Positions 1 through 64,000 of a stretch of 64,000 nt of DNA are shown here, one piece after another (the stretch's first letter is position 1; the number at the start of each line of letters is the position of its first letter). The notes beneath the pieces were generated by a model that saw nothing but the letters and a program-made list of their open reading frames with translations, was not told the DNA's origin and ran no database searches. This DNA comes from Polynucleobacter paludilacus (GTDB taxonomy: Bacteria > Pseudomonadota > Gammaproteobacteria > Burkholderiales > Burkholderiaceae): NCBI RefSeq assembly GCF_018687595.1, contig NZ_CP061298.1, positions 682,001 through 746,000 of the forward strand, read 5' to 3'. Made by a program: the position numbers and the translations under genes.

Positions 1-127
1 ATCAGGTGTTTTGAGCTCCTTTTAGGCTTTTCCAAATAGGACACGCTGATTTGATACAGTTGGTCTAGTAAATAACAAAAATGGCTTTAAATCAGCTGTA
101 TTCGGCAAGTAATGCCAAAGGAAATCA

Positions 128-2518
128 ATGCGTAAAGCAGATCATGTGGTACCTCGCGATGAGAATCGTTTAGGTACCGTTCAAGGCCACAGAGATGGTT
201 TTGGTTTTGTAATCCCCGATGATGGCGGTGAGGATATCTTCCTCTCTGAAAAAGAGATGTCCCGCGTTATGCACGGTGACCGGGTCAATGTCAAAGTATT
301 GGGCACCGATCGCAGAGGTCGACCAGAAGGTCAAATTGTTGAAGTCGTAGTGCATGCCAATAAGCTCGTCATTGGTCGTCTATTGAATGAAAACGGAGTG
401 CTCATTGTTGCCCCGGAAGATAAGCGAATTGGCCATGACATTCTGATACCGCCGAAGGGTCAGGGTATTGCCAAACTCGGTCAGGTTGTTAGTGTTGAAA
501 TCATCGACTATCCAGATAGCTATCGCCAAGCGGTAGGGAGGGTGGTTGAGGTATTGGGTGAGATTGACGACCCTGGTATGGAAATTGAGATCGCCGTCCG
601 CAAGTATGGCGTTCCTCATGAATTCTCTGCTGCGGCCATGAAAGAAGCAGCAGCATTGCCCGATACGGTTCAGCAAGCTGACCTAGAGGGTCGAGTCGAT
701 CTGCGTGACGTACCCTTAGTCACGATTGACGGTGCCGATGCCCGTGACTTTGACGATGCGGTCTATGCCGAGCCAGTGATGTACGGCAAGAGCAAGGCCT
801 GGCGACTGATTGTGGCAATTGCAGACGTATCGCACTACGTTAAACCTGGCCACCCATTGGATGATGATGGGCTGCTACGAGCAACCTCGGTGTATTTTCC
901 AAGACGCGTCATTCCGATGTTGCCAGAGAAGATCTCTAACGGTCTTTGCTCTCTAAATCCCGGCGTAGACCGACTCTGTATGGTCTGTGATTCCGTAGTG
1001 GATAACAACGGCATCGTATTGGCTTACCAGTTCTACCCAGCAGTGATGCATTCTGCGCAACGCTTTACCTATGACATCGTTTGGGAGGTTCTCTCAAACA
1101 GCAAAGGCCCAGAGGCAGCGCGTTTTGCTGAGTTCCGTCCTTTGCTCATGAATTTGTATTCTCTATATAAGATCTTGTTATCCGCTAGAGAAAAGCGTGG
1201 CGCGATTGAATTTGAGACTACCGAAACCCAGATCATTAGCAATGAGCTCGGCAAGATTATGCGCATTGAGCCCCGCACGCGGAACGATGCCCATCGCTTG
1301 ATCGAAGAATGTATGTTGACGGCTAACGTCTGTGCTGCCGACTTTATCGAGAAGAATAAGCACCTTGGTCTATATCGGGTGCATGGTGAGCCATCTGAAG
1401 AGAAGCTCGTGACCTTGCGCCAAGTTCTCCGTACTTCAGGCCTATCATTGGGTGGCGGTGAAAAACCCAAGCCACGCGACTTTGCGAAGTTAATTAAAGA
1501 AGTTAAAGAGCGTCCTGATGCCAATATGTTGCAATCAGTGGTTTTGCGCTCGATGCAGCAGGCGATGTATCAACCCGATAACGAGGGCCACTTTGGCCTA
1601 GCTTATCCTGCGTATTCTCATTTCACGAGCCCGATTCGTCGTTACCCCGATCTATTAACCCATCGGGTGATCAAAGCGATTCTACAAAAGAAGCCCTACG
1701 TTCCAGTCCTACCGCCTAAAGTGCCTTTGAACTTGACCTTGCCCCGCAAAGGGAAGGCACGTCAGAATGCGGTAGATGCTAAAAAATCCCATACGGATGC
1801 AAAGACCGCAGCTGAGAAGGGTACCAAGTTACCCAAAGGCGCTAATGCGGCATTGCCGATTTGGGGTCAGCTGGGTGTGCACTGCTCATCGAATGAGCGC
1901 CGAGCTGATGAGGCATCCCGAGACGTAGAAGCATGGCTCAAGTGCTATTACATGCGCGATCACCTAGGTCAAGAATATGCTGGCACCGTTACTAGTGTGG
2001 CTAGCTTTGGTTTATTTATTCAGCTGGAGAATCTCTTTGTTGAGGGCATGGTCCACGTCACAGAATTGGGTGGGGATTATTTCCAATACGATGAGGCGCG
2101 CCAAGAATTGCGTGGTGAAAGAACCGGCATTCGTTATCGTTTAGGCGACAGAATGCATGTGTTAGTCAGCCGTGTAGATTTAGACGCCCGCAAAATTGAA
2201 TTTAGCCTTATGAAGACGGTTGGCGCTGAGCCGGGTAACAATTTCAATCGACGCTCGATGGTCTTAGCAACTGAAACAGGCAGACCAAATAAAAAAGCCG
2301 CCTCAAAGAAATCACGGCCTCAGAGTAAAACACCCCAAAAACCGAGTGGCATTAACACCAATGCAGCTAAAACTGCTGGCAACCTAGGCGCCTCTCAATC
2401 CAAAGGGAAGTCGAACCGTAAGAATGGTAAAGCCAAGCCAGCCGGCACTGGACGGATACCCGGTAAAGCTGCCGGTAGCAAACCCCCAGTGCGCAATACC
2501 AAAGCGCGACGTAAATAA
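128..2518 (+). CDS. rnr: Ribonuclease R (3'-5' exoribonuclease)
   Basis: Processive 3'-5' exoribonuclease that degrades structured RNA in the cytoplasm. Seen in the 796-aa product: a cold-shock-type RNA-binding domain at about residues 14-75 (GTVQGHRDGFGFV), the RNB catalytic domain with the acidic metal-binding motif DARDFDDAV near 203-211, the RNB signature YSHFTSPIRRYPD near 497-509, and an S1 domain at about 613-700 (EYAGTVTSVASFGLF). The last 80 or so residues are Lys/Arg-rich, as in other RNase R proteins. A basic, low-complexity insertion lies between RNB and S1 (about 530-575). rlmB follows 11 bp downstream, so the two are probably one transcript. An upstream ATG at 81 is out of frame. 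The family call is very secure. Confidence 0.97.
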   Translation: MRKADHVVPRDENRLGTVQGHRDGFGFVIPDDGGEDIFLSEKEMSRVMHGDRVNVKVLGTDRRGRPEGQIVEVVVHANKLVIGRLLNENGVLIVAPEDKRIGHDILIPPKGQGIAKLGQVVSVEIIDYPDSYRQAVGRVVEVLGEIDDPGMEIEIAVRKYGVPHEFSAAAMKEAAALPDTVQQADLEGRVDLRDVPLVTIDGADARDFDDAVYAEPVMYGKSKAWRLIVAIADVSHYVKPGHPLDDDGLLRATSVYFPRRVIPMLPEKISNGLCSLNPGVDRLCMVCDSVVDNNGIVLAYQFYPAVMHSAQRFTYDIVWEVLSNSKGPEAARFAEFRPLLMNLYSLYKILLSAREKRGAIEFETTETQIISNELGKIMRIEPRTRNDAHRLIEECMLTANVCAADFIEKNKHLGLYRVHGEPSEEKLVTLRQVLRTSGLSLGGGEKPKPRDFAKLIKEVKERPDANMLQSVVLRSMQQAMYQPDNEGHFGLAYPAYSHFTSPIRRYPDLLTHRVIKAILQKKPYVPVLPPKVPLNLTLPRKGKARQNAVDAKKSHTDAKTAAEKGTKLPKGANAALPIWGQLGVHCSSNERRADEASRDVEAWLKCYYMRDHLGQEYAGTVTSVASFGLFIQLENLFVEGMVHVTELGGDYFQYDEARQELRGERTGIRYRLGDRMHVLVSRVDLDARKIEFSLMKTVGAEPGNNFNRRSMVLATETGRPNKKAASKKSRPQSKTPQKPSGINTNAAKTAGNLGASQSKGKSNRKNGKAKPAGTGRIPGKAAGSKPPVRNTKARRK

Positions 2519-2529
2519 GTAGAGTCAAT

Positions 2530-3276
2530 ATGAAACAAATCTTAGTAGGATTTCATGCGGTGCAAGCTCGCTTGAGAGTGGACCCTGACAGCTTGAAGTC
2601 GGTTTATTTTGATCCCAGTCGGCGTGATCGTCGTATGGGAGATTTTCTGAAACAAGCCGAAGAGATCTTAGGTGAGCGTCTGCATGCTGCAGATGCAGAG
2701 CGTTTACATAAGCTGACAGGACACGATCGCCACCAAGGTGTCGTGGCTTTGGCAGAAAAGATGACAGTGGCTCGGACAATTACCGAAGTTGTTGAGGATG
2801 TCGAGGCGCAACAAGAGAAAGCACTCTTCTTAGTATTGGATGGCGTGACTGATCCCCATAACTTCGGCGCTTGCTTGCGTGTCGCTGATGGCGCTGGCGT
2901 TGATGCCGTGGTGATTCCAAAAGATCGGTCGGCCTCAATTAATGCCACGGTCAGCAAAGTCTCTAGCGGCGCATCAGAAGTAATGCCTGTCATTACTGTT
3001 ACCAATCTGGTACGCAGTATGAAAGAGATGCAAGAAGCCGGTGTTTGGTTGATTGGTACGGACGATGAATCTGAAAAATCTATCTACGACATTGACCTAA
3101 CAGGCCCCATTGGGATTGTGATGGGCGCTGAAGGTGAGGGCATGCGCCGACTCACTAAGGAAACCTGTGATGAGTTAGTGAGAATTCCGATGCAAGGCGT
3201 TGTAGAAAGCCTCAACGTTTCGGTAGCGAGTGGAGTTTGTCTATACGAGGCCCTGAGGCAGCGCTTAGCTCAGTAA
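2530..3276 (+). CDS. rlmB: 23S rRNA (guanosine-2'-O-)-methyltransferase RlmB, SpoU family
   Basis: SPOUT-fold enzyme that methylates the 2'-O of G2251 of 23S rRNA using S-adenosylmethionine (known for the family). Seen: an N-terminal substrate-binding domain, then the three SpoU motifs: [13 protein letters not shown], the [10 protein letters not shown] glycine-rich loop, and the [15 protein letters not shown] knot motif at the C-terminus. At 248 aa it has the normal length. It follows rnr by 11 bp, the common arrangement in proteobacteria. Its 3' end overlaps the convergent transaldolase gene by 12 bp, so no terminator separates them. Confidence 0.95.
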
Positions 3277-4206
3277 GTTCTCTAGCTTTTCAGTATCAAT
3301 ACAGAAGTTCCGAATACCCTCAGCTAACTTCTCAGTAGCCATCGCATCATTATTGAGTTGCAGTCTAAAGCTAGACTCATCTAGCTTTAATTTGACTATC
3401 TCGCTTGAGGTATCACTTGAGCTAATCAATTTGCGCATAACCAGTTGCTCGCTATTTTGCAGTTCTGCCAAGAGCTCAGGGCTGATTGTGAGTAGATCGC
3501 AACCCGCTAATTCTAAAATCTGACTGGTATTGCGAAAACTCGCACCCATGATTTCAGTTTGAATGCCGAAGTGTTTGTAGTATTGATAGATCCGCTTCAC
3601 AGATAGCACGCCAGGGTCATGAGCGCCGGTATGACTCTCATTCCACTCGCTCGCTAATTTCACTTTGAACCAATCGGTGATGCGACCCACAAATGGGGAG
3701 ATCAATTGCACATTGGCGGAGCCACATGCGGCAGCCTGCACCAAAGAGAAGAGCAAAGTCATATTGCAATGAATGCCTTCAGCTTCTAAAGCCTTTGCTG
3801 CCTGTATACCTTCCCAAGTTCCTGCTAATTTAATCAGTACGCGATCACGCAGGATGCCATGGGATTCATAGAGGTTGATGAGATGTTTGGCTTTAGCAAT
3901 CGTTGCAGCTGTATCAAAAGAGAGGCGTGCATCGACTTCAGTAGAGACTCGCCCAGGAACAATCTTCAGAATTTCCAGACCAAAGGCGACCAAAATATAG
4001 TCAACTAAGTCAGCAGGTTTCATACCAGGATGAGCGGCTTTAACCTGGTCGACCAATGCCTGATAATTGCTTTGTTGGGCAGCCTTCAGAATCAAAGAAG
4101 GATTCGTGGTCGCATCTTGTGGCATAAATTGCCGCATGCGCTCAAAATCCCCGGTATCGGCGACGACGGTCGTAAATGCTTTGAGTTGTTCTAAGGCGGA
4201 TGGCAT
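3265..4206 (-). CDS. tal: Transaldolase
   Basis: Transfers a dihydroxyacetone unit between sugar phosphates in the non-oxidative pentose phosphate pathway. The 313-aa product carries the first family signature ([11 protein letters not shown] then [13 protein letters not shown], about 14-42) and the Schiff-base lysine region [12 protein letters not shown], with the lysine near residue 126. Length fits the TalB class. It is divergent from rpiA, another pentose phosphate enzyme, across a 122-bp gap, which suggests shared control. The 3' end overlaps rlmB on the other strand by 12 bp. Confidence 0.96.
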
Positions 4207-4230
4207 ATTGGCGACTTCTTGTATGGTTTA

Positions 4231-4258
4231 TTGGACTGCTTTATCGATATCATATGAT
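4231..4258 (+). promoter_or_regulatory. Candidate sigma-70 promoter for rpiA with overlapping palindrome
   Basis: TTGGAC at 4231-4236 and TATGAT at 4253-4258 are separated by 16 bp, a good match to a sigma-70 promoter reading toward rpiA. The -10 lies inside the perfect 14-bp palindrome ATATCATATGATAT at 4247-4260, which could be an operator for a dimeric repressor or a chance AT-rich repeat. Promoter activity is inferred only. Confidence 0.45.
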
Positions 4259-4328
4259 ATTAATAATGCATTCCTATGCAATCAGGTAGCCTAACCCAGC
4301 AATCACATTACTAAGGACCCTCAGAGTC

Positions 4329-5039
4329 ATGACTCAAGATCAATTAAAGCAGTTAGTCGGCGAAGCTGCTCGTGATGAGGTTCTGAAGCTTCCTGCAGGG
4401 CAAATTCTGGGTGTGGGTACCGGTTCAACGGTGAACTACTTTATCGACGCTATCGCACCCCACAAAAGCCATTTCGCTGGTACGGTATCGAGTTCGAATG
4501 CCAGTACCGAGCGCCTCTTAAAGCATGGCTTCACGGTGCTGGATCCCAATGACGTCGTCCAATTACCGGTCTATGTAGATGGTGCTGACGAGATTGACCC
4601 TCAGGGCAATATGATCAAAGGCGGGGGCGGTGCTTTAACTAGAGAAAAGATCATTGCCTCAATGGCCAATCAGTTTCTGTGTATTTGCGACTCCTCAAAA
4701 CAAGTTCCGGTATTGGGTCACTTTCCGCTCCCCATTGAAGTGATGCCCATGGCCTGCGCCATCGTGACCCGCGAGATGGAAAAGCTGGGTGGCAAGGTAG
4801 CGCTGAGATTGCAAAAGAGTGTTCGTGCAGATTTAAACCAAACCCCCAGCCAAGCATTCGTGACTGATAACGGTGGCTGGATTTTGGAAGTTACGGGGCT
4901 GAGCATTACCGATCCTGCAGCACTTGAGGCGCAGATTAATCAAATTGCTGGTGTGCTGACTGTTGGCATCTTTGCTAAAGAAAAAGCCGATGTCCTATTG
5001 GTTAGTAATGCCACTGGAATCAAGCGCATCGTTCTTTGA
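4329..5039 (+). CDS. rpiA: Ribose-5-phosphate isomerase A
   Basis: Interconverts ribose 5-phosphate and ribulose 5-phosphate. Seen in 236 aa: the phosphate-binding loop GVGTGSTVNYFI (about 28-39), VYVDGADEID with the catalytic-site aspartates (about 81-90), KGGGGALTREKI with the catalytic glutamate near 106, and CICDSSKQVPVLG. Length and motif spacing match the RpiA family, not RpiB. It is divergent from tal. A hairpin lies directly downstream. Confidence 0.96.
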   Translation: MTQDQLKQLVGEAARDEVLKLPAGQILGVGTGSTVNYFIDAIAPHKSHFAGTVSSSNASTERLLKHGFTVLDPNDVVQLPVYVDGADEIDPQGNMIKGGGGALTREKIIASMANQFLCICDSSKQVPVLGHFPLPIEVMPMACAIVTREMEKLGGKVALRLQKSVRADLNQTPSQAFVTDNGGWILEVTGLSITDPAALEAQINQIAGVLTVGIFAKEKADVLLVSNATGIKRIVL

Positions 5040-5055
5040 GTTTTTCCAACTCAGA

Positions 5056-5093
5056 AAAATAAAACCCGACGGGGTATGCCCATCGGGTTTAAT
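5056..5093. terminator. Bidirectional or minus-strand terminator between rpiA and yggX
   Basis: Stem AAACCCGA (5062-5069) pairs with TCGGGTTT (5083-5090), with a further GGG/CCC pairing inside the loop. On the minus strand the stem is followed by a T-rich run (complement of the A-run at 5056-5064), so it best fits termination of the yggX transcript. On the plus strand only TTT follows, so termination of rpiA would be weaker. Confidence 0.7.
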
Positions 5094-5274
5094 TGCCACG
5101 TTCAATGTGACAGGAGCAAAAGAGAGTTTGATGTCTCTGATGCCCAATAAGCATAGAGATATGCTTACGTTAGCAGTCTAAATACATTTAGACCAATGTG
5201 AGCTACACACCTACTGTAACACCACACCTTCATCCTATGCCTCTAATAATTCTTCGTCAAGCCTAATTTGGAAT

Positions 5275-5547
5275 TTATTCAGATGGTGGAATGAAACCCT
5301 GCGCTGCATCAGCGCCGCCTTCATAAAAGTACTTTTCTACCTGCTTGAGCAAGTATTGACGAGCTCGAGGGTCAGCCATATTGAGGCGGTTTTCGTTAAT
5401 GAGCATGGTTTGATGCTTTAACCAAGCTGCCCAGGCCTCTTTAGAGACTTCATTCCAGAGCTTTTTGCCCAATTCACCAGGAAGTGGAGCGAAATCCATA
5501 CCCTCAGCTTCTTTATTGAGTTTGATGCATTGAACCATGCGTGCCAT
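5275..5547 (-). CDS. yggX: Probable Fe(2+)-trafficking / oxidative damage protection protein YggX
   Basis: Small cytoplasmic protein linked to protection of Fe-S clusters and to iron handling under oxidative stress (known for the family). The 90-aa sequence has the conserved N-terminus MARMVQC with the single invariant cysteine at residue 7, then [27 protein letters not shown]-type residues and the ending [18 protein letters not shown], all typical of YggX. It lies 12 bp after argA on the same strand and is likely cotranscribed. Confidence 0.93.
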
Positions 5548-5559
5548 GAAATACCTTTC

Positions 5560-6924
5560 TTATAAATCTTTAGTGAGAACCATGGACTTGCGATCCCAGT
5601 TATAAATCTGCTTTCTTTCTTCCGGCAGATCATCGACTGTGGCGCGTTTGAAGCCACGCTTGAGGAACCAGTGTTCCGTTCTCGTTGTGAGAACAAACAG
5701 TTTCTTAATATTTTCCTGCTTCGCTCGCATCTCAATGCGTTTGAGGAGGCGCTCACCGTCACCGGAGCCTTGTACATCTGGATCGACTGCGAGGCAGGCT
5801 AATTCACCTACGCCATTAGGGAAGGGGAAGAGGGCTGCGCAACCAAATAGCACGCGGTCATGTTCAATAACCGAGAAGCGCTGAATATCCCGCTCAATCA
5901 CGTCTTGGCCGCGCGCTGCCAAGATGCCTTCCTCTTCTAATGGCATGGTCAGCTGCAAAATACCGCCTACATCATCTTGATTGGCTTCTCTGAGGTTCTC
6001 AATATCGGAAGAGGCAAGCATCATGCCAATACCGTCGTGCGTAAAGAGCTCTTCCAGGAGCGCGCCATCTTGATTGCAAGGTAAAAAGTGCACACGGCTA
6101 ACACCGGAGCGTACCGCTCTACCGGAGATATTGAGTAGACCCCTGAGACCGATCTCGAGTTCTTTATGGGCAGACATGTAATCTTGTAGCTGAGGCAAAG
6201 AAAGCTCAGTGATCAGCTCACCATCAGCATCTCTTAAGCCGCTATAAGGGCTCAAGAATATCAGCTTGTCTGCTTTAAGTGCTGCAGCAGTAGAAGCCGC
6301 TACATCTTCATAAGCCAAATTAAATGCTTGACCTGTTGGCGAGAAGCCTAAAGGTGAGAGCAGCACAATCTTATTGCTATCGAGCGAGAGCGTAATTGAG
6401 GTGGAGTCAACCTTACGCACTAAGCCAGTATGAATGTAGTCAACCCCATCCACCACACCAACGGGCATCGCTGTAATAAAGTTCCCTGAGATAACGGAGA
6501 TCCGTGAACCCGCCATTGGGGTATTGGGTAAGCCGCGACTGAATGCCGCTTCAATATCGAGTCGCAATTCACCAGCAGCTTCTTTAACGCACTCGAGTGC
6601 AGCTGCATCAGTAATACGGTAAGTATTTAATGCACTGGTACCAAACTTGCTCTTGATCTTTCTGAGTTTGAGCTGTTCTTCAATCTGAGGACGGATACCG
6701 TGAACAAGCACAATCCGCATGCCCATTGCGTGGAGCATGGCAATATCTTCAATAATGTTCTCAAGCCCGATTTCTTTGACGAGTTCGCCAGCAAAGGCGA
6801 TGACAAAGGTCTTTTCACGGAAGCTATGAATGTAGGGTGCAACGTCACGCAGCCAGCCCACGAAGGGAAAGTTTGAGGTCGATTCTTCGCCGCTGGGGGC
6901 GAGGTTTGGTGCATTTGTGCTCAT
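5560..6924 (-). CDS. argA: Amino-acid N-acetyltransferase (N-acetylglutamate synthase)
   Basis: Catalyses the first step of arginine synthesis, acetyl-CoA plus glutamate to N-acetylglutamate. The 454-aa product is the classical two-domain form: an amino-acid-kinase-like domain (about 20-290, with VLVHGIRPQIEEQL and a feedback arginine-binding role known in homologues) and a C-terminal GNAT domain (about 300-450) with the acetyl-CoA loop LAVDPDVQGSGDGERLL. The start is 17 bp from that of the divergent hrpA, so the promoters of the two must overlap each other's 5' ends. Confidence 0.94.
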   Translation of the reverse strand: MSTNAPNLAPSGEESTSNFPFVGWLRDVAPYIHSFREKTFVIAFAGELVKEIGLENIIEDIAMLHAMGMRIVLVHGIRPQIEEQLKLRKIKSKFGTSALNTYRITDAAALECVKEAAGELRLDIEAAFSRGLPNTPMAGSRISVISGNFITAMPVGVVDGVDYIHTGLVRKVDSTSITLSLDSNKIVLLSPLGFSPTGQAFNLAYEDVAASTAAALKADKLIFLSPYSGLRDADGELITELSLPQLQDYMSAHKELEIGLRGLLNISGRAVRSGVSRVHFLPCNQDGALLEELFTHDGIGMMLASSDIENLREANQDDVGGILQLTMPLEEEGILAARGQDVIERDIQRFSVIEHDRVLFGCAALFPFPNGVGELACLAVDPDVQGSGDGERLLKRIEMRAKQENIKKLFVLTTRTEHWFLKRGFKRATVDDLPEERKQIYNWDRKSMVLTKDL

Positions 6925-6941
6925 AGTGAGAAAATTATAGG

Positions 6942-9900
6942 GTGCAAGAGCCTAAAAACAAACAAAAACTCCCAGAAAGACCTAAAGTCGAGCCCATTGC
7001 TATGCCTGCGCCCAACACTGGCAAGCGCATGGAGATCAGCTTTCCGGAACAATTACCAGTCTCCGCCCAGCGCCAAGTCATTGCTGAGGCACTGTTAGCC
7101 CATCAGGTCGTGATTGTCTGCGGTGAGACAGGTTCGGGCAAAACCACTCAGTTACCCAAAATTTGCCTTGATATTGGTCGAGGCAGCATGAATGGTGGCA
7201 AATTGATTGGTCACACGCAACCAAGACGGATTGCAGCAACTGCGACTGCCAAGCGCATTGCTCAAGAGCTAGGAACGCCAATCGGAGTAGATGTAGGCTA
7301 TCAAGTGCGGTTTGCCGATAAAACCAGTCCAGGGGCATCGATCAAGTTGATGACTGATGGCATCTTGCTCGCAGAAACTCAGCGCGATCCACAACTGCGC
7401 GCTTATGACACCCTCATCATTGACGAAGCCCACGAGCGCAGTCTGAATATTGATTTTCTCTTGGGCTATCTCAGGCAGTTATTGCCCAAGCGACCCGATC
7501 TCAAATTGATCATCACTTCAGCGACTATTGATGCCAATCGATTTGCTGAGCATTTTGCTCTAGGCGGCAAACCGGCTCCCGTGATCGAGGTTAGCGGCAG
7601 ACTCTTTCCGGTAGAGCAACGCTATGCGCCTTTAGAGGTTAATGAAGGTAAAAAAGAGTCCAAAGAAGTTCTGGATATTCCTGATGCAGTAGCTCAAGCC
7701 ATTAATCAAGTGTGGCGTGAGGGCGCTTCTGGTGCAGGCGATGTTTTAGTCTTTTTGCCCGGTGAGCGCGAGATTCGGGATTGCGCAGAAGTCTTGCGTA
7801 AGGATCATGTCCTGCAACAACGTTTTCATCCAGAGATTTTGAGTTTATTTGCCAGGCAGTCGGTAGCAGAGCAAGAGCGGGTCTTTAGTCCAGGTAATGG
7901 CAGGCGGATCATATTGACCACCAACGTCGCAGAAACCTCTTTAACGGTGCCCAATATTCGCTACGTGATTGATAGTGGCCTGGCCCGAGTCAAGCGCTAC
8001 TCCTATCGAAATAAAGTAGAGCAACTCCAAGTGGAGCCCATCTCCCAAGCGGCAGCCAATCAACGAGCTGGTCGTTGCGGACGGGTATCGGATGGTATTT
8101 GTATTCGTCTCTATAGCGAGCAGGATTTTCAATCTCGTGACCGATTTACGGATCCTGAGATCCTGCGCAGTTCTTTAGCCGCAGTGCTGCTGCGCATGAG
8201 TGCCCTGAAGCTCGCGAAGATTAATGAGTTTCCCTTCTTAGATCGTCCCCTGGGCCGAGCAATTGCCGATGGTATTCAGCTTTTGGATGAGCTTGGTGCA
8301 ATTGAGTATGAAGCCAATGAGGATGACCAAACCCGCTTCAAGCTCACTCCGATTGGTAAGCAGTTGGCGGACCTGCCTCTGGATCCGCGGATTGGCCGAA
8401 TTCTGTTGGCAGCCAAAGACCAGCAGGCGCTGCGTGAAGTCACGATTATTGCTTCTGCACTGGCAACCCAAGATCCGCGAGAGCGGCCCCTTGAGCAAGC
8501 ACAAGCTGCAGATCAAGCACACCTACAGTTTGCTGATGAGCGTTCGGAGTTTCTGAGTTTCATTAAATTGTGGGATTGGTATCAAGATGCGCTAACGCAT
8601 AAACATAGCAATCGACAGTTGGAAAATTTGTGCCGCAGTAAATTTCTCTCACCACGGCGTTTACGAGAATGGCGCGACGTCTATGGGCAGCTTCATGTCA
8701 TGTTAGGTGAAAAAGGCTGGAAAGAAAATACAAGCCCAGCAACGTATGAGCAAATCCATCTTGCCTTGCTCACTGGCCTATTGGGTTTTGTTGCCAAAAA
8801 AGAAGAAGATGAAAAATCTCAAGAGCGGGGTAGTAAAACCGGCGGCTATTTAGGGGCGCGAGGCATTCGGCCCTTCATTTGGCCAGGCTCAACGATCGGT
8901 AAAAAAGCAGGAGCATGGTTCTTAGCTGGCGAGATGCAAGAGACGACGCGGATGTATGCTCGTACGATCGCAAAGATAGAACCTCAGTGGATTGAAAAAG
9001 TCGCTGTGCATCGCTTAATCAAATCCTTGAGTGACCCCTTTTGGGATAACCGTCAGGGTGAGGTAATGGCCTTTGAGCGAGGCACTTTATATGGCCTACC
9101 AATCTATCATGGCCGTCGTGTCCGTTACGAGTCACATGACCCTGTGGCAGCGAGAGAGTTATTGATTCGTCAAGCTTTGGTTCAGGAGGAGCTCTTTGGG
9201 CGCATGGAAAGTGCCGCGCTAGAGCGAGAAATTCAGGCTGAGGCTAAGAGAAAATATCCCGATAGCTTTGGCTTCTTTTGGCATAACCACCAACTGATTA
9301 AAGAGATAGAGGCTTTAGAGCATCGCTCCCGACGCCCAGATGTATTAGTTGACGATGATTTGCTTTATGCCTTTTATGATTCGCGACTGCCTAAAACAGT
9401 ACTCAATCGAGAAGGCATGAGGGCTTGGCTTAAAACCCCTGAAGCCGATAGTCAAATGCGTTTGGCTAAAGCAGACTTGATGCGCCATGAGGCAGCAGGC
9501 ATTACCGTCGATCGCTATCCCAAAAAATGGCTAGTCGGTGGAAGCGAGCTCAGTCTGACCTATCATTTTGAGCCAGGTAGCCCTAAAGACGGCGTCACTT
9601 TAGTAGTGCCACTTACTTTACTCAATCAAGTTGATGGGCGTCGCTGCGAATGGCTAGTACCAGGGATGTGCGAAGAGAAAACCCAACTCTTGCTGAAGTC
9701 CTTGCCGCAAAAATTACGCCGTCATTTAGTTCCCTTACCAGCATATGCCCAATCCTTTCTGGAGCGTTGCCTTGACTTAGACCAATTTGGTGTCGGAGAT
9801 TATGTAGAGCAGCTAATACGAGATATTCAGAAAGAGCGGGGCATTGAGATTGCACGGACCGATTTTCGTCCTGAGGCCTTGCCGCAACATTTGTTCATGA

Positions 9901-10949
9901 ACTTCCGATTGATTGATGAGCATGGAAGGCAGTTAGAGCTCGATCGCAATCTTGTCAAGCTGCGCGCAGAGTTTGGTGGCATTGCGCGCGACGCATTTCA
10001 GGCCCTTGCTCAAGAGGGTGCTGTTACTGCCAAAGTAGAGACCTCCAAATCCGATTCAGAAAAACCCACGATCGAGATTAGTCAAGGCGGATACCGATCA
10101 TGGGACTTTGGCGATCTTCCTGAAACGCTGGAGATCAAGAAGGGCAATAAACTGCTCTTTGGTTATCCGGCCCTAGTAGATCGAGGTGAGTCTTGTGATC
10201 TTGAAGTCTTTGATGATTTGCAAGAGGCGCAGAAAATCCACCATCAAGGTTTGCGCAGGCTATTCTCAATCGCCAATAAAGATACGCTTAAATCCTTACA
10301 GAAACAATTGCCAGGTCTTCGCGAACTAGGTTTGCTGTTTATCAATATTGGCTCCGTGGATGCACTGGTAGAACAAATTCTGAATGTAGCGATCGAGCGG
10401 GCCTTCATGAGTGAATCTTTGCCGACTAACGCCAAGCAATTTCAGGAGAGATTACAGGCTGGTAAACCAAGATTGGCTCTAATAGCCCAAGAGATTGCCA
10501 AGCATGCTTTAAATGCCTTACAGGCAAATCTGGATGTCCAGAAAAAAATAGCACAAGCAAAAGCATCATCAGCGAGTGCCTATGCTGATATTCATAATCA
10601 ATTGCAGGGATTGATATTTCCCAAGTTTGTCTCTGACATTCCCTATGCGCAGTTGGTGCATTTACCGCGTTATCTCAAAGCGATTCAGATGCGGATTGAT
10701 AAGTTGAGATCAAATCCGGCTCGTGATGCGCAGTGTCAAAAAGATTGGGAGTCTGTTGCAAGACCCTGGCAAAAACTCTTACAGGGCTCTAAAGGCTCGG
10801 CATTCTATGTCATGGCTGAACATCAAGGTCTGCAAGACTTTCGTTGGCAGTTAGAAGAGCTGAGGGTGGCTCTTTTTGCTCAAGAACTCAGGACACCCAG
10901 CCCCATGTCGCTCAAGCGACTCGAAAAGGTCCTGGCAAGCTTGAGGTAG
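6942..10949 (+). CDS. hrpA: ATP-dependent RNA helicase HrpA (DEAH box)
   Basis: Large DEAH-family RNA helicase; in E. coli HrpA resolves stalled or collided ribosomes. Seen in 1335 aa: Walker A GETGSGKTTQLP near 60, DEAHERS near 161, SATID (motif III), motif VI QRAGRCGR near 373, the helicase-associated and OB-fold regions, and the long DUF3418 C-terminal half. The length equals full-size HrpA (about 1300 aa). The start shown is GTG at 6942. ATG codons at 7003 and 7030 are alternatives that would lengthen the argA-hrpA gap and leave all motifs intact. Confidence 0.94.
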   Translation: MQEPKNKQKLPERPKVEPIAMPAPNTGKRMEISFPEQLPVSAQRQVIAEALLAHQVVIVCGETGSGKTTQLPKICLDIGRGSMNGGKLIGHTQPRRIAATATAKRIAQELGTPIGVDVGYQVRFADKTSPGASIKLMTDGILLAETQRDPQLRAYDTLIIDEAHERSLNIDFLLGYLRQLLPKRPDLKLIITSATIDANRFAEHFALGGKPAPVIEVSGRLFPVEQRYAPLEVNEGKKESKEVLDIPDAVAQAINQVWREGASGAGDVLVFLPGEREIRDCAEVLRKDHVLQQRFHPEILSLFARQSVAEQERVFSPGNGRRIILTTNVAETSLTVPNIRYVIDSGLARVKRYSYRNKVEQLQVEPISQAAANQRAGRCGRVSDGICIRLYSEQDFQSRDRFTDPEILRSSLAAVLLRMSALKLAKINEFPFLDRPLGRAIADGIQLLDELGAIEYEANEDDQTRFKLTPIGKQLADLPLDPRIGRILLAAKDQQALREVTIIASALATQDPRERPLEQAQAADQAHLQFADERSEFLSFIKLWDWYQDALTHKHSNRQLENLCRSKFLSPRRLREWRDVYGQLHVMLGEKGWKENTSPATYEQIHLALLTGLLGFVAKKEEDEKSQERGSKTGGYLGARGIRPFIWPGSTIGKKAGAWFLAGEMQETTRMYARTIAKIEPQWIEKVAVHRLIKSLSDPFWDNRQGEVMAFERGTLYGLPIYHGRRVRYESHDPVAARELLIRQALVQEELFGRMESAALEREIQAEAKRKYPDSFGFFWHNHQLIKEIEALEHRSRRPDVLVDDDLLYAFYDSRLPKTVLNREGMRAWLKTPEADSQMRLAKADLMRHEAAGITVDRYPKKWLVGGSELSLTYHFEPGSPKDGVTLVVPLTLLNQVDGRRCEWLVPGMCEEKTQLLLKSLPQKLRRHLVPLPAYAQSFLERCLDLDQFGVGDYVEQLIRDIQKERGIEIARTDFRPEALPQHLFMNFRLIDEHGRQLELDRNLVKLRAEFGGIARDAFQALAQEGAVTAKVETSKSDSEKPTIEISQGGYRSWDFGDLPETLEIKKGNKLLFGYPALVDRGESCDLEVFDDLQEAQKIHHQGLRRLFSIANKDTLKSLQKQLPGLRELGLLFINIGSVDALVEQILNVAIERAFMSESLPTNAKQFQERLQAGKPRLALIAQEIAKHALNALQANLDVQKKIAQAKASSASAYADIHNQLQGLIFPKFVSDIPYAQLVHLPRYLKAIQMRIDKLRSNPARDAQCQKDWESVARPWQKLLQGSKGSAFYVMAEHQGLQDFRWQLEELRVALFAQELRTPSPMSLKRLEKVLASLR

Positions 10950-10966
10950 TTGCTTACAATATAGGG

Positions 10967-11977
10967 ATGCGCTTATCTTTGACGAATACGGTTCACAGTC
11001 TTGCACTTCCCTTATTTTTGATTCTTCAGATCCCATTGGGCATGAGTTCAGCCATGGCAGACCCAGCTCAACCCAAACTGGCCATCATCTTGAATTCAGC
11101 CGATGCTAGCGTGAGCTTGATTGATATGAATGCCCGTCAAGTGATTAAAACCGTGCCCGTTGGGAAAGAGCCGCATCACTTAATGATGACGCCTGATCAA
11201 AAGATCCTAATGATTGCCAATGCTGCTGGTAATGACGTTGTTCTGATGGATCCGACGAGTGGTGAAATTACTGGGCGCATTCCACACATCATTGATCCCT
11301 ATCAGGTTGGATACTCTCCGAACCACAAATGGTTTGTTGCGAATGGCAATCGCCTGAATCGCGTAGATGTCTATGCAGCTGATGGCTCTAATCTCACTCT
11401 GGCCAAATCCTATAAGCTTGGTAAAACTCCAAGCCACGTTGCCTTTACATCGGATAGCAAAATTGCTTTTGTGAGCTTGCAAGATTCCAATGAACTTGCG
11501 GCAATTGATCTTGAGTCCCAAAACATCTTGTGGAAAATTTCGACTGGCAAAACACCCGCTGGATTGTGGATGACGCCTGGTGATCAATATCTGCTGATTG
11601 GTCTAACAGGTGAGGACAATGTGCAAGTGTTCGATTGGAAAACGCAAAAAGAAGTCAAGCGTATTACGACTGGTAAAGGCGCTCATAACTTCCGCCCCTT
11701 AGGCGACAAGAAACATGTGTTTGTGAGTAACCGAGTCGCCTCCAGTATTACCTTGCTGAATATGCAGACCTTAGAAAAAGAGGGTGAAATTACCGGCTTG
11801 CCTGCAGGACCAGACGATATGGAAATTACCCCAGATGGAAAAACCATGTGGGTGACCTTTCGTTTCGCTAAGCAGGTTGGTGTGATAGACCTTACTACCA
11901 TGAAGCTGACTACTGTCATTCCAGTTGGTCGATCACCACACGGAGTCTTTTTCTATCCTCGTGCGGCTTGGGAGTAA
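10967..11977 (+). CDS. Secreted YncE-like beta-propeller (YVTN repeat) protein
   Basis: Product of 336 aa from the ATG at 10967, chosen because it gives a clear signal peptide (hydrophobic stretch ending SSAMA, cut before DP) and avoids overlap with hrpA. The mature part is a series of beta-propeller blades of the YVTN/cytochrome-d1 type: recurring units such as VIKTVPVGKEPHHLMMTPD, TLAKSYKLGKTPSHVAFTSD and TTVIPVGRSPHGVFF. Such proteins are periplasmic and their role varies; no haem or catalytic motif was seen. It is 6 bp before a polysaccharide deacetylase gene, which suggests an envelope role. Confidence 0.85.
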   Translation: MRLSLTNTVHSLALPLFLILQIPLGMSSAMADPAQPKLAIILNSADASVSLIDMNARQVIKTVPVGKEPHHLMMTPDQKILMIANAAGNDVVLMDPTSGEITGRIPHIIDPYQVGYSPNHKWFVANGNRLNRVDVYAADGSNLTLAKSYKLGKTPSHVAFTSDSKIAFVSLQDSNELAAIDLESQNILWKISTGKTPAGLWMTPGDQYLLIGLTGEDNVQVFDWKTQKEVKRITTGKGAHNFRPLGDKKHVFVSNRVASSITLLNMQTLEKEGEITGLPAGPDDMEITPDGKTMWVTFRFAKQVGVIDLTTMKLTTVIPVGRSPHGVFFYPRAAWE

Positions 11978-11983
11978 AACAGC

Positions 11984-12766
11984 ATGAGCAATCGTTCATT
12001 ACTTGCTCTGATATTGTTTTCTTTACTGAGTTTTTCAGCGCTGGCTCAAACGAATGTAACAGCGGGTTCCTGCAATAAAACGGTCTACCTTACTTTTGAT
12101 ACCGGCAATATGTCGGTCGCAGAAACGGTGGCTGAGGTTTTGAGACGTCACAAGGTGAAGGCAACGTTCTTTTTGGCCAATGAGAAGACTTTTAGGGGCG
12201 ATTACGCGCTAGATGATTCTTGGAAGTCTTTTTGGCAGACGATGGTGCAAGAGGGGCATCACTTTGGCAGTCACACTTACGATCACGACTACTTTGTTAA
12301 AGACGGTCCCCGCAATGAGGTATTTATTAAGCCCCAATTTGGTCCTGAGGCCGGTAAGACCATGTTGATGAGTGAGGCCAGTTTTTGTAAAGATATCCGC
12401 GAGGTTAATCAGCGCTTTGTTGAGTTGACTGGAGAGCCGATACAAAAAATTTGGCGTGCACCTGGTGGCAAGACCTCGCCCCGGCTCATTAGCATGGGTA
12501 ATTTATGTGGTTATCAGCATATTGCCTGGGCGCCTGCAGGCTTTTTAGGCGACGAGCTCAATTCTGATCAATATCCGAATGCCATGCTGTTAGAAAAAGC
12601 AAGTCAGGGTATAAAGGATGGCGACATCACCATGGCGCATTTGGGAATTTGGTCTAGAAAAGACCCTTGGGCTCCTGCGGTTTTAGAGGCTCTGATTGAG
12701 AATCTTAAAAAGCGGGGTTTTTGTTTTGCAACCCTGCCCAAGACTAGCTCAAATCAGTCAAAATAG
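11984..12766 (+). CDS. Secreted polysaccharide deacetylase (NodB-like) family protein
   Basis: The 260-aa product has a signal peptide (about 1-21, ending SALA) and a NodB-homology domain: motif 1 TFDTG (38-41), motif 2 SHTYDH with His 97 and His 101, and motif 3 WRAPGG. The family removes N-acetyl groups from peptidoglycan or other polysaccharides using a bound metal. In the usual TFDDG motif the second Asp is a metal ligand, and here it is Thr 40. The first Asp (the likely base) and both histidines are kept, so activity may be altered. The gene sits between the beta-propeller and a fatty acid hydroxylase gene. Confidence 0.85.
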   Translation: MSNRSLLALILFSLLSFSALAQTNVTAGSCNKTVYLTFDTGNMSVAETVAEVLRRHKVKATFFLANEKTFRGDYALDDSWKSFWQTMVQEGHHFGSHTYDHDYFVKDGPRNEVFIKPQFGPEAGKTMLMSEASFCKDIREVNQRFVELTGEPIQKIWRAPGGKTSPRLISMGNLCGYQHIAWAPAGFLGDELNSDQYPNAMLLEKASQGIKDGDITMAHLGIWSRKDPWAPAVLEALIENLKKRGFCFATLPKTSSNQSK

Positions 12767-12769
12767 GGT

Positions 12770-13753
12770 ATGGATCTGAGTCTAACCCTCGCCGCTGTTG
12801 CTAATGCTATTTCTGCTGCCTATGCCGCTATTCAAGAGCGCATTTTTTCAGGCGTAGTTGAGCCGTTACTCTATCAACTCGATCTGACTGGATGGTCTGA
12901 GGACTTCTTTGATGGCATTGATTGGTTCCTATTTGGCTGTATTCAGATCGTGATGATTGTCGTGCTACTGCGGACCTGGGAGCGCTTGAACCCTGCAGAG
13001 CCTCAGGAGAAATTTTCCAAAGCAAGCAAGGCCGATGTGGTTTATTCCTTATTTCATCGTCTTGGCATTTTCCATGGCTTGTTCTTTATTGCTTTGTCGG
13101 GATTCTTTTTCCAACTGGATTCTGTATTGCATGATTTTCGCTTCGCTCGACTCAATGTAGAGGATTGGTGGCCTGGTGTGACATCAGTGCCCATCATCAG
13201 TTTCTGCATTTATTTGATCTTGCTGGATTTGGTGGAGTATCTATACCATCGAGCAACCCATGCATTTAATTGGTGGTGGCAATTACATGCCTTGCATCAT
13301 AGCCAAACGGTGATGACTGCATGGTCTGATAATCGCAATCACCTCTTGGATGATATTTTGCGAGCAGTTGTTTTCGCTTTCTTCGCACTCTCGTTTGGCG
13401 TCTCACCAGGCCAATTTATTTTTCTAGTCGTGATTAGCCAATTTATTCAAAGCTGGCAGCACGCGAATCTCAATATCGATTTAGGAATTGGTAAGTATTT
13501 ATTGGTGTCACCCCTTTTCCACCGCATGCATCACTCCGTAGGCTACGGACATGAGGCGCTTGGTAAGCCAGGGGTATTGGGTGGTTGTAACTTTGGTGTT
13601 TTGTTTCCCTGGTGGGACATGCTCTTTAAGACCGCCGTGTTTAGTAAAGCGGTTTACCCTACGGGTGTGCGAGATCTTCAGCTTTCTCACAATATCCTGA
13701 CCCAGCAGTGGCAAACGCTACGCTCTTCTGCAAGAGCAATATTCAAATCATGA
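12770..13753 (+). CDS. Sterol desaturase / fatty acid hydroxylase superfamily membrane protein
   Basis: The 327-aa integral membrane protein has several hydrophobic segments and the three-part histidine signature of di-iron membrane hydroxylases: HRATH, HALHH (after WWWQL) and HRMHH. The family hydroxylates or desaturates lipids; the substrate here cannot be told. The gene starts 3 bp after the deacetylase stop and shares ATGA with the next gene, so translation is probably coupled. Confidence 0.87.
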   Translation: MDLSLTLAAVANAISAAYAAIQERIFSGVVEPLLYQLDLTGWSEDFFDGIDWFLFGCIQIVMIVVLLRTWERLNPAEPQEKFSKASKADVVYSLFHRLGIFHGLFFIALSGFFFQLDSVLHDFRFARLNVEDWWPGVTSVPIISFCIYLILLDLVEYLYHRATHAFNWWWQLHALHHSQTVMTAWSDNRNHLLDDILRAVVFAFFALSFGVSPGQFIFLVVISQFIQSWQHANLNIDLGIGKYLLVSPLFHRMHHSVGYGHEALGKPGVLGGCNFGVLFPWWDMLFKTAVFSKAVYPTGVRDLQLSHNILTQQWQTLRSSARAIFKS

Positions 13754-14610
13754 TTGCTGTCCAGCAGCTAGTCCGCGCATTCGGCTTAGCTTTAGTCGGC
13801 ACTATGCACCCGCGTATGCTGTGGTTGAGTTTGCGCCCCTTTTTAATCATTTCTGTTTTTTGGGGTAGCCTAATCTGGCTCACTTGGACTCCTGCATTGG
13901 CAATACTCGGATCGTTTCTGACCAATTCTATTTTTACTAATTGGATACAAGAGGGACTGATTTGGGCGGGCTTTGATCATGCGCGCGCTTGGATTGCCCC
14001 GTTCTTTTTTGTGATGCTGGTGATCCCTCTGATCGCCATTAGCCTGTTGGTTTTGATTGCTTTCTCAACGGTGCCCACCATTGTCAATAATCTATGCAGA
14101 CAATCACAATACAGTAGCCTGCAATGCAAGCAGGGTGGAGGCTTGATCGGAAGCTTAATCTACACTGTTTGGTCTACCTTCATTTGCTTGGCTCTAGTGA
14201 TGCTGACCTTGCCAGTCTGGTGGATTCCACCTCTATTTGCGATCTTGCCCCCTTTGTTATGGGGCTGGTTAACGATGCGCCTAATGGCTTACGATGTGTT
14301 GGCTCGTCATGCGAGCAGCCAAGAGCGTGATACTTTGATTCAGCAATATCGCTGGTCTTTATTAGTCATGGGAATTGCTTGTGGAGTGTTAGGGGCAGTA
14401 CCAACTTTCTTTTGGGCTACTTCAGCATTGGCTTTAGTCTTATTTCCGATTGTGAGTTTTGTGGCTTTGTGGATCTATTCCTTAATCTTTGTTTTTGCAG
14501 GTTTATGGTTTTCTCATTTCCTATTGGATGCGCTTCAGAATTTAAGAGAAGATGAGCTCAATCAAGCCCTTGTTGTAGAGACTCGTGTACTGGATAGTGG
14601 AGAGCAGTGA
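13750..14610 (+). CDS. EI24 domain-containing (CysZ-like) membrane protein
   Basis: Product of 286 aa from the ATG at 13750, which overlaps the preceding stop as ATGA. An earlier in-frame start at 13708 would overlap the hydroxylase gene by 46 bp and looks less likely. About six hydrophobic segments are visible, with the EI24/CysZ-type pattern (MLWLSLRPFLIISVFWG near the start, LLWGWLTMRLMAYDVLARHAS in the second half). CysZ itself is a sulfate transporter, but most EI24 proteins of Burkholderiales are uncharacterised, so no substrate is claimed. Confidence 0.8.
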   Translation: MIAVQQLVRAFGLALVGTMHPRMLWLSLRPFLIISVFWGSLIWLTWTPALAILGSFLTNSIFTNWIQEGLIWAGFDHARAWIAPFFFVMLVIPLIAISLLVLIAFSTVPTIVNNLCRQSQYSSLQCKQGGGLIGSLIYTVWSTFICLALVMLTLPVWWIPPLFAILPPLLWGWLTMRLMAYDVLARHASSQERDTLIQQYRWSLLVMGIACGVLGAVPTFFWATSALALVLFPIVSFVALWIYSLIFVFAGLWFSHFLLDALQNLREDELNQALVVETRVLDSGEQ

Positions 14611-14611
14611 G

Positions 14612-15481
14612 ATGGTTGATGCTTTAAAAATAGTAGAGATTGAGTTGCCAAGCGATGCAGCAAAGAGCTCAAGACGGTTTGGCTTGATTGTGATTGGCGA
14701 TGAAATTTTGTCAGGTAAGCGTCAAGACAAGCATATGAGCAAAATGATTGAGTTGCTTAGTGAGCGAGGTTTAAGCTTGTCATGGGCTCGTTATCTGCCT
14801 GATGATCCTGCTCAAATTACCGCATGTCTCAGAGACACTTTTGTGAGTGGTGACGTGGTGTTTAGCACTGGCGGTATTGGGGCAACACCCGATGACCATA
14901 CGAGGCAGTGCGCAGCATTAGCACTAGGCACGAAAACGCAATTACATCCAAGCGCCCAAGAGCTGATAGCGGGACGCATTCAGGCGATGGCAGAAGGTGA
15001 TCCCATTAACACCGATCTCAATACACCCGAGAACCAACATCGCTTCAAGATGGGCGAGTTCCCGATTGGGAGCGAGATCATCCCTAACCCCTATAACCAG
15101 ATTCCGGGTTTTTGGATTAAAGAGCATTACTTTGTTCCGGGCTTTCCGGTGATGGCTGCCCCAATGATGGCTTGGTGTCTTGATCACTTTTACAAAGACT
15201 TATTTCATCAAGAGAATTGGTCTGAGCGAAGCTTCATAGTCCCCAAGGGGATTGAATCCACCTTGACCCCGCTGATGGAGCGGATCGAGGGGAGTTTTCC
15301 GGGCGTAAAAGTCTTTAGCCTTCCCTCTATTGGTGATCCTACTAGAGGGGGTGTGTTTGCAGAGCGTCATATCGAACTAGGCATTAAAGGTAATGCCGAT
15401 TTGCTTCAAAGTGCTTGGCTGGCCCTCAGAACTGGTACACAATCTCTCGGCTATGAAATTCACGATCTCCACCCTTCATGA
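14612..15481 (+). CDS. CinA N-terminal / MoaB-Mog (molybdopterin-binding) domain protein
   Basis: Product of 289 aa from the ATG at 14612, one base after the previous stop. It carries the MoCF_biosynth fold: GLIVIGDEILSGKRQDKH at the N-terminus and VVFSTGGIGATPDDHTRQ, the classic signature. The C-terminal CinA nicotinamide-nucleotide amidohydrolase domain is absent, so this is the stand-alone N-terminal type; function in this group is uncertain. A GTG at 14585 is an alternative start inside the upstream gene. The stop codon ends 1 base before the first NtrC-type box of the glnA control region. Confidence 0.85.
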   Translation: MVDALKIVEIELPSDAAKSSRRFGLIVIGDEILSGKRQDKHMSKMIELLSERGLSLSWARYLPDDPAQITACLRDTFVSGDVVFSTGGIGATPDDHTRQCAALALGTKTQLHPSAQELIAGRIQAMAEGDPINTDLNTPENQHRFKMGEFPIGSEIIPNPYNQIPGFWIKEHYFVPGFPVMAAPMMAWCLDHFYKDLFHQENWSERSFIVPKGIESTLTPLMERIEGSFPGVKVFSLPSIGDPTRGGVFAERHIELGIKGNADLLQSAWLALRTGTQSLGYEIHDLHPS

Positions 15482-15482
15482 T

Positions 15483-15499
15483 TGCACTAATTTGGTGCA
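15483..15499. promoter_or_regulatory. NtrC-type binding site 1 upstream of glnA
   Basis: TGCACTAATTTGGTGCA matches the classical NtrC box (TGCACTA-N3-TGGTGCA) at every consensus position. It lies about 158 bp before the glnA start and directly after the stop of the preceding gene. Binding is inferred from the match and from the ntrBC genes downstream. Confidence 0.85.
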
Positions 15500-15534
15500 T
15501 TTATAGGCCCTAGAGCCTGATAGAGATCCTTTTT

Positions 15535-15551
15535 AGCACTTAAATAGTGCA
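15535..15551. promoter_or_regulatory. NtrC-type binding site 2 upstream of glnA
   Basis: AGCACTTAAATAGTGCA is a second, slightly degenerate NtrC half-site pair (GCACT and AGTGC arms kept). Its centre is 52 bp from site 1, about five helical turns, so both sites face the same side of the DNA. No GG-N10-GC sigma-54 element lies anywhere between these boxes and the glnA start. Confidence 0.7.
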
Positions 15552-15656
15552 ATAATGCTATTCAACGCTAGCTTGCTTGAGTAAATTAGCTGCATCAAAT
15601 AGGTGTTGTTGACCTACTTATTGAGATTCCGAAATTAGATAACACAGGAGAGTTGC

Positions 15657-17072
15657 ATGACCAAGACCGTCGCCGATGTAATGAAGTTAGTTAAAGAAAA
15701 AGAATGTACTTTTGTTGATTTCCGTTTTGTTGATACCAAGGGTAAAGAACAGCACGTATCAGTACCTATTTCTGCATTTAACGAAGACAAATTTGAAAGC
15801 GGTCATGCATTTGACGGTTCCTCCATCGCAGGTTGGAAGGGGATTGAAGCTTCTGACATGTTGTTGATGCCAGATCCAACAGCTGCATACATCGACCCAT
15901 TCTATGAAGAGTCCACTTTGGTTTTGACTTGCGACGTGATCGAGCCATCTGATGGCAAAGGTTATGACCGCGATCCACGCTCCATTGCCAAACGCGCTGA
16001 AGCGTATTTAAAGAGCAGTGGTCTAGGTGATGCTGCTTACTTTGGTCCTGAGCCAGAGTTCTTTGTATTTGATGGCGTTCAGTGGAATGTCGATATGCAA
16101 GGTTGCTCAGTCAAGATTATTTCTGAAGAGGCTCCATGGTCGTCCGGTCTTGACCTTGAAGGTGGCAATACCGGACATCGTCCAGGTAAAAAGGGCGGTT
16201 ATTTCCCAGTTGCTCCAGTAGATAGCTTCCAAGATATGCGTTCAGAGATGTGCTTGATTCTCGAATCTTTAGGTATTCCAGTTGAAGTGCATCACCATGA
16301 AGTGGCTGGCCAAGGCCAAAACGAATTGGGTACCAAGTTCAGCACATTGGTACAACGCGCTGATTGGACCATCTGGCAAAAGTATGTTGTGCAAAACGTT
16401 GCTCATGCTTATGGCAAGACAGCAACGTTTATGCCAAAGCCAGTCGTTGGCGATAACGGTTCCGGTATGCACGTTCACCAATCCGTTTGGAAGAATGGTG
16501 AGAACTTGTTTGCTGGTAACGGCTACTCAGGTTTGTCCGAGTTTGCTCTGTACTACATCGGCGGCATCATCAAACACGCCCGTGCCCTGAATGCGATCAC
16601 CAACCCAGGCACCAACTCCTACAAGCGTTTGGTACCAGGCTTTGAGGCGCCAGTGAAGTTGGCTTACTCAGCTCGCAACCGTTCTGCGTCGATCCGTATT
16701 CCTTATGTTTCAAATCCTAAGGGTCGTCGTATTGAAACTCGCTTCCCAGATCCATTGGCTAACCCATACTTGGCGTTCTCTGCCTTGTTGATGGCCGGTT
16801 TGGATGGTGTACAGAACAAGATTCACCCAGGTGAAGCGGCTGACAAGAACTTGTATGATTTGCCACCAGAAGAGGATGCAAAGATTCCAACTGTATGCCA
16901 TAGCTTAGATCAAGCTTTGGAGTGCTTGGACAAGGATCGCGAATTCTTGACCCGTGGTGGTGTGTTTACCAATTCGATGTTGGATGCTTACATTGCATTG
17001 AAGATGGAAGAGGTCACACGTTTCCGTATGACTACCCATCCAGTCGAATTTGAAATGTATTACTCCCTGTAA
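15657..17072 (+). CDS. glnA: Glutamine synthetase, type I (GlnA)
   Basis: ATP-dependent ligation of ammonia to glutamate, the main route of ammonia assimilation. The 471-aa product has the N-terminal beta-grasp domain with [12 protein letters not shown], the ATP/metal motifs [25 protein letters not shown], the [19 protein letters not shown] region, NRSASIRIP and ETRFPDP. The adenylylation region NLYDLPPEE, with Tyr near 400, is present, so control by GlnE is expected. The ribosome-binding site CAGGAG is 6 bp before the ATG. It is followed by ntrB after 14 bp. Confidence 0.98.
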
Positions 17073-17086
17073 GAGAAGGAAAGAAC

Positions 17087-18220
17087 TTGAGCGCAGGTTT
17101 ATTGCGCAATTCGTTCAAGGGAGCAGCTTCGGCTGCTCCTTTTTTTCCGACATTGCTCGATCAAATTCCTAATGCCATCGTGATTTTCGAGGCAGATAGT
17201 CAGCAGCTGGTATATGTAAATCCTGCTGCAGAGTCTGCTTTGGATCTTTCACGTAAATCGCTGGAAGGCCAAAACTTCCAAGATTTGTTTGGCGATAACC
17301 TGCAACTCAAGGAAATGATCTCTGAAGTTAGGCGCGGTCAAGTTCCAGCTCAACGTCAGGAACTTTTGCTCCATTCTTTACCAGGTAGCATTCATCAAGA
17401 GACAATACCCGCCCATGTTGTGATTGCTCTGATGGATGACTCTGAATTCATGTTGATGGAGTGGTTTCCGATTGATCAGCAGTTGCGAACGGAGAGAGAT
17501 GAGCGGGTAACGCAGCAGGTCGAAGCGAATAAAGAACTCATGCGCAATTTAGCTCATGAAATCAAAAATCCGCTTGGTGGCATTCGGGGCGCTGCTCAGC
17601 TTTTAGAGTTCGAGTTACCTGAAAAAGGCTTGCGTGAATATACCCAGGTCATCATCAAAGAGTCAGATCGTTTACAGACCTTAGTTGACCGCCTTTTAGC
17701 GCCGCATCGTAAAGCACATGTGATGGAGTATTTCAATGTTCATGAGGCTTTAGAGCGTGTGCGCAGCCTAGTGTTGGCCGAGTTTCCCAAGGGCTTGAAG
17801 ATCGTGCGTAATTACGATACTAGCCTGCCAGATCTCTTGGGTGATCGTGAACAGTTGATTCAGGCGGTACTCAATATTGCTCATAATGCGGCTCAAGCAC
17901 TCAGTAATGAAATTGAGGCAGGGGTTGCGCAAATTGAACTCCGCACTCGAGTGGCCCGCTCGGTAACAATTGCTAAACAGCGCTACAAACTCGCCATGGA
18001 TCTAGATGTGATTGATAACGGTCCTGGGATACCAGCTGATATTCGTGAGCGGATTTTTTTCCCACTCGTTTCTGGACGAGAGGGTGGTAGTGGCCTAGGG
18101 CTGACCCTGGCGCAAACCTTTGTTCAGCAACACCAAGGTTCAATTGCTTGTGAGAGTAAGCCAGGCTATACCCATTTTCATATTCAAATACCGTATCGCA
18201 GGCAGGAGAAATCAGAATGA
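17087..18220 (+). CDS. ntrB: Nitrogen regulation sensor histidine kinase NtrB (GlnL)
   Basis: Cytoplasmic kinase/phosphatase that sets the phosphorylation state of NtrC in response to PII. Seen in 377 aa: a PAS domain (about 23-125), the H-box NLAHEIKNPLGGIRGA with the phospho-histidine near 157, the N-box NIAHNAAQAL, and G-boxes DNGPGIP and GGSGLGLTL. The TTG start is chosen because AGAAGGA lies 7-8 bp upstream and because no good start exists before the PAS domain. Codons 12-20 coincide with a strong intrinsic terminator. The stop overlaps the ntrC start as ATGA. Confidence 0.93.
   Translation: MSAGLLRNSFKGAASAAPFFPTLLDQIPNAIVIFEADSQQLVYVNPAAESALDLSRKSLEGQNFQDLFGDNLQLKEMISEVRRGQVPAQRQELLLHSLPGSIHQETIPAHVVIALMDDSEFMLMEWFPIDQQLRTERDERVTQQVEANKELMRNLAHEIKNPLGGIRGAAQLLEFELPEKGLREYTQVIIKESDRLQTLVDRLLAPHRKAHVMEYFNVHEALERVRSLVLAEFPKGLKIVRNYDTSLPDLLGDREQLIQAVLNIAHNAAQALSNEIEAGVAQIELRTRVARSVTIAKQRYKLAMDLDVIDNGPGIPADIRERIFFPLVSGREGGSGLGLTLAQTFVQQHQGSIACESKPGYTHFHIQIPYRRQEKSE
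17117..17146 (+). terminator. Intrinsic terminator nested in the 5' end of ntrB
   Basis: GGAGCAGC (17120-17127), loop TTCG, GCTGCTCC (17132-17139), extended by A-T and G-T pairs and followed by seven T residues (17140-17146). This is a near-ideal Rho-independent terminator for glnA mRNA. It lies inside the ntrB reading frame as started at TTG 17087, so ribosomes entering ntrB would melt it while untranslated RNA would terminate. Confidence 0.85.
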
Positions 18221-19668
18221 AACCAATTTGGATCGTCGATGATGATCAATCTATTCGTTGGGTTCTTGAAAAAGCCCTTACGCGGGAAGACATTCCTCAC
18301 CGTAGCTTTACCAACCCTAATGATGTCCTGAATGCACTAGAGAAGGATACACCCAGTGTCTTGATTTCAGATATTCGGATGCCGCGTGGGAACGGCTTAG
18401 ACCTTCTCCAGCATGTGAAGGTGAGTCATCCTCATTTACCTGTCATTATCATGACGGCCTACTCAGACTTAGATTCTGCAGTTTCTGCATTTCAGAGCGG
18501 CGCCTTTGAATACCTCACTAAACCCTTTGATTTGGATAAAGCGCTTGAGCTGATTCGACGCGCTATTGAGCAGGGTGATCGCGCTCAGTCAGGCACCAAG
18601 GTTGCTGATGATTGGAGGCTAGACCAATCTGAAGTTATTGGCCAAGCACCAGCGATGCAAGAGGTATTCAGGGCGATTGGTAGGTTGGCACAGTCCCACG
18701 CTACGGTATTGATTATGGGTGAATCTGGCACTGGTAAAGAGTTGCTAGCCCAGGCTCTGCATAAACATAGCCCCAGAGCCAAAGGTGCTTTCATTACCTT
18801 CAGTAGCTCTGCAGTACCAAAAGAATTACTTGAATCAGAATTGTTCGGTCATGAAAGAGGAGCCTTTCCAGGTGCTCAGACTCTAAAACGCGGTCGGTTT
18901 GAGCTAGCAGAGGGCGGCACCTTATTCTTAGATGAAATTGGTGACCTCTCTGCTGATTTGCAAACCCGTTTGCTCAGAGCGCTTACTGATGGCCATTTCT
19001 ATCGCACTGGTGGGCAAGATCCTATTAAAGCCAATGTGCGTATCATTGCCTCGACCCATCAGAACCTAGAGGCGCGAGTATCTGCTGGACTCTTCCGCGA
19101 AGATCTTTTGCATCGCTTAAATATCATCCGTTTGCGTATGCCACCCCTGAGAGAACGCTCTGAGGATATTCCTTTGTTAGCGCGGCACTTTATGCAAGCT
19201 TGTGCAAAGTCACTTGGCGTTGAAGCTAAAAAGCTATCGGATGAAGCCCTACAGCACATGACGAATATGTCTTTCTCGGGCAATGTGCGTCAATTGGAAA
19301 ACCTCTGTCATTGGCTTACCGTCATGACACCCGCCAGCACAATTGGAGTCGGAGATCTTCCCAGCGATTTATTCACGGCTACTAATGAACCTGCCGTGAT
19401 TGTGCAAGGCGAGTCTACATCAATTGCTCCTGCGCTGAATCGTTCCAATACCAGTGATTGGGAAAATGGCTTAGGCCGACTTGCGGTCAAGATGTTACAA
19501 GATGGCGATCAGTCGGTATTTGATGCCTTGACCTCACGTTTTGAGAAGGCTGTTCTCCAAGCGGCGCTTGAAGTAACCCGTGGTCGTCGGGTTGAGGCGG
19601 CTCAACGTTTAGGTATCGGCCGTAATACGATTACCCGTAAGTTGCAGGAATTGGGTATCGATGACTAG
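18217..19668 (+). CDS. ntrC: Nitrogen regulation response regulator NtrC (GlnG), with altered sigma-54 contact motifs
   Basis: Seen in 483 aa: receiver domain with phospho-Asp 52 (LISDIRMP) and Lys 102 (LTKPFD); AAA+ domain with Walker A GESGTGKE (168-175) and Walker B GGTLFLDEIGDL; and a Fis-type helix-turn-helix at the C-terminus (RVEAAQRLGIGRNTITRKL). Two positions depart from the sigma-54 activator consensus: the GAFTGA loop reads GAFPGA (Pro 218), and the LNCAA/LNMAA switch Asn is Ser 196 (FITFSSSAVP). Both are important for remodelling sigma-54 polymerase in homologues. The gene overlaps ntrB by 4 bp and xth by 8 bp. Confidence 0.93.
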   Translation: MKPIWIVDDDQSIRWVLEKALTREDIPHRSFTNPNDVLNALEKDTPSVLISDIRMPRGNGLDLLQHVKVSHPHLPVIIMTAYSDLDSAVSAFQSGAFEYLTKPFDLDKALELIRRAIEQGDRAQSGTKVADDWRLDQSEVIGQAPAMQEVFRAIGRLAQSHATVLIMGESGTGKELLAQALHKHSPRAKGAFITFSSSAVPKELLESELFGHERGAFPGAQTLKRGRFELAEGGTLFLDEIGDLSADLQTRLLRALTDGHFYRTGGQDPIKANVRIIASTHQNLEARVSAGLFREDLLHRLNIIRLRMPPLRERSEDIPLLARHFMQACAKSLGVEAKKLSDEALQHMTNMSFSGNVRQLENLCHWLTVMTPASTIGVGDLPSDLFTATNEPAVIVQGESTSIAPALNRSNTSDWENGLGRLAVKMLQDGDQSVFDALTSRFEKAVLQAALEVTRGRRVEAAQRLGIGRNTITRKLQELGIDD

Positions 19669-20506
19669 CTCCGTTCGCATCGCAGCTTGGAATGTCAATT
19701 CTTTGACGGTACGTTTGCAGCAGGTAATCCGTTGGTTGCAAGATCAAGAAAAAGCAAATGCGCCTATTGATGCGCTTTGTTTGCAAGAGCTCAAGCTTAC
19801 GGATGAAAAATATCCCCATCGTGCGCTTGAAGATGCGGGCTATCTTAGTTTGGCGGCTGGGCAAAAGACCTATAACGGAGTTGCTATCCTTTTGCGTAAA
19901 GCAGCGCTAGCTCCTATTGCCAGTGATATCGATACGGCATTCTTAAAACCGATTCGCAATATTCCAGGTCATGTGGATGAGCAACAACGTATTCTGGCAG
20001 CAACTGTCTGCTTCAAAGGTATGCAGCCCATTCGGATGATCTCGGCTTATTTTCCGAATGGTCAGGCGCCGGGTAGTGAAAAATTCATTTATAAACTAAG
20101 CTGGCTTGAAGCACTACAGCAATGGCTAAAAGCAGAACTTGCTCAAAGTGAGCGCTTGGCTTTATTGGGTGACTTCAATATCGCTCCAACTGATGACGAT
20201 GTCCATGATCCGAAAGCATGGGAAGGGCAGAACTTGGTTTCACCAGCAGAGCGGGGTGCTTTTCAATCTCTACTCAACTTAGGCTTGGTAGATTCATTTC
20301 GCATGTTTGAGCAAGCACCTAAAACCTATAGCTGGTGGGACTACCGCATGATGGGCTTTAGAAGAAATGCCGGTATGCGGATCGATCACATTTTGCTCAG
20401 CAAAGCCCTAGAGCAAAAATGCAGTGCTAGCAAGGTTGATAAACAACCCCGCGCATGGGAGCAACCCTCTGATCATGCTCCCGTCATTGCAGAAATTCAG
20501 GCTTAG
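19661..20506 (+). CDS. xth: Exodeoxyribonuclease III
   Basis: Mg-dependent AP endonuclease and 3'-5' exonuclease of base excision repair, of the EEP fold. The 281-aa product shows RIAAWNVNSL at the N-terminus, CLQELKLTDE with metal-binding Glu 43, GVAILLRK, LLGDFNIAPTDDDV, MRIDHILLS and PSDHAPV, the full set of catalytic motifs. The start overlaps the end of ntrC by 8 bp, suggesting translational coupling. Confidence 0.95.
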   Translation: MTSSVRIAAWNVNSLTVRLQQVIRWLQDQEKANAPIDALCLQELKLTDEKYPHRALEDAGYLSLAAGQKTYNGVAILLRKAALAPIASDIDTAFLKPIRNIPGHVDEQQRILAATVCFKGMQPIRMISAYFPNGQAPGSEKFIYKLSWLEALQQWLKAELAQSERLALLGDFNIAPTDDDVHDPKAWEGQNLVSPAERGAFQSLLNLGLVDSFRMFEQAPKTYSWWDYRMMGFRRNAGMRIDHILLSKALEQKCSASKVDKQPRAWEQPSDHAPVIAEIQA

Positions 20507-20528
20507 TTAAAACCGCTCAGAGTTTTAA
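20507..20528. terminator. Possible weak terminator between convergent xth and prlC
   Basis: TTAAAAC (20507-20513) and GTTTTAA (20522-20528) form a 7-bp, AT-rich stem around an 8-nt loop between the two converging genes. The arm at 20522-20528 overlaps the prlC stop. The stem is weak and lacks a clear T-run, so this is a suggestion only. Confidence 0.3.
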
Positions 20529-22639
20529 GCTAAGCCGCCATGACGCAGTAGAGCATCGATTTGCGGTTCTCGTCCTCGAAACGCCTTAAAGGATTCAGCA
20601 GCAGGTCGACTGCCGCCCACCTCTAAAATTTCTTGACGGTAGCGGGCTCCAGTCTCTGGATCTAAGACGCTTCCAGTTAGTTTCGCGGCGTCCTCAAACG
20701 CAGAATAGGCATCAGCTGAAAGTACTTCAGCCCATTTATAGCTGTAGTAACCAGCAGCATAGCCACCGGCAAAAATATGACTGAAGGTATTTGGCCAGCG
20801 AGAAATCTCGGGCTGAGGGATGACATTACATTGCCCTGCAATGATTCTAGAAAGATCCAAGACTGCCTGACCATGAGCTGATTTGGCATCAAAAGTAGAG
20901 TGCAATCGCCAATCGAGTAAGGAGAAGGTGATTTGACGTAAGGTTCCCAAGCCATTTTGGAAGTTCTTGGCCGCCAGGAGCTTGTCAAACAGTTCGCGCG
21001 GGAGTGGTTTTCCAGTCCCTGCATGAGCCGTCATCTTTTCTAAAACTTCCCATTCCCAGCAGAAATTTTCCATAAACTGACTAGGCAATTCGACGGCATC
21101 CCATTCAACACCATTGATGCCTGATACGCCTAAGGCACCTACTTGAGTCAGGAGGTGATGTAAGCCATGGCCACTCTCATGGAAGAGGGTAATCACATCG
21201 TCATGCGCAATAGTGGGCTGACGCAGTTGACCATCTACCGTGACTGGGGCTGGAAAGTTACACACCAAATAGGCAATCGGGGTTTGGATGTCACCATCAG
21301 GTAATTCGCGACGGCCTCGTGCATCATCCATCCATGCACCACCGCGCTTACCTGGACGAGCATATGGGTCGAGATAAAAGTGGGCCACAATATTTCTTTG
21401 GGTATTCCGAATCGCAAAAGATTGCACATCTTGATGCCATGTTGGTAAGTCAGCTGGCTCAATGGTGACTCCAAACAGGGTTTGAATAACCCTGAAAAGT
21501 CCTTCTAACACTTTGCTCAAAGGGAAGTATTGCTTTAGTTCATTTTCAGAGAAGGCGTAACGCGCTTGCTTCAGTTTTTCTGAGGCAAACGCAATGTCCC
21601 AGGGCTGTAGACCGTCATCAAGTTGAAGATGGTCTTTAGCAAACGAGAGCAATTCTTGCCAATCTCTTTCTGCAAAGGGCCTGGCACGTTGTGCAATATC
21701 ACTCAGGAAGTGGTCTACCTCATCAACACTGCGCGCCATCTTTGGCGCCAGACTCAGGGCGGCGTAGTTTACAAAACCCAACATCTTCGCCTCTTCAGAG
21801 CGCAAGCGTAACTGATCCAACATATTTTGGGTGTTGTCCCACGCCATTTGACCCTGACCATACGCAGGCGCTAATTCTGAAGCACGGGTGATATAGGCTT
21901 GATACAAGAGCTTACGTAAAGCCCGATTCTCTGAATACTGCATTACTGGGTAATACGAAGGAAAGTGCAGCGTAAATGCCCAACCCGTTAACTGTTTTTG
22001 CTTGGCGGTATCTGCAGCAGCAGCTACGGCATCATCCGGAAGGCCGGCCAACTCAGATATGTCAGTAATCAGATGGACAAATCCATCGGTAGCATCTAAG
22101 ACATGATCTGAAAATGCTTTGCCGAGTTGGGCTTGCTCATCCTGGATTTGAGAGAAGCGGGGCTTATCCACAGGACTGAGCTCAGCACCTCCCAAACGAA
22201 AATCTCTCAAAGAGTTCTCAATCACTTTTTTCTGGGCACGACTTAGATTAGAAAATTCCTTACTCTTGCTCAGTAACTTAAATTTTTCGTATAAGGCGAG
22301 GTTTTGCCCTAGGCTTGACATGAAGGCGGTCACCTTAGGTAGCATCTCTCCATATGCAACACGCAGTTCTGGTGAATCAGCAACACTATTTAAATGAGAG
22401 ATTGCGCCCCAAGCGCGACTAAGTAATTCGGTTGCATCTTCCAATGGTTCGGCTAAGTCTAACCAAGTGCTAGGCGTATCTATAGCTACCGCATGATCTA
22501 CTGCCAGCTCGGCTTGCTCAAGAAGATGGTTGATGGCAGGAGCAATATGCTCAGGCAAAATTGCTGAGTATTGCGGAATACCGGTACCAAAGGTAATAAG
22601 AGGGTTGTCTTGAAGATTTTGCGGGATCGATAGTTTCAT
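20525..22639 (-). CDS. prlC: Oligopeptidase A (M3 family zinc metallopeptidase)
   Basis: Cytoplasmic thimet-type oligopeptidase that degrades short peptides, including cleaved signal peptides. The 704-aa product has the zinc-binding motif HESGH in TLFHESGHGLHHLL, the downstream glutamate region, and the C-terminal RYRQEILEVGGSRPA segment of M3 enzymes. The length is close to E. coli OpdA (680 aa). It is encoded opposite to xth and upstream of no obvious partner; the 52-bp gap to folD suggests it may share the folD transcript. Confidence 0.94.
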   Translation of the reverse strand: MKLSIPQNLQDNPLITFGTGIPQYSAILPEHIAPAINHLLEQAELAVDHAVAIDTPSTWLDLAEPLEDATELLSRAWGAISHLNSVADSPELRVAYGEMLPKVTAFMSSLGQNLALYEKFKLLSKSKEFSNLSRAQKKVIENSLRDFRLGGAELSPVDKPRFSQIQDEQAQLGKAFSDHVLDATDGFVHLITDISELAGLPDDAVAAAADTAKQKQLTGWAFTLHFPSYYPVMQYSENRALRKLLYQAYITRASELAPAYGQGQMAWDNTQNMLDQLRLRSEEAKMLGFVNYAALSLAPKMARSVDEVDHFLSDIAQRARPFAERDWQELLSFAKDHLQLDDGLQPWDIAFASEKLKQARYAFSENELKQYFPLSKVLEGLFRVIQTLFGVTIEPADLPTWHQDVQSFAIRNTQRNIVAHFYLDPYARPGKRGGAWMDDARGRRELPDGDIQTPIAYLVCNFPAPVTVDGQLRQPTIAHDDVITLFHESGHGLHHLLTQVGALGVSGINGVEWDAVELPSQFMENFCWEWEVLEKMTAHAGTGKPLPRELFDKLLAAKNFQNGLGTLRQITFSLLDWRLHSTFDAKSAHGQAVLDLSRIIAGQCNVIPQPEISRWPNTFSHIFAGGYAAGYYSYKWAEVLSADAYSAFEDAAKLTGSVLDPETGARYRQEILEVGGSRPAAESFKAFRGREPQIDALLRHGGLA

Positions 22640-22691
22640 CCCTCTAGCTTAATGTAAGCCAAGATTGTTTGTCCAAAAATAGGCAGGATAT

Positions 22692-23546
22692 TTAGTGCTT
22701 AGGCGCTTTCTCAGCCGCCTCTAAGGTATTCATGAGCAACATCGTAATCGTCATGGGACCCACACCTCCTGGAACTGGAGTAATCCAGCCGGCAACATAC
22801 TTGGCAGTATCAAAGTCAACGTCCCCACAAAGCTTGCCATCAGGAAGACGGTTAATGCCAACGTCAATGACAACAGCACCTGTTTTAATCATGTCACCCG
22901 AGACCATGTGAGGCTTGCCTGTAGCGACCACCAAGATATCAGCATCTTTAGTATGGTGTGCTAAATCTCGAGTTTTGCTATTACAAATCGTGACGGTTGC
23001 CCCGGCTTGTAAAAGCAGCATTGCCATGGGTTTACCAACAATATTTGAGGCTCCCACAATGACTGCGCGCGCACCACGAATTGGATAATCAATACTCTCG
23101 AGGATTTTCATACAACCGTAGGGAGTGCAGGGCTTGAACTCAGGCTTACCAACCATTAAAGCGCCGGCATTTGCGACATGGAAGCCATCGACATCTTTTT
23201 CGGGGGCGATTGCCTCGAGTACACGCTCAGCTGCAATGTGCTCAGGTAAGGGTAATTGCACCAAGATTCCATGAATTGCTGGGTCTGCATTGAGAGTGGC
23301 AATCCGAGCCAGTAATTCTTCTTCTCCCAGTTCAGCAGAATAACGCTCTAGTACAGAATGAAAGCCGACATCTTCGCAAGCTCTGACTTTATTGCGGACA
23401 TAGACTTGACTAGCAGGGTTATCGCCAATCACGATCACTGCAAGTCCAGGCCGAACACCTTTCGCAGTCAGAATCGCGGCACGTGCAGCAATTTCTGCAC
23501 GGAGTTTTTTCGAAAGGAGATTTCCGTCTAATAACTGCGCAGGCAT
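22692..23546 (-). CDS. folD: Bifunctional methylenetetrahydrofolate dehydrogenase / methenyl-THF cyclohydrolase
   Basis: Supplies 10-formyl-THF and 5,10-methylene-THF for one-carbon metabolism. The 284-aa product has the substrate motif [16 protein letters not shown] with the catalytic lysine, [21 protein letters not shown], the NADP-binding region [15 protein letters not shown] and the C-terminal [18 protein letters not shown]. The start ATG shares one base with the TAA of the upstream response regulator gene (TAATG), which implies coupled translation. Confidence 0.96.
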
Positions 23547-24190
23547 TATGTATTTGGCTGAGGGTCGGATAAGGCTAAGCGGAGCAAATCAGCAACGGTG
23601 TTCACGTTGAGCTTCTCCATGATATTGGCCCGGTGTGCTTCTACAGTTTTAATGGAGATGCTTAAGTCATCCGCAATTTGTTTATTCAAACGACCAGCCA
23701 CAATACGCTCAAGCACTTGTCTTTCGCGCCCAGTTAACTTGCTGAGCAAGCTTTGCGTAATTTTGCGGTGATTCGCTTGTGAGTAATCAACCCGTGCTTT
23801 AGCAAGCATGCGATCAACTAAGCTGCAAAGATCATTTTCTTTAAATGGCTTTTCAATAAAATCAACGGCACCACGTTTCATAGTAGACACAGCCATCGAG
23901 ACATCGCCATGACCGGTGATGAAAGCGATTGGCATGGGATAGTTTTCACTGATCAAGCGCTCTTGCAATTCAAGGCCGGACATGCCTGGCATCCGGACAT
24001 CCAAGATGGCACAAGAAATTGTCGATTTATCGGTGCTTTGTAAGGATTGCATAAAACGTTCAGCACTGGCGTGGCATCTGACCACATAACCATTACTTTC
24101 TAAAAGCCAAGTTAGGGAGTCACGGACAGCTTCATCGTCATCTACGACATAAACCACTTCAGCTTGGTTTGGTTTGGCTATTACGTTCAT
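23546..24190 (-). CDS. FixJ-family response regulator (receiver plus LuxR-type HTH)
   Basis: The 214-aa protein has a receiver domain ([14 protein letters not shown], phospho-Asp near 64 in [11 protein letters not shown] in FIEKPF) and a LuxR/FixJ C-terminal HTH ([43 protein letters not shown]). It partners the PAS kinase encoded just upstream, whose 3' end it overlaps by 32 bp. The pair is divergent from the pyruvate dehydrogenase operon. Targets are unknown; aceEF-lpdA control is a reasonable guess from position only. Confidence 0.92.
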
Positions 24191-26807
24191 TTTCAGTTTC
24201 CCGGCTTTCGGAAGATTCTAAGGGTAGGAGTATTGTAAAGGTGCAGCCCGAGAGCTTGGTCCGCTCGGCATCCATCTGGTTTTTGGCCCAAAGTCGGCCA
24301 TGGTGGGATTCAATAATCGAACGGCAAATATTGAGCCCCATGCCCATACCTTCAGCTTTGGTGCTGAAGAAAGGCTCAAACATGCGCTCAATGACCGCCT
24401 CTGAGATACCACCGCCAGTATCTGAGACCTGGATACGGAGCATGGCCGGGAAGGTACTAGTGTCTAAATCGGCGGTAATTTTGACCGGAGGGGCCGACCA
24501 GCGGGAAGACGAGGGATAAGCTTCACGCATGCTATCAAGGGCATTTTTCAGGAGATTGACCAAGACCTGGAGAACTAATACCGGATCGACAGGGACTTCG
24601 GGAAGATTCTCTGTAACTGAGGAGACGATCGATAGGCGATGTCGATTGGCCTCGATTTCTACGAGACCGACCGCATCATTAATAATGTCAGCGATCGAGC
24701 AGAGCTTACGTTGCAGCTCGCTGCGTTTAACAAAGCCACGAATACGTTGAATAATGGTGCCTGCTCGCACTGCTTGCTCAGATGCTTTTTCTAGTGCGGG
24801 CAAAATGTCGCGCGGGATATCCACCTCGGTTGAGCCTTGCAAACGTTTCGCAACCCCCATGCAGTAATTCGAGATCGCTGATAGGGGTTGATTTAATTCA
24901 TGGGCTAAAGAGGAGGCCATTTCACCCATCGTCGTCAAGCGGCTAGTGAATTGCATCTTCTCTTCTTGCTGGCGAGTTAGCTCATCGGATTCTTTGCGAG
25001 CGGTGATGTCTGTAGCAATTAAGAGTTGAGCCAAGCTCTCATCAACCCAGGGAATGAAGCGTCGACGAACTTCATACCATTTCGACGAATCGCCAATGAG
25101 TTGAATTTCTTCGGATTCGGATTCTTGGTAGAGGGCGGATGGCGGGATGCCTGGATTCTGATCGGAAGATTCTTCAGTCAGCTCTTGCATTGCATGATGA
25201 GCCATTTGCCCACCCACTAGATCAAAGTGTCCCTTCGAGTCATCGCCAAAACGTTCCCGATAGAAGCGATTCGCAAATAGCAGAGCGCCTGTTTCGATTG
25301 ACACCACAGATACTGCAGCATCTAAACCTTCAAGTACTGTAATAAAACGCTCTTGAGAGGCGGCTAATTTTTCCCGAACTTTAGTTGACTCAGTAATATC
25401 AATCACTGTGGTTACCCAGCCATTTTGAATGCCTTTCTCATTGACCAAAGGGGCGATAAAGGTTCTGGTGTCTATGGGTGATCCATCATGTCGAACAATG
25501 ATGCCCCGAATTCCCTCTTTCATCTCATGGTAATGCTTGGGATTTAAGGCTAAATTCATCTGCTCCTCTTGAGCATCCTTTTTATCTTCAGGCCAGAAAG
25601 GGAATGGGGGCTTTAGGCCAATGAGATCTTTTTCTTCCCAGCCAGTCATTTCACAAAAGGCTTTATTGACATAGGTGATGCGCCCATCCATAGCATGACC
25701 CCGAATGCCCACTGGTGTGGAATCCTCCATTGCATTTCGGAAATTTGTCTCGGCTTTCAGGTTGGCCTCTGCTTCCTGACGCACTTGCATTTGTTTTAGC
25801 ACTGACCACAAACTCCAAATCACGAAAGCACTCAGGCCTAAAACAACGCCAACGAGCATGCGGAAGGTGAGATTGGTTGGCGCTGGGTAAGTGTCAATTC
25901 GTAAAGTGAGATTAGGGCTGAGAACCCCAATATCAAGACTGGTTTGATTGCTAAATGCCCGTTTGGGTGTATCTCGATCTGAAGAAATAGCGAGCACGCG
26001 ATCGTTATCCGTCATCAAGGTAAAGCGATACTGGGCTTTTAACTCCGCCGGAATCACATCGAGGATCCCTTGAGTGCTGTAGAGCGCTGCTATCACGCCG
26101 AGATTATCAAGACCATTTGAAATGGGCACTACCTGCCAAAAAATAATCCTTTTTTCTCGGACGATTGGATCTACCTGTTTGTCATCAAGCGCTACAAACT
26201 GGCTATAAGCAGGTTGGCCGGTTGCTTGACTGATATTGATCGTTTTGCGTAATGACTCTTTGACAAGGTTGATTTGCTCAGCACTTTGCCCGTCACCGAG
26301 TCCCAAGTCTTTCTTATTCCGGTTGGCCTGCGCCACCCATTGCACTTCATTATTTTTATTGAGCCAAAATAGCTTACGGATTTCATGTTCATCGCCCAAT
26401 AAAGTCTCGGCTTGTTGCAATGCGTTGGCCCGAACCTTCATTTCATCATTGCTGGCGGCAAGTTCTCGGCTGATGGCCAGAAGGCTATCGGCATTACTAT
26501 TAAAGCGCAGTTGTATGCGTTGCTTGGCGAAGACGAGTTCCCGAAATAGGGCCGCCTCTTGCTGATTTTTTTCTTGTAATTGCAGTGTTCCTAAGATGAC
26601 ACCCATCACGGCAGTGAATATCACGATGGCCATCAGTGGGGTGTAGACGAGTGGGGTGTAGACGAGCCTAAATCCCCGTATTTTTCGGATCCATCTCAGG
26701 GGCTTTAATAACCAATTTGATAGCGGCACTTGTTTTTTCATTTCTAAGTCATTTTGCCTCATCATCCTGTTGTATTTAATCCAGGATGCATCGCAGCATA
26801 ATTCCAT
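24159..26807 (-). CDS. Membrane-bound PAS sensor histidine kinase (FixL/DctB-like)
   Basis: Up to 882 aa. Seen in order: an N-terminal membrane segment (about 58-77), a roughly 250-residue extracytoplasmic sensor region, a second membrane segment (LVGVVLGLSAFVIWSLW), two PAS domains (about 355-470 and 485-605), the H-box SSLAHELNQPLSAISNY with His near 636, the N-box NLLKNALDS and G-boxes VSDTGGGIS and GMGMGLNI. The start is uncertain: in-frame ATGs at 26765, 26762 and 26741 would remove up to 22 residues without touching the first membrane helix. A 15-bp exact tandem repeat before that helix duplicates VYTPL. Confidence 0.88.
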   Translation of the reverse strand: MELCCDASWIKYNRMMRQNDLEMKKQVPLSNWLLKPLRWIRKIRGFRLVYTPLVYTPLMAIVIFTAVMGVILGTLQLQEKNQQEAALFRELVFAKQRIQLRFNSNADSLLAISRELAASNDEMKVRANALQQAETLLGDEHEIRKLFWLNKNNEVQWVAQANRNKKDLGLGDGQSAEQINLVKESLRKTINISQATGQPAYSQFVALDDKQVDPIVREKRIIFWQVVPISNGLDNLGVIAALYSTQGILDVIPAELKAQYRFTLMTDNDRVLAISSDRDTPKRAFSNQTSLDIGVLSPNLTLRIDTYPAPTNLTFRMLVGVVLGLSAFVIWSLWSVLKQMQVRQEAEANLKAETNFRNAMEDSTPVGIRGHAMDGRITYVNKAFCEMTGWEEKDLIGLKPPFPFWPEDKKDAQEEQMNLALNPKHYHEMKEGIRGIIVRHDGSPIDTRTFIAPLVNEKGIQNGWVTTVIDITESTKVREKLAASQERFITVLEGLDAAVSVVSIETGALLFANRFYRERFGDDSKGHFDLVGGQMAHHAMQELTEESSDQNPGIPPSALYQESESEEIQLIGDSSKWYEVRRRFIPWVDESLAQLLIATDITARKESDELTRQQEEKMQFTSRLTTMGEMASSLAHELNQPLSAISNYCMGVAKRLQGSTEVDIPRDILPALEKASEQAVRAGTIIQRIRGFVKRSELQRKLCSIADIINDAVGLVEIEANRHRLSIVSSVTENLPEVPVDPVLVLQVLVNLLKNALDSMREAYPSSSRWSAPPVKITADLDTSTFPAMLRIQVSDTGGGISEAVIERMFEPFFSTKAEGMGMGLNICRSIIESHHGRLWAKNQMDAERTKLSGCTFTILLPLESSESRETENERNSQTKPS
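26636..26665 (-). repeat. Exact 15-bp tandem duplication in the sensor kinase gene
   Basis: Two adjacent copies of GTGGGGTGTAGACGA (plus strand) encode VYTPL-VYTPL just before the first membrane helix. The repeat is in frame and adds five residues, so it looks like a recent slippage event or polymorphic microduplication. Confidence 0.9.
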
Positions 26808-26842
26808 ATTATGAGAAATATTATCATTATGTGGAAAATTAC

Positions 26843-26871
26843 TTGTTCATGAAATAAACCCCTTCTAGAAT
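26843..26871 (+). promoter_or_regulatory. Candidate sigma-70 promoter for aceE
   Basis: TTGTTC (26843-26848), 17-bp spacer, TAGAAT (26866-26871), placed about 70 bp before the aceE start. The surrounding DNA is AT-rich. This is the best match in the 134-bp gap between the divergent kinase and aceE genes; activity is inferred. Confidence 0.45.
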
Positions 26872-26941
26872 CTCTAACATCAAAAGAGTGTTTAATAGAT
26901 CAACAAAAAAGATATACAAAAAATATTAAAGGGAGACCATC

Positions 26942-29638
26942 ATGGCTGCGATACCAGATCAAATCTTAGGTTCGAGTAAGGCATCTGACCAAGATCCTGT
27001 GGAGACTCAAGAGTGGCTCCAAGCGCTGGATGGTGTGATCCGCAATGAAGGTGTTGATCGTGCCGCCTTCTTAATTGATCAGCAAATTGCGCATGCTCGT
27101 GTCAATGGCGTTGAGCAAGCATTTCATGCAGAGACTCCCTACATTAATACCATTCCGGTTGAGCAGCAGGCCAGATTGCCTGGTGATCAGAACATTGAGC
27201 ACCGGATTCGTTCTTACACACGCTGGAATGCGATGGCGATGGTGTTACGTGCCAATAAGGACACGAACGTTGGCGGCCATATTTCTTCATTCCAATCCGC
27301 GGCAACTTTATATGACATTGGCTTTAACCATTTCTGGCATGCACCATCCCCAGAGCATGGCGGTGATTTGATTTTTGTTCAAGGTCACTCAGCCCCTGGT
27401 GTCTATGCCCGTGCCTACATGTTGGGCCGCTTGACTGATGAGCAGCTGAACAACTTCCGCCAAGAGGTGGGTGGCAAGGGAATCTCAAGCTACCCACATC
27501 CTTGGTTGATGCCCGATTTTTGGCAGTTCCCAACGGTCTCAATGGGCTTAGGTCCCATCATGGCCATTTATCAAGCGCGCTTCATGCGCTACTTGCGTGA
27601 TCGTGGTTTGGCAAAAACTGATGGTCGTAAAGTTTGGGCCTTTTTGGGTGATGGTGAAACCGATGAACCAGAGTCTCTTGGTGCAATTGGGATGGCCGGT
27701 CGCGAGAAACTCGACAACTTGATCTTTGTGATCAATTGCAACTTACAGCGCTTAGACGGACCTGTACGCGGGAATGGCAAAATTATTCAGGAGCTCGAGA
27801 GTGAGTTCCGTGGTGCTGGTTGGAACGTGATTAAGGTCGTTTGGGGCGGACAGTGGGACGCACTCTTTGCTCGAGATAAAAAGGGCATCTTGATGCAGCG
27901 CCTCGGCGAGATCGTTGATGGTCAGTATCAAACCATGAAATCGAAGAACGGCGCTTATGTTCGCGAGATCGTATTTAACACTCCTGAACTGAAAGCATTG
28001 GTCAGCGATTGGAGTGATGAAGAAATTTGGCAGCTCAATCGTGGAGGTCACGATCCTCATAAAGTCTATGCTGCCTTCCATGCGGCAGTCAATCACCAAG
28101 ATGAGCCTACTGTGATCTTGGCGCATACGATTAAGGGTTACGGTATGGGCGGCTCAGGTGAGGCGATGAATATTGCGCACCAAGCTAAGAAAATGAATCC
28201 GGATGATGTGCGTCGCTTCCGCGATCGTTTTGAGATTCCAGTAAAGGATGCTGACCTCGAAGAAATTCCGCTGGTGAACTTTGCTGAAGGTAGCCCAGAA
28301 TTAGAGTACATGAAGGCGCGTCGTCAGGAGTTGGGCGGATATCTGCCACAACGCCGCATGAAAGCAGAAAGTTTGCCAGTACCAAGCCTGGAAGTATTTG
28401 CACCTATGCTTGAGGCAACCACTGAAGGTCGAGAAATCTCAACGACGATGGCCTTTGTTCGTATTCTCAATACGATCGTACGCGACAAGACCATCGGCCA
28501 GCGAGTGGTTCCAATCGTGCCGGACGAATCTCGTACCTTTGGTATGGAGGGGATGTTCCGTCAGCTCGGTATTTGGAGTCAACTTGGACAACTGTACACA
28601 CCCGAAGATCATGATCAATTGATGTTCTATAAGGAACATAAGACTGGCCAGATTTTGCAAGAGGGTATTAATGAAGCGGGTGGCATGTGTGATTGGATTG
28701 CTGCAGCGACCTCTTACTCAACCCATGGCGTGCCCATGTTGCCTTTCTATATTTTCTACTCCATGTTTGGTTTCCAGCGTATCGGTGACTTAGCTTGGGC
28801 AGCAGGTGATATGCGCAGTCGCGGTTTCTTGCTCGGCGGCACTGCGGGTAGAACCACTTTGAATGGCGAAGGCTTGCAGCATGAAGATGGCCATAGTCAA
28901 GTGTGGAGTGCTGCAGTACCTAACTGCGTTAGCTATGACCCTACATTCTCCTTCGAACTGGCCGTAGTGATTCAAGATGGTATGCGTCGCATGCTTGAGG
29001 CCCAAGAAGATGTGTATTACTACATCACCTTGATGAATGAAAACTACGCCCATCCTGCAATGCCTAAGGGCGCAGAGCAAGACATCATCAAGGGCATGTA
29101 CAAACTCAAATCGGTTGGAGAACCTAACGCAAAACTGCGTGTACAACTTTTAGGCTCTGGCACGATCTTCCGCGAAGTGATCGAAGCTGCAGAAATCTTG
29201 CACAAAGAGTGGGGTGTTGCCTCTGATTTATGGGGATGCCCAAGCTTTACAGAATTAGCGCGTGATTGGAATGCAGTTCATCGTCATAACTTACTCAATC
29301 CAACCAGCGAACCAGCGCTTTCTCATGTTGAGAAATGTCTGAAGGGTACTGCTGGGCCTGTGATTGCAGCAACAGACTATGTTCGTGTATTTGCCGAACA
29401 GATCCGCCCAGCGATTCAGCATATCGGTCGTCAATATGAAGTCTTGGGTACGGATGGCTTTGGCCGTTCCGATACGCGCGAGAACTTACGTGATTTCTTC
29501 GAGGTAGATCGCCGTTGGGTGGTATTGACTGCCTTGCGTTCTTTAGTCGATGCTGGCCAGCTTGATCGCCAGAAATTAGCCGAAGCTATCAAGAAGTATG
29601 GCATTGATAGCGCTAAGCCAAACCCCATGACAGTCTGA
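26942..29638 (+). CDS. aceE: Pyruvate dehydrogenase E1 component, homodimeric type
   Basis: ThDP-dependent decarboxylation of pyruvate and acetyl transfer to the E2 lipoyl group. The 898-aa product is the single-chain AceE type: HISSFQSAATLYDIGFNHFW, the ThDP motif GDGETDEPESLGAI...NCNLQRLDGPV, the long middle domain, and the C-terminal DGFGRSDTRENLRDFFEVD. The ribosome-binding site AAAGGGAGA is 6-8 bp before ATG. It heads the aceE-aceF-lpdA operon. Confidence 0.97.
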   Translation: MAAIPDQILGSSKASDQDPVETQEWLQALDGVIRNEGVDRAAFLIDQQIAHARVNGVEQAFHAETPYINTIPVEQQARLPGDQNIEHRIRSYTRWNAMAMVLRANKDTNVGGHISSFQSAATLYDIGFNHFWHAPSPEHGGDLIFVQGHSAPGVYARAYMLGRLTDEQLNNFRQEVGGKGISSYPHPWLMPDFWQFPTVSMGLGPIMAIYQARFMRYLRDRGLAKTDGRKVWAFLGDGETDEPESLGAIGMAGREKLDNLIFVINCNLQRLDGPVRGNGKIIQELESEFRGAGWNVIKVVWGGQWDALFARDKKGILMQRLGEIVDGQYQTMKSKNGAYVREIVFNTPELKALVSDWSDEEIWQLNRGGHDPHKVYAAFHAAVNHQDEPTVILAHTIKGYGMGGSGEAMNIAHQAKKMNPDDVRRFRDRFEIPVKDADLEEIPLVNFAEGSPELEYMKARRQELGGYLPQRRMKAESLPVPSLEVFAPMLEATTEGREISTTMAFVRILNTIVRDKTIGQRVVPIVPDESRTFGMEGMFRQLGIWSQLGQLYTPEDHDQLMFYKEHKTGQILQEGINEAGGMCDWIAAATSYSTHGVPMLPFYIFYSMFGFQRIGDLAWAAGDMRSRGFLLGGTAGRTTLNGEGLQHEDGHSQVWSAAVPNCVSYDPTFSFELAVVIQDGMRRMLEAQEDVYYYITLMNENYAHPAMPKGAEQDIIKGMYKLKSVGEPNAKLRVQLLGSGTIFREVIEAAEILHKEWGVASDLWGCPSFTELARDWNAVHRHNLLNPTSEPALSHVEKCLKGTAGPVIAATDYVRVFAEQIRPAIQHIGRQYEVLGTDGFGRSDTRENLRDFFEVDRRWVVLTALRSLVDAGQLDRQKLAEAIKKYGIDSAKPNPMTV

Positions 29639-29666
29639 ACAAGACATTACATTACAGATCAAGACT

Positions 29667-30971
29667 ATGAGCCAATTCATTGAAGTCAAGGTCCCCGATA
29701 TTGGGGATTACAAAGATGTCCCAGTTATCGAAGTGCTAGTGAAGCCAGGCGATACGATTGAAAAAGAACAATCCATCGTCACTCTGGAGTCAGATAAGGC
29801 GACGATGGATGTCCCGTCATCACATGCTGGTGTAGTCAAGGAAGTCAAAGTCAAAGTCGGTGACAACATTTCTGAAGGAGCAATCGTAGTACTCCTGGAA
29901 GAGAGTGCTGGTAGCACTGCTGCACAAAGCGCCCCAGTTGCACCTGCAGCACCTGCTGTGGCAGCCCCACCTGCAAAAGTAGCTGCTGTAGAGCCACCCG
30001 TCAAATTGGCTCCGCCACCTCCACCTGTCAGCAATATTCCTGCGCCCATTGCTGACAATGTCGGGCATGCTAGTCCGTCCGTACGCAAGTTTGCGCGTGA
30101 GCTTGGTGTTACGGTTACCCAAGTGACTGGTTCAGGTCCAAAGGGTCGTATTACTCAAGAAGATGTGCAAGCCTTCGTCAAGGCTGCTATGAGTGGGGGC
30201 GGAACTCCTGCAGCTGCTTCTGGTGGTAGTTTGGGTGGCCTCAATATTATTCCTTGGCCAAAAGTCGACTTTACAAAGTTTGGTGAAGTTGAGCGCTTAC
30301 CTCTCAATCGCATTAAGAAGCTGACTGCAGCCAATCTAGCGCGTAATTGGATCATGATTCCAGCGGTGACTTATCACGAGGATGCCGATATTACGGATCT
30401 TGAGGCATTTCGTGTATCGACCAACAAAGATAATGAGAAGCAGGGCCTCAAAATTACGATGTTGGCTTTCTTAATGAAAGCTGCTGTAGCAGCACTCAAG
30501 AAATACCCTGAGTTCAATAGCTCCTTAGATGGAGATGAGCTGGTGCTCAAGAAGTATTTCAATATCGCCTTTGCGGCAGATACCCCTCAAGGTCTGGTGG
30601 TTCCAGTGATTCGTGATGCAGATCAAAAAGGCATCTTTGAGATCGCTCGCGAAACTTCTGAACTTGCAGCCTTAGCCCGAGATGGCAAACTCAAGCCCGA
30701 GCAAATGCAGGGTGCCAGCTTCACCATCTCTTCTTTGGGTGGCATTGGCGGTACTTACTTTGCACCGATTGTGAATGCCCCAGAAGTCGCCATTTTGGGT
30801 GTGAGCAAGGCTGCTATGAAGCCCGTTTGGGATGGCAAGCAATTTGTGCCTCGTTTAATTTGCCCACTTTCACTCACTGCAGACCATCGCGTGATTGACG
30901 GTGCATTAGCAACACGATTCAATGTGTACATGGCCCAGTTGCTTTCTGACTTCCGTCGCGCCACTTTATAA
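29667..30971 (+). CDS. aceF: Pyruvate dehydrogenase E2, dihydrolipoamide acetyltransferase
   Basis: Core of the pyruvate dehydrogenase complex. The 434-aa product has one N-terminal lipoyl domain (about 3-78, with the lipoylated Lys in LESDKATMDVP), an Ala/Pro-rich linker (about 82-128), a peripheral subunit-binding domain (ASPSVRKFARELGVTVTQVTGSGPKGRI, about 130-170), and the catalytic domain ending with the active-site His in TADHRVIDGA. E. coli AceF has three lipoyl domains; one is common in other proteobacteria. It is 28 bp after aceE. Confidence 0.97.
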   Translation: MSQFIEVKVPDIGDYKDVPVIEVLVKPGDTIEKEQSIVTLESDKATMDVPSSHAGVVKEVKVKVGDNISEGAIVVLLEESAGSTAAQSAPVAPAAPAVAAPPAKVAAVEPPVKLAPPPPPVSNIPAPIADNVGHASPSVRKFARELGVTVTQVTGSGPKGRITQEDVQAFVKAAMSGGGTPAAASGGSLGGLNIIPWPKVDFTKFGEVERLPLNRIKKLTAANLARNWIMIPAVTYHEDADITDLEAFRVSTNKDNEKQGLKITMLAFLMKAAVAALKKYPEFNSSLDGDELVLKKYFNIAFAADTPQGLVVPVIRDADQKGIFEIARETSELAALARDGKLKPEQMQGASFTISSLGGIGGTYFAPIVNAPEVAILGVSKAAMKPVWDGKQFVPRLICPLSLTADHRVIDGALATRFNVYMAQLLSDFRRATL

Positions 30972-30980
30972 GAGGGAATC

Positions 30981-32765
30981 ATGTCAAAGCAAAACATCAC
31001 GGTTCCTGATATTGGCGATTATTCCGATGTCCCTGTCATTGAAGTATTGGTCAAAGTGGGTGACGTAATCGAAAAAGAGCAGGCTCTTTTAGTGTTGGAG
31101 TCCGACAAAGCCACCATAGAAGTGCCCGCTGACCAGGCTGGCAAAATTCTGAGTCTTGCAGTGAAGGTGGGCGATAAAGTGAGTAAGGGCAGCGTCATTG
31201 CTGAAATAGAGGCAAGCGGGGCAGTGGCTCCGGTATCTCCAGCATCGCCCCCTACACCAGCCCCAGTAACTCCAGCAAGCGCACCAGCCCCACAGTTAGT
31301 TCCAGCAGCCGGCCAATACAGCGGTAAGGTAGATCATGAGTGTGAACTTCTGGTACTAGGGGCAGGACCTGGCGGCTACAGTGCCGCCTTTCGTGCCGCC
31401 GATTTAGGTCTGAAAACCATCTTAGTAGAGCGTTATGCAACCCTCGGCGGTGTTTGCTTAAACGTGGGATGTATTCCCTCAAAGGCACTCTTACATACTG
31501 CTGCCGTAATGGATGAAGTAAAGACCATGGCAAAGCATGGCATTACTTTTGGTGACCCTAAGATTGAAATCGATCAACTCAGGGCGTATAAAGACTCCGT
31601 GATTGGAAAGCTTACGGGTGGCTTGGCTGGTATGGCGAAGGCACGTAAAGTGCAAGTTGTTCGTGGCCTAGGTCATTTTTTAGATGCGAATCATGTCGAA
31701 GTAGAGATGACTGATGGCGCAGGTCAAGACCTTAATGGCAAAAAAGAAGTGATTCGTTTTCAGAAAGCCATCATTGCGGCAGGTAGTCAGCCCGTGAGTT
31801 TGCCTTTCTTGCCGGTTGATCCCCGCATTGTTGACAGTACAGGTGCTTTGTTGCTCAAGAGTGTGCCAAAACGCATGTTGGTGATTGGCGGTGGAATCAT
31901 TGGTCTTGAAATGGCTACGGTCTATAGCACTTTGGGTTCCAAAATCGATATCGCAGAGATGATGGATGGCTTGATGGCAGGCGCTGATCGTGATCTTGAA
32001 AAAGTGTGGGAGAAGTTCAACGCAGGGCGCTTTGAGAAGATTATGCTCAAAACGCGTGCTGCCAAAGCGGAAGTGAAACCTGATGGTATTCAAGTGACAT
32101 TCGAAGGTGAGAATGCACCAGCAGAAGCTCAGACATACGATTTGGTTTTAGTGGCTGTTGGACGCACTCCGAACGGTAAGAAGATCGATGCAGGCGCGGC
32201 GGGTGTGCAAGTTGATGAGCGAGGATTCATCGCAGTCGATAAGCAAATGCGCACGAATGTAGCTCATATTTTTGCGATCGGCGATATTGTTGGTCAACCC
32301 ATGTTGGCTCATAAGGCCGTACATGAGGGTCATGTTGCTGCTGAAGTGGCGGCTGGCCATAAATCTTATTTCGATGCTAAGCAAATCCCTTCGGTTGCCT
32401 ATACCGACCCGGAAGTTGCTTGGGCCGGTCTGACTGAAGAGCAATGTAAAGCTCAAGGTATCGCTTATGAAAAAGGCTTATTCCCTTGGGCTGCTAGTGG
32501 AAGAGCGATTGCCAATGGTCGTGATGAGGGCTTTACCAAGTTATTGTTTGATGCCAGCACGCACCGCATTATTGGTGGCGGAATTGTCGGAACGCATGCA
32601 GGTGATCTCATTGGTGAGGTTTGTCTCGCGATTGAGATGGGTGCTGATGCAGTTGATATTGGTAAAACCATTCATCCGCATCCCACTTTAGGGGAGTCGG
32701 TTGGCTTGGCTGCAGAAGCTGCTGAGGGGCATTGCACCGACTTACCGCCTGTTAAGAAAAAGTAA
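30981..32765 (+). CDS. lpdA: Dihydrolipoamide dehydrogenase (E3) with N-terminal lipoyl domain
   Basis: Flavoprotein that reoxidises the lipoyl arms of E2. The 594-aa protein is longer than plain E3 (about 470 aa) because it carries its own lipoyl domain (about 4-78, LESDKATIEVP) and an Ala/Pro linker (about 82-112). The E3 part shows the FAD motif GAGPGGYSAAF, the redox disulphide GGVCLNVGCIPSK, the NAD-binding GGGIIGLEMA and the C-terminal HPHPTLGES with the catalytic His-Glu pair. This fusion is known in Burkholderiales and neisserial PDH operons. It is 9 bp after aceF. Confidence 0.96.
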   Translation: MSKQNITVPDIGDYSDVPVIEVLVKVGDVIEKEQALLVLESDKATIEVPADQAGKILSLAVKVGDKVSKGSVIAEIEASGAVAPVSPASPPTPAPVTPASAPAPQLVPAAGQYSGKVDHECELLVLGAGPGGYSAAFRAADLGLKTILVERYATLGGVCLNVGCIPSKALLHTAAVMDEVKTMAKHGITFGDPKIEIDQLRAYKDSVIGKLTGGLAGMAKARKVQVVRGLGHFLDANHVEVEMTDGAGQDLNGKKEVIRFQKAIIAAGSQPVSLPFLPVDPRIVDSTGALLLKSVPKRMLVIGGGIIGLEMATVYSTLGSKIDIAEMMDGLMAGADRDLEKVWEKFNAGRFEKIMLKTRAAKAEVKPDGIQVTFEGENAPAEAQTYDLVLVAVGRTPNGKKIDAGAAGVQVDERGFIAVDKQMRTNVAHIFAIGDIVGQPMLAHKAVHEGHVAAEVAAGHKSYFDAKQIPSVAYTDPEVAWAGLTEEQCKAQGIAYEKGLFPWAASGRAIANGRDEGFTKLLFDASTHRIIGGGIVGTHAGDLIGEVCLAIEMGADAVDIGKTIHPHPTLGESVGLAAEAAEGHCTDLPPVKKK

Positions 32766-32767
32766 AA

Positions 32768-33016
32768 CTATTCAGCCTCTTCTTCGGGCTCTTTAAAGTG
32801 TTCTGGTAAGCCGGCTAGCATGAGTAAGATATTGGCCGCTTTAAAGGTGCGAACTTTGCTGTCCACGGGGATGTAGATGGTAGTGATAGGTGAGTACCAG
32901 AGATCATGATTACCTCGGTGTCCGGGCTTAACGAATTGGCAACCAGCAGCCTTCAGTAATTCAATAATCTGCTGAGTATTGGATGCTCCCATGGATTGGG
33001 TATATACAGTAGCCAT
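32768..33016 (-). CDS. HicA-like type II toxin candidate
   Basis: An 82-aa protein with HicA-type features: a short N-terminal helix region QQIIELLKAAGCQFVKPGHRGNHDLWYSP (the conserved GH-x-H/W box) and the C-terminal KAANILLMLAGL-type motif that follows a KVR segment. HicA proteins are small dsRBD-fold mRNA interferases. It starts 1 bp after the upstream antitoxin-like gene and ends 2 bp from the convergent lpdA. Toxin activity is inferred from weak similarity and gene pairing. Confidence 0.6.
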   Translation of the reverse strand: MATVYTQSMGASNTQQIIELLKAAGCQFVKPGHRGNHDLWYSPITTIYIPVDSKVRTFKAANILLMLAGLPEHFKEPEEEAE

Positions 33017-33017
33017 G

Positions 33018-33254
33018 TTATTCGCTCATCGCTTGGGTTTTGACATACTTGCGAGCGATGATTTCGATAATAATTTCCTCATCTGTTTTGCGCTCGTTCA
33101 GAAGCAGTAACTCAGGTACCATCGATTGCAATTTAGTGGAAAGTGTTTCGATGCTTTCTGCTTCGGCAATAAAGCCTGGGATATCGTTTGAAGAAGCAAT
33201 CCAAACGTTTTCTTCATAGTCCCACTCTGCGTAAACTAAGAGAATCTGCTTCAT
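33018..33254 (-). CDS. HicB-like / DUF1902 antitoxin candidate
   Basis: A 78-aa protein with the pattern of DUF1902/HicB half-folds: VYAEWDYEENVWIASSNDIPGFIAEAESIETLSTKLQSMVPELL. The WD-x-E-x-VW-x-A-x-S-x-D-x-PG core is clear. Partners of this type lie upstream of a HicA-like gene, as here. No separate DNA-binding domain is visible, so autoregulation, if any, would need another mechanism. Confidence 0.65.
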   Translation of the reverse strand: MKQILLVYAEWDYEENVWIASSNDIPGFIAEAESIETLSTKLQSMVPELLLLNERKTDEEIIIEIIARKYVKTQAMSE

Positions 33255-33260
33255 AAAGAC

Positions 33261-33758
33261 CTACAGCGGTTTAATTTTGACAGTTTCACCCATCACTTTA
33301 TTATTTTCAATCATCAATCCATTGTGATTAAGCATGGCGTTGTAGCGAGCAAGACTTTGCGCCCGCTCTTTTGCAAAAGCGCCATAACTCAATTTACCGA
33401 TGTAGAGTTTTTGAACGGCATCTTCAAAGTTCTGATGCATTTCGTTTACCGCAGTGACCATCAGCGGAGTAGAGTGCTCTTCACGAAAATTACTGCCCAA
33501 ATTAAAGCATGCATTTACATCAAGATTCCACTGTGAGATGGCTGCTTTTTCATGTTTTTTAGCTTTGGAACGATTATTCATCATGACCAAAGTTTGGTCG
33601 TTTGGATTGGAGAGCGCAACCTTACTGCGAATGATTTGCAAATCTGGTTTTTCATTCAGGTCGGCAAAGCAAGCTTGGCTAGGATCGCTTTCTTGGGCGT
33701 AGACCAAGCTTGTTGAGGAGAAGAGTGCAAGCGCTAAAAAAGCAGTTAATAGTTTCAT
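33261..33758 (-). CDS. Secreted protein of unknown function
   Basis: A 165-aa product with a clear signal peptide (about 1-21, ending SLVYA). The mature part is mostly helical by composition, with two cysteines (CFADL and ACFNLG) that could form a disulphide in the periplasm. No family was recognised. It lies 6 bp before the HicB-like gene on the same strand, but this may be chance. Confidence 0.65.
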   Translation of the reverse strand: MKLLTAFLALALFSSTSLVYAQESDPSQACFADLNEKPDLQIIRSKVALSNPNDQTLVMMNNRSKAKKHEKAAISQWNLDVNACFNLGSNFREEHSTPLMVTAVNEMHQNFEDAVQKLYIGKLSYGAFAKERAQSLARYNAMLNHNGLMIENNKVMGETVKIKPL

Positions 33759-33896
33759 TTTTTCTGTGTAAATAGTATTAAGATCAGTAACCGATTGATT
33801 TTAAATGCCTCTAATATCGTAAGCCTAGCAGATTTGACGTTCAGTAACGCGCGTGTGCTAAGATTTTTTTCATCCTTACTCTTTTAACCCAACCCA

Positions 33897-34238
33897 ATGA
33901 TTCAAAACTCCGACAGAGAGGCCACTCGCTCTTTATGCGTCAGCTTTAATCGCTACTTCAAAGAGGGTCGAAGCTTAAAGATGAGCTTATTGGGCATGAT
34001 CGACCTCAGTAAAAAATCTCTTTCGCAGTTACGTGAGGTTGATTCCGAGAAAATCTTAGCCCCATTTAATGCCCAAATGAAAGTCATGATGCCAAGTGAG
34101 TTGAGGCGAATGACCATTGAAATTATCAGCTACCTCATTGTTGAACATATCAACCCTAAGCTGGATCCTGTGGATAAGTTTGAGCTTGGCGTGTACATCG
34201 ATCGAGAAATTATTTCCCTTCGAGACTGGTCTCGCTAA
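33897..34238 (+). CDS. Small cytoplasmic protein of unknown function
   Basis: A 113-aa predicted helical protein without signal or membrane segment. No family was recognised. It is the first plus-strand gene before the motility genes and differs from FlhD and FlhC in sequence. The coding status rests on length, codon use and the lack of competing frames, so confidence is moderate. Confidence 0.55.
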   Translation: MIQNSDREATRSLCVSFNRYFKEGRSLKMSLLGMIDLSKKSLSQLREVDSEKILAPFNAQMKVMMPSELRRMTIEIISYLIVEHINPKLDPVDKFELGVYIDREIISLRDWSR

Positions 34239-34301
34239 GCTCTCACTTACTCCTTTTAGAAGTGCCCATTCTCATTACGACACTTTTTTTGCAAACTTCA
34301 C

Positions 34302-34328
34302 TAATTTAAGCAGAAAAATAACCGTAAA
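34302..34328 (+). promoter_or_regulatory. Possible sigma-28 promoter
   Basis: TAATTTAA (34302-34309), 11-bp spacer, ACCGTAAA (34321-34328). The -10 matches seven of eight bases of the GCCGTAAA element seen at three better sites in this window; the -35 is poor. It lies 64 bp before the small membrane protein gene at 34392. Confidence 0.35.
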
Positions 34329-34391
34329 GAGTGATGTTCTAGTCAATTTCCCTAGAGAAAATTTGTCTTTATCGCTTCAGAAAGCTGTAGA

Positions 34392-34709
34392 ATGAAACCC
34401 ATGATGAGTGAAATTTTAGTCCCCGTTATTTTTATCGTAGTCACGATTGCATTTATCGCAATCGCTGCTTTTGCTATTCGCCTAAATGATTCTTTTGATC
34501 TTTTAAATAACAGCCAAAAATCAATCCATTCGATCTTAAAAGAGACTCAAACTGAGACAAGAAGTAATACCGACTCGATCATGATCAGTCGCGATAAGTT
34601 GGCTGAAGCACTCGCCAAACTAGAGGAAATCGAAGCGATTGTCGCCGGTCTGAGTGCTGCTAACAGTCAGTTCAAGGCTCCCCCCAAAAAAGTCCCTGCT
34701 AATCAGTAA
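34392..34709 (+). CDS. Small single-pass membrane protein with coiled-coil tail, unknown function
   Basis: A 105-aa protein with one N-terminal membrane helix (about 8-28, ILVPVIFIVVTIAFIAIAAFAI) and a cytoplasmic or periplasmic helical tail (about 35-90) with heptad-like spacing (SRDKLAEALAKLEEIEAIVAGL), then a basic Pro/Lys end. No family was recognised. Its place at the border of the motility region and a possible sigma-28 promoter hint at a flagellar or chemosensory role, which is inference. Confidence 0.6.
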   Translation: MKPMMSEILVPVIFIVVTIAFIAIAAFAIRLNDSFDLLNNSQKSIHSILKETQTETRSNTDSIMISRDKLAEALAKLEEIEAIVAGLSAANSQFKAPPKKVPANQ

Positions 34710-34808
34710 TTTTGACCTACCGCTGAAGCGGGGGTTGTACCTATAGCAGCGTTCTGCGATTTATATTACAGTTCCATTACAGTCATATATTTGGAGCAGT
34801 AGAGGATC

Positions 34809-36434
34809 ATGGGACTATTTAGTAAGTTCAAAAAGAAGAGTGAGCCAGAGTCAGTAGAGCTAGTCCTCCCGGATCGAATTGAGCCGGAGAACGCTTATTT
34901 TGGTCGCGAAGCGATTCTGGATAAAAACCAGATTCTGATGGGTTTTGAGCTATTTTTTAGAATGGGCACAGAGGCGGCGGCTGATAAAGCCAATGCGATC
35001 GCGCTTGCCAGGGCTGAAATGATTGCCGCTGGTGCCCTCCCTGAAGAAATTGCAGCCAAAGACTTGAATCCTGACTCATATTTGCCTGAAGACTGGGCTA
35101 ATGAATCCGCTGCTGAAGCCGCTCAAGAGCTTGCGGCACCCGAAGAGGGTGAAGAGGCTCCTGTGGATGAGGCGAGTCCCGCGGAGGTCCAAGATGCTGC
35201 TGAAGAACTCGTTATCGATCCCACTGAAGTGCCGGCTCAAGAACCCGCTGAACCCTTTGTGAAGTTGAGCGAGATTATGCGTGCCTTGCGGGAAAAAGGG
35301 GTTGCAAACTCATTGGGTAGACACATTGGCTTTATTAAGGTCAATAAAGCAATCCTCCTCGATAAGAAGATCCGTTCCATTCCAGCCCTCAAGTTTGCCT
35401 TGGAAATCCCTCTTGCTTTGATGCGAGATGAAGAGGTCATTAAGGAATGCGAGGGATTGAATCGCGTTAAGTATCAGCTTTGCCTCACAGATTTTGATGA
35501 GCTATTTGAGGGCCATGCCGAAATTTTGCCCTTATGTAAGTTCGTCAAACTTGAGGTTAAAGAGGCCAATCGCGAGAACCTCAAGCAGATTATTGAGAAG
35601 TGCCATGAGTATGAGATTAAGGTGGTTGGGCTTGATATCAATACCAAGGAGCAGTTCCAGCTAGCAAAAGACATTGGCTTTGATCTATTTGAGGGCTACT
35701 TTTTCTGCCAGACTGATACTGAGGCAGCAAAGAGCCATGGTGAAAAACACCTTAAATTACTGAAATTGCTCACTTTATTGCTCTCTAACCCGGAGTTAGC
35801 TGCTTTGGATACCGCTCTGTCGGATAACCCCACCGTTGCCAAGCATCTGATTAAGATTGCAGAGATTGAAGGCAAAAGAAAGCAGCGAAAAGTAGAGAAT
35901 GTCCGTGATGCAGTGGTACTTTCAGGCATTAAGCGAATCACCCGCTGGACCCAACTTTTGCTCTATGCAGATAATCATTCAGGCGCTCCTCTCGATTCCT
36001 TGCCGCTATTGCAGCTAGTTTGTGTTCGCGCCTTCTTTATGGAAAATGCTGCTGGCAGGCTTGGCGCTGGTGGTGGCTTGGGCTCAACCGATTTAGCCTT
36101 CTTGACAGGTGGTTTATCGCTGGTAGAGACACTCTTTGCAAAACCCAGCCGTGAAATCTTGGATCAATTTAGCTTGCCCCATGTTGTAGTAGATGCGATT
36201 TCAGATCGTTCAGGCTTCCTTGGGAAGCTCCTTGATATGGCCGAAGCTTCAGAGCAGGGCAATCAAGATAAGGTAGAAGCCCTGTGCGTTGGGGATTTGG
36301 AGCCATTGTCTTTGCAATCTGTGGCAGATGATTCTTTAACTGCGATCAGAACCTTCGTACAGCAAACCCAAGAGGAGCCTGACGAGGATGAGTGGCTAGA
36401 TGCTGAGGTTGAGGAAAGCGCTCAAGAGGAATAA
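34809..36434 (+). CDS. EAL/HDOD (YuxH-type) signalling protein with acidic insertion
   Basis: A 541-aa cytoplasmic protein. The N-terminal half is a degenerate EAL-like domain (FGREAILDKNQILMGFELFF at about 32-51, LCLTDFDE, GLDINTKEQFQLAKDIGFDLFEGYFFCQ at about 277-300); the catalytic EXL motif is lost, so c-di-GMP hydrolysis is unlikely. The C-terminal half is an HDOD domain (about 310-510). A roughly 85-residue Ala/Glu/Pro-rich acidic segment (about 75-155) interrupts the EAL-like part, which is unusual. A second, shorter member is encoded at 37828-39138. AGAGGA precedes the ATG. Confidence 0.85.
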   Translation: MGLFSKFKKKSEPESVELVLPDRIEPENAYFGREAILDKNQILMGFELFFRMGTEAAADKANAIALARAEMIAAGALPEEIAAKDLNPDSYLPEDWANESAAEAAQELAAPEEGEEAPVDEASPAEVQDAAEELVIDPTEVPAQEPAEPFVKLSEIMRALREKGVANSLGRHIGFIKVNKAILLDKKIRSIPALKFALEIPLALMRDEEVIKECEGLNRVKYQLCLTDFDELFEGHAEILPLCKFVKLEVKEANRENLKQIIEKCHEYEIKVVGLDINTKEQFQLAKDIGFDLFEGYFFCQTDTEAAKSHGEKHLKLLKLLTLLLSNPELAALDTALSDNPTVAKHLIKIAEIEGKRKQRKVENVRDAVVLSGIKRITRWTQLLLYADNHSGAPLDSLPLLQLVCVRAFFMENAAGRLGAGGGLGSTDLAFLTGGLSLVETLFAKPSREILDQFSLPHVVVDAISDRSGFLGKLLDMAEASEQGNQDKVEALCVGDLEPLSLQSVADDSLTAIRTFVQQTQEEPDEDEWLDAEVEESAQEE

Positions 36435-36475
36435 ACTGCAATTTTGGTGTTGTTCTACATAAAAAGGGCGTAAAA

Positions 36476-36844
36476 ATGGCAGGTTTTCGATCGTTGGCGG
36501 CAACTCTTGTCTTTGGCCTTGGTTCAGCAGCACCGGTATGTATCTTTGCTGCGGGCCCCGGCGGTATGGGTGGTGGTCCAGGGGGTAGGGGTGGCCCAAA
36601 TCCTGCGGATGTTTACCCCATCGTGGTGCCTTATGGCGACTGCAGCAGCAATAATTGCAATAACTATAACCAGCCATTAACCCCTGTCACTGTCCCTACC
36701 GGCCCTAATGGCGCCACCCAGACTCAGGTAGGAACCACGACTTATTACACCCCTGGTGGAAGCTCAGTTACTAATGGTAATCAAACCATCTATTCCAACG
36801 GCACTAACTGTGTTGTGAATGGGAACCAAAAGGTCTGTAACTAG
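36476..36844 (+). CDS. Secreted Gly/Asn/Thr-rich protein of unknown function
   Basis: A 122-aa product with a signal peptide (about 1-26, ending IFAA). The mature protein opens with a glycine-rich run (GPGGMGGGPGGRGGP) and continues with Asn/Thr/Gly-rich low-complexity sequence holding four cysteines in two pairs (DCSSNNC; NCVVNGNQKVC). No family was recognised. An extracellular or surface role is possible from composition only. Confidence 0.6.
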   Translation: MAGFRSLAATLVFGLGSAAPVCIFAAGPGGMGGGPGGRGGPNPADVYPIVVPYGDCSSNNCNNYNQPLTPVTVPTGPNGATQTQVGTTTYYTPGGSSVTNGNQTIYSNGTNCVVNGNQKVCN

Positions 36845-36855
36845 AAATTTTAGGT

Positions 36856-37119
36856 ATGAACATACCAAAAGACTTGGATCCAGCAGATATTCAGGCTGTT
36901 ATTGATCGTTTAGATCACTTAATTCATCAGCTTGGGCAACCTCTTTTGGGGGCTCGATTTAATGTCGAATTATTGATTAAGACCCCTGATTGCCCTAGTT
37001 CAGGTGTAGCTAAAACAAAGATTGATCATATAAATCAATCAATTAGCGAAGCAACTTCAATCTCTGCTCTAATCAGCCAAGAATTCAGTGAATTAAAAGA
37101 AATTTTAAATATTTCTTAA
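36856..37119 (+). CDS. Small protein resembling a free-standing histidine-kinase DHp domain
   Basis: An 87-aa protein predicted as two long helices joined by a short loop (KTPDCPSSG). The first helix contains HQLGQPLLGARFNVELL, close to the H-box pattern H-E-L-N-Q-P-L of HisKA-type sensor kinases, placing a candidate phospho-acceptor at His 24. No ATPase domain or sensor domain is present or encoded next to it. It could be a phosphotransfer or decoy domain, or an unrelated helical hairpin. It is 11 bp after the secreted protein gene. Confidence 0.55.
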   Translation: MNIPKDLDPADIQAVIDRLDHLIHQLGQPLLGARFNVELLIKTPDCPSSGVAKTKIDHINQSISEATSISALISQEFSELKEILNIS

Positions 37120-37126
37120 GTTTTCC

Positions 37127-37153
37127 TAAAGTTCTATTTTCCGCTGCCGTAAA
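37127..37153 (+). promoter_or_regulatory. Sigma-28 (FliA) promoter for the 142-aa gene
   Basis: TAAAGTTC, 11-bp spacer, GCCGTAAA. This matches the E. coli FliA consensus (TAAAGTTT-N11-GCCGATAA) at 14 of 16 positions with exact spacing. It lies 95 bp upstream of the gene at 37248, and matching sites precede a flagellin and flgM in this window. Confidence 0.85.
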
Positions 37154-37247
37154 AGGTATTAAGAGAACCCGATTAAAAGGGTATTTAATAGATTCGTATA
37201 TGTTTATTACGGTTTAGAGGAGAAAAGCTTTAGTTAAAGGGGTCATT

Positions 37248-37676
37248 ATGGATATGCAAATTAATTCAATTTCGTCATACAGTGGAGCGCAAGACCCCTC
37301 CACGCTAGCGCTGCGCGACCAGTATTTGGGTGCACTCTCTGCCGCTTTACGGTCAGGTGATGCCGTTTCAGCTCAACAAGCCCTCCTGGGTTTTGTTGGT
37401 ACCGGTGGCATTGTTTCTCCTTCCACGCTCTATGAGAGGCTCAAGCAGGCCCTTCAAAGTGGCGATAAAACCCAAATGGATCAATTGGCTAGGGATGTCT
37501 TGAACGCCCAGGATTCTCAGGAGGCTCCTCAGGTGGCTAATCCTGCACCTCTCGCTGCGCCTGTAAGCACTTCTAGTAGTGACCCAAGACACCCTATGAC
37601 TGCAGCAGCAGACCATACCGACCACGCTTTATTGGTAGCCCAGGGTTTGGGTTCCATCATCAATACTTCAGCCTAA
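37248..37676 (+). CDS. Sigma-28-controlled protein of unknown function
   Basis: A 142-aa protein without signal peptide. Two similar helical units are visible, LGALSAALRSGDAVSAQQALLGFV (about 27-50) and RLKQALQSGDKTQMDQLARDVL (about 64-85), followed by an Ala/Pro/Ser-rich linker and a short C-terminal segment. No family was recognised. The perfect-spacing sigma-28 promoter upstream places it in the late flagellar regulon, so it may be an exported flagellar part, a motility regulator or a chemotaxis accessory. Confidence 0.65.
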   Translation: MDMQINSISSYSGAQDPSTLALRDQYLGALSAALRSGDAVSAQQALLGFVGTGGIVSPSTLYERLKQALQSGDKTQMDQLARDVLNAQDSQEAPQVANPAPLAAPVSTSSSDPRHPMTAAADHTDHALLVAQGLGSIINTSA

Positions 37677-37693
37677 TTTAGCCCTATTTGATG

Positions 37694-37717
37694 AGGCCTA
37701 GAATAAAGGCCTTTTTC
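37694..37717 (+). terminator. Terminator after the 142-aa gene
   Basis: AGGCC (37694-37698) pairs with GGCCT (37708-37712) around a 9-nt loop, followed by TTTTT. The stem is short but the T-run is good, and it lies just after the stop codon. Confidence 0.5.
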
Positions 37718-37827
37718 TAGAGCTGTTCCCTTGATCGTCAAGATCATCCTCATATTAAATTGTTGAAACTTCCCCTAAAATCTGATTTTTAGGGCGTTAA
37801 ACACTTTTTCAAAAAAATAGAGTACTG

Positions 37828-39138
37828 ATGATTCAAGCTGACACCACTCTCATGGACTCTGATTCTGCCGAAGTTTTTCTTGGTAGAAACCCGATCCTCG
37901 ATAACCGTGGAAAAATTACTGCGTATGAGATGCTTTTCAAATCAAAGGAAAGCCTCGATAACCTGAGTCATGAATATGACTTGGCCGCTAGTAGCAACAT
38001 CATCATTAATGCAATGAGCCATTTCGGTCTTGAGAGTGTATTGGGTGATTGCGATGGCTTCTTGCCAGTAAGCGCTAAGCTACTGGTGAGTAATACGATG
38101 AACTTATTGCCCCCTAAGCGGATGGTGCTCGAAATCATAGAGCAAGGACCATTAGATCCTGAGGTGATTTCCAGTCTTCAAGCATTGAAGCGGAAGGGCT
38201 TTCGGCTTGCTTTGTCAGACATTGATTTGCTCGATACAAACGATGAGCTCTTGCCCTTGCTGGACATTATCAAAATCAATCTGGCTTTGATTAAAGTTGA
38301 TGGTGAGGCTGGCGTACTCCACTATTTTGCTCAGAAAGATCTCAAAGGTCTGGTTGCTGAAATCCGTAAAACAGTTCCGCAAGCCGCTATTTTGGCTTCA
38401 CACGTTCAAAGCGAATCTGACTTTGAACAGTGCAAATCCCTCAAGCTGAATCTTTTTCAGGGCCACTATTTCTCACAGCCCACCTTGCTGAAAGGTAAAA
38501 AGCCTAAAGCAGAGCAAATGAGTTTGATGCAGTTGATTGGTTTGTTATTTAAAGACTCTGACATTGCCTCCATCGAGCCCTATTTCAAAAATAGCCCAGA
38601 TTTAACTCTGGGCTTGCTGCGTTTAGTCAACTCAGTTGGCGTCGGCGGTCACATGCAGATCGCTAGTGTTCGTCAGGCCTTGGTGGTTTTAGGTCAAAAA
38701 CAGCTCTTGCAATGGATGTTGTTATTGGTTTATACCCATGCGGGATCGAAATTGAATACGGATCTACAGCAAAGGGTTGTTAATCGCGCCAAGCTGCTTG
38801 AGCTTTTATCTCAACATGAGGCAATTGCAAAGCCAGGACTCAGCGACCAAGCCTTTATGGTGGGAATGCTATCTTTGGCCGACCATGTTGCAGATTTGTC
38901 ACTAGATGAGATTCTCAAGCAGATCCCTTTAGCTGAGCCATTACAAAAGGCTTTGCTCTATCGGGAGGGATTATTTGGCCAGCTGCTAAGCCTGACTGAG
39001 GCGATTGAAAGCGTTGATTTTATTGAAATGGAAAACATTCGTCAGTCTTTGGGGATGAGTGCTGAAGACATCACTAAGCTCCAATTGCAGGCCATTCAGT
39101 GGAGTAATGCGCTAAGCAGCAAAATTAATAAGGCCTAG
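37828..39138 (+). CDS. EAL/HDOD (YuxH-type) signalling protein
   Basis: A 436-aa cytoplasmic protein: a degenerate EAL-like domain (FLGRNPILDNRGKITAYEMLF at about 17-37; LEII in place of EXL; ALSDIDLLD; LFQGHYFSQP at about 208-217) and a C-terminal HDOD domain (about 225-425). Missing catalytic residues suggest it senses or binds rather than hydrolyses c-di-GMP. It is a paralogue of the protein encoded at 34809-36434 but lacks its acidic insertion. An inverted repeat (CCCTAAAA and TTTTAGGG at 37774-37795) lies upstream. Confidence 0.85.
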   Translation: MIQADTTLMDSDSAEVFLGRNPILDNRGKITAYEMLFKSKESLDNLSHEYDLAASSNIIINAMSHFGLESVLGDCDGFLPVSAKLLVSNTMNLLPPKRMVLEIIEQGPLDPEVISSLQALKRKGFRLALSDIDLLDTNDELLPLLDIIKINLALIKVDGEAGVLHYFAQKDLKGLVAEIRKTVPQAAILASHVQSESDFEQCKSLKLNLFQGHYFSQPTLLKGKKPKAEQMSLMQLIGLLFKDSDIASIEPYFKNSPDLTLGLLRLVNSVGVGGHMQIASVRQALVVLGQKQLLQWMLLLVYTHAGSKLNTDLQQRVVNRAKLLELLSQHEAIAKPGLSDQAFMVGMLSLADHVADLSLDEILKQIPLAEPLQKALLYREGLFGQLLSLTEAIESVDFIEMENIRQSLGMSAEDITKLQLQAIQWSNALSSKINKA

Positions 39139-39196
39139 ACCTAACTTTTTGTGTATATTGGCCAGGTTATTAAAAAAAGAGTTGGAACATTAGAGC

Positions 39197-39847
39197 ATGA
39201 CATTAATGAAATGTATTCGCCTGGCCATTGCTGACGATCATGCTTTGTTGAGAGAGAGTCTTTCCCAGGTTCTGGCCTCACACCCTGGCATTGAGATTGC
39301 CGCAGAATTGGCTTCTGGTGCCGAAGCAATCAAATATGTCGCGTCTAATCCCATTGATTGCCTCGTTCTTGATATGGACCTAGCGGACAAGACCGGTATC
39401 GAGGTGATCAAAACAATTCGTCGTGATAATAAAAAGTTACCGATTCTGGTGCTCTCTATGCATCCGGAAAATTTGTATGCGATTCGCGCACTAAAGGCCG
39501 GAGCTTCTGGATACATCACGAAGTCATCATCAACTCAAGAACTGGTTACCGCCATTCGACAGGTTGCATCTAATGCCAAGTATGTCAGCACTAATGTGGC
39601 TGAATTATTAGCTAGTCAAATGTATGAAAAGACCTTTGATGGCGAGCCTCACGAATCTCTCTCTGACCGCGAATATCAGTATCTGGTAATGACCGCTTCC
39701 GGGCTGACTCTAAGTCAAATTGCTGCCCAAATGAATTTATCCACTAAAACTATCAGCATGTTTCGCTCCCGTGCTTTAAAAAAGATGGGAATGAAGACCA
39801 ATGCCGAACTGGCGCATTACGCCATTAAAAACAACATCGTCATTTAA
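39197..39847 (+). CDS. NarL/LuxR-family response regulator
   Basis: A 216-aa protein with a receiver domain (IRLAIADDHALLRESL, phospho-Asp in LVLDMDLADKTG, KS in GYITKSSS) and a LuxR-type HTH (LSDREYQYLVMTASGLTLSQIAAQMNLSTKTISMFRSRALKKMG). No full-length cognate kinase is encoded nearby. It lies directly before fliT and the flagellar genes, and no flhDC is present in the window, so it may help control motility; this is inference. An alternative ATG at 39206 would shorten it by three residues. Confidence 0.9.
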   Translation: MTLMKCIRLAIADDHALLRESLSQVLASHPGIEIAAELASGAEAIKYVASNPIDCLVLDMDLADKTGIEVIKTIRRDNKKLPILVLSMHPENLYAIRALKAGASGYITKSSSTQELVTAIRQVASNAKYVSTNVAELLASQMYEKTFDGEPHESLSDREYQYLVMTASGLTLSQIAAQMNLSTKTISMFRSRALKKMGMKTNAELAHYAIKNNIVI

Positions 39848-39985
39848 ATAGCGACGCTGTACTTTTTAAATTCAATTGGTAGCAGGGTTTTTGTGTCCTT
39901 TTATCGGCTTTGTTTTGCATAAAGCTCGGTATGATTTCGGTATAGAAATTTAGTCCCAAAGCCTTTTTTACCTATTCGAAAACTG

Positions 39986-40291
39986 ATGTCTTCTCCCCGC
40001 GATATGCTCTCTCTTTATGAGGCTGTGACTGATATCAGCCAACAAATGCTGGAAGCTGCTCGCCGTAAAGATTGGAAGGGGTATGGTCAATTAGAGTTAC
40101 TATGCAAGGGCTATATTCATCAGATTCCGAATCATGATGACAAAACACCGTTAAATGCCGAAGCCCTACAACGAAAGATAGCCTGCTTGAAGACCATCCT
40201 TTCCAATGACAAAGAAATCATGGATCTTTTGCAGCCCTGGATGTTGCGTTTATCGGATATCTTGCACAGCAGCGCTAACTCTAGACATTAA
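39986..40291 (+). CDS. fliT: Flagellar protein FliT (export chaperone-like)
   Basis: A 101-aa helical protein of FliT type: LYEAVTDISQQMLEAARRKDW near the start and the conserved LELLCKGYIHQI core. FliT is the chaperone for the filament cap FliD in homologues and can also bind the flagellar master regulator and FliJ/FliI. fliD is not in this window. It is followed 11 bp later by the FliK-like gene. Confidence 0.75.
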   Translation: MSSPRDMLSLYEAVTDISQQMLEAARRKDWKGYGQLELLCKGYIHQIPNHDDKTPLNAEALQRKIACLKTILSNDKEIMDLLQPWMLRLSDILHSSANSRH

Positions 40292-40302
40292 GTTTTGCAG
40301 CC

Positions 40303-41193
40303 ATGGACATCAAGGCCATCCCTGGGGCGCTCATCAGCAATCCCATTCAAAATAGTGGCAGTGTAGGAACAAGCTTACTGATAGGGAAGCAATACGCCGG
40401 CAGCATTATTGGTTTTGATTCAGAAGGGCTGGCTTCGGTACAAATTGGTGATCAAGTATTTAGTATGCCATTGCCAGGCACTTATGACGCTCAAGAAGTG
40501 GTGCGCCTTCGTTATCTTGGAGGTGACCCTAGACCAAGCTTTCTTCTTTTGCGGCCAAGCGATGCAAGCGTTGCAGCGGCGCATGTTACTTTAAGCGAAA
40601 CCGGAAAACTCATAAGCCAAATTTTGGAAGAGAGCGCAGTATTTGCGAGTTTGAGTGCAATTGAGCTTGCCGAAGTTAACCCGTTAATGGAGTCCATGAA
40701 TAATCCGGAGTTAACGGCTTTGGAGTTACAAAATGCCCTAACCATGAGCGGTTTGTTCTATGAGTCGCACATTGCGAATTATCTCCAAGGCAAACGACCG
40801 ATGGATGTCCTTAAACGTGAGCCACAGAATCGGTCTGGCTATAACCAGGCTCAAATGGTCGCAAAGCAATTGGAAACTCTCGAGAATCAAGAGACAGAAT
40901 GGACAGGCATGATCTGGCCCGGCCAATATTTGCGCTGGATAGTCCATCCCGATACCCAGGGATCTGAGCTGGATGTTGATCAACCCTGTAGCAGTATTTT
41001 GGAACTTATCCTCCCCAAGCTGGGCAAACTGCGTTGCCGTATTAGCCTACAAAATGGTAAGAGTCAAATTGAGATTGAAAGTGAGCTTTGGAAATCAAAA
41101 GATCAATTAGAGGCAGCCATTCCGCTAATCCAAAAAAGTTTTAATGCATTGAAAATGAATTTGCAATCAGTGAGCGTAAAACATGTCGGATAA
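40303..41193 (+). CDS. FliK-like flagellar hook-length control family protein
   Basis: A 296-aa protein whose C-terminal part (about 200-290) has the FliK C-domain pattern: GMIWPGQYLRWIVH, ILELILPKLGKLRCRISLQNGKSQIEIESE. The N-terminal part is not conserved. It is paired with a FlhB-C-terminal-like gene with an 11-bp overlap, an arrangement known in other bacteria (YlqG-YlqH type). A second, more classical fliK is encoded at 47203-48363, so the two probably have different jobs. Confidence 0.7.
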   Translation: MDIKAIPGALISNPIQNSGSVGTSLLIGKQYAGSIIGFDSEGLASVQIGDQVFSMPLPGTYDAQEVVRLRYLGGDPRPSFLLLRPSDASVAAAHVTLSETGKLISQILEESAVFASLSAIELAEVNPLMESMNNPELTALELQNALTMSGLFYESHIANYLQGKRPMDVLKREPQNRSGYNQAQMVAKQLETLENQETEWTGMIWPGQYLRWIVHPDTQGSELDVDQPCSSILELILPKLGKLRCRISLQNGKSQIEIESELWKSKDQLEAAIPLIQKSFNALKMNLQSVSVKHVG

Positions 41194-41458
41194 CTCAAAG
41201 GCCAAGGCGTTACAACAGGCAGTTGCCCAGGTATATGAGCATGGTGACTTTGCTCCTCAACCACTAGAGGCTGGCAGAGGGATTGTTGCTGAGCAAATTA
41301 TAGACACGGCTAAAGAGCATCAGCTCTTCACGCATGAATCTGCTGAGTTAGTGAACCTATTGCTGCAAGTTGACTTAGATGACCGCATACCCACGGAAAT
41401 GTATCGGGCAATTGCTGAGGTATTGGCTTGGATTGAGGCTTTGGAGAGGCAGACTTAA
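41183..41458 (+). CDS. FlhB C-terminal-domain-like protein (FhlB/YlqH type)
   Basis: A 91-aa protein matching the part of FlhB that follows its autocleavage site: GRGIVAEQIIDTAKEHQLFTHESAELVNLLLQVDLDDRIPTEMYRAIAEVLAWI. The NPTH cleavage motif and all membrane helices are absent. In FlhB this domain sets export substrate specificity; stand-alone copies can partly replace it in some bacteria. It overlaps the upstream FliK-like gene by 11 bp. Confidence 0.8.
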   Translation: MSDNSKAKALQQAVAQVYEHGDFAPQPLEAGRGIVAEQIIDTAKEHQLFTHESAELVNLLLQVDLDDRIPTEMYRAIAEVLAWIEALERQT

Positions 41459-41474
41459 GAAGCTTTCGAAGAAA

Positions 41475-41852
41475 TTAAATCTGCATATTCATAATGTCGT
41501 GATAGGCGGAGACCAATTTATTCCGAACCTGCACGGTAGCCTGAAACGTAATGCTGGCTTTTTGGGTGGCAACCATGACATCGGATAAATTAACACTATC
41601 GTCACCGAGTGCAAAACTCTTACCCATTTCAGTAGCTTTCGCTTGGGTCTGATTGACTTGATCAAGTGAGGATTTTAGGGCTGAGGCAAAGTCAAGCTTA
41701 TCTGACTTAGTCGATTCCTGAGGGCCCAGCTTATCCAAGCCTTTTGGCCCACTTAAACCATTTGTGGCTACAGCAGGATGATTTTCAGCCGCCGCTTTCA
41801 GTTGTGAAAGCATAGCTTGAATTCTGCCAGAATCGATTGCCCCAATACCCAT
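41475..41852 (-). CDS. fliE: Flagellar hook-basal body protein FliE
   Basis: Export-gate/MS-ring to rod junction protein. The 125-aa product (ATG at 41852, preceded by AGAGAG; an upstream TTG at 41879 is less likely) has the FliE C-terminal signature DFASALKSSLDQVNQTQAKA, VNLSDVMVATQKASITFQATVQVRNKLVSAYHDIMNMQI. It is divergent from fliF, the common betaproteobacterial arrangement. Confidence 0.93.
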   Translation of the reverse strand: MGIGAIDSGRIQAMLSQLKAAAENHPAVATNGLSGPKGLDKLGPQESTKSDKLDFASALKSSLDQVNQTQAKATEMGKSFALGDDSVNLSDVMVATQKASITFQATVQVRNKLVSAYHDIMNMQI

Positions 41853-41892
41853 AAGTCTCTCTTGTCCAAAAATGCTCAATGGAGGCTAATTT

Positions 41893-41909
41893 ATCAGGGC
41901 AACCCTGAT
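41893..41909. repeat. Perfect inverted repeat in the fliE-fliF control region
   Basis: ATCAGGG and CCCTGAT, 7-bp arms around CAA, in the 196-bp gap between divergent fliE and fliF. No T-run follows on either strand, so an operator is more likely than a terminator. A second small inverted repeat (CCCTC and GAGGG arms) lies near 41997-42009. No sigma-54 or sigma-28 element was found in the gap. Confidence 0.5.
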
Positions 41910-42048
41910 TTGGTTAGCCCAATAAGAAGGAAAAAAAGCCTCTATTCCTTCAATTGAAACAAAACCAAGGTGCAGATAATATGTCCACAGAAGCCCCCTC
42001 TATGGGAGGGCGGTTAAGGTATTTGAATTCGGTTTAGAGGAAGAGCGC

Positions 42049-43689
42049 GTGGAAAAGCTAATGGAGCGGTTTAATGCGGGTGGTGGCAATAGCGCAAAAA
42101 TGCTATTGGCTTTTGGCATTGCTGCGGTGATTGCGGTGATGGCTGTCGTCATGATGTGGAGCATGGGCGGCAAATACAAAGTCGTATTTTCTAATTTCAG
42201 TGATAAGGATGGCGGCGCTATTGTTTCTGCTTTGGAGCAAATGAATGTTCCCTATAAATTAGCCGATGGCGGTGCATCGATCCTTGTTCCTGAAGATCAG
42301 GTCTATCAAACCCGTTTAAAGCTTTCAGCCATGGGTTTGCCTAAAGGTGGCAATGTTGGCTTTGAGCTGCTAGAGAACCAAAAATTTGGTGTTTCCCAGT
42401 TTGTTGAACAAGTGAACTATCAACGTGCTCTAGAGGGCGAACTAGAGAGAAGCATTCAATCGATTGCAGGTGTAGATAATGCCCGTGTCCACTTAGCAAT
42501 TCCTAAGTCATCTGTCTTTGTCCGCGAAGACCAAAAACCTACCGCTTCAGTTCTGGTGAAAATGGCCTCCGGACGCTCATTAGAACAAAGACAAGTGAGC
42601 GCCATTGTCCATTTGGTTTCTAGTAGTGTTCCTAATTTGCCTTCCTCTGGCGTTGATATTGTTGATAACAACGGTAATCTTCTGTCTGATCAAGCCAAGA
42701 AGGGTGACAAGACCCTGGATGCAAGTCAGATGAAATATGTGGAAGCAATTCAGAACAACATTGCTAGCCACGTGCAGTCGATCATTGCACCGATTGTAGG
42801 CATTAAGAATGTGAAGGCGGAAGCACAGGCTGAGATTGATTTCAATAATCACGAGGAGGCCAATGAGATCTTCAAGCCAAATCAGGATCCTAAAACAGCT
42901 GTGGTTCGGAGTATGCAAACACGCGAAATTTCACAGCCAATTGGTGCGGCCAATCCAACCGGTTCAACTGCTGGCGGTATCCCTGGTGCCGCAAGTAATC
43001 AGCCGCCAGCCAATGCGAATGCACCAATCGTTGGTGCCAAGGATGCTGCAAACACTGGTGGTGCAGCTCCGGCGATGGGTAGCGAAAAACATTCGATTGC
43101 GAACTATGAAGTGAATAAGACAATCACGTTTGATCAAAAGTCGATGGGTGGGATTAAGAAGCTTTCTGTTGCAGTGGTTGTCAATAACAAACAAGAACTG
43201 GATAAAGACGGCAAAGTGGTTAGCAGGCCTCTAACAGATGATGAGAAGAATCAAATTTCGGATTTAGCTAAAAAGGCCATGGGCTTTGATGAGGCGAGGG
43301 GCGATAGTTTGACGGTAGTCAATACGCCTTTTAACGAAATCGGCGCAAATGACATTCCGGACTTGCCCATCTGGAAGGACCCAAGCTACATTGGTGGTGC
43401 TAAAGATATTGGCAAGTGGATTTTGAGTTTGATAGTAGTCTTCCTACTTTACAGTAAGGGCTTGAAGCCAATGATGGCAAAGTGGGCTGCAGGAGAGACC
43501 ATGTTTCCTGGCAGGAAGGCTGCGGCCTTAGCGCTTGAAGAGGATTTAGACGAAGACACGGGCATGCCAGTGATCAAAAAATCTCCATACCAGAGGGATT
43601 TAGATAATGTGCAAAAATTAGCAAAAGATAATCCTAAGGTTGTCTCAGACGTCGTATCTAACTGGGTGAGTGGAAATGCCGGCTCCTAA
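42049..43689 (+). CDS. fliF: Flagellar MS-ring protein FliF
   Basis: Forms the membrane MS ring on which the flagellum is built. The 546-aa product has an N-terminal membrane helix (about 18-40), the periplasmic ring-building motifs (VSQFVEQVNYQRALEGELERSI, RVHLAIPKSSVF, TASVLVKMASGRSL), an Ala/Gly/Pro-rich segment (about 300-345), a second membrane helix (about 453-470) and the acidic FliG-binding C-terminus. The GTG start has AGAGGAAG at good distance; an ATG four codons later is possible. The 3' end overlaps fliG. Confidence 0.95.
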   Translation: MEKLMERFNAGGGNSAKMLLAFGIAAVIAVMAVVMMWSMGGKYKVVFSNFSDKDGGAIVSALEQMNVPYKLADGGASILVPEDQVYQTRLKLSAMGLPKGGNVGFELLENQKFGVSQFVEQVNYQRALEGELERSIQSIAGVDNARVHLAIPKSSVFVREDQKPTASVLVKMASGRSLEQRQVSAIVHLVSSSVPNLPSSGVDIVDNNGNLLSDQAKKGDKTLDASQMKYVEAIQNNIASHVQSIIAPIVGIKNVKAEAQAEIDFNNHEEANEIFKPNQDPKTAVVRSMQTREISQPIGAANPTGSTAGGIPGAASNQPPANANAPIVGAKDAANTGGAAPAMGSEKHSIANYEVNKTITFDQKSMGGIKKLSVAVVVNNKQELDKDGKVVSRPLTDDEKNQISDLAKKAMGFDEARGDSLTVVNTPFNEIGANDIPDLPIWKDPSYIGGAKDIGKWILSLIVVFLLYSKGLKPMMAKWAAGETMFPGRKAAALALEEDLDEDTGMPVIKKSPYQRDLDNVQKLAKDNPKVVSDVVSNWVSGNAGS

Positions 43690-44680
43690 TAATGATGGTT
43701 TAACAAAAGCAGCTGTACTCATGCTCGCCTTGGGTGAGGAGGGTGCATCTGAGGTCATGAAATATATCAGTCCAAGGGACGTGCAACGACTGGGTGGTTT
43801 AATGGCGACGATGCGTCGTGTCGAGCAAAACGAAGTCGCTAATACGCTACGCGAGTTTTTTAGTGTGGCGGGCGAGGGCGCAGCCCTGAACTTCGATACC
43901 GATGAATTTACCCGTAACGTGCTCAGTAAAGCACTCGGCAACGATACCGCGAGTGGCCTATTCCAGCGGATTTTGGATAGTCGCGATTCAGAAGGTATCG
44001 AAAGTTTGAAGTGGATGGATGGCACTGCGGTCGCAGATCTCATTCGCTATGAACACCCTCAAATTATTGCCACCATTATTGTTCACTTAGAACCCGATCA
44101 GGCATCCCAGATTTTGACTCTCTTTAATGAGGATCTGCGTAAAGATGTAATGCTTCGTATTGCCACCCTGGAAGAAATTAAACCAGCCGCTCTTAAAGAG
44201 CTCAATGCCGTATTAGGCAAGCTGTTGGCTACAAATCAAGCTGGCGGCAAAAAAGTGATTGGTGGGATTCGTGCTGCGGCCGAGATTATGAACTTTATTA
44301 CTGGCCCCCAAGAAGTTGTGCTGATGGATAACTTCAAAGAGTACGACATGGAGATGGCCCAAAAAATCATGGATGAAATGTTCGTCTTCGATGATATCTT
44401 GGGTATTGACGACAAAGGTATTCAGACAATTCTGCGCGATGTTCAATCTGAGGTATTGCTGACTGCTCTTAAAGGAACAGGCAATGAGCTGCGCGAGAAA
44501 ATCTTCAAAAATATGTCTACTCGTGCGGCTGACATGATGCGCGATGATTTGGAAAACAAAGGCCCAGTCAAGCTCTCCGATGTTGAGGGTGCTCAAAAAG
44601 AAATCCTCGGGATCGTGCGGACCCTGTTCGAAGAAGGTCAGATTATGTTGAGCAATAAGGGCGATGAATCTTATGTCTAG
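43676..44680 (+). CDS. fliG: Flagellar motor switch protein FliG
   Basis: C-ring protein that couples stator torque to the rotor. The 334-aa product shows the FliG_N, middle (the conserved EHPQ in YEHPQIIATIIVHL) and C-terminal domains with the charged torque helix (LRDVQSEVLLTALKGTGNELREKIFKNMSTRAADMMRDDLENKGPVKLSDVE in pieces). The ATG at 43676 inside the fliF end is preferred to a GTG two codons upstream; either way the genes overlap and are probably coupled. Confidence 0.95.
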   Translation: MPAPNNDGLTKAAVLMLALGEEGASEVMKYISPRDVQRLGGLMATMRRVEQNEVANTLREFFSVAGEGAALNFDTDEFTRNVLSKALGNDTASGLFQRILDSRDSEGIESLKWMDGTAVADLIRYEHPQIIATIIVHLEPDQASQILTLFNEDLRKDVMLRIATLEEIKPAALKELNAVLGKLLATNQAGGKKVIGGIRAAAEIMNFITGPQEVVLMDNFKEYDMEMAQKIMDEMFVFDDILGIDDKGIQTILRDVQSEVLLTALKGTGNELREKIFKNMSTRAADMMRDDLENKGPVKLSDVEGAQKEILGIVRTLFEEGQIMLSNKGDESYV

Positions 44681-45296
44681 ACCAGCAGAAGGATTTCTCT
44701 TCGTTGATCTGGTCCCCCCTGGGTTCGGCAAGCCTCCTCCAAAAGAGATACCGCCGCCTTTACCTACGACTGAAGAAATTCAGGCCATTAAGGACAAGGC
44801 ATTTGCAGATGGCCTCGAATCTGGCTATAAAGATGGCTATGCAAAAGGGAAGTCTCTGGCGGAGTCTGAAAACCTCATAGATAAACAGGTCTTGCAAAAA
44901 CTGACTGAGCAATTTTCAACTGTCATTGCCAATAAAAGTATTGAAATTTGCGAAGATGTATTGAGTCTATCTTTAGCTATTGCCAAAGCCATGGTAAAGA
45001 CTGAGGTTAAGGTCAATCCTGCAGTGATCTGTCCTTTGATCTTAGAAGGCACAAAGAAGTTGGTGGATATCAATCAATTACAGTTATTTCTAAATCCCTT
45101 TGATGCCAGCATAGTGAGGAAGTATCTGCAGGCTGAGCTTGAGGCTCATCAGTGGCAAATTATGGATGATCCAGAAATGGAGCAGGGTGGATGCCGACTG
45201 CAGACTGCTCAGAATTCTGTCGATGCTAGCAATGAATCCCGTTGGAAGGTGGTTACCGAGAGTTTGGGTAGAGTGACAGACTGGCATGAGGCTTAA
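44664..45296 (+). CDS. fliH: Flagellar assembly protein FliH
   Basis: Regulator of the FliI ATPase and part of its stalk to the C ring. The 210-aa product has the Pro-rich N-terminus ([22 protein letters not shown]), the Gly-spaced helix typical of FliH ([21 protein letters not shown]) and the E-domain ([28 protein letters not shown]). It overlaps fliG by 17 bp; an ATG three codons later is an alternative start. Confidence 0.9.
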
Positions 45297-45298
45297 TC

Positions 45299-46741
45299 AT
45301 GAAGCTTATCGACCAAGCAGCCAGAGATTTGCCGCTTGATGGTCTTTTATCATTATTTATTAATAACTGTAAAGATTCAGTTGATCAGTTAGATTCTCTT
45401 CGTTATGCCGGTCGTGTGATCAAAGTTACAGGTCTAGTCATTGAGGCTTTGGGGGTAGATTTACCGGTTGGTAGTATCTGCATTATCCCTCTGAACGATG
45501 GCAAAGAGATTGAAGCTGAGGTAGTTGGCTTTGATCAAAAGAAACTCTTTTTGATGCCTCAAGGCAGTATCGAAGGCATTGCACCTGATGCTAAGGTCTA
45601 TCTCAAAAATAATCTAGCTAAATACGGCGAGTTGTATTTATCCAAGACCGATGATGAGCAGAAACAAAAACAAGTTAGCTCACATCTAAGTCAACTACCG
45701 GTTGGTGATCAATTATTAGGTAGGGTGCTCGATGCATCCGGCAATCCCTTGGATGGACTGGGCCCCTTAAAAGCCGATAGCTATAAGTCACTGCAATCGG
45801 AGCCGATTAATCCACTGAGACGAGCCCCAATTGACCATATCTTAGATGTGGGCGTGAGAGCAATTAATAGCCTACTCACTGTTGGTCGGGGCCAGCGGAT
45901 GGGTTTATTTGCTGGATCTGGCGTCGGTAAAAGTATTTTGCTGGGCATGATGGCGCGCTATACCGATGCGGATGTGATTGTTGTAGGTCTGATCGGCGAA
46001 CGTGGACGCGAGGTTAAGGAGTTCATCGAGTCTATTCTGGGTGAAGAGGGACTTAAAAGGTCTGTGGTTGTAGCTGCACCGGCCGACGAGTCCCCTCTGA
46101 TGAGAATGCAAGGCGCTAATTATTCTTCAGCGATTGCAGAGTACTTTCGGGATCAGGGTAAACATGTTCTATTAATCATGGATTCATTAACCCGTTTCTC
46201 AATGGCTCAACGTGAAATAGCACTAGCTATTGGCGAACCTCCAGCTACCAAAGGTTATCCTCCTTCTGTATTTGCAAAGCTCCCAAAACTGGTTGAGCGG
46301 GCTGGTAACAGTGATGTTGGGGGCGGATCAATTACCGCTTTTTATACTGTCTTAACCGAAGGAGACGATCAGCAAGATCCGATAGCAGATGCTGCCCGCT
46401 CAATTTTGGATGGCCACATTGTTTTAGATAGAACCTTGGCAGAGGCAGGGCATTATCCAGCTATTAATGTTGAGCAATCGATTAGCCGGGTCATGCACAG
46501 CATTATTGATCCTGCGCATCAAGACAGTGCGCGCAAGATTAAACAATTGAACGCTAAGTACAGTCGAAATCTAGACCTAATCAACGTAGGCGCTTATGTT
46601 GGTGGTGCTGATAGCGTTTTAGATGAGGCGATTAAAAAACATACAGCAATTGAGCTCTTCTTAAAACAAGATCTTCACGTTAAGTCGACACTTGAAGAAA
46701 GTATTGAGGGCCTTCATCAAATTAATACGGCGCAGTTATGA
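45299..46741 (+). CDS. fliI: Flagellum-specific ATP synthase FliI
   Basis: Cytoplasmic ATPase of flagellar type III export. The 480-aa product has the F1-like fold: Walker [11 protein letters not shown] near 203, [16 protein letters not shown], Walker [23 protein letters not shown], and the T3S ATPase signature [10 protein letters not shown]. Two bp separate it from fliH, and it shares ATGA with fliJ. Confidence 0.96.
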
Positions 46742-47196
46742 GTCAATCGTCATTACAAGCGATGCGTCTGCTACTAAAAATGGCGCAACATGATTTGGAT
46801 TTAGCCGCCGAACGGTTAGCTAAAGCCCATCGTACGACCAATGAAGCTAAACAACAAAAGGAGCAGCTACTTTTTTATAAACAGGAGTATGTGCTTCAGA
46901 ATGCCGTCAGAATGTCACAAGGAATGACGGTTGTTGATTTGCAGAATTTCCAAAGTTTTTTAAAAAATATTGATACTGCTATTCAAAGTCAGGATCGGGC
47001 CATTGAGCAATACCATGCTATTTCTCATCAGCAGATGTTGCATTGGCAAGCTAGCCAAGCAAAAAAACGCAAGTATGAGATCTTGATTGAAAAAAATGAG
47101 AAGCAAGCTCGTTTGCTTGCTCTAAAGCAAGATCAGAAGTTAATGGATGAATTCTCGACAACCCAATTTCTTTTAGCTCCACAGCCATTTCATTAA
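46738..47196 (+). CDS. fliJ: Flagellar export protein FliJ
   Basis: A 152-aa coiled-coil protein with FliJ character (heptad-rich helices, [41 protein letters not shown] in the first half; a charged second helix with [16 protein letters not shown]). FliJ is the central stalk in the FliI hexamer and recycles chaperones. Sequence conservation in this family is low, so the call leans on size and position between fliI and fliK. Confidence 0.88.
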
Positions 47197-47202
47197 TTCA
47201 TC

Positions 47203-48363
47203 ATGAATCTCGATCCTAAAATTAGCGATGCTGGTCTTAGCTCGAGTACCAGCCTTTCAAGCCCTAATGCGACTGGCCAAAACAATCTCGACGGTCAGAG
47301 CGTTCAAAGTAGTACTTCGTTTGGGGCAGTCCTAACGAGTCAAGCAAACCTGTTTAAGAGCGTTAGCGGTAAAGATAGTTTGGACTTTGCCAAACTTCTG
47401 TCCCCCAATGTTACGCAAGCCTCACAAATGATTGACAAAGAAAAAAGTATGCATGAGGCTTTAGTCAGGGCTGACAGGGTTTTTCAAGGCAATGTCAATC
47501 AAATAGATCTGCAGAATTTAATTAAAGATAGCCTATCTTATAAGTTGGCAGCCACCAATCCAGTACAAGCCTATTCAAATGAAAAAAATGCGACGATAGT
47601 CAATCCTTTGTTAGTGCAAGTGACAATGGGATCTCAGCTCAGTAGCGCAAAAGGGGTATTTAGAAATGCTGAAGAACGATTTACTGTGACTGAAGCCCTT
47701 AAGAAAGAAGTAGATTTTGGGCATCGTCTCAATAGTGGCAAGGTAGGCTTCAAGAATGGTGAAGAAGCTACTGAGGACGACTTGCTAAACGACTTTTCAA
47801 AAGGAAGAAACCCGCAATCTAATCCGGATGAGAAAGAGGATTCTGTCGAAGTCGCCGTTCTTGAGGGAGTGAGTTTTGTTCTGCCTCATTCAAACATTCA
47901 ATCTGGCGAAGAAATGAAGACCAATATTGATCTGCAGATGAAAATGCAATCCATCTTTGGCAGTCCACAGTGGATTGAAGAACTTGGGCAAAAAACTGTG
48001 ATCTTATTTTCATCTGATAAACAAAATGCTGTCATTAATTTGAATTCAGATGAATTAGGCCCCTTAAGAATCCTGATTCATTTAGATGGTGACAAAGTCA
48101 ATGTCACCTTTCTATCGAATGATTCTCAAGTATGTGACGCTATACAATCTGGATTTGAGGATTTGCGTGCCGCCTTGCTTAATGCGGGGGTGGAATTAAA
48201 TCAAGCCCAAGTGAGTTCTAGCGCGAGCTATCAACAGACCCAAGCTGGACTTTTGCATCCTGCAACCAGTGACCAGACTATTGGGCCCACCAATCCTGGT
48301 AAAAAACTCGATTTAGACACTGATTTATTAACTTCCACTAAGATTGTCAGCTTCTACGCTTAA
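47203..48363 (+). CDS. fliK: Flagellar hook-length control protein FliK
   Basis: Molecular ruler and substrate-switch protein. The 386-aa product has a Ser/Asn-rich variable N-terminal part and the conserved C-domain (about 270-350: AVINLNSDELGPLRILIHLDGDKVNVTF, FEDLRAALLNAGVELNQAQV). It is the last classical gene of the fliFGHIJK set; a BLUF gene follows 12 bp later. Confidence 0.92.
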   Translation: MNLDPKISDAGLSSSTSLSSPNATGQNNLDGQSVQSSTSFGAVLTSQANLFKSVSGKDSLDFAKLLSPNVTQASQMIDKEKSMHEALVRADRVFQGNVNQIDLQNLIKDSLSYKLAATNPVQAYSNEKNATIVNPLLVQVTMGSQLSSAKGVFRNAEERFTVTEALKKEVDFGHRLNSGKVGFKNGEEATEDDLLNDFSKGRNPQSNPDEKEDSVEVAVLEGVSFVLPHSNIQSGEEMKTNIDLQMKMQSIFGSPQWIEELGQKTVILFSSDKQNAVINLNSDELGPLRILIHLDGDKVNVTFLSNDSQVCDAIQSGFEDLRAALLNAGVELNQAQVSSSASYQQTQAGLLHPATSDQTIGPTNPGKKLDLDTDLLTSTKIVSFYA

Positions 48364-48375
48364 TATTCGAAGTGT

Positions 48376-48693
48376 ATGTATCAGCTTATCTACATTAGTT
48401 CTGCCACCCATCAGATCTCCAAAGCCGAGTTTGAGGAATTGGCTGCCCATGCGCTGAAGAAAAATACTGAGATGGGTATAACGGGTACTTTAGCTTTTAA
48501 GGACGGCAATTTTATGCAAGTCATTGAAGGTGAGCAGGAGGCCATTGCCCATCTTTTCGCACAAATTAAGGAAGATTCTCGCCATACCTTGGTCAGTATT
48601 ATTCAAGAGGGGGGCATTAGTGCCAGAGAATATAGCGGCTGGATCAGTAGCTTTTATGATTCTGAGGAGGGGGAATGCGAGTCTGCCGCTTAA
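48376..48693 (+). CDS. Stand-alone short BLUF blue-light photoreceptor
   Basis: A 105-aa protein that is almost entirely a BLUF (blue light using FAD) domain. Seen: YISSA with the flavin-coupled Tyr 6; KKNTEMGITGTL with Asn 30; DGNFMQVIEGE with the photoswitch Gln 48; the IKEDSRH turn; and REYSGW with Trp 89. The Met normally two residues after this Trp (Met 106 of AppA) is Ser 91. No effector domain and only about 12 residues follow the domain, so output must go through a partner protein. The gene is 12 bp after fliK in the same direction, which suggests cotranscription with fliF-fliK. Confidence 0.88.
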   Translation: MYQLIYISSATHQISKAEFEELAAHALKKNTEMGITGTLAFKDGNFMQVIEGEQEAIAHLFAQIKEDSRHTLVSIIQEGGISAREYSGWISSFYDSEEGECESAA

Positions 48694-48761
48694 ATGTTGA
48701 TGGTAATTCGAGGAAATAGGGGGTATTTCTCCCTCTACTCTCCCTTTTGAAAACCCGGCGA

Positions 48762-48776
48762 GATGAGAAACTCATC
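48762..48776 (+). repeat. Short hairpin between the BLUF gene and the next gene
   Basis: GATGAG and CTCATC arms around AAA, followed by CCCC and no T-run. It may be an mRNA-processing or attenuation element, but the role is unclear. The rest of the 120-bp gap (48694-48813) shows no recognisable promoter. Confidence 0.4.
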
Positions 48777-48813
48777 CCCATCCAGATTGCAGGAATAGTA
48801 TTAAGATAGTCAT

Positions 48814-49227
48814 ATGAACGCACAAATTGACCCATTATTGACCAATATCTCCAGTATTAACGGGGTTTCGGGCAATTCTGCGCCTTCCTCAGTTGTAAAA
48901 CCCAAAACTAGCTTTTTATCCCACCTCACCGACCTAATGGGTAAGGCCATGGGTGCTGGTGCTGGTCTAGCGACCAGCGCAGCTCTTCCTGGTATTGCTG
49001 GATTGGGTTTATCGCAGGCTTCAGATAGGGCTGTACAGTCACTTTTTGGAAGTTTAGGCACCTTGGCAAGCGCCAATACTGGTCAAACTGCCTCAATCAA
49101 AATCGATGCCGATGCATGGCAAAGCCAGGCACTAAATGCTGGCTCAGCCCAGTTTCCGCTTAGTCAGTACCAAGCTGCAGGTGCTGCAAATAGCGGTTTT
49201 ACCCCTTCATTGAGTTTCTTAGCCTAA
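48814..49227 (+). CDS. Protein of unknown function in the flagellar cluster
   Basis: A 137-aa protein rich in Ala, Gly and Ser, with no signal peptide. A hydrophobic, glycine-rich central segment (about 48-70, MGAGAGLATSAALPGIAGLGL) might be membrane-active or a flexible core. No family was recognised. The low-complexity, Ser/Asn-rich N-terminus resembles flagellar export substrates in general style only. It is flanked by fliK-BLUF and fliL, with two terminator-like hairpins after it. Confidence 0.6.
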   Translation: MNAQIDPLLTNISSINGVSGNSAPSSVVKPKTSFLSHLTDLMGKAMGAGAGLATSAALPGIAGLGLSQASDRAVQSLFGSLGTLASANTGQTASIKIDADAWQSQALNAGSAQFPLSQYQAAGAANSGFTPSLSFLA

Positions 49228-49251
49228 ACTTCTCCATTCCGAGAGAAAGTC

Positions 49252-49272
49252 ATTAGGGCCCTAGGCCCTAAT
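49252..49272 (+). terminator. Strong hairpin (possible terminator 1) before fliL
   Basis: Perfect 9-bp stem, arms ATTAGGGCC and GGCCCTAAT, with a 3-nt loop CTA, followed by TTTG. It is close to palindromic and so could act in both directions. It lies 24 bp after the stop of the unknown gene. Confidence 0.6.
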
Positions 49273-49282
49273 TTGCTATTAA

Positions 49283-49305
49283 GGGGTTAATTGCCCCTCT
49301 TTTCT
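49283..49305 (+). terminator. Second hairpin with T-rich tail before fliL
   Basis: GGGG and CCCC arms around a 7-nt loop, followed by TCTTTTCTTC. In tandem with the preceding hairpin it should end most transcripts from the fliF-BLUF side, so fliL-fliR would need its own promoter in 49306-49365. Confidence 0.55.
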
Positions 49306-49365
49306 TCGTATCTAGCTTCATGATTGGGTACCATAATTGTCGTTAAATCGACTATGGAGTAGTGA

Positions 49366-49872
49366 ATGGCTATTGCACCAAAACCCAAGGCTGAAGAGCA
49401 AGAAGATGCGCCGCGAGCGCCTCGCAAGAAGTCCAATAAAGACTTTTTTATCAAAATTGCTGGTGGCGTACTCGCTTTGCTGATTGCTGGGGGCGGAGCT
49501 TACTACTACTTCGTTGTACGGGCTAGCGCTGCTCCTGAAGCTCCACCAGTTGTACAAATTTTTGTGCCACTTGAAGTATTTACAGTGAATTTAAAGCCTG
49601 AAAGTGGTGATACACAACAATATTTGCAAGCCATGATTACCTTGCAGGTCCCTAGCGAAAAAGATGCACAAGCTTTGAAAGACCGGATGCCTGAAGTGCG
49701 CAACCGTACCCTATTTATTCTCTCTGCAAAAACTTCCAGTGAGATTTCGACAGTTGATGGAAAAACAACCCTAATGAATGAAATTCTTGAGGCCATTAAA
49801 AAACCTTTTGCTGGATCAGAAGTTGAACAAAGTCTGACCGGTGGTTATTTCACCTCCTTCATCATTCAATAA
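49366..49872 (+). CDS. fliL: Flagellar basal body-associated protein FliL
   Basis: Inner-membrane protein near the stator that supports motor torque. The 168-aa product has a charged cytoplasmic N-terminus, one membrane helix (about 27-47, FFIKIAGGVLALLIAGGGAYYYFVV) and a periplasmic SPFH-like domain (FVPLEVFTVNLKPESGDTQQYLQAMITLQV...RNRTLFILSAKTSSEIST). It begins the fliLMNOPQR run. Confidence 0.94.
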   Translation: MAIAPKPKAEEQEDAPRAPRKKSNKDFFIKIAGGVLALLIAGGGAYYYFVVRASAAPEAPPVVQIFVPLEVFTVNLKPESGDTQQYLQAMITLQVPSEKDAQALKDRMPEVRNRTLFILSAKTSSEISTVDGKTTLMNEILEAIKKPFAGSEVEQSLTGGYFTSFIIQ

Positions 49873-49886
49873 ATTAGAGCAGATAA

Positions 49887-50897
49887 ATGGCAGATGACGC
49901 TCTCTCGGAAAATGAAATAGACGCACTCTTAAAAGATGTGGAAGAGGGTGAAGCTGCGCCTGCACCGGCAGCTGATACATCTAAACCTCAGTCTTTTAGT
50001 CTTGGCAATCAAGAGCGTATTGTGCGTGGGCGAATGCCTACGTTCGAGAATATTCACGAACGTTTTATTCGTTTGTTCCGTATCAGTATGTCGACTTTCT
50101 TGAGTCGCCTGGTTGAGATAAAGGCAACAGCTGTAGAGACTTGTAAATATAGCGAGTTTGTTGCTAAGCATAAAAATCCAACCAATATCAACTTACTGAA
50201 GATCAAGCCGCTCCGTGCGACTAATTTGATGATTATTGACCCTGAGTTGGTCTTGTTTGTAGTGGATAACCTCTTTGGTGGCGGCGGCCGTTTTAAGACT
50301 TCAGCGGTTGATCGTGAATTTACTCCTACTGAACTTCGAATCGTAGAGCGGATCCTTGAGGTCTTCTTTGAGCCTTATGCCGAAGCTTGGGCACCCGTGC
50401 ATCCAATCGAGTATGAATATATTCGTTCCGAAATGAATATGCAGTTCGCAAATATTGCGATGATGAGTGAAGTTGTCGTAACAACGACATTTACCGTCGA
50501 GATTGAAGAAAAAAGCTATGAAATGGAAATTTGCATTCCATATTCAGCGCTAGAGCCCATTCGGGACTTGCTTACATCGCAAATGCAGGGTCGAGTTCAA
50601 GACGTTGATTTGAAGTGGATTGAGATGTTGCACGAAACAGTTCAATCAGTTGAGTTAGAAATTAAAGCGAATTTAGGCTCTAAAAAGCTTCTGCTTGAAG
50701 AGGTTGTAGACATGAAGATCGGCGACTTAATTCAGCTTGAATACAACCCATTTGTCATTGCAACTACTGACGATGTTCCGATATTTGAATGCCGTTATGG
50801 AATCTATAACAAGAAGCATGCCTTAAAAATTGAGAAATTTTTGCAATCTAACCTAAATGAATATGTAAGGACAACAGAAGATGAGCAACCAGAATGA
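49887..50897 (+). CDS. fliM: Flagellar motor switch protein FliM
   Basis: C-ring protein that binds CheY-P. The 336-aa product has the N-terminal CheY-binding segment LSENEIDALLKDV, the middle domain (RIVRGRMPTFENIHERFIRLFR, LFVVDNLFGGGGRF) and a C-terminal SpoA domain. It is 14 bp after fliL and overlaps fliN by 17 bp. Confidence 0.96.
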   Translation: MADDALSENEIDALLKDVEEGEAAPAPAADTSKPQSFSLGNQERIVRGRMPTFENIHERFIRLFRISMSTFLSRLVEIKATAVETCKYSEFVAKHKNPTNINLLKIKPLRATNLMIIDPELVLFVVDNLFGGGGRFKTSAVDREFTPTELRIVERILEVFFEPYAEAWAPVHPIEYEYIRSEMNMQFANIAMMSEVVVTTTFTVEIEEKSYEMEICIPYSALEPIRDLLTSQMQGRVQDVDLKWIEMLHETVQSVELEIKANLGSKKLLLEEVVDMKIGDLIQLEYNPFVIATTDDVPIFECRYGIYNKKHALKIEKFLQSNLNEYVRTTEDEQPE

Positions 50898-51225
50898 TCC
50901 AATAGATCCATCTCAGGCAGAAGTTATGCCAGAGATGGAGCAAGGGACTCAGAATGAGCCCATTCGTGAACTCGACTTTATTCGGGATATTCCTGTTCAG
51001 CTAACAGTAGAGCTTGGTCGTACCAAAATTACCATTAAGAATCTATTGCAGTTGGCACAAGGTTCTGTGGTTGAGCTTGATGGTTCCGCAGGCGATCTGA
51101 TGGATATTTTGGTCAATGGCTATATTGTGGCTAAGGGCGAGGTCGTAGTGGTCAATGACAAGTTCGGCGTGCGCTTAACTGAAATCATTACCCCATTAGA
51201 GCGCATCAGAAAATTGAATAAATAA
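50881..51225 (+). CDS. fliN: Flagellar motor switch protein FliN
   Basis: The 114-aa product has an acidic N-terminal tail and the SpoA domain (FIRDIPVQLTVELGRTKITIKNLLQLAQGSVVELD...VNGYIVAKGEVVVVNDKFGVRLTEI). It forms the base of the C ring with FliM. The 17-bp overlap with fliM points to coupled translation. Confidence 0.96.
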   Translation: MSNQNDPIDPSQAEVMPEMEQGTQNEPIRELDFIRDIPVQLTVELGRTKITIKNLLQLAQGSVVELDGSAGDLMDILVNGYIVAKGEVVVVNDKFGVRLTEIITPLERIRKLNK

Positions 51226-51233
51226 TTTCTGAA

Positions 51234-51815
51234 TTGATTTTGATTAAGCCCTTTCATTTTCTCCTGTTGCTTGCGATTACGCTGCCTAGTGCCGCTTTTG
51301 CTCAAATGAGCGCTGCGCCAGTGGTTGAAGGTTCTAGCCCAATGCGCGTGATTTTCGGGCTACTGCTGGTATTGGCGGTGATTGGTGCTTTTGCTTGGGT
51401 TATGAAGCGCATGAACTACGCCAAAATTGGTGGTCAGTCAGTCGCAAAAATTGTAGGTGGCGTAAATGTAGGTGCTCGTGAACGCGTAGTGGTGGTGGAA
51501 GTGGCTGGACATTGGATTGTGACAGGCGTTACCGCCGGTCAGATTAATAGTCTAGCCAGTTTCAAATTAAGTGAGCTGGAAAATACTGCTCCGACCCAAA
51601 TCACAACCGGCGCGAATGCAATTTCTGAAAATGATCTGATTCCTGAGGCAGAATTGGCCGTAGAAGAGATTGTCGCAAGCAAGTCCTTTGCCAGTATTGC
51701 CAAAGAACGGTTTCGCTTTGAGCCCCGTAGCCACGAAGTAGATGCAGCAGATGCCCTCAGTTCTATGGCTAATCCTGCCTTAACTGCTTTATTTAAAAGA
51801 TTACTCAAAAAATGA
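51234..51815 (+). CDS. fliO: Flagellar biosynthesis protein FliO
   Basis: Membrane protein that assists FliP assembly in the export gate. The 193-aa product has a signal-like N-terminus (ending AAFAQ), one further membrane helix (about 36-54, [19 protein letters not shown]), the FliO segment ([36 protein letters not shown]) and a variable C-terminus. The start is uncertain: TTG at 51234 or 51240, both with weak ribosome-binding sites. It overlaps fliP as ATGA. Confidence 0.87.
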
Positions 51816-52606
51816 AGCTATTTTCATATCCCATTCAATTGATCAGTAAGCCTCTCAGTAAGAAACGCTGCGCGCAGTTCGCAGGAGTCTTCTTGGCTTT
51901 CTTCAGTCTGTCTTGCCTTGCTGCGGATAACTCAGCACTCAATGTTTTTTCTAGCACTGCTGGTGCGAATGGTGGCCAGAACTACAGCTTGAGTTTGCAA
52001 ACGCTGATTTTATTAACGGCACTGTCGTTCTTGCCTACCGTGTTGCTGATGATGACCAGCTTTACACGGATCATTATTGTATTGTCCCTTTTACGCCAAG
52101 CGATTGGTGCGCAGTCATCACCGCCAAATCAAATTCTCTTGGGTCTGGCCCTATTTTTGACTTTCTTCATCATGAACCCCGTTTTAGATCGGATTTATGG
52201 AGAGGCCTATAAGCCCTTGACTGAGAATAAAATTACCATGCAGCAGGCTTTGGATCGCGGTACTACTCCCATCAAAGAATTCATGCTTAAGCAAACCCGT
52301 GAAGCAGATTTAGCGATGTTCCTTAATATGACGAATAAGAAGGTCGCTACAGCAAAAGATATTCCTTTGAGTGTTTTGGTTCCAAGCTTTATGACCAGTG
52401 AACTTAAAACCGGTTTCCAGATTGGTTTTAGTATCTTCATCCCATTTTTGGTCATCGATATGGTGGTTGCTAGCGTCTTGATGGCGATGGGTATGATGAT
52501 GCTCCCGCCATCCATAGTTTCACTCCCATTTAAATTAATGCTATTTGTTCTAGTCGATGGCTGGCAGTTATTGCTCGGCTCTTTGGCCAATAGCTTTCTT
52601 CAGTAA
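51812..52606 (+). CDS. fliP: Flagellar export gate protein FliP
   Basis: Core export gate subunit. The 264-aa product has a cleavable-type signal (about 1-38, ending LSCLAA), and the FliP motifs [32 protein letters not shown] and [46 protein letters not shown] with multiple membrane helices. Confidence 0.96.
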
Positions 52607-52620
52607 GTTAGGAGCAGGCA

Positions 52621-52890
52621 ATGACACCAGAATCAGTCATGAATATTGGCCGTGCGGCCATGGAAGTCACTCTAACTGTTGGCGCGCCACTCTTGCTGGT
52701 TTCGCTTATTGTGGGTTTGATTGTCAGTATTTTTCAAACTGTGACACAGATCAATGAAGCAACATTGACTTTCATTCCTAAGCTATTAGCCGTCTTGGTC
52801 ACCCTAATGGTAGCTGGACCTTGGATGATGGCGGTGTTAGTGGATTACATGCACAAGACGCTCACTAGCTTTCCGTTCCTGAATAGTTAA
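52621..52890 (+). CDS. fliQ: Flagellar export gate protein FliQ
   Basis: The 89-aa two-helix membrane protein has the FliQ pattern: VMNIGRAAMEVTLTVGAPLLLVSLIVGLIVSIFQTVTQINEATLTFIPKLL and a C-terminal helix WMMAVLVDYM. It is 14 bp after fliP with AGGAG before the ATG. Confidence 0.96.
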   Translation: MTPESVMNIGRAAMEVTLTVGAPLLLVSLIVGLIVSIFQTVTQINEATLTFIPKLLAVLVTLMVAGPWMMAVLVDYMHKTLTSFPFLNS

Positions 52891-52914
52891 GTTGCCTCAA
52901 ACTCGTATACATCG

Positions 52915-53691
52915 ATGATTACCTTCAACAGCCATATCTTTGAAGCCTGGGTCATCGCTTTAATGTTGCCCTTAACCCGTATTTTGGGCTTCATCGCCAT
53001 TGCACCGTTCTTTTCTACTACTTCTTTTACGATCCCCGTCAAAGTCGCATTTGGCGTCATGCTCGCTCTGATTGTGATTCCAGCTGTTCCAGAAATTCCC
53101 CGCATTGATATTTTGTCATTTCAAGGCATTTTGATTGTGGCTGAGCAAGTCATCATTGGCTTGGCCATGGGCTTGGCTGCTCAAATTATCTTTACCGGGG
53201 TTGAGATGGCAGGGCAGTTGAGTGGTTTGATGATGGGTTTTGGCTTTGCCTCCTTCTTTGATCCTCAGTCCCAAACCAATACTCCTGCGATTGGTACGAT
53301 GATGAATATTCTAGCCATGATGGTCTTCTTGAGCATCAATGGCCATTTAATTTTAGTATCTGGTCTACTGGAGAGCTTTCGTACCTTCCCGATCGGGGTT
53401 GAAGCTCATGGCATCGACATGATGCGAATTGCCTTATGGGGCTCTAAAATCTTTAGTATTGGTCTACAGTTAGCGCTACCAATGGTAGCCGCACTATTGA
53501 TCACCAATATTGCCTTAGGCATCTTGACAAGAGCAGCTCCGCAGTTAAATATTTTTGGTATTGGTTTTCCAATCACCATTTGCGTCGGCTTTATTGTCTT
53601 TGCTCTGATGATGCCGTCGATGGCGCCTGCTTATCGTTACTTCATTGAGCAGGGCATAGCTACTTCCCAATCCATTATTCAGTTGAGATAA
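52915..53691 (+). CDS. fliR: Flagellar export gate protein FliR
   Basis: The 258-aa multi-pass protein has FliR features: PLTRILGFIAIAPFFSTTSFTIPVKVAFGVMLALIV and AAQIIFTGVEMAGQLSGLMMGFGFASFFDPQSQTNTPAIG. It ends the fliLMNOPQR run; the glycosyltransferase-like gene starts 5 bp later, so that gene probably shares the transcript. Confidence 0.95.
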   Translation: MITFNSHIFEAWVIALMLPLTRILGFIAIAPFFSTTSFTIPVKVAFGVMLALIVIPAVPEIPRIDILSFQGILIVAEQVIIGLAMGLAAQIIFTGVEMAGQLSGLMMGFGFASFFDPQSQTNTPAIGTMMNILAMMVFLSINGHLILVSGLLESFRTFPIGVEAHGIDMMRIALWGSKIFSIGLQLALPMVAALLITNIALGILTRAAPQLNIFGIGFPITICVGFIVFALMMPSMAPAYRYFIEQGIATSQSIIQLR

Positions 53692-53696
53692 ATATC

Positions 53697-56135
53697 ATGG
53701 GACAGAATATGAGCGCTAACATCCTCATCAATAAGCTCAAAGAGGGTATTGCTTACCAAGAACGCGGTAAGTTTGAGGAGGCTCTAACATCGTATGAGAG
53801 CGTACTTAGACTCCAGCCTAGTAATTTTCATGCTTTGCAGCTGTCTGGAATGATTGCGGCTCAAATTCAAGACTTTCCGAAGGCATTAAAACTATTGAGT
53901 AAAGCAGTAGAGATTGATGATAGCAATGCGGATGTATTGAATAACCATGGGGTTGTGCTGAAAGAACTCAAAAACTATGAGCAGGCTCTAGTCAGCTTTG
54001 ATAAAGCAATTCGCATCAACCCAGAACATTTTGAGGCGCACAATAATCGTGGAGTAGCCCTCAAAGAACTAAAGCAGGACGAGGCCGCACTTGGATGCTA
54101 CGAACGTGCTATTGCGATAAAGCCGGACTACGTCCATTCCATCTTCAATCGCGGCACGATATTCCAAGATTTGGGTAAATATGAAGAGGCTTTAGAGTCC
54201 TTTAACAAAGCCATTGAACTCCAGCCAGATTACTTGGTTGCTTATATCAATAAAGCGAGTACTCTACAAAAGATGGGAAGGTTTGCAGAGTCTGTAAATT
54301 GCTTGGAAAAAGTCTCTGCGTCTAATCCTAATAATATTGACATGCTCAACAACATTGCTAATGTTTTGAAAGTCAGCGGTAATAGTCAGCAATCTTTGTT
54401 GTATTTTGATAAGTCGCTAGCAATCAAGCCTGATCATGTGCCCACATTAGTGAATTTTGGCATGGCATTGCATGAATCAAAACAATATCAAAAAGCCCTA
54501 GAGATCTTTTCCAAAGCGATTGAAATCGACCCAAAAGCAATTGACGCCTATAGCAGCAAGGCAGTGACTCTCCGAGAATTGGGTCAATTAGACGAGGCTT
54601 TAGTAGTTTTGGATCAGGCCCTCAAGATCGATGGCAGTCATGCTGAAAGTTACTGTAATCGAGGGGTTATGTTACAAGGCTTGGGTAAATTAGAAGATGC
54701 TTTAGCAGCATATGATCGCGCGCTTGCCATTAAGCCGAATTATCCAGAAGTACTCAGTAACAAAGGTATTATTTTTAAGGAAATGAGAAAATTTCCGGAG
54801 GCGATTGCGAGTTTCTTCATGGCGATTGCAATGCAGAACGATTTTCCAGATGCACACTCAAATCTTGGCCTCACTTTTCATGAAATTGAGCAGTACGACT
54901 CCGCCTTAAGTTATTTCGATAGAGCGATTGAGTTGAAGGAAAACTTTTCACAGGCTCATTACAACCGTGGTGTCACCCTCCAGAAAATAGAACGTATCGA
55001 AGAGGCTATTGCAAGCTATAAAACTGCAATTGCAATAGACCCTCACTTTGCTCAGCCCCATAATAATTTAGGGGTGATCCTTCACGAGCTACAGAATTTG
55101 GATCAGTCTCTTATTCATTACGACGCAGCTCTGAAAGATGATCCCAATCTGCCGGATCCTCTTTGGAATCGCTCCTTAGTCTATCTAACCTTAGGTCGCT
55201 ACGAGGAAGGTTGGAGAGACTTTGAGAGCAGAAAAAAGGCCACTAAAGCTGGTGTGTTGCTCAATCGCCAATTTGATAGTCCATTATGGCTCGGCAAAGA
55301 ATCTCTCGAGGGCAAAACTATATTGCTTGTTGCAGAGCAGGGTTTGGGCGATACGCTGCAATTTTGTAGATATGTCCCTATGGTTGCTGAGTTAGGGGCA
55401 AAAGTAGTGCTTGAAGTCCCTAAGCCACTAGAAAATCTCATGAAGGGTCTAGAGGGAGTCTCTAGAATCATCATCACTGGACAACCAGCTTTAGGTGGAT
55501 ATGATTTCCATTGCCCCCTGATGAGTCTACCGCTAGCCTTTGGAACCACTAAAGAAACCATCCCGAACACAACGCCTTACTTGAAGGCAATCCCAGAAAA
55601 AGTGCAGTATTGGAAAGAAAAATTAGGGCCTAAAACTAAGAAGAGAGTCGGGCTAGTATGGTCTGGTGGTTTCAGACCCGATCAACCAGAAGTCTGGGCT
55701 ACTAATAAACGTAGAAATTTGCCCATTGAGAAGCTAGCAATCCTAAAAGATATTGATGCAGAATTTTATAGCCTCCAAAAAGGCGAGCCAGCTGAATCCG
55801 AACTCATCGATCTTCAGAAGAAGGGTTGGGATGGCCCGAACATTATTAACTATGTTGATGAGCTAAAGGATTTCACCGATACAGCAGCTCTCATTGAAAA
55901 TCTCGATTTAGTGATTGCAGTTGATACATCCACTGCACACCTAGCAGCAGCACTAAACAAGCCAACCTGGATCCTCAATCGATACGATACATGCTGGAGA
56001 TGGTTCCTAGAGCAAGAAGATAGTCCCTGGTATCCATCCGTCAGACTCTTTAGGCAGCAGCAGCAAGGTGGTTGGGATGGGGTTCTAAAATTAATCAGAA
56101 TCGAATTGATTTCCAATACTTCAAAAAAGGAATAG
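53697..56135 (+). CDS. TPR-repeat protein with C-terminal glycosyltransferase-like domain
   Basis: An 812-aa cytoplasmic protein. About residues 10-500 are tandem TPR units (around 14; repeating YNRGVTLQKIERIEEAIASYKTAIAIDP-type segments with A-YNRG and EALASYDRALAI patterns). The C-terminal 300 residues resemble the GT9/OGT-like domains often fused to TPRs (LLVAEQGLGDTLQFCRYVPMV; KKRVGLVWSGG; DLVIAVDTSTAHLAAALNKPTWIL). Its position 5 bp after fliR, close to the flagellin genes, makes flagellin glycosylation a reasonable hypothesis. The enzyme activity and target are not shown by sequence. Confidence 0.85.
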   Translation: MGQNMSANILINKLKEGIAYQERGKFEEALTSYESVLRLQPSNFHALQLSGMIAAQIQDFPKALKLLSKAVEIDDSNADVLNNHGVVLKELKNYEQALVSFDKAIRINPEHFEAHNNRGVALKELKQDEAALGCYERAIAIKPDYVHSIFNRGTIFQDLGKYEEALESFNKAIELQPDYLVAYINKASTLQKMGRFAESVNCLEKVSASNPNNIDMLNNIANVLKVSGNSQQSLLYFDKSLAIKPDHVPTLVNFGMALHESKQYQKALEIFSKAIEIDPKAIDAYSSKAVTLRELGQLDEALVVLDQALKIDGSHAESYCNRGVMLQGLGKLEDALAAYDRALAIKPNYPEVLSNKGIIFKEMRKFPEAIASFFMAIAMQNDFPDAHSNLGLTFHEIEQYDSALSYFDRAIELKENFSQAHYNRGVTLQKIERIEEAIASYKTAIAIDPHFAQPHNNLGVILHELQNLDQSLIHYDAALKDDPNLPDPLWNRSLVYLTLGRYEEGWRDFESRKKATKAGVLLNRQFDSPLWLGKESLEGKTILLVAEQGLGDTLQFCRYVPMVAELGAKVVLEVPKPLENLMKGLEGVSRIIITGQPALGGYDFHCPLMSLPLAFGTTKETIPNTTPYLKAIPEKVQYWKEKLGPKTKKRVGLVWSGGFRPDQPEVWATNKRRNLPIEKLAILKDIDAEFYSLQKGEPAESELIDLQKKGWDGPNIINYVDELKDFTDTAALIENLDLVIAVDTSTAHLAAALNKPTWILNRYDTCWRWFLEQEDSPWYPSVRLFRQQQQGGWDGVLKLIRIELISNTSKKE

Positions 56136-56140
56136 ACATA

Positions 56141-56965
56141 GTGCTTTCATTAAAGGATGTCACTATCTGTTCGGTTGATTGTATTACGCCAAAACTATCT
56201 GCAGAGGCAATCAATATCTCATCTCAAGCAATAAACTTTGGTGATGCAATTCTATTTTCAGATAAACGGATTGATGGAAAATTTAGGTCAATTGAAATCC
56301 CACAGATAAAATCTAAAAAGGAATACTCCCAGTTCGTCATTCAAAATTTAGTCGGGCAGATTAAAACTAATTTTGTCTTGGTAGTTCAGTGGGATGGTTA
56401 TGTCACTTGTCCCAGTGCATGGACAAATGAATTTCTAGAGTACGACTATATAGGCGCTCGATGGCCTTGGCATAAAGATGGATTCACAGTTGGCAACGGA
56501 GGTTTTTCTTTAAGATCGACAAAGCTAATGAAGGCATTTCTAAGTCTTGAGCTAGCCATGGATTTTAATGTCAATGAGGATGAAATGATTTGCAGACAAT
56601 TTCGACCTCAACTAGAGGGGCGTGGGATTAAGTTTGCAACAGATGCCATCGCGGATAAGTTTGCTTATGAGCGCTCCAATCCAGAGGTTGAAACATTTGG
56701 TTTTCATGGGTTGTTTAATATGTGGCGCCACTGTGATGACAAAGAGCTTATTAAGAAACTTCAAGGTTTAAATCCCAGTACATATCTTTCAGTGGAATAT
56801 TTGGAGTTAATGTTGCAATATTTGCAGCAAAAGAAATTTAGAACCTATAAAGAATTATTTAATTTTTTATCTCTTCAGCTAGATGAGGCTATGCTACTCA
56901 ATCATCTTAAAAATTATATAAAGGATACAGCCCTAATTAATCTAGTTGTAGACGCAGCAAAATAA
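56141..56965 (+). CDS. DUF5672 family protein, possible glycosyltransferase
   Basis: Product of 274 aa from GTG 56141, chosen because AAAAAGG precedes it at good spacing and it begins right after the TPR gene (5-bp gap). The central block VQWDGYVTCPSAWTNEFLEYDYIGARWPW...VGNGGFSLRSTKLM is the DUF5672 signature; the WDGY and NGGFSLRS elements resemble sugar-nucleotide enzymes. The family is found next to polysaccharide and flagellin modification genes. The DNA here is more AT-rich than the surrounding flagellar genes. Confidence 0.75.
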   Translation: MLSLKDVTICSVDCITPKLSAEAINISSQAINFGDAILFSDKRIDGKFRSIEIPQIKSKKEYSQFVIQNLVGQIKTNFVLVVQWDGYVTCPSAWTNEFLEYDYIGARWPWHKDGFTVGNGGFSLRSTKLMKAFLSLELAMDFNVNEDEMICRQFRPQLEGRGIKFATDAIADKFAYERSNPEVETFGFHGLFNMWRHCDDKELIKKLQGLNPSTYLSVEYLELMLQYLQQKKFRTYKELFNFLSLQLDEAMLLNHLKNYIKDTALINLVVDAAK

Positions 56966-57033
56966 TTTTTTTTGGTGTGAATGCAGCGCATAATTTTTTA
57001 TCAAGTACTTTTTATAACTTAATTAGTAAAATA

Positions 57034-57297
57034 TTACACCGCAACAGTCCATTCTCTTGTATTCAGATCAGGATACTCTATGTGAAAGTATGGTATGTGC
57101 ACAAGATTTACTCCCTGATTTTTTTTGTAATGATGAACTGCTGTCAATTTAGATCCACTACCAAAGAGAGTTTTTCTATAGTAAATCATTGCAGCAACAT
57201 GGGTTGATTCTGCAATAGTTTGGGTACTTGGGTCACTGTTGCAAAGTTCGGGATTTTCCTTAATAATTTTTGCATAGCGAATTTTCCAGTTGATCAT
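57034..57297 (-). CDS. Small protein of unknown function
   Basis: An 87-aa protein, MINWKIRYAKIIKENPELC at the start, no signal or membrane segment, no recognised family. TAGGAT lies upstream of the ATG at fair distance. A competing plus-strand frame (56977-57207) has less protein-like composition. The gene sits in an AT-rich stretch between the DUF5672 gene and the FliS-like gene, so coding status is moderate. The 146 bp between it and the FliS-like gene shows no clear signal. Confidence 0.5.
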   Translation of the reverse strand: MINWKIRYAKIIKENPELCNSDPSTQTIAESTHVAAMIYYRKTLFGSGSKLTAVHHYKKNQGVNLVHIPYFHIEYPDLNTREWTVAV

Positions 57298-57443
57298 TTT
57301 TATATCCTACTTTTTATGTCATTTATAAATGAAGTTAATGAACTTATTGATTTTAATAAATAGGTCTCAATGTGTTTCAAACTTCTATTTTTGTATCTTC
57401 AAATTATGGTGAGATTATCAAAGTCCATGTAATTTGAACCTTC

Positions 57444-57815
57444 TTAAGTAGTAGACTCAGGTTTTTTATAATACGGCTCTGTTACCGTCTCCAAGCAAGC
57501 AATTACTATACTCAGATACTCTGTATTTTGAGTTTGAATTGCACTATTCATGACCTGGATACAGGTGCTATAGACTGACTTCAGTAGGGTTCTATGCTGG
57601 GAGCTTAACTTCTCGTTGAGGTTTTCCTGAATCCACTGTAGCCCCTCCGAGATCTCCAATAGTTTTTTATGCGTTAGAACAGCATCTAAATGACCGGATT
57701 GAATTTTCTTCAACTGCAGAATGACCGACTCAAACCATTTCTTTTCAAAGTCAGCGCCAACGAGATTATTGTCTATCTCAAGGTAAGTTTTAAGCGGGTT
57801 ATTAGTAGTAAACAT
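57444..57815 (-). CDS. FliS-like flagellin chaperone candidate
   Basis: A 123-aa all-helical protein directly downstream of two flagellin genes. The size and helix order fit FliS (an N-terminal flexible segment, then helices with WFESVILQLKKIQSG, LLEISEGLQWIQENLNEKL, LLKSVYSTCIQVMNSAIQTQNTEYLSIVIACLETV). Sequence identity to typical FliS looks low, but the flagellins here are also divergent. FliS binds the flagellin C-terminus before export. An alternative is an unrelated helical protein. Confidence 0.6.
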   Translation of the reverse strand: MFTTNNPLKTYLEIDNNLVGADFEKKWFESVILQLKKIQSGHLDAVLTHKKLLEISEGLQWIQENLNEKLSSQHRTLLKSVYSTCIQVMNSAIQTQNTEYLSIVIACLETVTEPYYKKPESTT

Positions 57816-57872
57816 TGGGTATTCAAAATTGATAAAACCTAATTATGGTCTAGTTTTTAGGATCCTAAAATG

Positions 57873-57900
57873 AAAAATAGCTAGGATCAACCTAGCTATT
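57873..57900 (-). terminator. Terminator after the first minus-strand flagellin gene
   Basis: Arms AATAGCTAGG (57876-57885) and CCTAGCTATT (57891-57900) around ATCAA, followed on the minus strand by a T-run (complement of the A-run at 57873-57877). It lies between this flagellin gene and the FliS-like gene, so FliS expression would depend on read-through or its own promoter. Confidence 0.8.
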
Positions 57901-57917
57901 GCTCTAGCTCTATTTGC

Positions 57918-58712
57918 CTATCGGAAGATTGTTAGAACCGCGGCTGCTTCCTGATTCATTTGGGTTACTAAGTAGTAATCAACCGACTGTTGGTTATTCA
58001 ACTGTTGCAATTGAGCCTGTAACTTTGTGGGGTCAATGTTTGAAATCGAATCAACAACCTGCTGTAAGCCTGTCGACAATGAATTAGCTTCAGCAGTATA
58101 TGCGGTGATGCCTGTAGAGGCAGCTGAAAGATTGGATTGCCCCGCGCTAATTAAAGCCAGTTGGCTTGCTAAAACCGTAACCGCAGAATAAGCACCAGCA
58201 ATAGTGCTCACGTTTAGACCTGCAAGAGTGTTACCAATGCTAGTTAAGTCAGTACCTGAAACAGTAATCAAGCTCGCTGTTGTAATTCCAGAAAGTACCG
58301 AGAATCCAGTGGTGTTAATCAATACGTTTTGACCATTGACACTTGCATTTGTACCAATGTTGCCAATTTGGCCGGCTAATTGTACAAAGGTCAGGTTAAG
58401 GGCCTGCATGTCAGTCGTACTTAATGTTCCGCTAGACACTTGATTAGCAAGCGATTGCATCTGTTGTACTAGAGCAACGGCAGACGTTAATCCAGTTTGT
58501 CCAACGTTAATCACGTTTTGTACCTGACCCAAACTGGCTGCAGTGGCTTGATATTGACTAACCTGAGAGGATAAGCGCGTCGACTCTCCCTGGCTAGCTG
58601 GATTGAGCTGGGTCTTGCCAGTTGCAAGCGCCGTTTGAATGGCGTTAATGCCGGTATCAACAGTGTTTACGCCTGCTGCAAGTGTTGTGGCTAAATTAGT
58701 AATCTGAGTCAT
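57918..58712 (-). CDS. Short divergent flagellin (copy 1)
   Basis: A 264-aa filament-type protein. Both ends are amphipathic helical, with the flagellin layout (ITNLATTLAAGVNTVDTGINAIQTALATGK at the N-terminus; QLNNQQSVDYYLVTQMNQEAAAVLTIFR at the C-terminus) and only a short Thr/Ser/Gly-rich centre. The usual LSSG...INSAKDDAAG signature is absent and appears as ATGKTQLNPASQGESTRL. It is close to the copy at 58905-59708. No sigma-28 promoter was found in the 192 bp upstream. Confidence 0.85.
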   Translation of the reverse strand: MTQITNLATTLAAGVNTVDTGINAIQTALATGKTQLNPASQGESTRLSSQVSQYQATAASLGQVQNVINVGQTGLTSAVALVQQMQSLANQVSSGTLSTTDMQALNLTFVQLAGQIGNIGTNASVNGQNVLINTTGFSVLSGITTASLITVSGTDLTSIGNTLAGLNVSTIAGAYSAVTVLASQLALISAGQSNLSAASTGITAYTAEANSLSTGLQQVVDSISNIDPTKLQAQLQQLNNQQSVDYYLVTQMNQEAAAVLTIFR

Positions 58713-58858
58713 GGTGCATTTACCTCTTAGGTAATGTGGTTAATTTATAAAGCAATACAAGAAACATGAAAAGAATGGTATTGCGATCTGGGATTAACTA
58801 AAACCAAGAGTAAACAGATATTTAGCCCCTAATTCTGATTTAGAAGCCCAAAAATGAC

Positions 58859-58885
58859 AAAAAGCCAGGAAAAACCTGGCTTTTT
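58859..58885 (-). terminator. Terminator after the second minus-strand flagellin gene
   Basis: Arms AAAAAGCCAGG (58859-58869) and CCTGGCTTTTT (58875-58885) around AAAAA, a strong hairpin 20 bp beyond the flagellin stop on the minus strand. It separates the two flagellin genes into different transcripts. Confidence 0.85.
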
Positions 58886-58904
58886 GCTTAAAACAGTGAA
58901 CTTT

Positions 58905-59708
58905 TTATCTGAAGATGGCTAACATCGCCGCTGCTTCTTGGTTCATCTGGGTAATCAAGTAATAGTCAATGGCTTGTTGGTTATTCAGAGTCTGTAACTG
59001 AGCTTGCAACTGAGTTGGGTTTGCCTGGCTTAGTGAGTTGACCGTGGTTTGTAAGCCAGTAGCAAGTGCAGTAGCCTGACTGGCCTCTGCTGTCAAACCG
59101 CCCAAACTTGCTGAAAGTGATGATTGAGCTGAACTGATCGTTGTCAGTTGTGAAGTCAATACAGCCAAGCAACTTGACGCACTAGCTGCGCTAGAAATTG
59201 AAAGTCCAGTACATGCTATAGCAACTGCACTCATATTGCTACCAGTGACAGTGTAGAGAGAGGTCGTATCTACCCCACCCAATATTGCGATACCTGTGGT
59301 ACCAGTTAATAAATTAATACCATTAACGTTCGCATTGTTTGCAGCAACAATAATTTGATTTGCTAACTGTGTAAAGGTAGTTTGTAAATTAGATAAGTCA
59401 GTAGCACTTAAAGTTTGTGTACTAGCTTGTGATGCTAGGGTTTGCAGCTGTTGTATCAATGCGGTTTGTGACTGTAAACCCGTAATTGCAACGTTTACCG
59501 CATTTTGTGCCTGTGTATTAGATTGTAAGTCTGCGTTGTAAGCATTGATTTGTGCAGTCAAACGGGTTACCTCACCAGTTTGTGCAGGATTCATAATCGA
59601 TTGACCAGTCGCCAATTGATTTTGTACGCTATTAATCTGAGATGTTACGTTGTTAAGATTATTTGTAAGCGTTGTTGCTAAGTTAGTAATATTAATTGGC
59701 ATTGCCAT
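58905..59708 (-). CDS. Short divergent flagellin (copy 2), sigma-28 controlled
   Basis: A 267-aa flagellin with helical ends (INITNLATTLTNNLNNVTSQINSVQNQLATGQ; LNNQQAIDYYLITQMNQEAAAMLAIFR) and a short Ser/Thr/Ala-rich centre. The C-terminus is nearly the same as in copy 1. The canonical flagellin N-terminal signature is replaced by LATGQSIMNPAQTGEVTRL. A sigma-28 promoter about 200 bp upstream and a strong terminator downstream suggest this copy is the main late-class filament gene. Confidence 0.88.
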   Translation of the reverse strand: MAMPINITNLATTLTNNLNNVTSQINSVQNQLATGQSIMNPAQTGEVTRLTAQINAYNADLQSNTQAQNAVNVAITGLQSQTALIQQLQTLASQASTQTLSATDLSNLQTTFTQLANQIIVAANNANVNGINLLTGTTGIAILGGVDTTSLYTVTGSNMSAVAIACTGLSISSAASASSCLAVLTSQLTTISSAQSSLSASLGGLTAEASQATALATGLQTTVNSLSQANPTQLQAQLQTLNNQQAIDYYLITQMNQEAAAMLAIFR

Positions 59709-59764
59709 GATGTCTTTTCCTTTAGTTAAATGTAGACGAACCTATACATACAAGTGCGTGATAC

Positions 59765-59780
59765 AAAAAAATATTTTTTT
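59765..59780 (-). repeat. A7-TA-T7 palindrome in the flagellin leader
   Basis: AAAAAAATATTTTTTT, a perfect palindrome inside the roughly 200-nt untranslated leader of the sigma-28-controlled flagellin. It could bend DNA, form an RNA hairpin with the nearby TACA/TGTA-like flanks, or be plain low complexity. Confidence 0.5.
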
Positions 59781-59908
59781 ACGAAATGCAAAAAAATACC
59801 TAAAACAAAAAGCATCAGTGAGCGATACGTAGACCACATCAACAGTGCAATGCGCTAAATAATTAGCTTAATGTTACCCCCGCAGGAATAACTTGATATA
59901 TGTAATCA

Positions 59909-59935
59909 TTTACGGCTAGAGTTGAGAAAACTTTA
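59909..59935 (-). promoter_or_regulatory. Sigma-28 (FliA) promoter for flagellin copy 2
   Basis: On the minus strand TAAAGTTT, 11-bp spacer, GCCGTAAA: perfect -35 and exact spacing. It lies 200 bp before the flagellin start, giving an unusually long leader, and just 18 bp after the stop of the third flagellin-like gene. Confidence 0.88.
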
Positions 59936-59953
59936 GAAAATAACTAAAGATTA

Positions 59954-60751
59954 TTAAAGATTTTTTGCTGCCAATGAATTGAGTTGGCTTGATAGGTTGT
60001 AATCAATGTTGTATTGTGAGTGCAGAGCAGTTAACTGTGCCTGTAGCTGTTTGACATCCACATGTGTAATGCTATTGACTTCTGTATTAATGGCGGTCAC
60101 ATCGCCAGTAAGGGCAGCCGCTTTTTTGGTTAAGGTCGTTGCAGCGTTTTGAAGCATGCTTTGCCCAGATTGTATTTGGGATAAAGCGCCCTGAATCTGG
60201 CTCACTGCTTTCGCAGCATTTTGGGGCGTATCAACCCCAACGCCGCTCAGAATACCGGCTGTAAGCATACCGTAAACATTGACTGAATTGATTCTCATTC
60301 TGGATTTAGCGTCACCAGTAATGTCAGTAGAGACATTGACTCCTGCTGTGCCACTCAGAAGATTGCTCCCTTTAAGTGCGGCAGACGTAGCATCTTTGCC
60401 AATTTTATTGACGAGAGCTTGGAAGCGGTTGTTATAGTTCGTTGAGTCGGAGCTAGCAAGTTGTTTGTCGCTTGCTTGCTCTGCAATCACTTCCATTTGT
60501 TTGAGTAGGGACTTAATGGAAGTTAAACCTGTCTCTGCTAATGCTACGACAGATTGGGCATTTTTGATGCTAGCTTCCGGAGTTGAATAACTACTGGCTT
60601 TTTTAGAAAGAGTTGCAACGGTTTTTTGCTGACTTACTGTTAGTACTTTTGTGCCAGTACTAATTTGTTGACCGATTGAAGTAATTTCAGCTGCAATCGT
60701 ATTCGTTTGCGTTTGGTAATACGAGGCGATGCTTGAGATGCCGCTACTCAT
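59954..60751 (-). CDS. Flagellin-like protein (copy 3), cotranscribed with flgM
   Basis: A 265-aa protein with flagellin/hook-associated layout: N-terminal helix SIASYYQTQTNTIAAEITSIGQQISTGTKVL, a central segment with SNLLSGTAGVNVS, and a C-terminal helix ending NIDYNLSSQLNSLAAKNL. It differs from copies 1 and 2 in both ends and in its more basic composition. It starts 19 bp after flgM and probably uses the flgM promoter. It could be a minor flagellin, a junction protein, or a FlgL-like part. Confidence 0.72.
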   Translation of the reverse strand: MSSGISSIASYYQTQTNTIAAEITSIGQQISTGTKVLTVSQQKTVATLSKKASSYSTPEASIKNAQSVVALAETGLTSIKSLLKQMEVIAEQASDKQLASSDSTNYNNRFQALVNKIGKDATSAALKGSNLLSGTAGVNVSTDITGDAKSRMRINSVNVYGMLTAGILSGVGVDTPQNAAKAVSQIQGALSQIQSGQSMLQNAATTLTKKAAALTGDVTAINTEVNSITHVDVKQLQAQLTALHSQYNIDYNLSSQLNSLAAKNL

Positions 60752-60770
60752 GATCGTTCACTGAAGACTC

Positions 60771-61094
60771 TTAGGTTTTACCGTTGGACTTGAGAAGTGA
60801 AATAGTGCTTTTGATTAATCCGTCGGCGACCTTATCGGTATCGACAGAAAATGTTCCAGCATCAATCTCATTGCGCAAAGTCTCTACTTTTTTGTTATCA
60901 AAAACAGGGCCACTTGAAGCAAGGGATTGAAGCGTTTGGACTTGAGTAGAAATGGTCGCTGTAGTGCTAACTGCTTTTGCGGTGACATTGGCCTGAACTT
61001 GAGTTTGAGTAGCGATCGCCTGTTTATTAGCGGACGCATCTGTCTTATCAACTGGGGAGTTGATGCCAGTGGAGATGGGATCGTTAATTTTCAT
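60771..61094 (-). CDS. flgM: Anti-sigma-28 factor FlgM
   Basis: A 107-aa protein with the FlgM layout: a disordered Thr/Ala/Gln-rich N-terminal half beginning MKINDPIS and a C-terminal sigma-28-binding helical region (KVETLRNEIDAGTFSVDTDKVADGLIKSTISLL). FlgM holds FliA inactive until it is exported after hook completion. A sigma-28 promoter lies 65 bp upstream, giving the usual feedback. Confidence 0.92.
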   Translation of the reverse strand: MKINDPISTGINSPVDKTDASANKQAIATQTQVQANVTAKAVSTTATISTQVQTLQSLASSGPVFDNKKVETLRNEIDAGTFSVDTDKVADGLIKSTISLLKSNGKT

Positions 61095-61158
61095 GGTTTC
61101 TACTTTAATTCAAATTAAGCCAAGCATTACTAAGTACAACGACTTGTCTACAAACCCT

Positions 61159-61185
61159 TTTACGGCCTGGGTTACCAAAACTTGA
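61159..61185 (-). promoter_or_regulatory. Sigma-28 (FliA) promoter for flgM and flagellin-like copy 3
   Basis: On the minus strand TCAAGTTT, 11-bp spacer, GCCGTAAA. The -10 is the same as at the two other sigma-28 sites; the -35 differs by one base. It lies in the 105-bp gap between flgA and flgM. Confidence 0.82.
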
Positions 61186-61199
61186 GCTATTTCTTGAAA

Positions 61200-61955
61200 T
61201 TACCGTACTGCTACCTCAATTTGGCCATTATTCTTGGCAATTCCAGAAACAATGGACCCATTTTGAACTCTTACCTTCACAACATCGCCTTCTGCGGCGT
61301 TGGTAAGAGCCTGTCCTTCAGTGCTAATAGTGAATCCTTGGCCAACAGTGCTAATTTTGACATTTTGCCCCTGCAATACAACGATAGGCATCTTGAGCAT
61401 CTCTTGTTTCAGAATGGTGCCGCTTCCGAGTGAGACTTTAGCTAATTTGCCAGTTGCCATGGAAATATCGGTCATAAAGCCAGCGGGGAGGGTGGTTAAA
61501 TCACCCGTTTGGAGCATCAGATCATTGGCAGTGAGCGTTTGATTCTGAGCCAAGGGCACTGCGGCAATTACGTAATGCCCTGTAATGCTGACGTTGGCCT
61601 CAACATAAATCTGCCAGGGATTGGGCTGGCCACAACGTATGCCCACCGTTGTTTTACCCCAAGGCCTTGTATTTGATGGAAAAAAAACCAAAGGGGCAGG
61701 GCATGACTCCAAACGCAGTGAGGGGTCGACCGGGGTTGAGCTGATTTCTACTTTGCCTGGTGAGCCTGCGCTTTGAATTTTCAGGAATTCCTTCACTTTT
61801 TGGTTCAGGATTTTCGTATCTTGCCAAGCTTGAGGAGTTGCTTGGGATTGCGCAGAGGCATTTGTACTTATAAAGGAAAAACCAAAGCAAAGGCTGATTA
61901 ATAATATTTTCATATTAATCAATGACTTAAATAGATTTTTAAGGGAATCATACAT
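61200..61955 (-). CDS. flgA: Flagellar P-ring assembly chaperone FlgA
   Basis: Periplasmic chaperone for P-ring formation. Product of 251 aa from ATG 61955, which has GAGGA at 6-7 bp; an upstream GTG (61967) and an ATG at 61913 that starts the signal peptide are alternatives. The signal segment is ILLISLCFGFSFISTNASA. The C-terminal SAF/ChapFlgA domain is clear (AAVPLAQNQTLTANDLMLQTGDLTTLPAGF; VLQGQNVKISTVGQGFTISTEGQALTNAAEGDVVKVRVQNGSIVSGI). It is divergent from flgB. Confidence 0.92.
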   Translation of the reverse strand: MYDSLKNLFKSLINMKILLISLCFGFSFISTNASAQSQATPQAWQDTKILNQKVKEFLKIQSAGSPGKVEISSTPVDPSLRLESCPAPLVFFPSNTRPWGKTTVGIRCGQPNPWQIYVEANVSITGHYVIAAVPLAQNQTLTANDLMLQTGDLTTLPAGFMTDISMATGKLAKVSLGSGTILKQEMLKMPIVVLQGQNVKISTVGQGFTISTEGQALTNAAEGDVVKVRVQNGSIVSGIAKNNGQIEVAVR

Positions 61956-62157
61956 ATTCTTCCTCACTCCACTCGCTAATGACTGCCCAAAATGGGTAGA
62001 AATGCATTGTACGAAGCCAATTTTTAGCCTAATGGCTTAATTAGCGGAAGAATTACCCCTCTTATTAGTACTTCAACTTAGGCGCGCACAAATTACATTC
62101 ATGAAATGCAATTTTTAAACCATCCCGAAGTGTTTTTTGAATATTGGGGAAAGAGCG

Positions 62158-62607
62158 ATGACTAGTTTAGACCAGATGTTGGATTTCAATGCGACAGCAC
62201 TAGCAGTCCGTGCTAAACGCCAAGAAGTATTGGCAGCCAATATCGCCAATGCGGATACGCCAGGCTTTAAGGCGCGAGATATTGATTTCAAATCAGCCAT
62301 GCAAAAAGCATTGGAAGCCAATGGCTTGGACGCAGATGCGCAAAATGTAAGCAAAATGCCCAAGGGTACTGATTTGTTAACGACTTCCCCCCAGCACATC
62401 AAAGGCGATCCGCTATCCCAAGTGGCTGGTGAGGTCGATTCTAGCGGTTTACTGTATCGCTCCGTTGTGCAAGATAGTGCCGACGGCAATACCGTGGATC
62501 CTGATGTTGAACGCTCTGCTTTTGTGAGCAATTCCATTCACTATGAAGCCAGCGTGATGTTGATCAATGCCAGCATCAAAGAAATGAATACGGCGCTCCA
62601 ACCCTAA
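62158..62607 (+). CDS. flgB: Flagellar proximal rod protein FlgB
   Basis: Product of 149 aa from ATG 62158 (GGGGAAAG upstream). It shows the rod signature RQEVLAANIANADTPGFKARDIDF and the C-terminal helix region SIHYEASVMLINASIKEMNTAL. An in-frame TTG at 62137 is unlikely. The 202-bp gap to divergent flgA has no sigma-28 element. Confidence 0.95.
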   Translation: MTSLDQMLDFNATALAVRAKRQEVLAANIANADTPGFKARDIDFKSAMQKALEANGLDADAQNVSKMPKGTDLLTTSPQHIKGDPLSQVAGEVDSSGLLYRSVVQDSADGNTVDPDVERSAFVSNSIHYEASVMLINASIKEMNTALQP

Positions 62608-62630
62608 TGATTGATTAAGAGGATCTCAAC

Positions 62631-63038
62631 ATGTCATTGTTTAATGTATTTAATATCGCTAGCTCTTCATTAAGTGCTGAATCACAGCGCTTAAATGCGA
62701 TCGCGAGTAATTTAGCCAATGCTGACTCTATTACCTCTGCAGATGGCACACCTTATAAGGCCAAGCAAGTAAGCTTTAAGCCAACCTCGATTGATGGTTC
62801 CAATTACAGTGGTGTGATGGTGGATAAGGTGACTGAAGACCAGTCGCCAGCTCGAACCATTCATGATCCAGGCAACCCTTTAGCGAACAAAGATGGCTAT
62901 GTGACTATGCCGAACGTAAATGTGGCGCAAGAAATGGTCAATATGATTTCCACTACGCGCTCTTATCAAAATAGCGTTGAAGCAATGAATGCAACTAAGT
63001 CGCTTTTACAAAAAGCGCTCTCTATCGGTCAAGGTTAA
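62631..63038 (+). CDS. flgC: Flagellar proximal rod protein FlgC
   Basis: The 135-aa product has SSSLSAESQRLNAIASNLANADS and the C-terminal PNVNVAQEMVNMISTTRSYQNSVEAMNATKSLLQKAL of FlgC. AGAGGA lies upstream of the ATG; 23 bp separate it from flgB. Confidence 0.96.
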   Translation: MSLFNVFNIASSSLSAESQRLNAIASNLANADSITSADGTPYKAKQVSFKPTSIDGSNYSGVMVDKVTEDQSPARTIHDPGNPLANKDGYVTMPNVNVAQEMVNMISTTRSYQNSVEAMNATKSLLQKALSIGQG

Positions 63039-63051
63039 TTAGGAAAATCCC

Positions 63052-63741
63052 ATGTCAAATATTTCAGTTGTTAATCAATCTACTACTGCTAATCCAGCCA
63101 CTGGCTCTTTAGCTGGTGCCGCTGGTACTGCAGCATCTACAACCGGTGCGCAAATTCAAGATCAATTCATGAAGATGTTGGTCGCGCAAATGCAATATCA
63201 GGATCCTACGCATCCAATGGATAGTTCGCAGATGACTAGCCAACTTGCACAAATTAATACTGTAGATGGCATTAATCAATTAAATACGTCGATGACTGCG
63301 ATGTCAGCAACCTTGCAGACTAGCCAGGCCTATCAGGCGGCCGGACTCATTGGCAAAACAGTGATGGCTCCTGGAAGCTCTTTCACTTTAAGTAATGGAA
63401 CAGCATCTTTTGGTGTGCAATTGCCTAAGGGTGGTGCTAGCTCAGTGGCAGTCAATATTCTAAATAGCGCAGGTCAAGTGGTTGATAGTATGAATCTGGG
63501 ATCTCAAGGTGCAGGTGTTATTCCTTTGTCTTGGAATGGTCAGGATGCATCCGGAAAAACTTTGCCAGATGGCGTCTATAACTTACAAGTGATTGCCAAT
63601 ACTGGTGGTGCTCCTGTTGCGGCAAATGGATTAACGGCTTCTAAAGTAAATGCCGTCTCTACTGCAGCTTCGGGTGGCGCTCAGTTGGTGCTCAGTAATA
63701 ACACCACGACTGCATTAAGCAACGTGACACAGATTCAGTAA
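63052..63741 (+). CDS. flgD: Flagellar hook assembly (scaffold) protein FlgD
   Basis: Hook cap that guides FlgE assembly. The 229-aa product has the N-terminal FlgD motif DQFMKMLVAQMQYQDPTHPMDSSQMTSQLAQINTVDGINQL and the C-terminal FlgD Ig/TUDOR-like part (SWNGQDASGKTLPDGVYNLQV). It is 13 bp after flgC. Confidence 0.95.
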   Translation: MSNISVVNQSTTANPATGSLAGAAGTAASTTGAQIQDQFMKMLVAQMQYQDPTHPMDSSQMTSQLAQINTVDGINQLNTSMTAMSATLQTSQAYQAAGLIGKTVMAPGSSFTLSNGTASFGVQLPKGGASSVAVNILNSAGQVVDSMNLGSQGAGVIPLSWNGQDASGKTLPDGVYNLQVIANTGGAPVAANGLTASKVNAVSTAASGGAQLVLSNNTTTALSNVTQIQ

Positions 63742-63770
63742 TATCTCAACCGGATAAATTAGGAGCTTAT

Positions 63771-64000
63771 ATGGCATTTGAAACAGGTCTATCAGGTTTG
63801 CAGGCTGCTTCTGAGAACTTGAATGTTCTTGGACAAAATATTGCGAACGTCAACACATATGGCTATAAATCAGCTAGTACAGATTTTAGTAACGTGCTCT
63901 CTAGTCACCTGAATGCTGCCGATAGTGGCTCAGGTGTCCAGCTTGGTCAAGGCGCCATGATTTCTAATATCAAAGAATCATTTGCACAGGGTTCCATCAC
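63771..64000 (+). CDS. flgE: Flagellar hook protein FlgE (5' part, cut by window end)
   Basis: The first 76 codons are visible. The N-terminus reads MAFETGLSGLQAASENLNVL then GQNIANVNTYGYKSASTDF, the hook/rod signature ANVNTxGYK. AGGAG is 6 bp before the ATG. The gene continues beyond the window in frame, with no stop seen. Confidence 0.95.
   Translation, partial: MAFETGLSGLQAASENLNVLGQNIANVNTYGYKSASTDFSNVLSSHLNAADSGSGVQLGQGAMISNIKESFAQGSI

Follow-up and report, generated by a model that had tools for sequence, protein, structure and literature searches.

In the Polynucleobacter genome from which the window was taken (by the window we mean the whole 64-kb stretch of DNA that was analysed), glnA, and with it ntrBC, is probably controlled by an NtrC that works independently of sigma-54, at an ordinary promoter of the sigma-70 family. 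The NtrC protein is altered and under strong selection, and its boxes stand at a fixed distance from a predicted promoter, so the circuit appears to have moved to the housekeeping RNA polymerase. Sigma-70-type control of glnA, whether by activation or by repression, had been proposed in a preliminary description of this DNA on the grounds of the missing -24/-12 element and the altered NtrC, and it is supported here by the lack of a detectable sigma-54, by a conserved spacing between the NtrC box and a -10 element, and by ordered losses among relatives. Both the sigma factor (sigma-70) and the start site at glnA are what we infer from the sequence.

The glnA control region

The features of the region, in window coordinates, are as follows.

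15483..15499, + strand: putative NtrC box 1 (distal), TGCACTAATTTGGTGCA; centre at about -103 relative to the predicted start
15535..15551, + strand: putative NtrC box 2 (promoter-proximal), AGCACTTAAATAGTGCA; centre at about -51 relative to the predicted start
15551..15556, + strand: AATAAT, abutting box 2; TGCAATAAT at 15548-15556 resembles an extended -10 and is a possible second promoter overlapped by box 2
15582..15587, + strand: TAAATT, the predicted -10 hexamer (exactly 30 nt downstream of box 2; start predicted at about 15594)
15600..15616, + strand: TAGGTGTTGTTGACCTA, the site equivalent to the TGGCATN6TGC (-24/-12) of relatives or its likely relic AGGCATGTTTGATGC; without GG-N10-GC
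15657..17072, + strand: glnA, type I glutamine synthetase (TIGR00653, 660 bits)
17087..18220, + strand: ntrB (glnL), sensor kinase NR(II) (NF008293, 317 bits)
18217..19668, + strand: ntrC (glnG), response regulator NR(I) (TIGR01818)
18859..18876, + strand: GAFPGA codons of ntrC (residues 215-220; sigma-54 contact loop, Thr to Pro)

An upstream ORF of 298 aa (14585-15481) stops 2 bp before box 1, so that the entire glnA control region is a 175-bp gap. As first described, this region holds two NtrC boxes, one perfect and one weaker, 52 bp apart from start to start. Box 1 has a perfect TGCAC/GTGCA dyad, with one mismatch to TGCACC-N5-GGTGCA; box 2 has three mismatches to the same pattern, yet a perfect GCAC-N7-GTGC. 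The 64-kb window has no further GCAC-N7-GTGC site, and among 5000 dinucleotide shuffles of the control region one such site arose in 0.18% and two in none. Another exact-dyad site in the genome (131802) was set aside, as it is located at an ORF end. Box 1 is conserved across the clade whose NtrC loop reads GAF[PQS], where 52 of the 53 scored loci keep the 52-bp distance between the boxes and the half-site columns of box 2 are 98-100% identical, against an average of 61% for the spacer between the boxes.

The missing sigma-54 promoter

The spacer and leader had been said to contain no GG-N10-GC, and indeed there is none in 15483-15656. The near-misses are a GG-N11-GC starting within box 1 and a GG-N10-GC at 15740, inside glnA, and the best match to TGGCAC-N5-TTGC in the region is 7/10, without the GG/GC. 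Since 0.68 occurrences of GG-N10-GC are expected by chance per 174 bp, this absence is weak and by itself no evidence, and the case rests on the genome and on comparison with relatives. Outgroups served as positive controls for the -24/-12 element that the window lacks. Almost all GAFTGA-bearing outgroup proteobacteria with enough upstream sequence have a GG-N10-GC element scoring 8-10/10 before glnA, which shows that the method detects sigma-54 promoters where they are expected.

Within the genus, TGGCAT-N6-TGC is present before glnA in the G149-type clade; in most GAF[PQS] species its approximate place, judged by distance from the gene, is taken by AGGCATGTTTGATGC, likely a relic of the -24/-12 element. 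In the window clade even this relic is gone. The G436-type clade, with GAFTGA and a canonical rpoN, lacks the element at glnA and keeps it at glnK. At the porin-glnK-amtB operon each of the five GAFTGA genomes examined has a 10/10 match to TGGCAC-N5-TTGC, with the NtrC boxes farther upstream; in four the match lies about 65 bp ahead of the annotated start. None of the 15 other genomes has such a 10/10 match there, irrespective of rpoN elsewhere, and the boxes remain. The best match among these, 9/10 in genome G354, lies about 300 bp upstream of its boxes and so could not serve glnK-amtB in the usual way.

At the former -24/-12 site (the equivalent of window 15600-15616) a short, weak hairpin, AGGCAT...ATGCCT, is possible in most relatives. 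A conserved leader RNA was considered, since CATACATCC and GGGTGTATG can pair around AGGCAT/ATGCCT in the 133-nt GAF[PQS] leader, and was rejected. Nearly all variation in the pairing is one-sided, the outermost pairs are broken in about 40% of sequences, the segment is absent from the window clade, and the glnA leader has no match in Rfam.

Sigma-54 in the genome and the genus

The genome of the window is complete, a single contig of 1,670,875 bp rated 100% complete, and profile searches of it with Sigma54_DBD and TIGR02395 (rpoN_sigma) detected no RpoN. Sigma-54 control of glnA is thereby excluded, as far as these models see. Across the genus RpoN is found in 60 of 151 genomes (48 of 117 among those of high quality). 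Its canonical place, seen in G149, G274 and G436, is in an order that we take to be kdsC-lptC-lptA-lptB-rpoN-hpf-ptsN-hprK-rapZ, the neighbours being named by eye except for lptB, which was tested. No gene stands between lptB and hpf in the window's genome or in any of the ten other genomes with GAF[PQS] or AQFGNT loops that were tested; the slot is empty and the canonical rpoN is deleted.

An undetected or divergent sigma-54 might still drive glnA through a non-canonical -24/-12 element, given that some GAFPGA relatives carry rpoN and most relatives retain the GG-N10-GC relic at glnA. The rpoN of these relatives is, however, of another kind: eight GAF[PQ] genomes were examined for the neighbours of rpoN, and in every one the gene lies outside the lptB-hpf slot and in a different context, six times on an island with bactofilin, GGDEF, CheW-like and PDZ proteins, and the GAF[PQ] rpoN carriers sampled at glnK-amtB lack its sigma-54 promoter. 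Together with a complete single-contig genome that gives no match and a control region free of GG-N10-GC, this leaves a hidden sigma-54 close to refuted, and we give it hardly any chance.

An example of the second kind of rpoN is found in L166 (9328-10719, - strand), among loci L164-L174, and still other contexts occur in G304, G454, G399, G496 and the second copy of G170. G334 has a GAFTGA loop and an rpoN outside the canonical context; what is left of its canonical rpoN, a decayed stretch with 36% identity over about 94 residues, can still be seen between lptB and hpf (L205, 2346-2627).

NtrC without GAFTGA

The window's NtrC scores 639.5 bits against a TIGR01818 cut-off of 558.6, its residues 4-479 matching model positions 1-463 of 463, and this full-length match and the gene order glnA-ntrB-ntrC identify it as NtrC / NR(I). 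It is the sole full enhancer-binding protein (Sigma54_activat) in the genome, the others being weak partial matches in large ORFs. That this NtrC is altered, as the preliminary description had it, is borne out by its loop, which reads GAFPGA where outgroups have GAFTGA; the nearest named record found, from Polynucleobacter sp. Latsch14-2, is 80% identical in NtrC and has the same loop.

GAFTGA (once GSFTGA) is the loop of the outgroups and of two Polynucleobacter clades, comprising 14 sequences of the genus, all from RpoN-positive genomes. The remaining loops in the genus are GAF[PQS] (57), AQFGNT (2) and GAFANA-like (8), and on an NtrC tree built by a quick method the loop states sort cleanly, three groups needing 3 changes against a shuffled mean of 25.8. 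The Walker B Asp has become Gly in a single 31-member clade (97% SH-aLRT) and the Walker B Glu is lost in one more sequence; the window's NtrC keeps Asp-Glu. The phospho-acceptor D52, the Walker A lysine (GESGTGKE) and the helix-turn-helix are conserved, so that a non-GAFTGA loop is combined with an intact phospho-acceptor, ATP-binding site and DNA-binding motif, as in NtrC proteins that regulate sigma-70 promoters. Median pairwise dN/dS is 0.02-0.03 within the GAF[PQS] clade, and the window and its nearest relative give 0.04, values that indicate purifying selection on ntrC without sigma-54.

These values bear on whether NtrC and its boxes are relics, drifting since the loss of sigma-54, with glnA constitutive or controlled only post-transcriptionally. 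Loop and ATPase residues are eroding, and ntrC is broken or truncated in a few members (G259 and G094, and a stop in G363), as a relic would predict. Such drift is nonetheless hard to square with an NtrC-type match in 151 of 151 genomes of the genus (weak in a few incomplete assemblies), with dN/dS of about 0.02-0.04, with box half-sites held at 98-100% while the spacer drifts, or with the 30-nt spacing described below, which is fixed across diverged clades, and we consider it very unlikely. The in-frame stops or truncations in G259, G094 and G363 (one stop only in the last) are possibly recent losses of ntrC. Two other genera of the family that are not listed with RpoN, represented by G021 (L116) and G022 (L117), have NtrC-like proteins at 49% identity with the loops GAFSGA and GAFTGA, and these are possible parallel cases.

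A conserved spacing between NtrC box and -10-like hexamer

With the 3' end of the promoter-proximal box as the anchor, we aligned all clades and scored hexamers against TATAAT. A -10-like hexamer lies 30 nt from this box in nearly every Polynucleobacter clade sampled and also at the second amtB (amtB2). It is TAAATT in the window, GAF[PQS], AQFGNT and G334, elsewhere TACATT, TAAAGT, TCTAAT or TTTAAT, and CATAAT at amtB2; in a few G149-type loci it stands at 31. Over 14 representatives the mean match at offset 30 is 4.5/6 and the next best offset gives 2.71. In 5000 random rotations the maximum over offsets averaged 2.70 (sd 0.14) and never reached the observed value, and a stricter set of seven gave 4.43 at offset 30, again with 0/5000. 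Because the spacing was noticed by eye before it was tested, the test is in part post hoc; the rotation null includes the choice among offsets and excludes the choice of box.

An exact-pattern scan of 14 genomes for box and -10 gave 16 matches, of which 6 lie before amtB2, 1 before glnA and 3 before an ORF, presumably of ATP-grasp type, that is homologous to a boxed ORF in the window's genome, so that these account for 10/16. In the window's genome an NtrC-like box, TGCACCAATATGGTGAA (L126, about 2880; G000:C1:574879), lies upstream of this ATP-grasp-type ORF and a following, overlapping ORF that we take to be alpha-E-like, both names having been assigned by eye. Members of the ATP-grasp-type family in G436 and G399 have a box in the 30-nt arrangement, and the ORF may belong to the NtrC regulon. 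The window clade (G000, G012, G319) has one amtB and all other members of the genus tested have two; the copy lost is the one with the conserved NtrC box.

The glnK-amtB operon departs from this spacing, its boxes being closer to the putative -10, and no peak at 30 nt appears in the outgroup glnA regions tested, including one enterobacterium, Pantoea. The arrangement thus looks genus-level and older than the loss of rpoN. TAAATT matches the consensus at 4/6 positions and has no clear -35, and a sigma-70 consensus scan found no standard promoter in the glnA control region. Such a blank is expected of an activator-dependent promoter, so we count it against the assignment without regarding it as decisive.

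The sign of NtrC control

The regulation that we envisage would begin under nitrogen limitation, when NtrB, by homology, would phosphorylate NtrC at D52. NtrC dimers would then bind box 2 with cooperative help from box 1, which lies five helical turns farther upstream. The predicted promoter has a weak -10 (TAAATT) and nothing recognisable as a -35; with box 2 centred at about -51, bound NtrC-P might contact or recruit the housekeeping polymerase without any remodelling of sigma-54. For such NtrC-dependent transcription by sigma-70 polymerase the support comes from the conserved arrangement of box and -10. Instead, or additionally, NtrC may repress from the second -10 (AATAAT) abutting box 2. 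We favour activation with moderate confidence, and give a repressing or mixed role a smaller, though appreciable, likelihood.

Pure repression would have NtrC, bound at a box 2 that abuts or overlaps the extended -10 TGCAATAAT, block RNA polymerase. The AATAAT that adjoins box 2 is invariant (100%) across the 53 scored loci and recurs in the separate loci L040/41, L045 and L055; as well conserved in this clade as TAAATT, it would suggest repression. There are precedents, in that E. coli NtrC represses the sigma-70 promoter glnAp1 (PMC3870243) and several promoters are repressed by the NtrC of Caulobacter, which likewise lacks GAFTGA (PMC10274813). However, neither amtB2 nor the glnA loci of the GAFANA and G149-type clades have AATAAT, although all of them share the 30-nt hexamer, and, were this the only promoter of glnA, shutting the gene down in a nitrogen-limited cell would hardly make physiological sense. 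We consider pure repression unlikely, and AATAAT as the sole promoter was rejected, as it is conserved yet not in all clades or at amtB2. The spacing favours activation from about -51 without settling the sign: the distance stays the same although the sequence between box and hexamer has diverged, and it is found at two genes, which polymerase contact explains more easily than occlusion does.

A possible evolutionary order

The genomes of the genus form a ladder. On its first step GAFTGA and canonical rpoN are found with sigma-54 promoters at both glnA and glnK-amtB; on the second GAFTGA is found with a sigma-54 promoter at glnK only; and on the third the loop is GAFPGA, canonical rpoN is deleted and no sigma-54 promoter is found, often with the Walker B Asp to Gly change. 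The nitrogen regulon may have passed stepwise from sigma-54 to sigma-70, a scenario that we rate as evenly balanced. The sigma-70 promoter with its box at -51 would have come first and the decay of the glnA sigma-54 promoter second, followed by loss of canonical rpoN, GAFTGA and the glnK sigma-54 promoter, a large clade also losing the Walker B aspartate. The outcome would be a phosphorylation-gated activator, free of ATP hydrolysis, made from an AAA+ machine, with the intermediates still alive.

One abundant freshwater genus holds members in which the sigma-54 circuit is intact, half way or gone, which makes the change from an ATP-driven to an ordinary activator testable with natural proteins and promoters. 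The -51 spacing offers a concrete prediction, and the case warns that the presence of ntrC alone is insufficient to infer sigma-54 regulation.

Comparison with known systems

In E. coli glnALG, NtrC acts on both the sigma-70 promoter glnAp1 and the sigma-54 promoter glnAp2 (PMC3870243). Tandem NtrC sites upstream of glnA have a putative counterpart in the two boxes of the window, but E. coli relies on glnAp2 and sigma-54, whereas the window's glnA has no -24/-12 element. Vibrio cholerae VspR, as cited in PMC10274813, has the enhancer-binding-protein fold without GAFTGA and works at sigma-70 promoters; unlike the NtrC of Polynucleobacter it is no NtrC ortholog and does not need phosphorylation.

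Experiments in a few Alphaproteobacteria have shown NtrC to control sigma-70 promoters, and action of NtrC without GAFTGA at such promoters is established in Rhodobacter capsulatus and Caulobacter (PMC10274813). Caulobacter crescentus NtrC is required for glnBA expression and is both an activator and a repressor at sigma-70 promoters (PMC10274813, PMC12421884). It shares with Polynucleobacter NtrC the absence of GAFTGA, but through an 8-residue loop deletion, and it needs Walker A and B; Caulobacter also keeps other GAFTGA enhancer-binding proteins, hence a working sigma-54, unlike the window's genome. R. capsulatus NtrC retains the phosphorylation site and ATP-binding motif, according to the account of Bowman and Kranz 1998 given in PMC10274813. 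Its loop is deleted, whereas in Polynucleobacter, a Betaproteobacterium, the loop is point-substituted (Thr to Pro, Gln or Ser), canonical rpoN is deleted as well and the Walker B Asp is lost in many species. The NtrC sites of R. capsulatus are tandem and far upstream, whereas the conserved box in Polynucleobacter is the proximal one at about -51. Among the open-access papers searched, none dealt with RpoN or NtrC of Polynucleobacter. The case is set apart from R. capsulatus and Caulobacter by its lineage, by a point substitution in place of a loop deletion, by the missing canonical rpoN, by how widely the Walker B motif has been lost, and by a proximal box at a fixed spacing.
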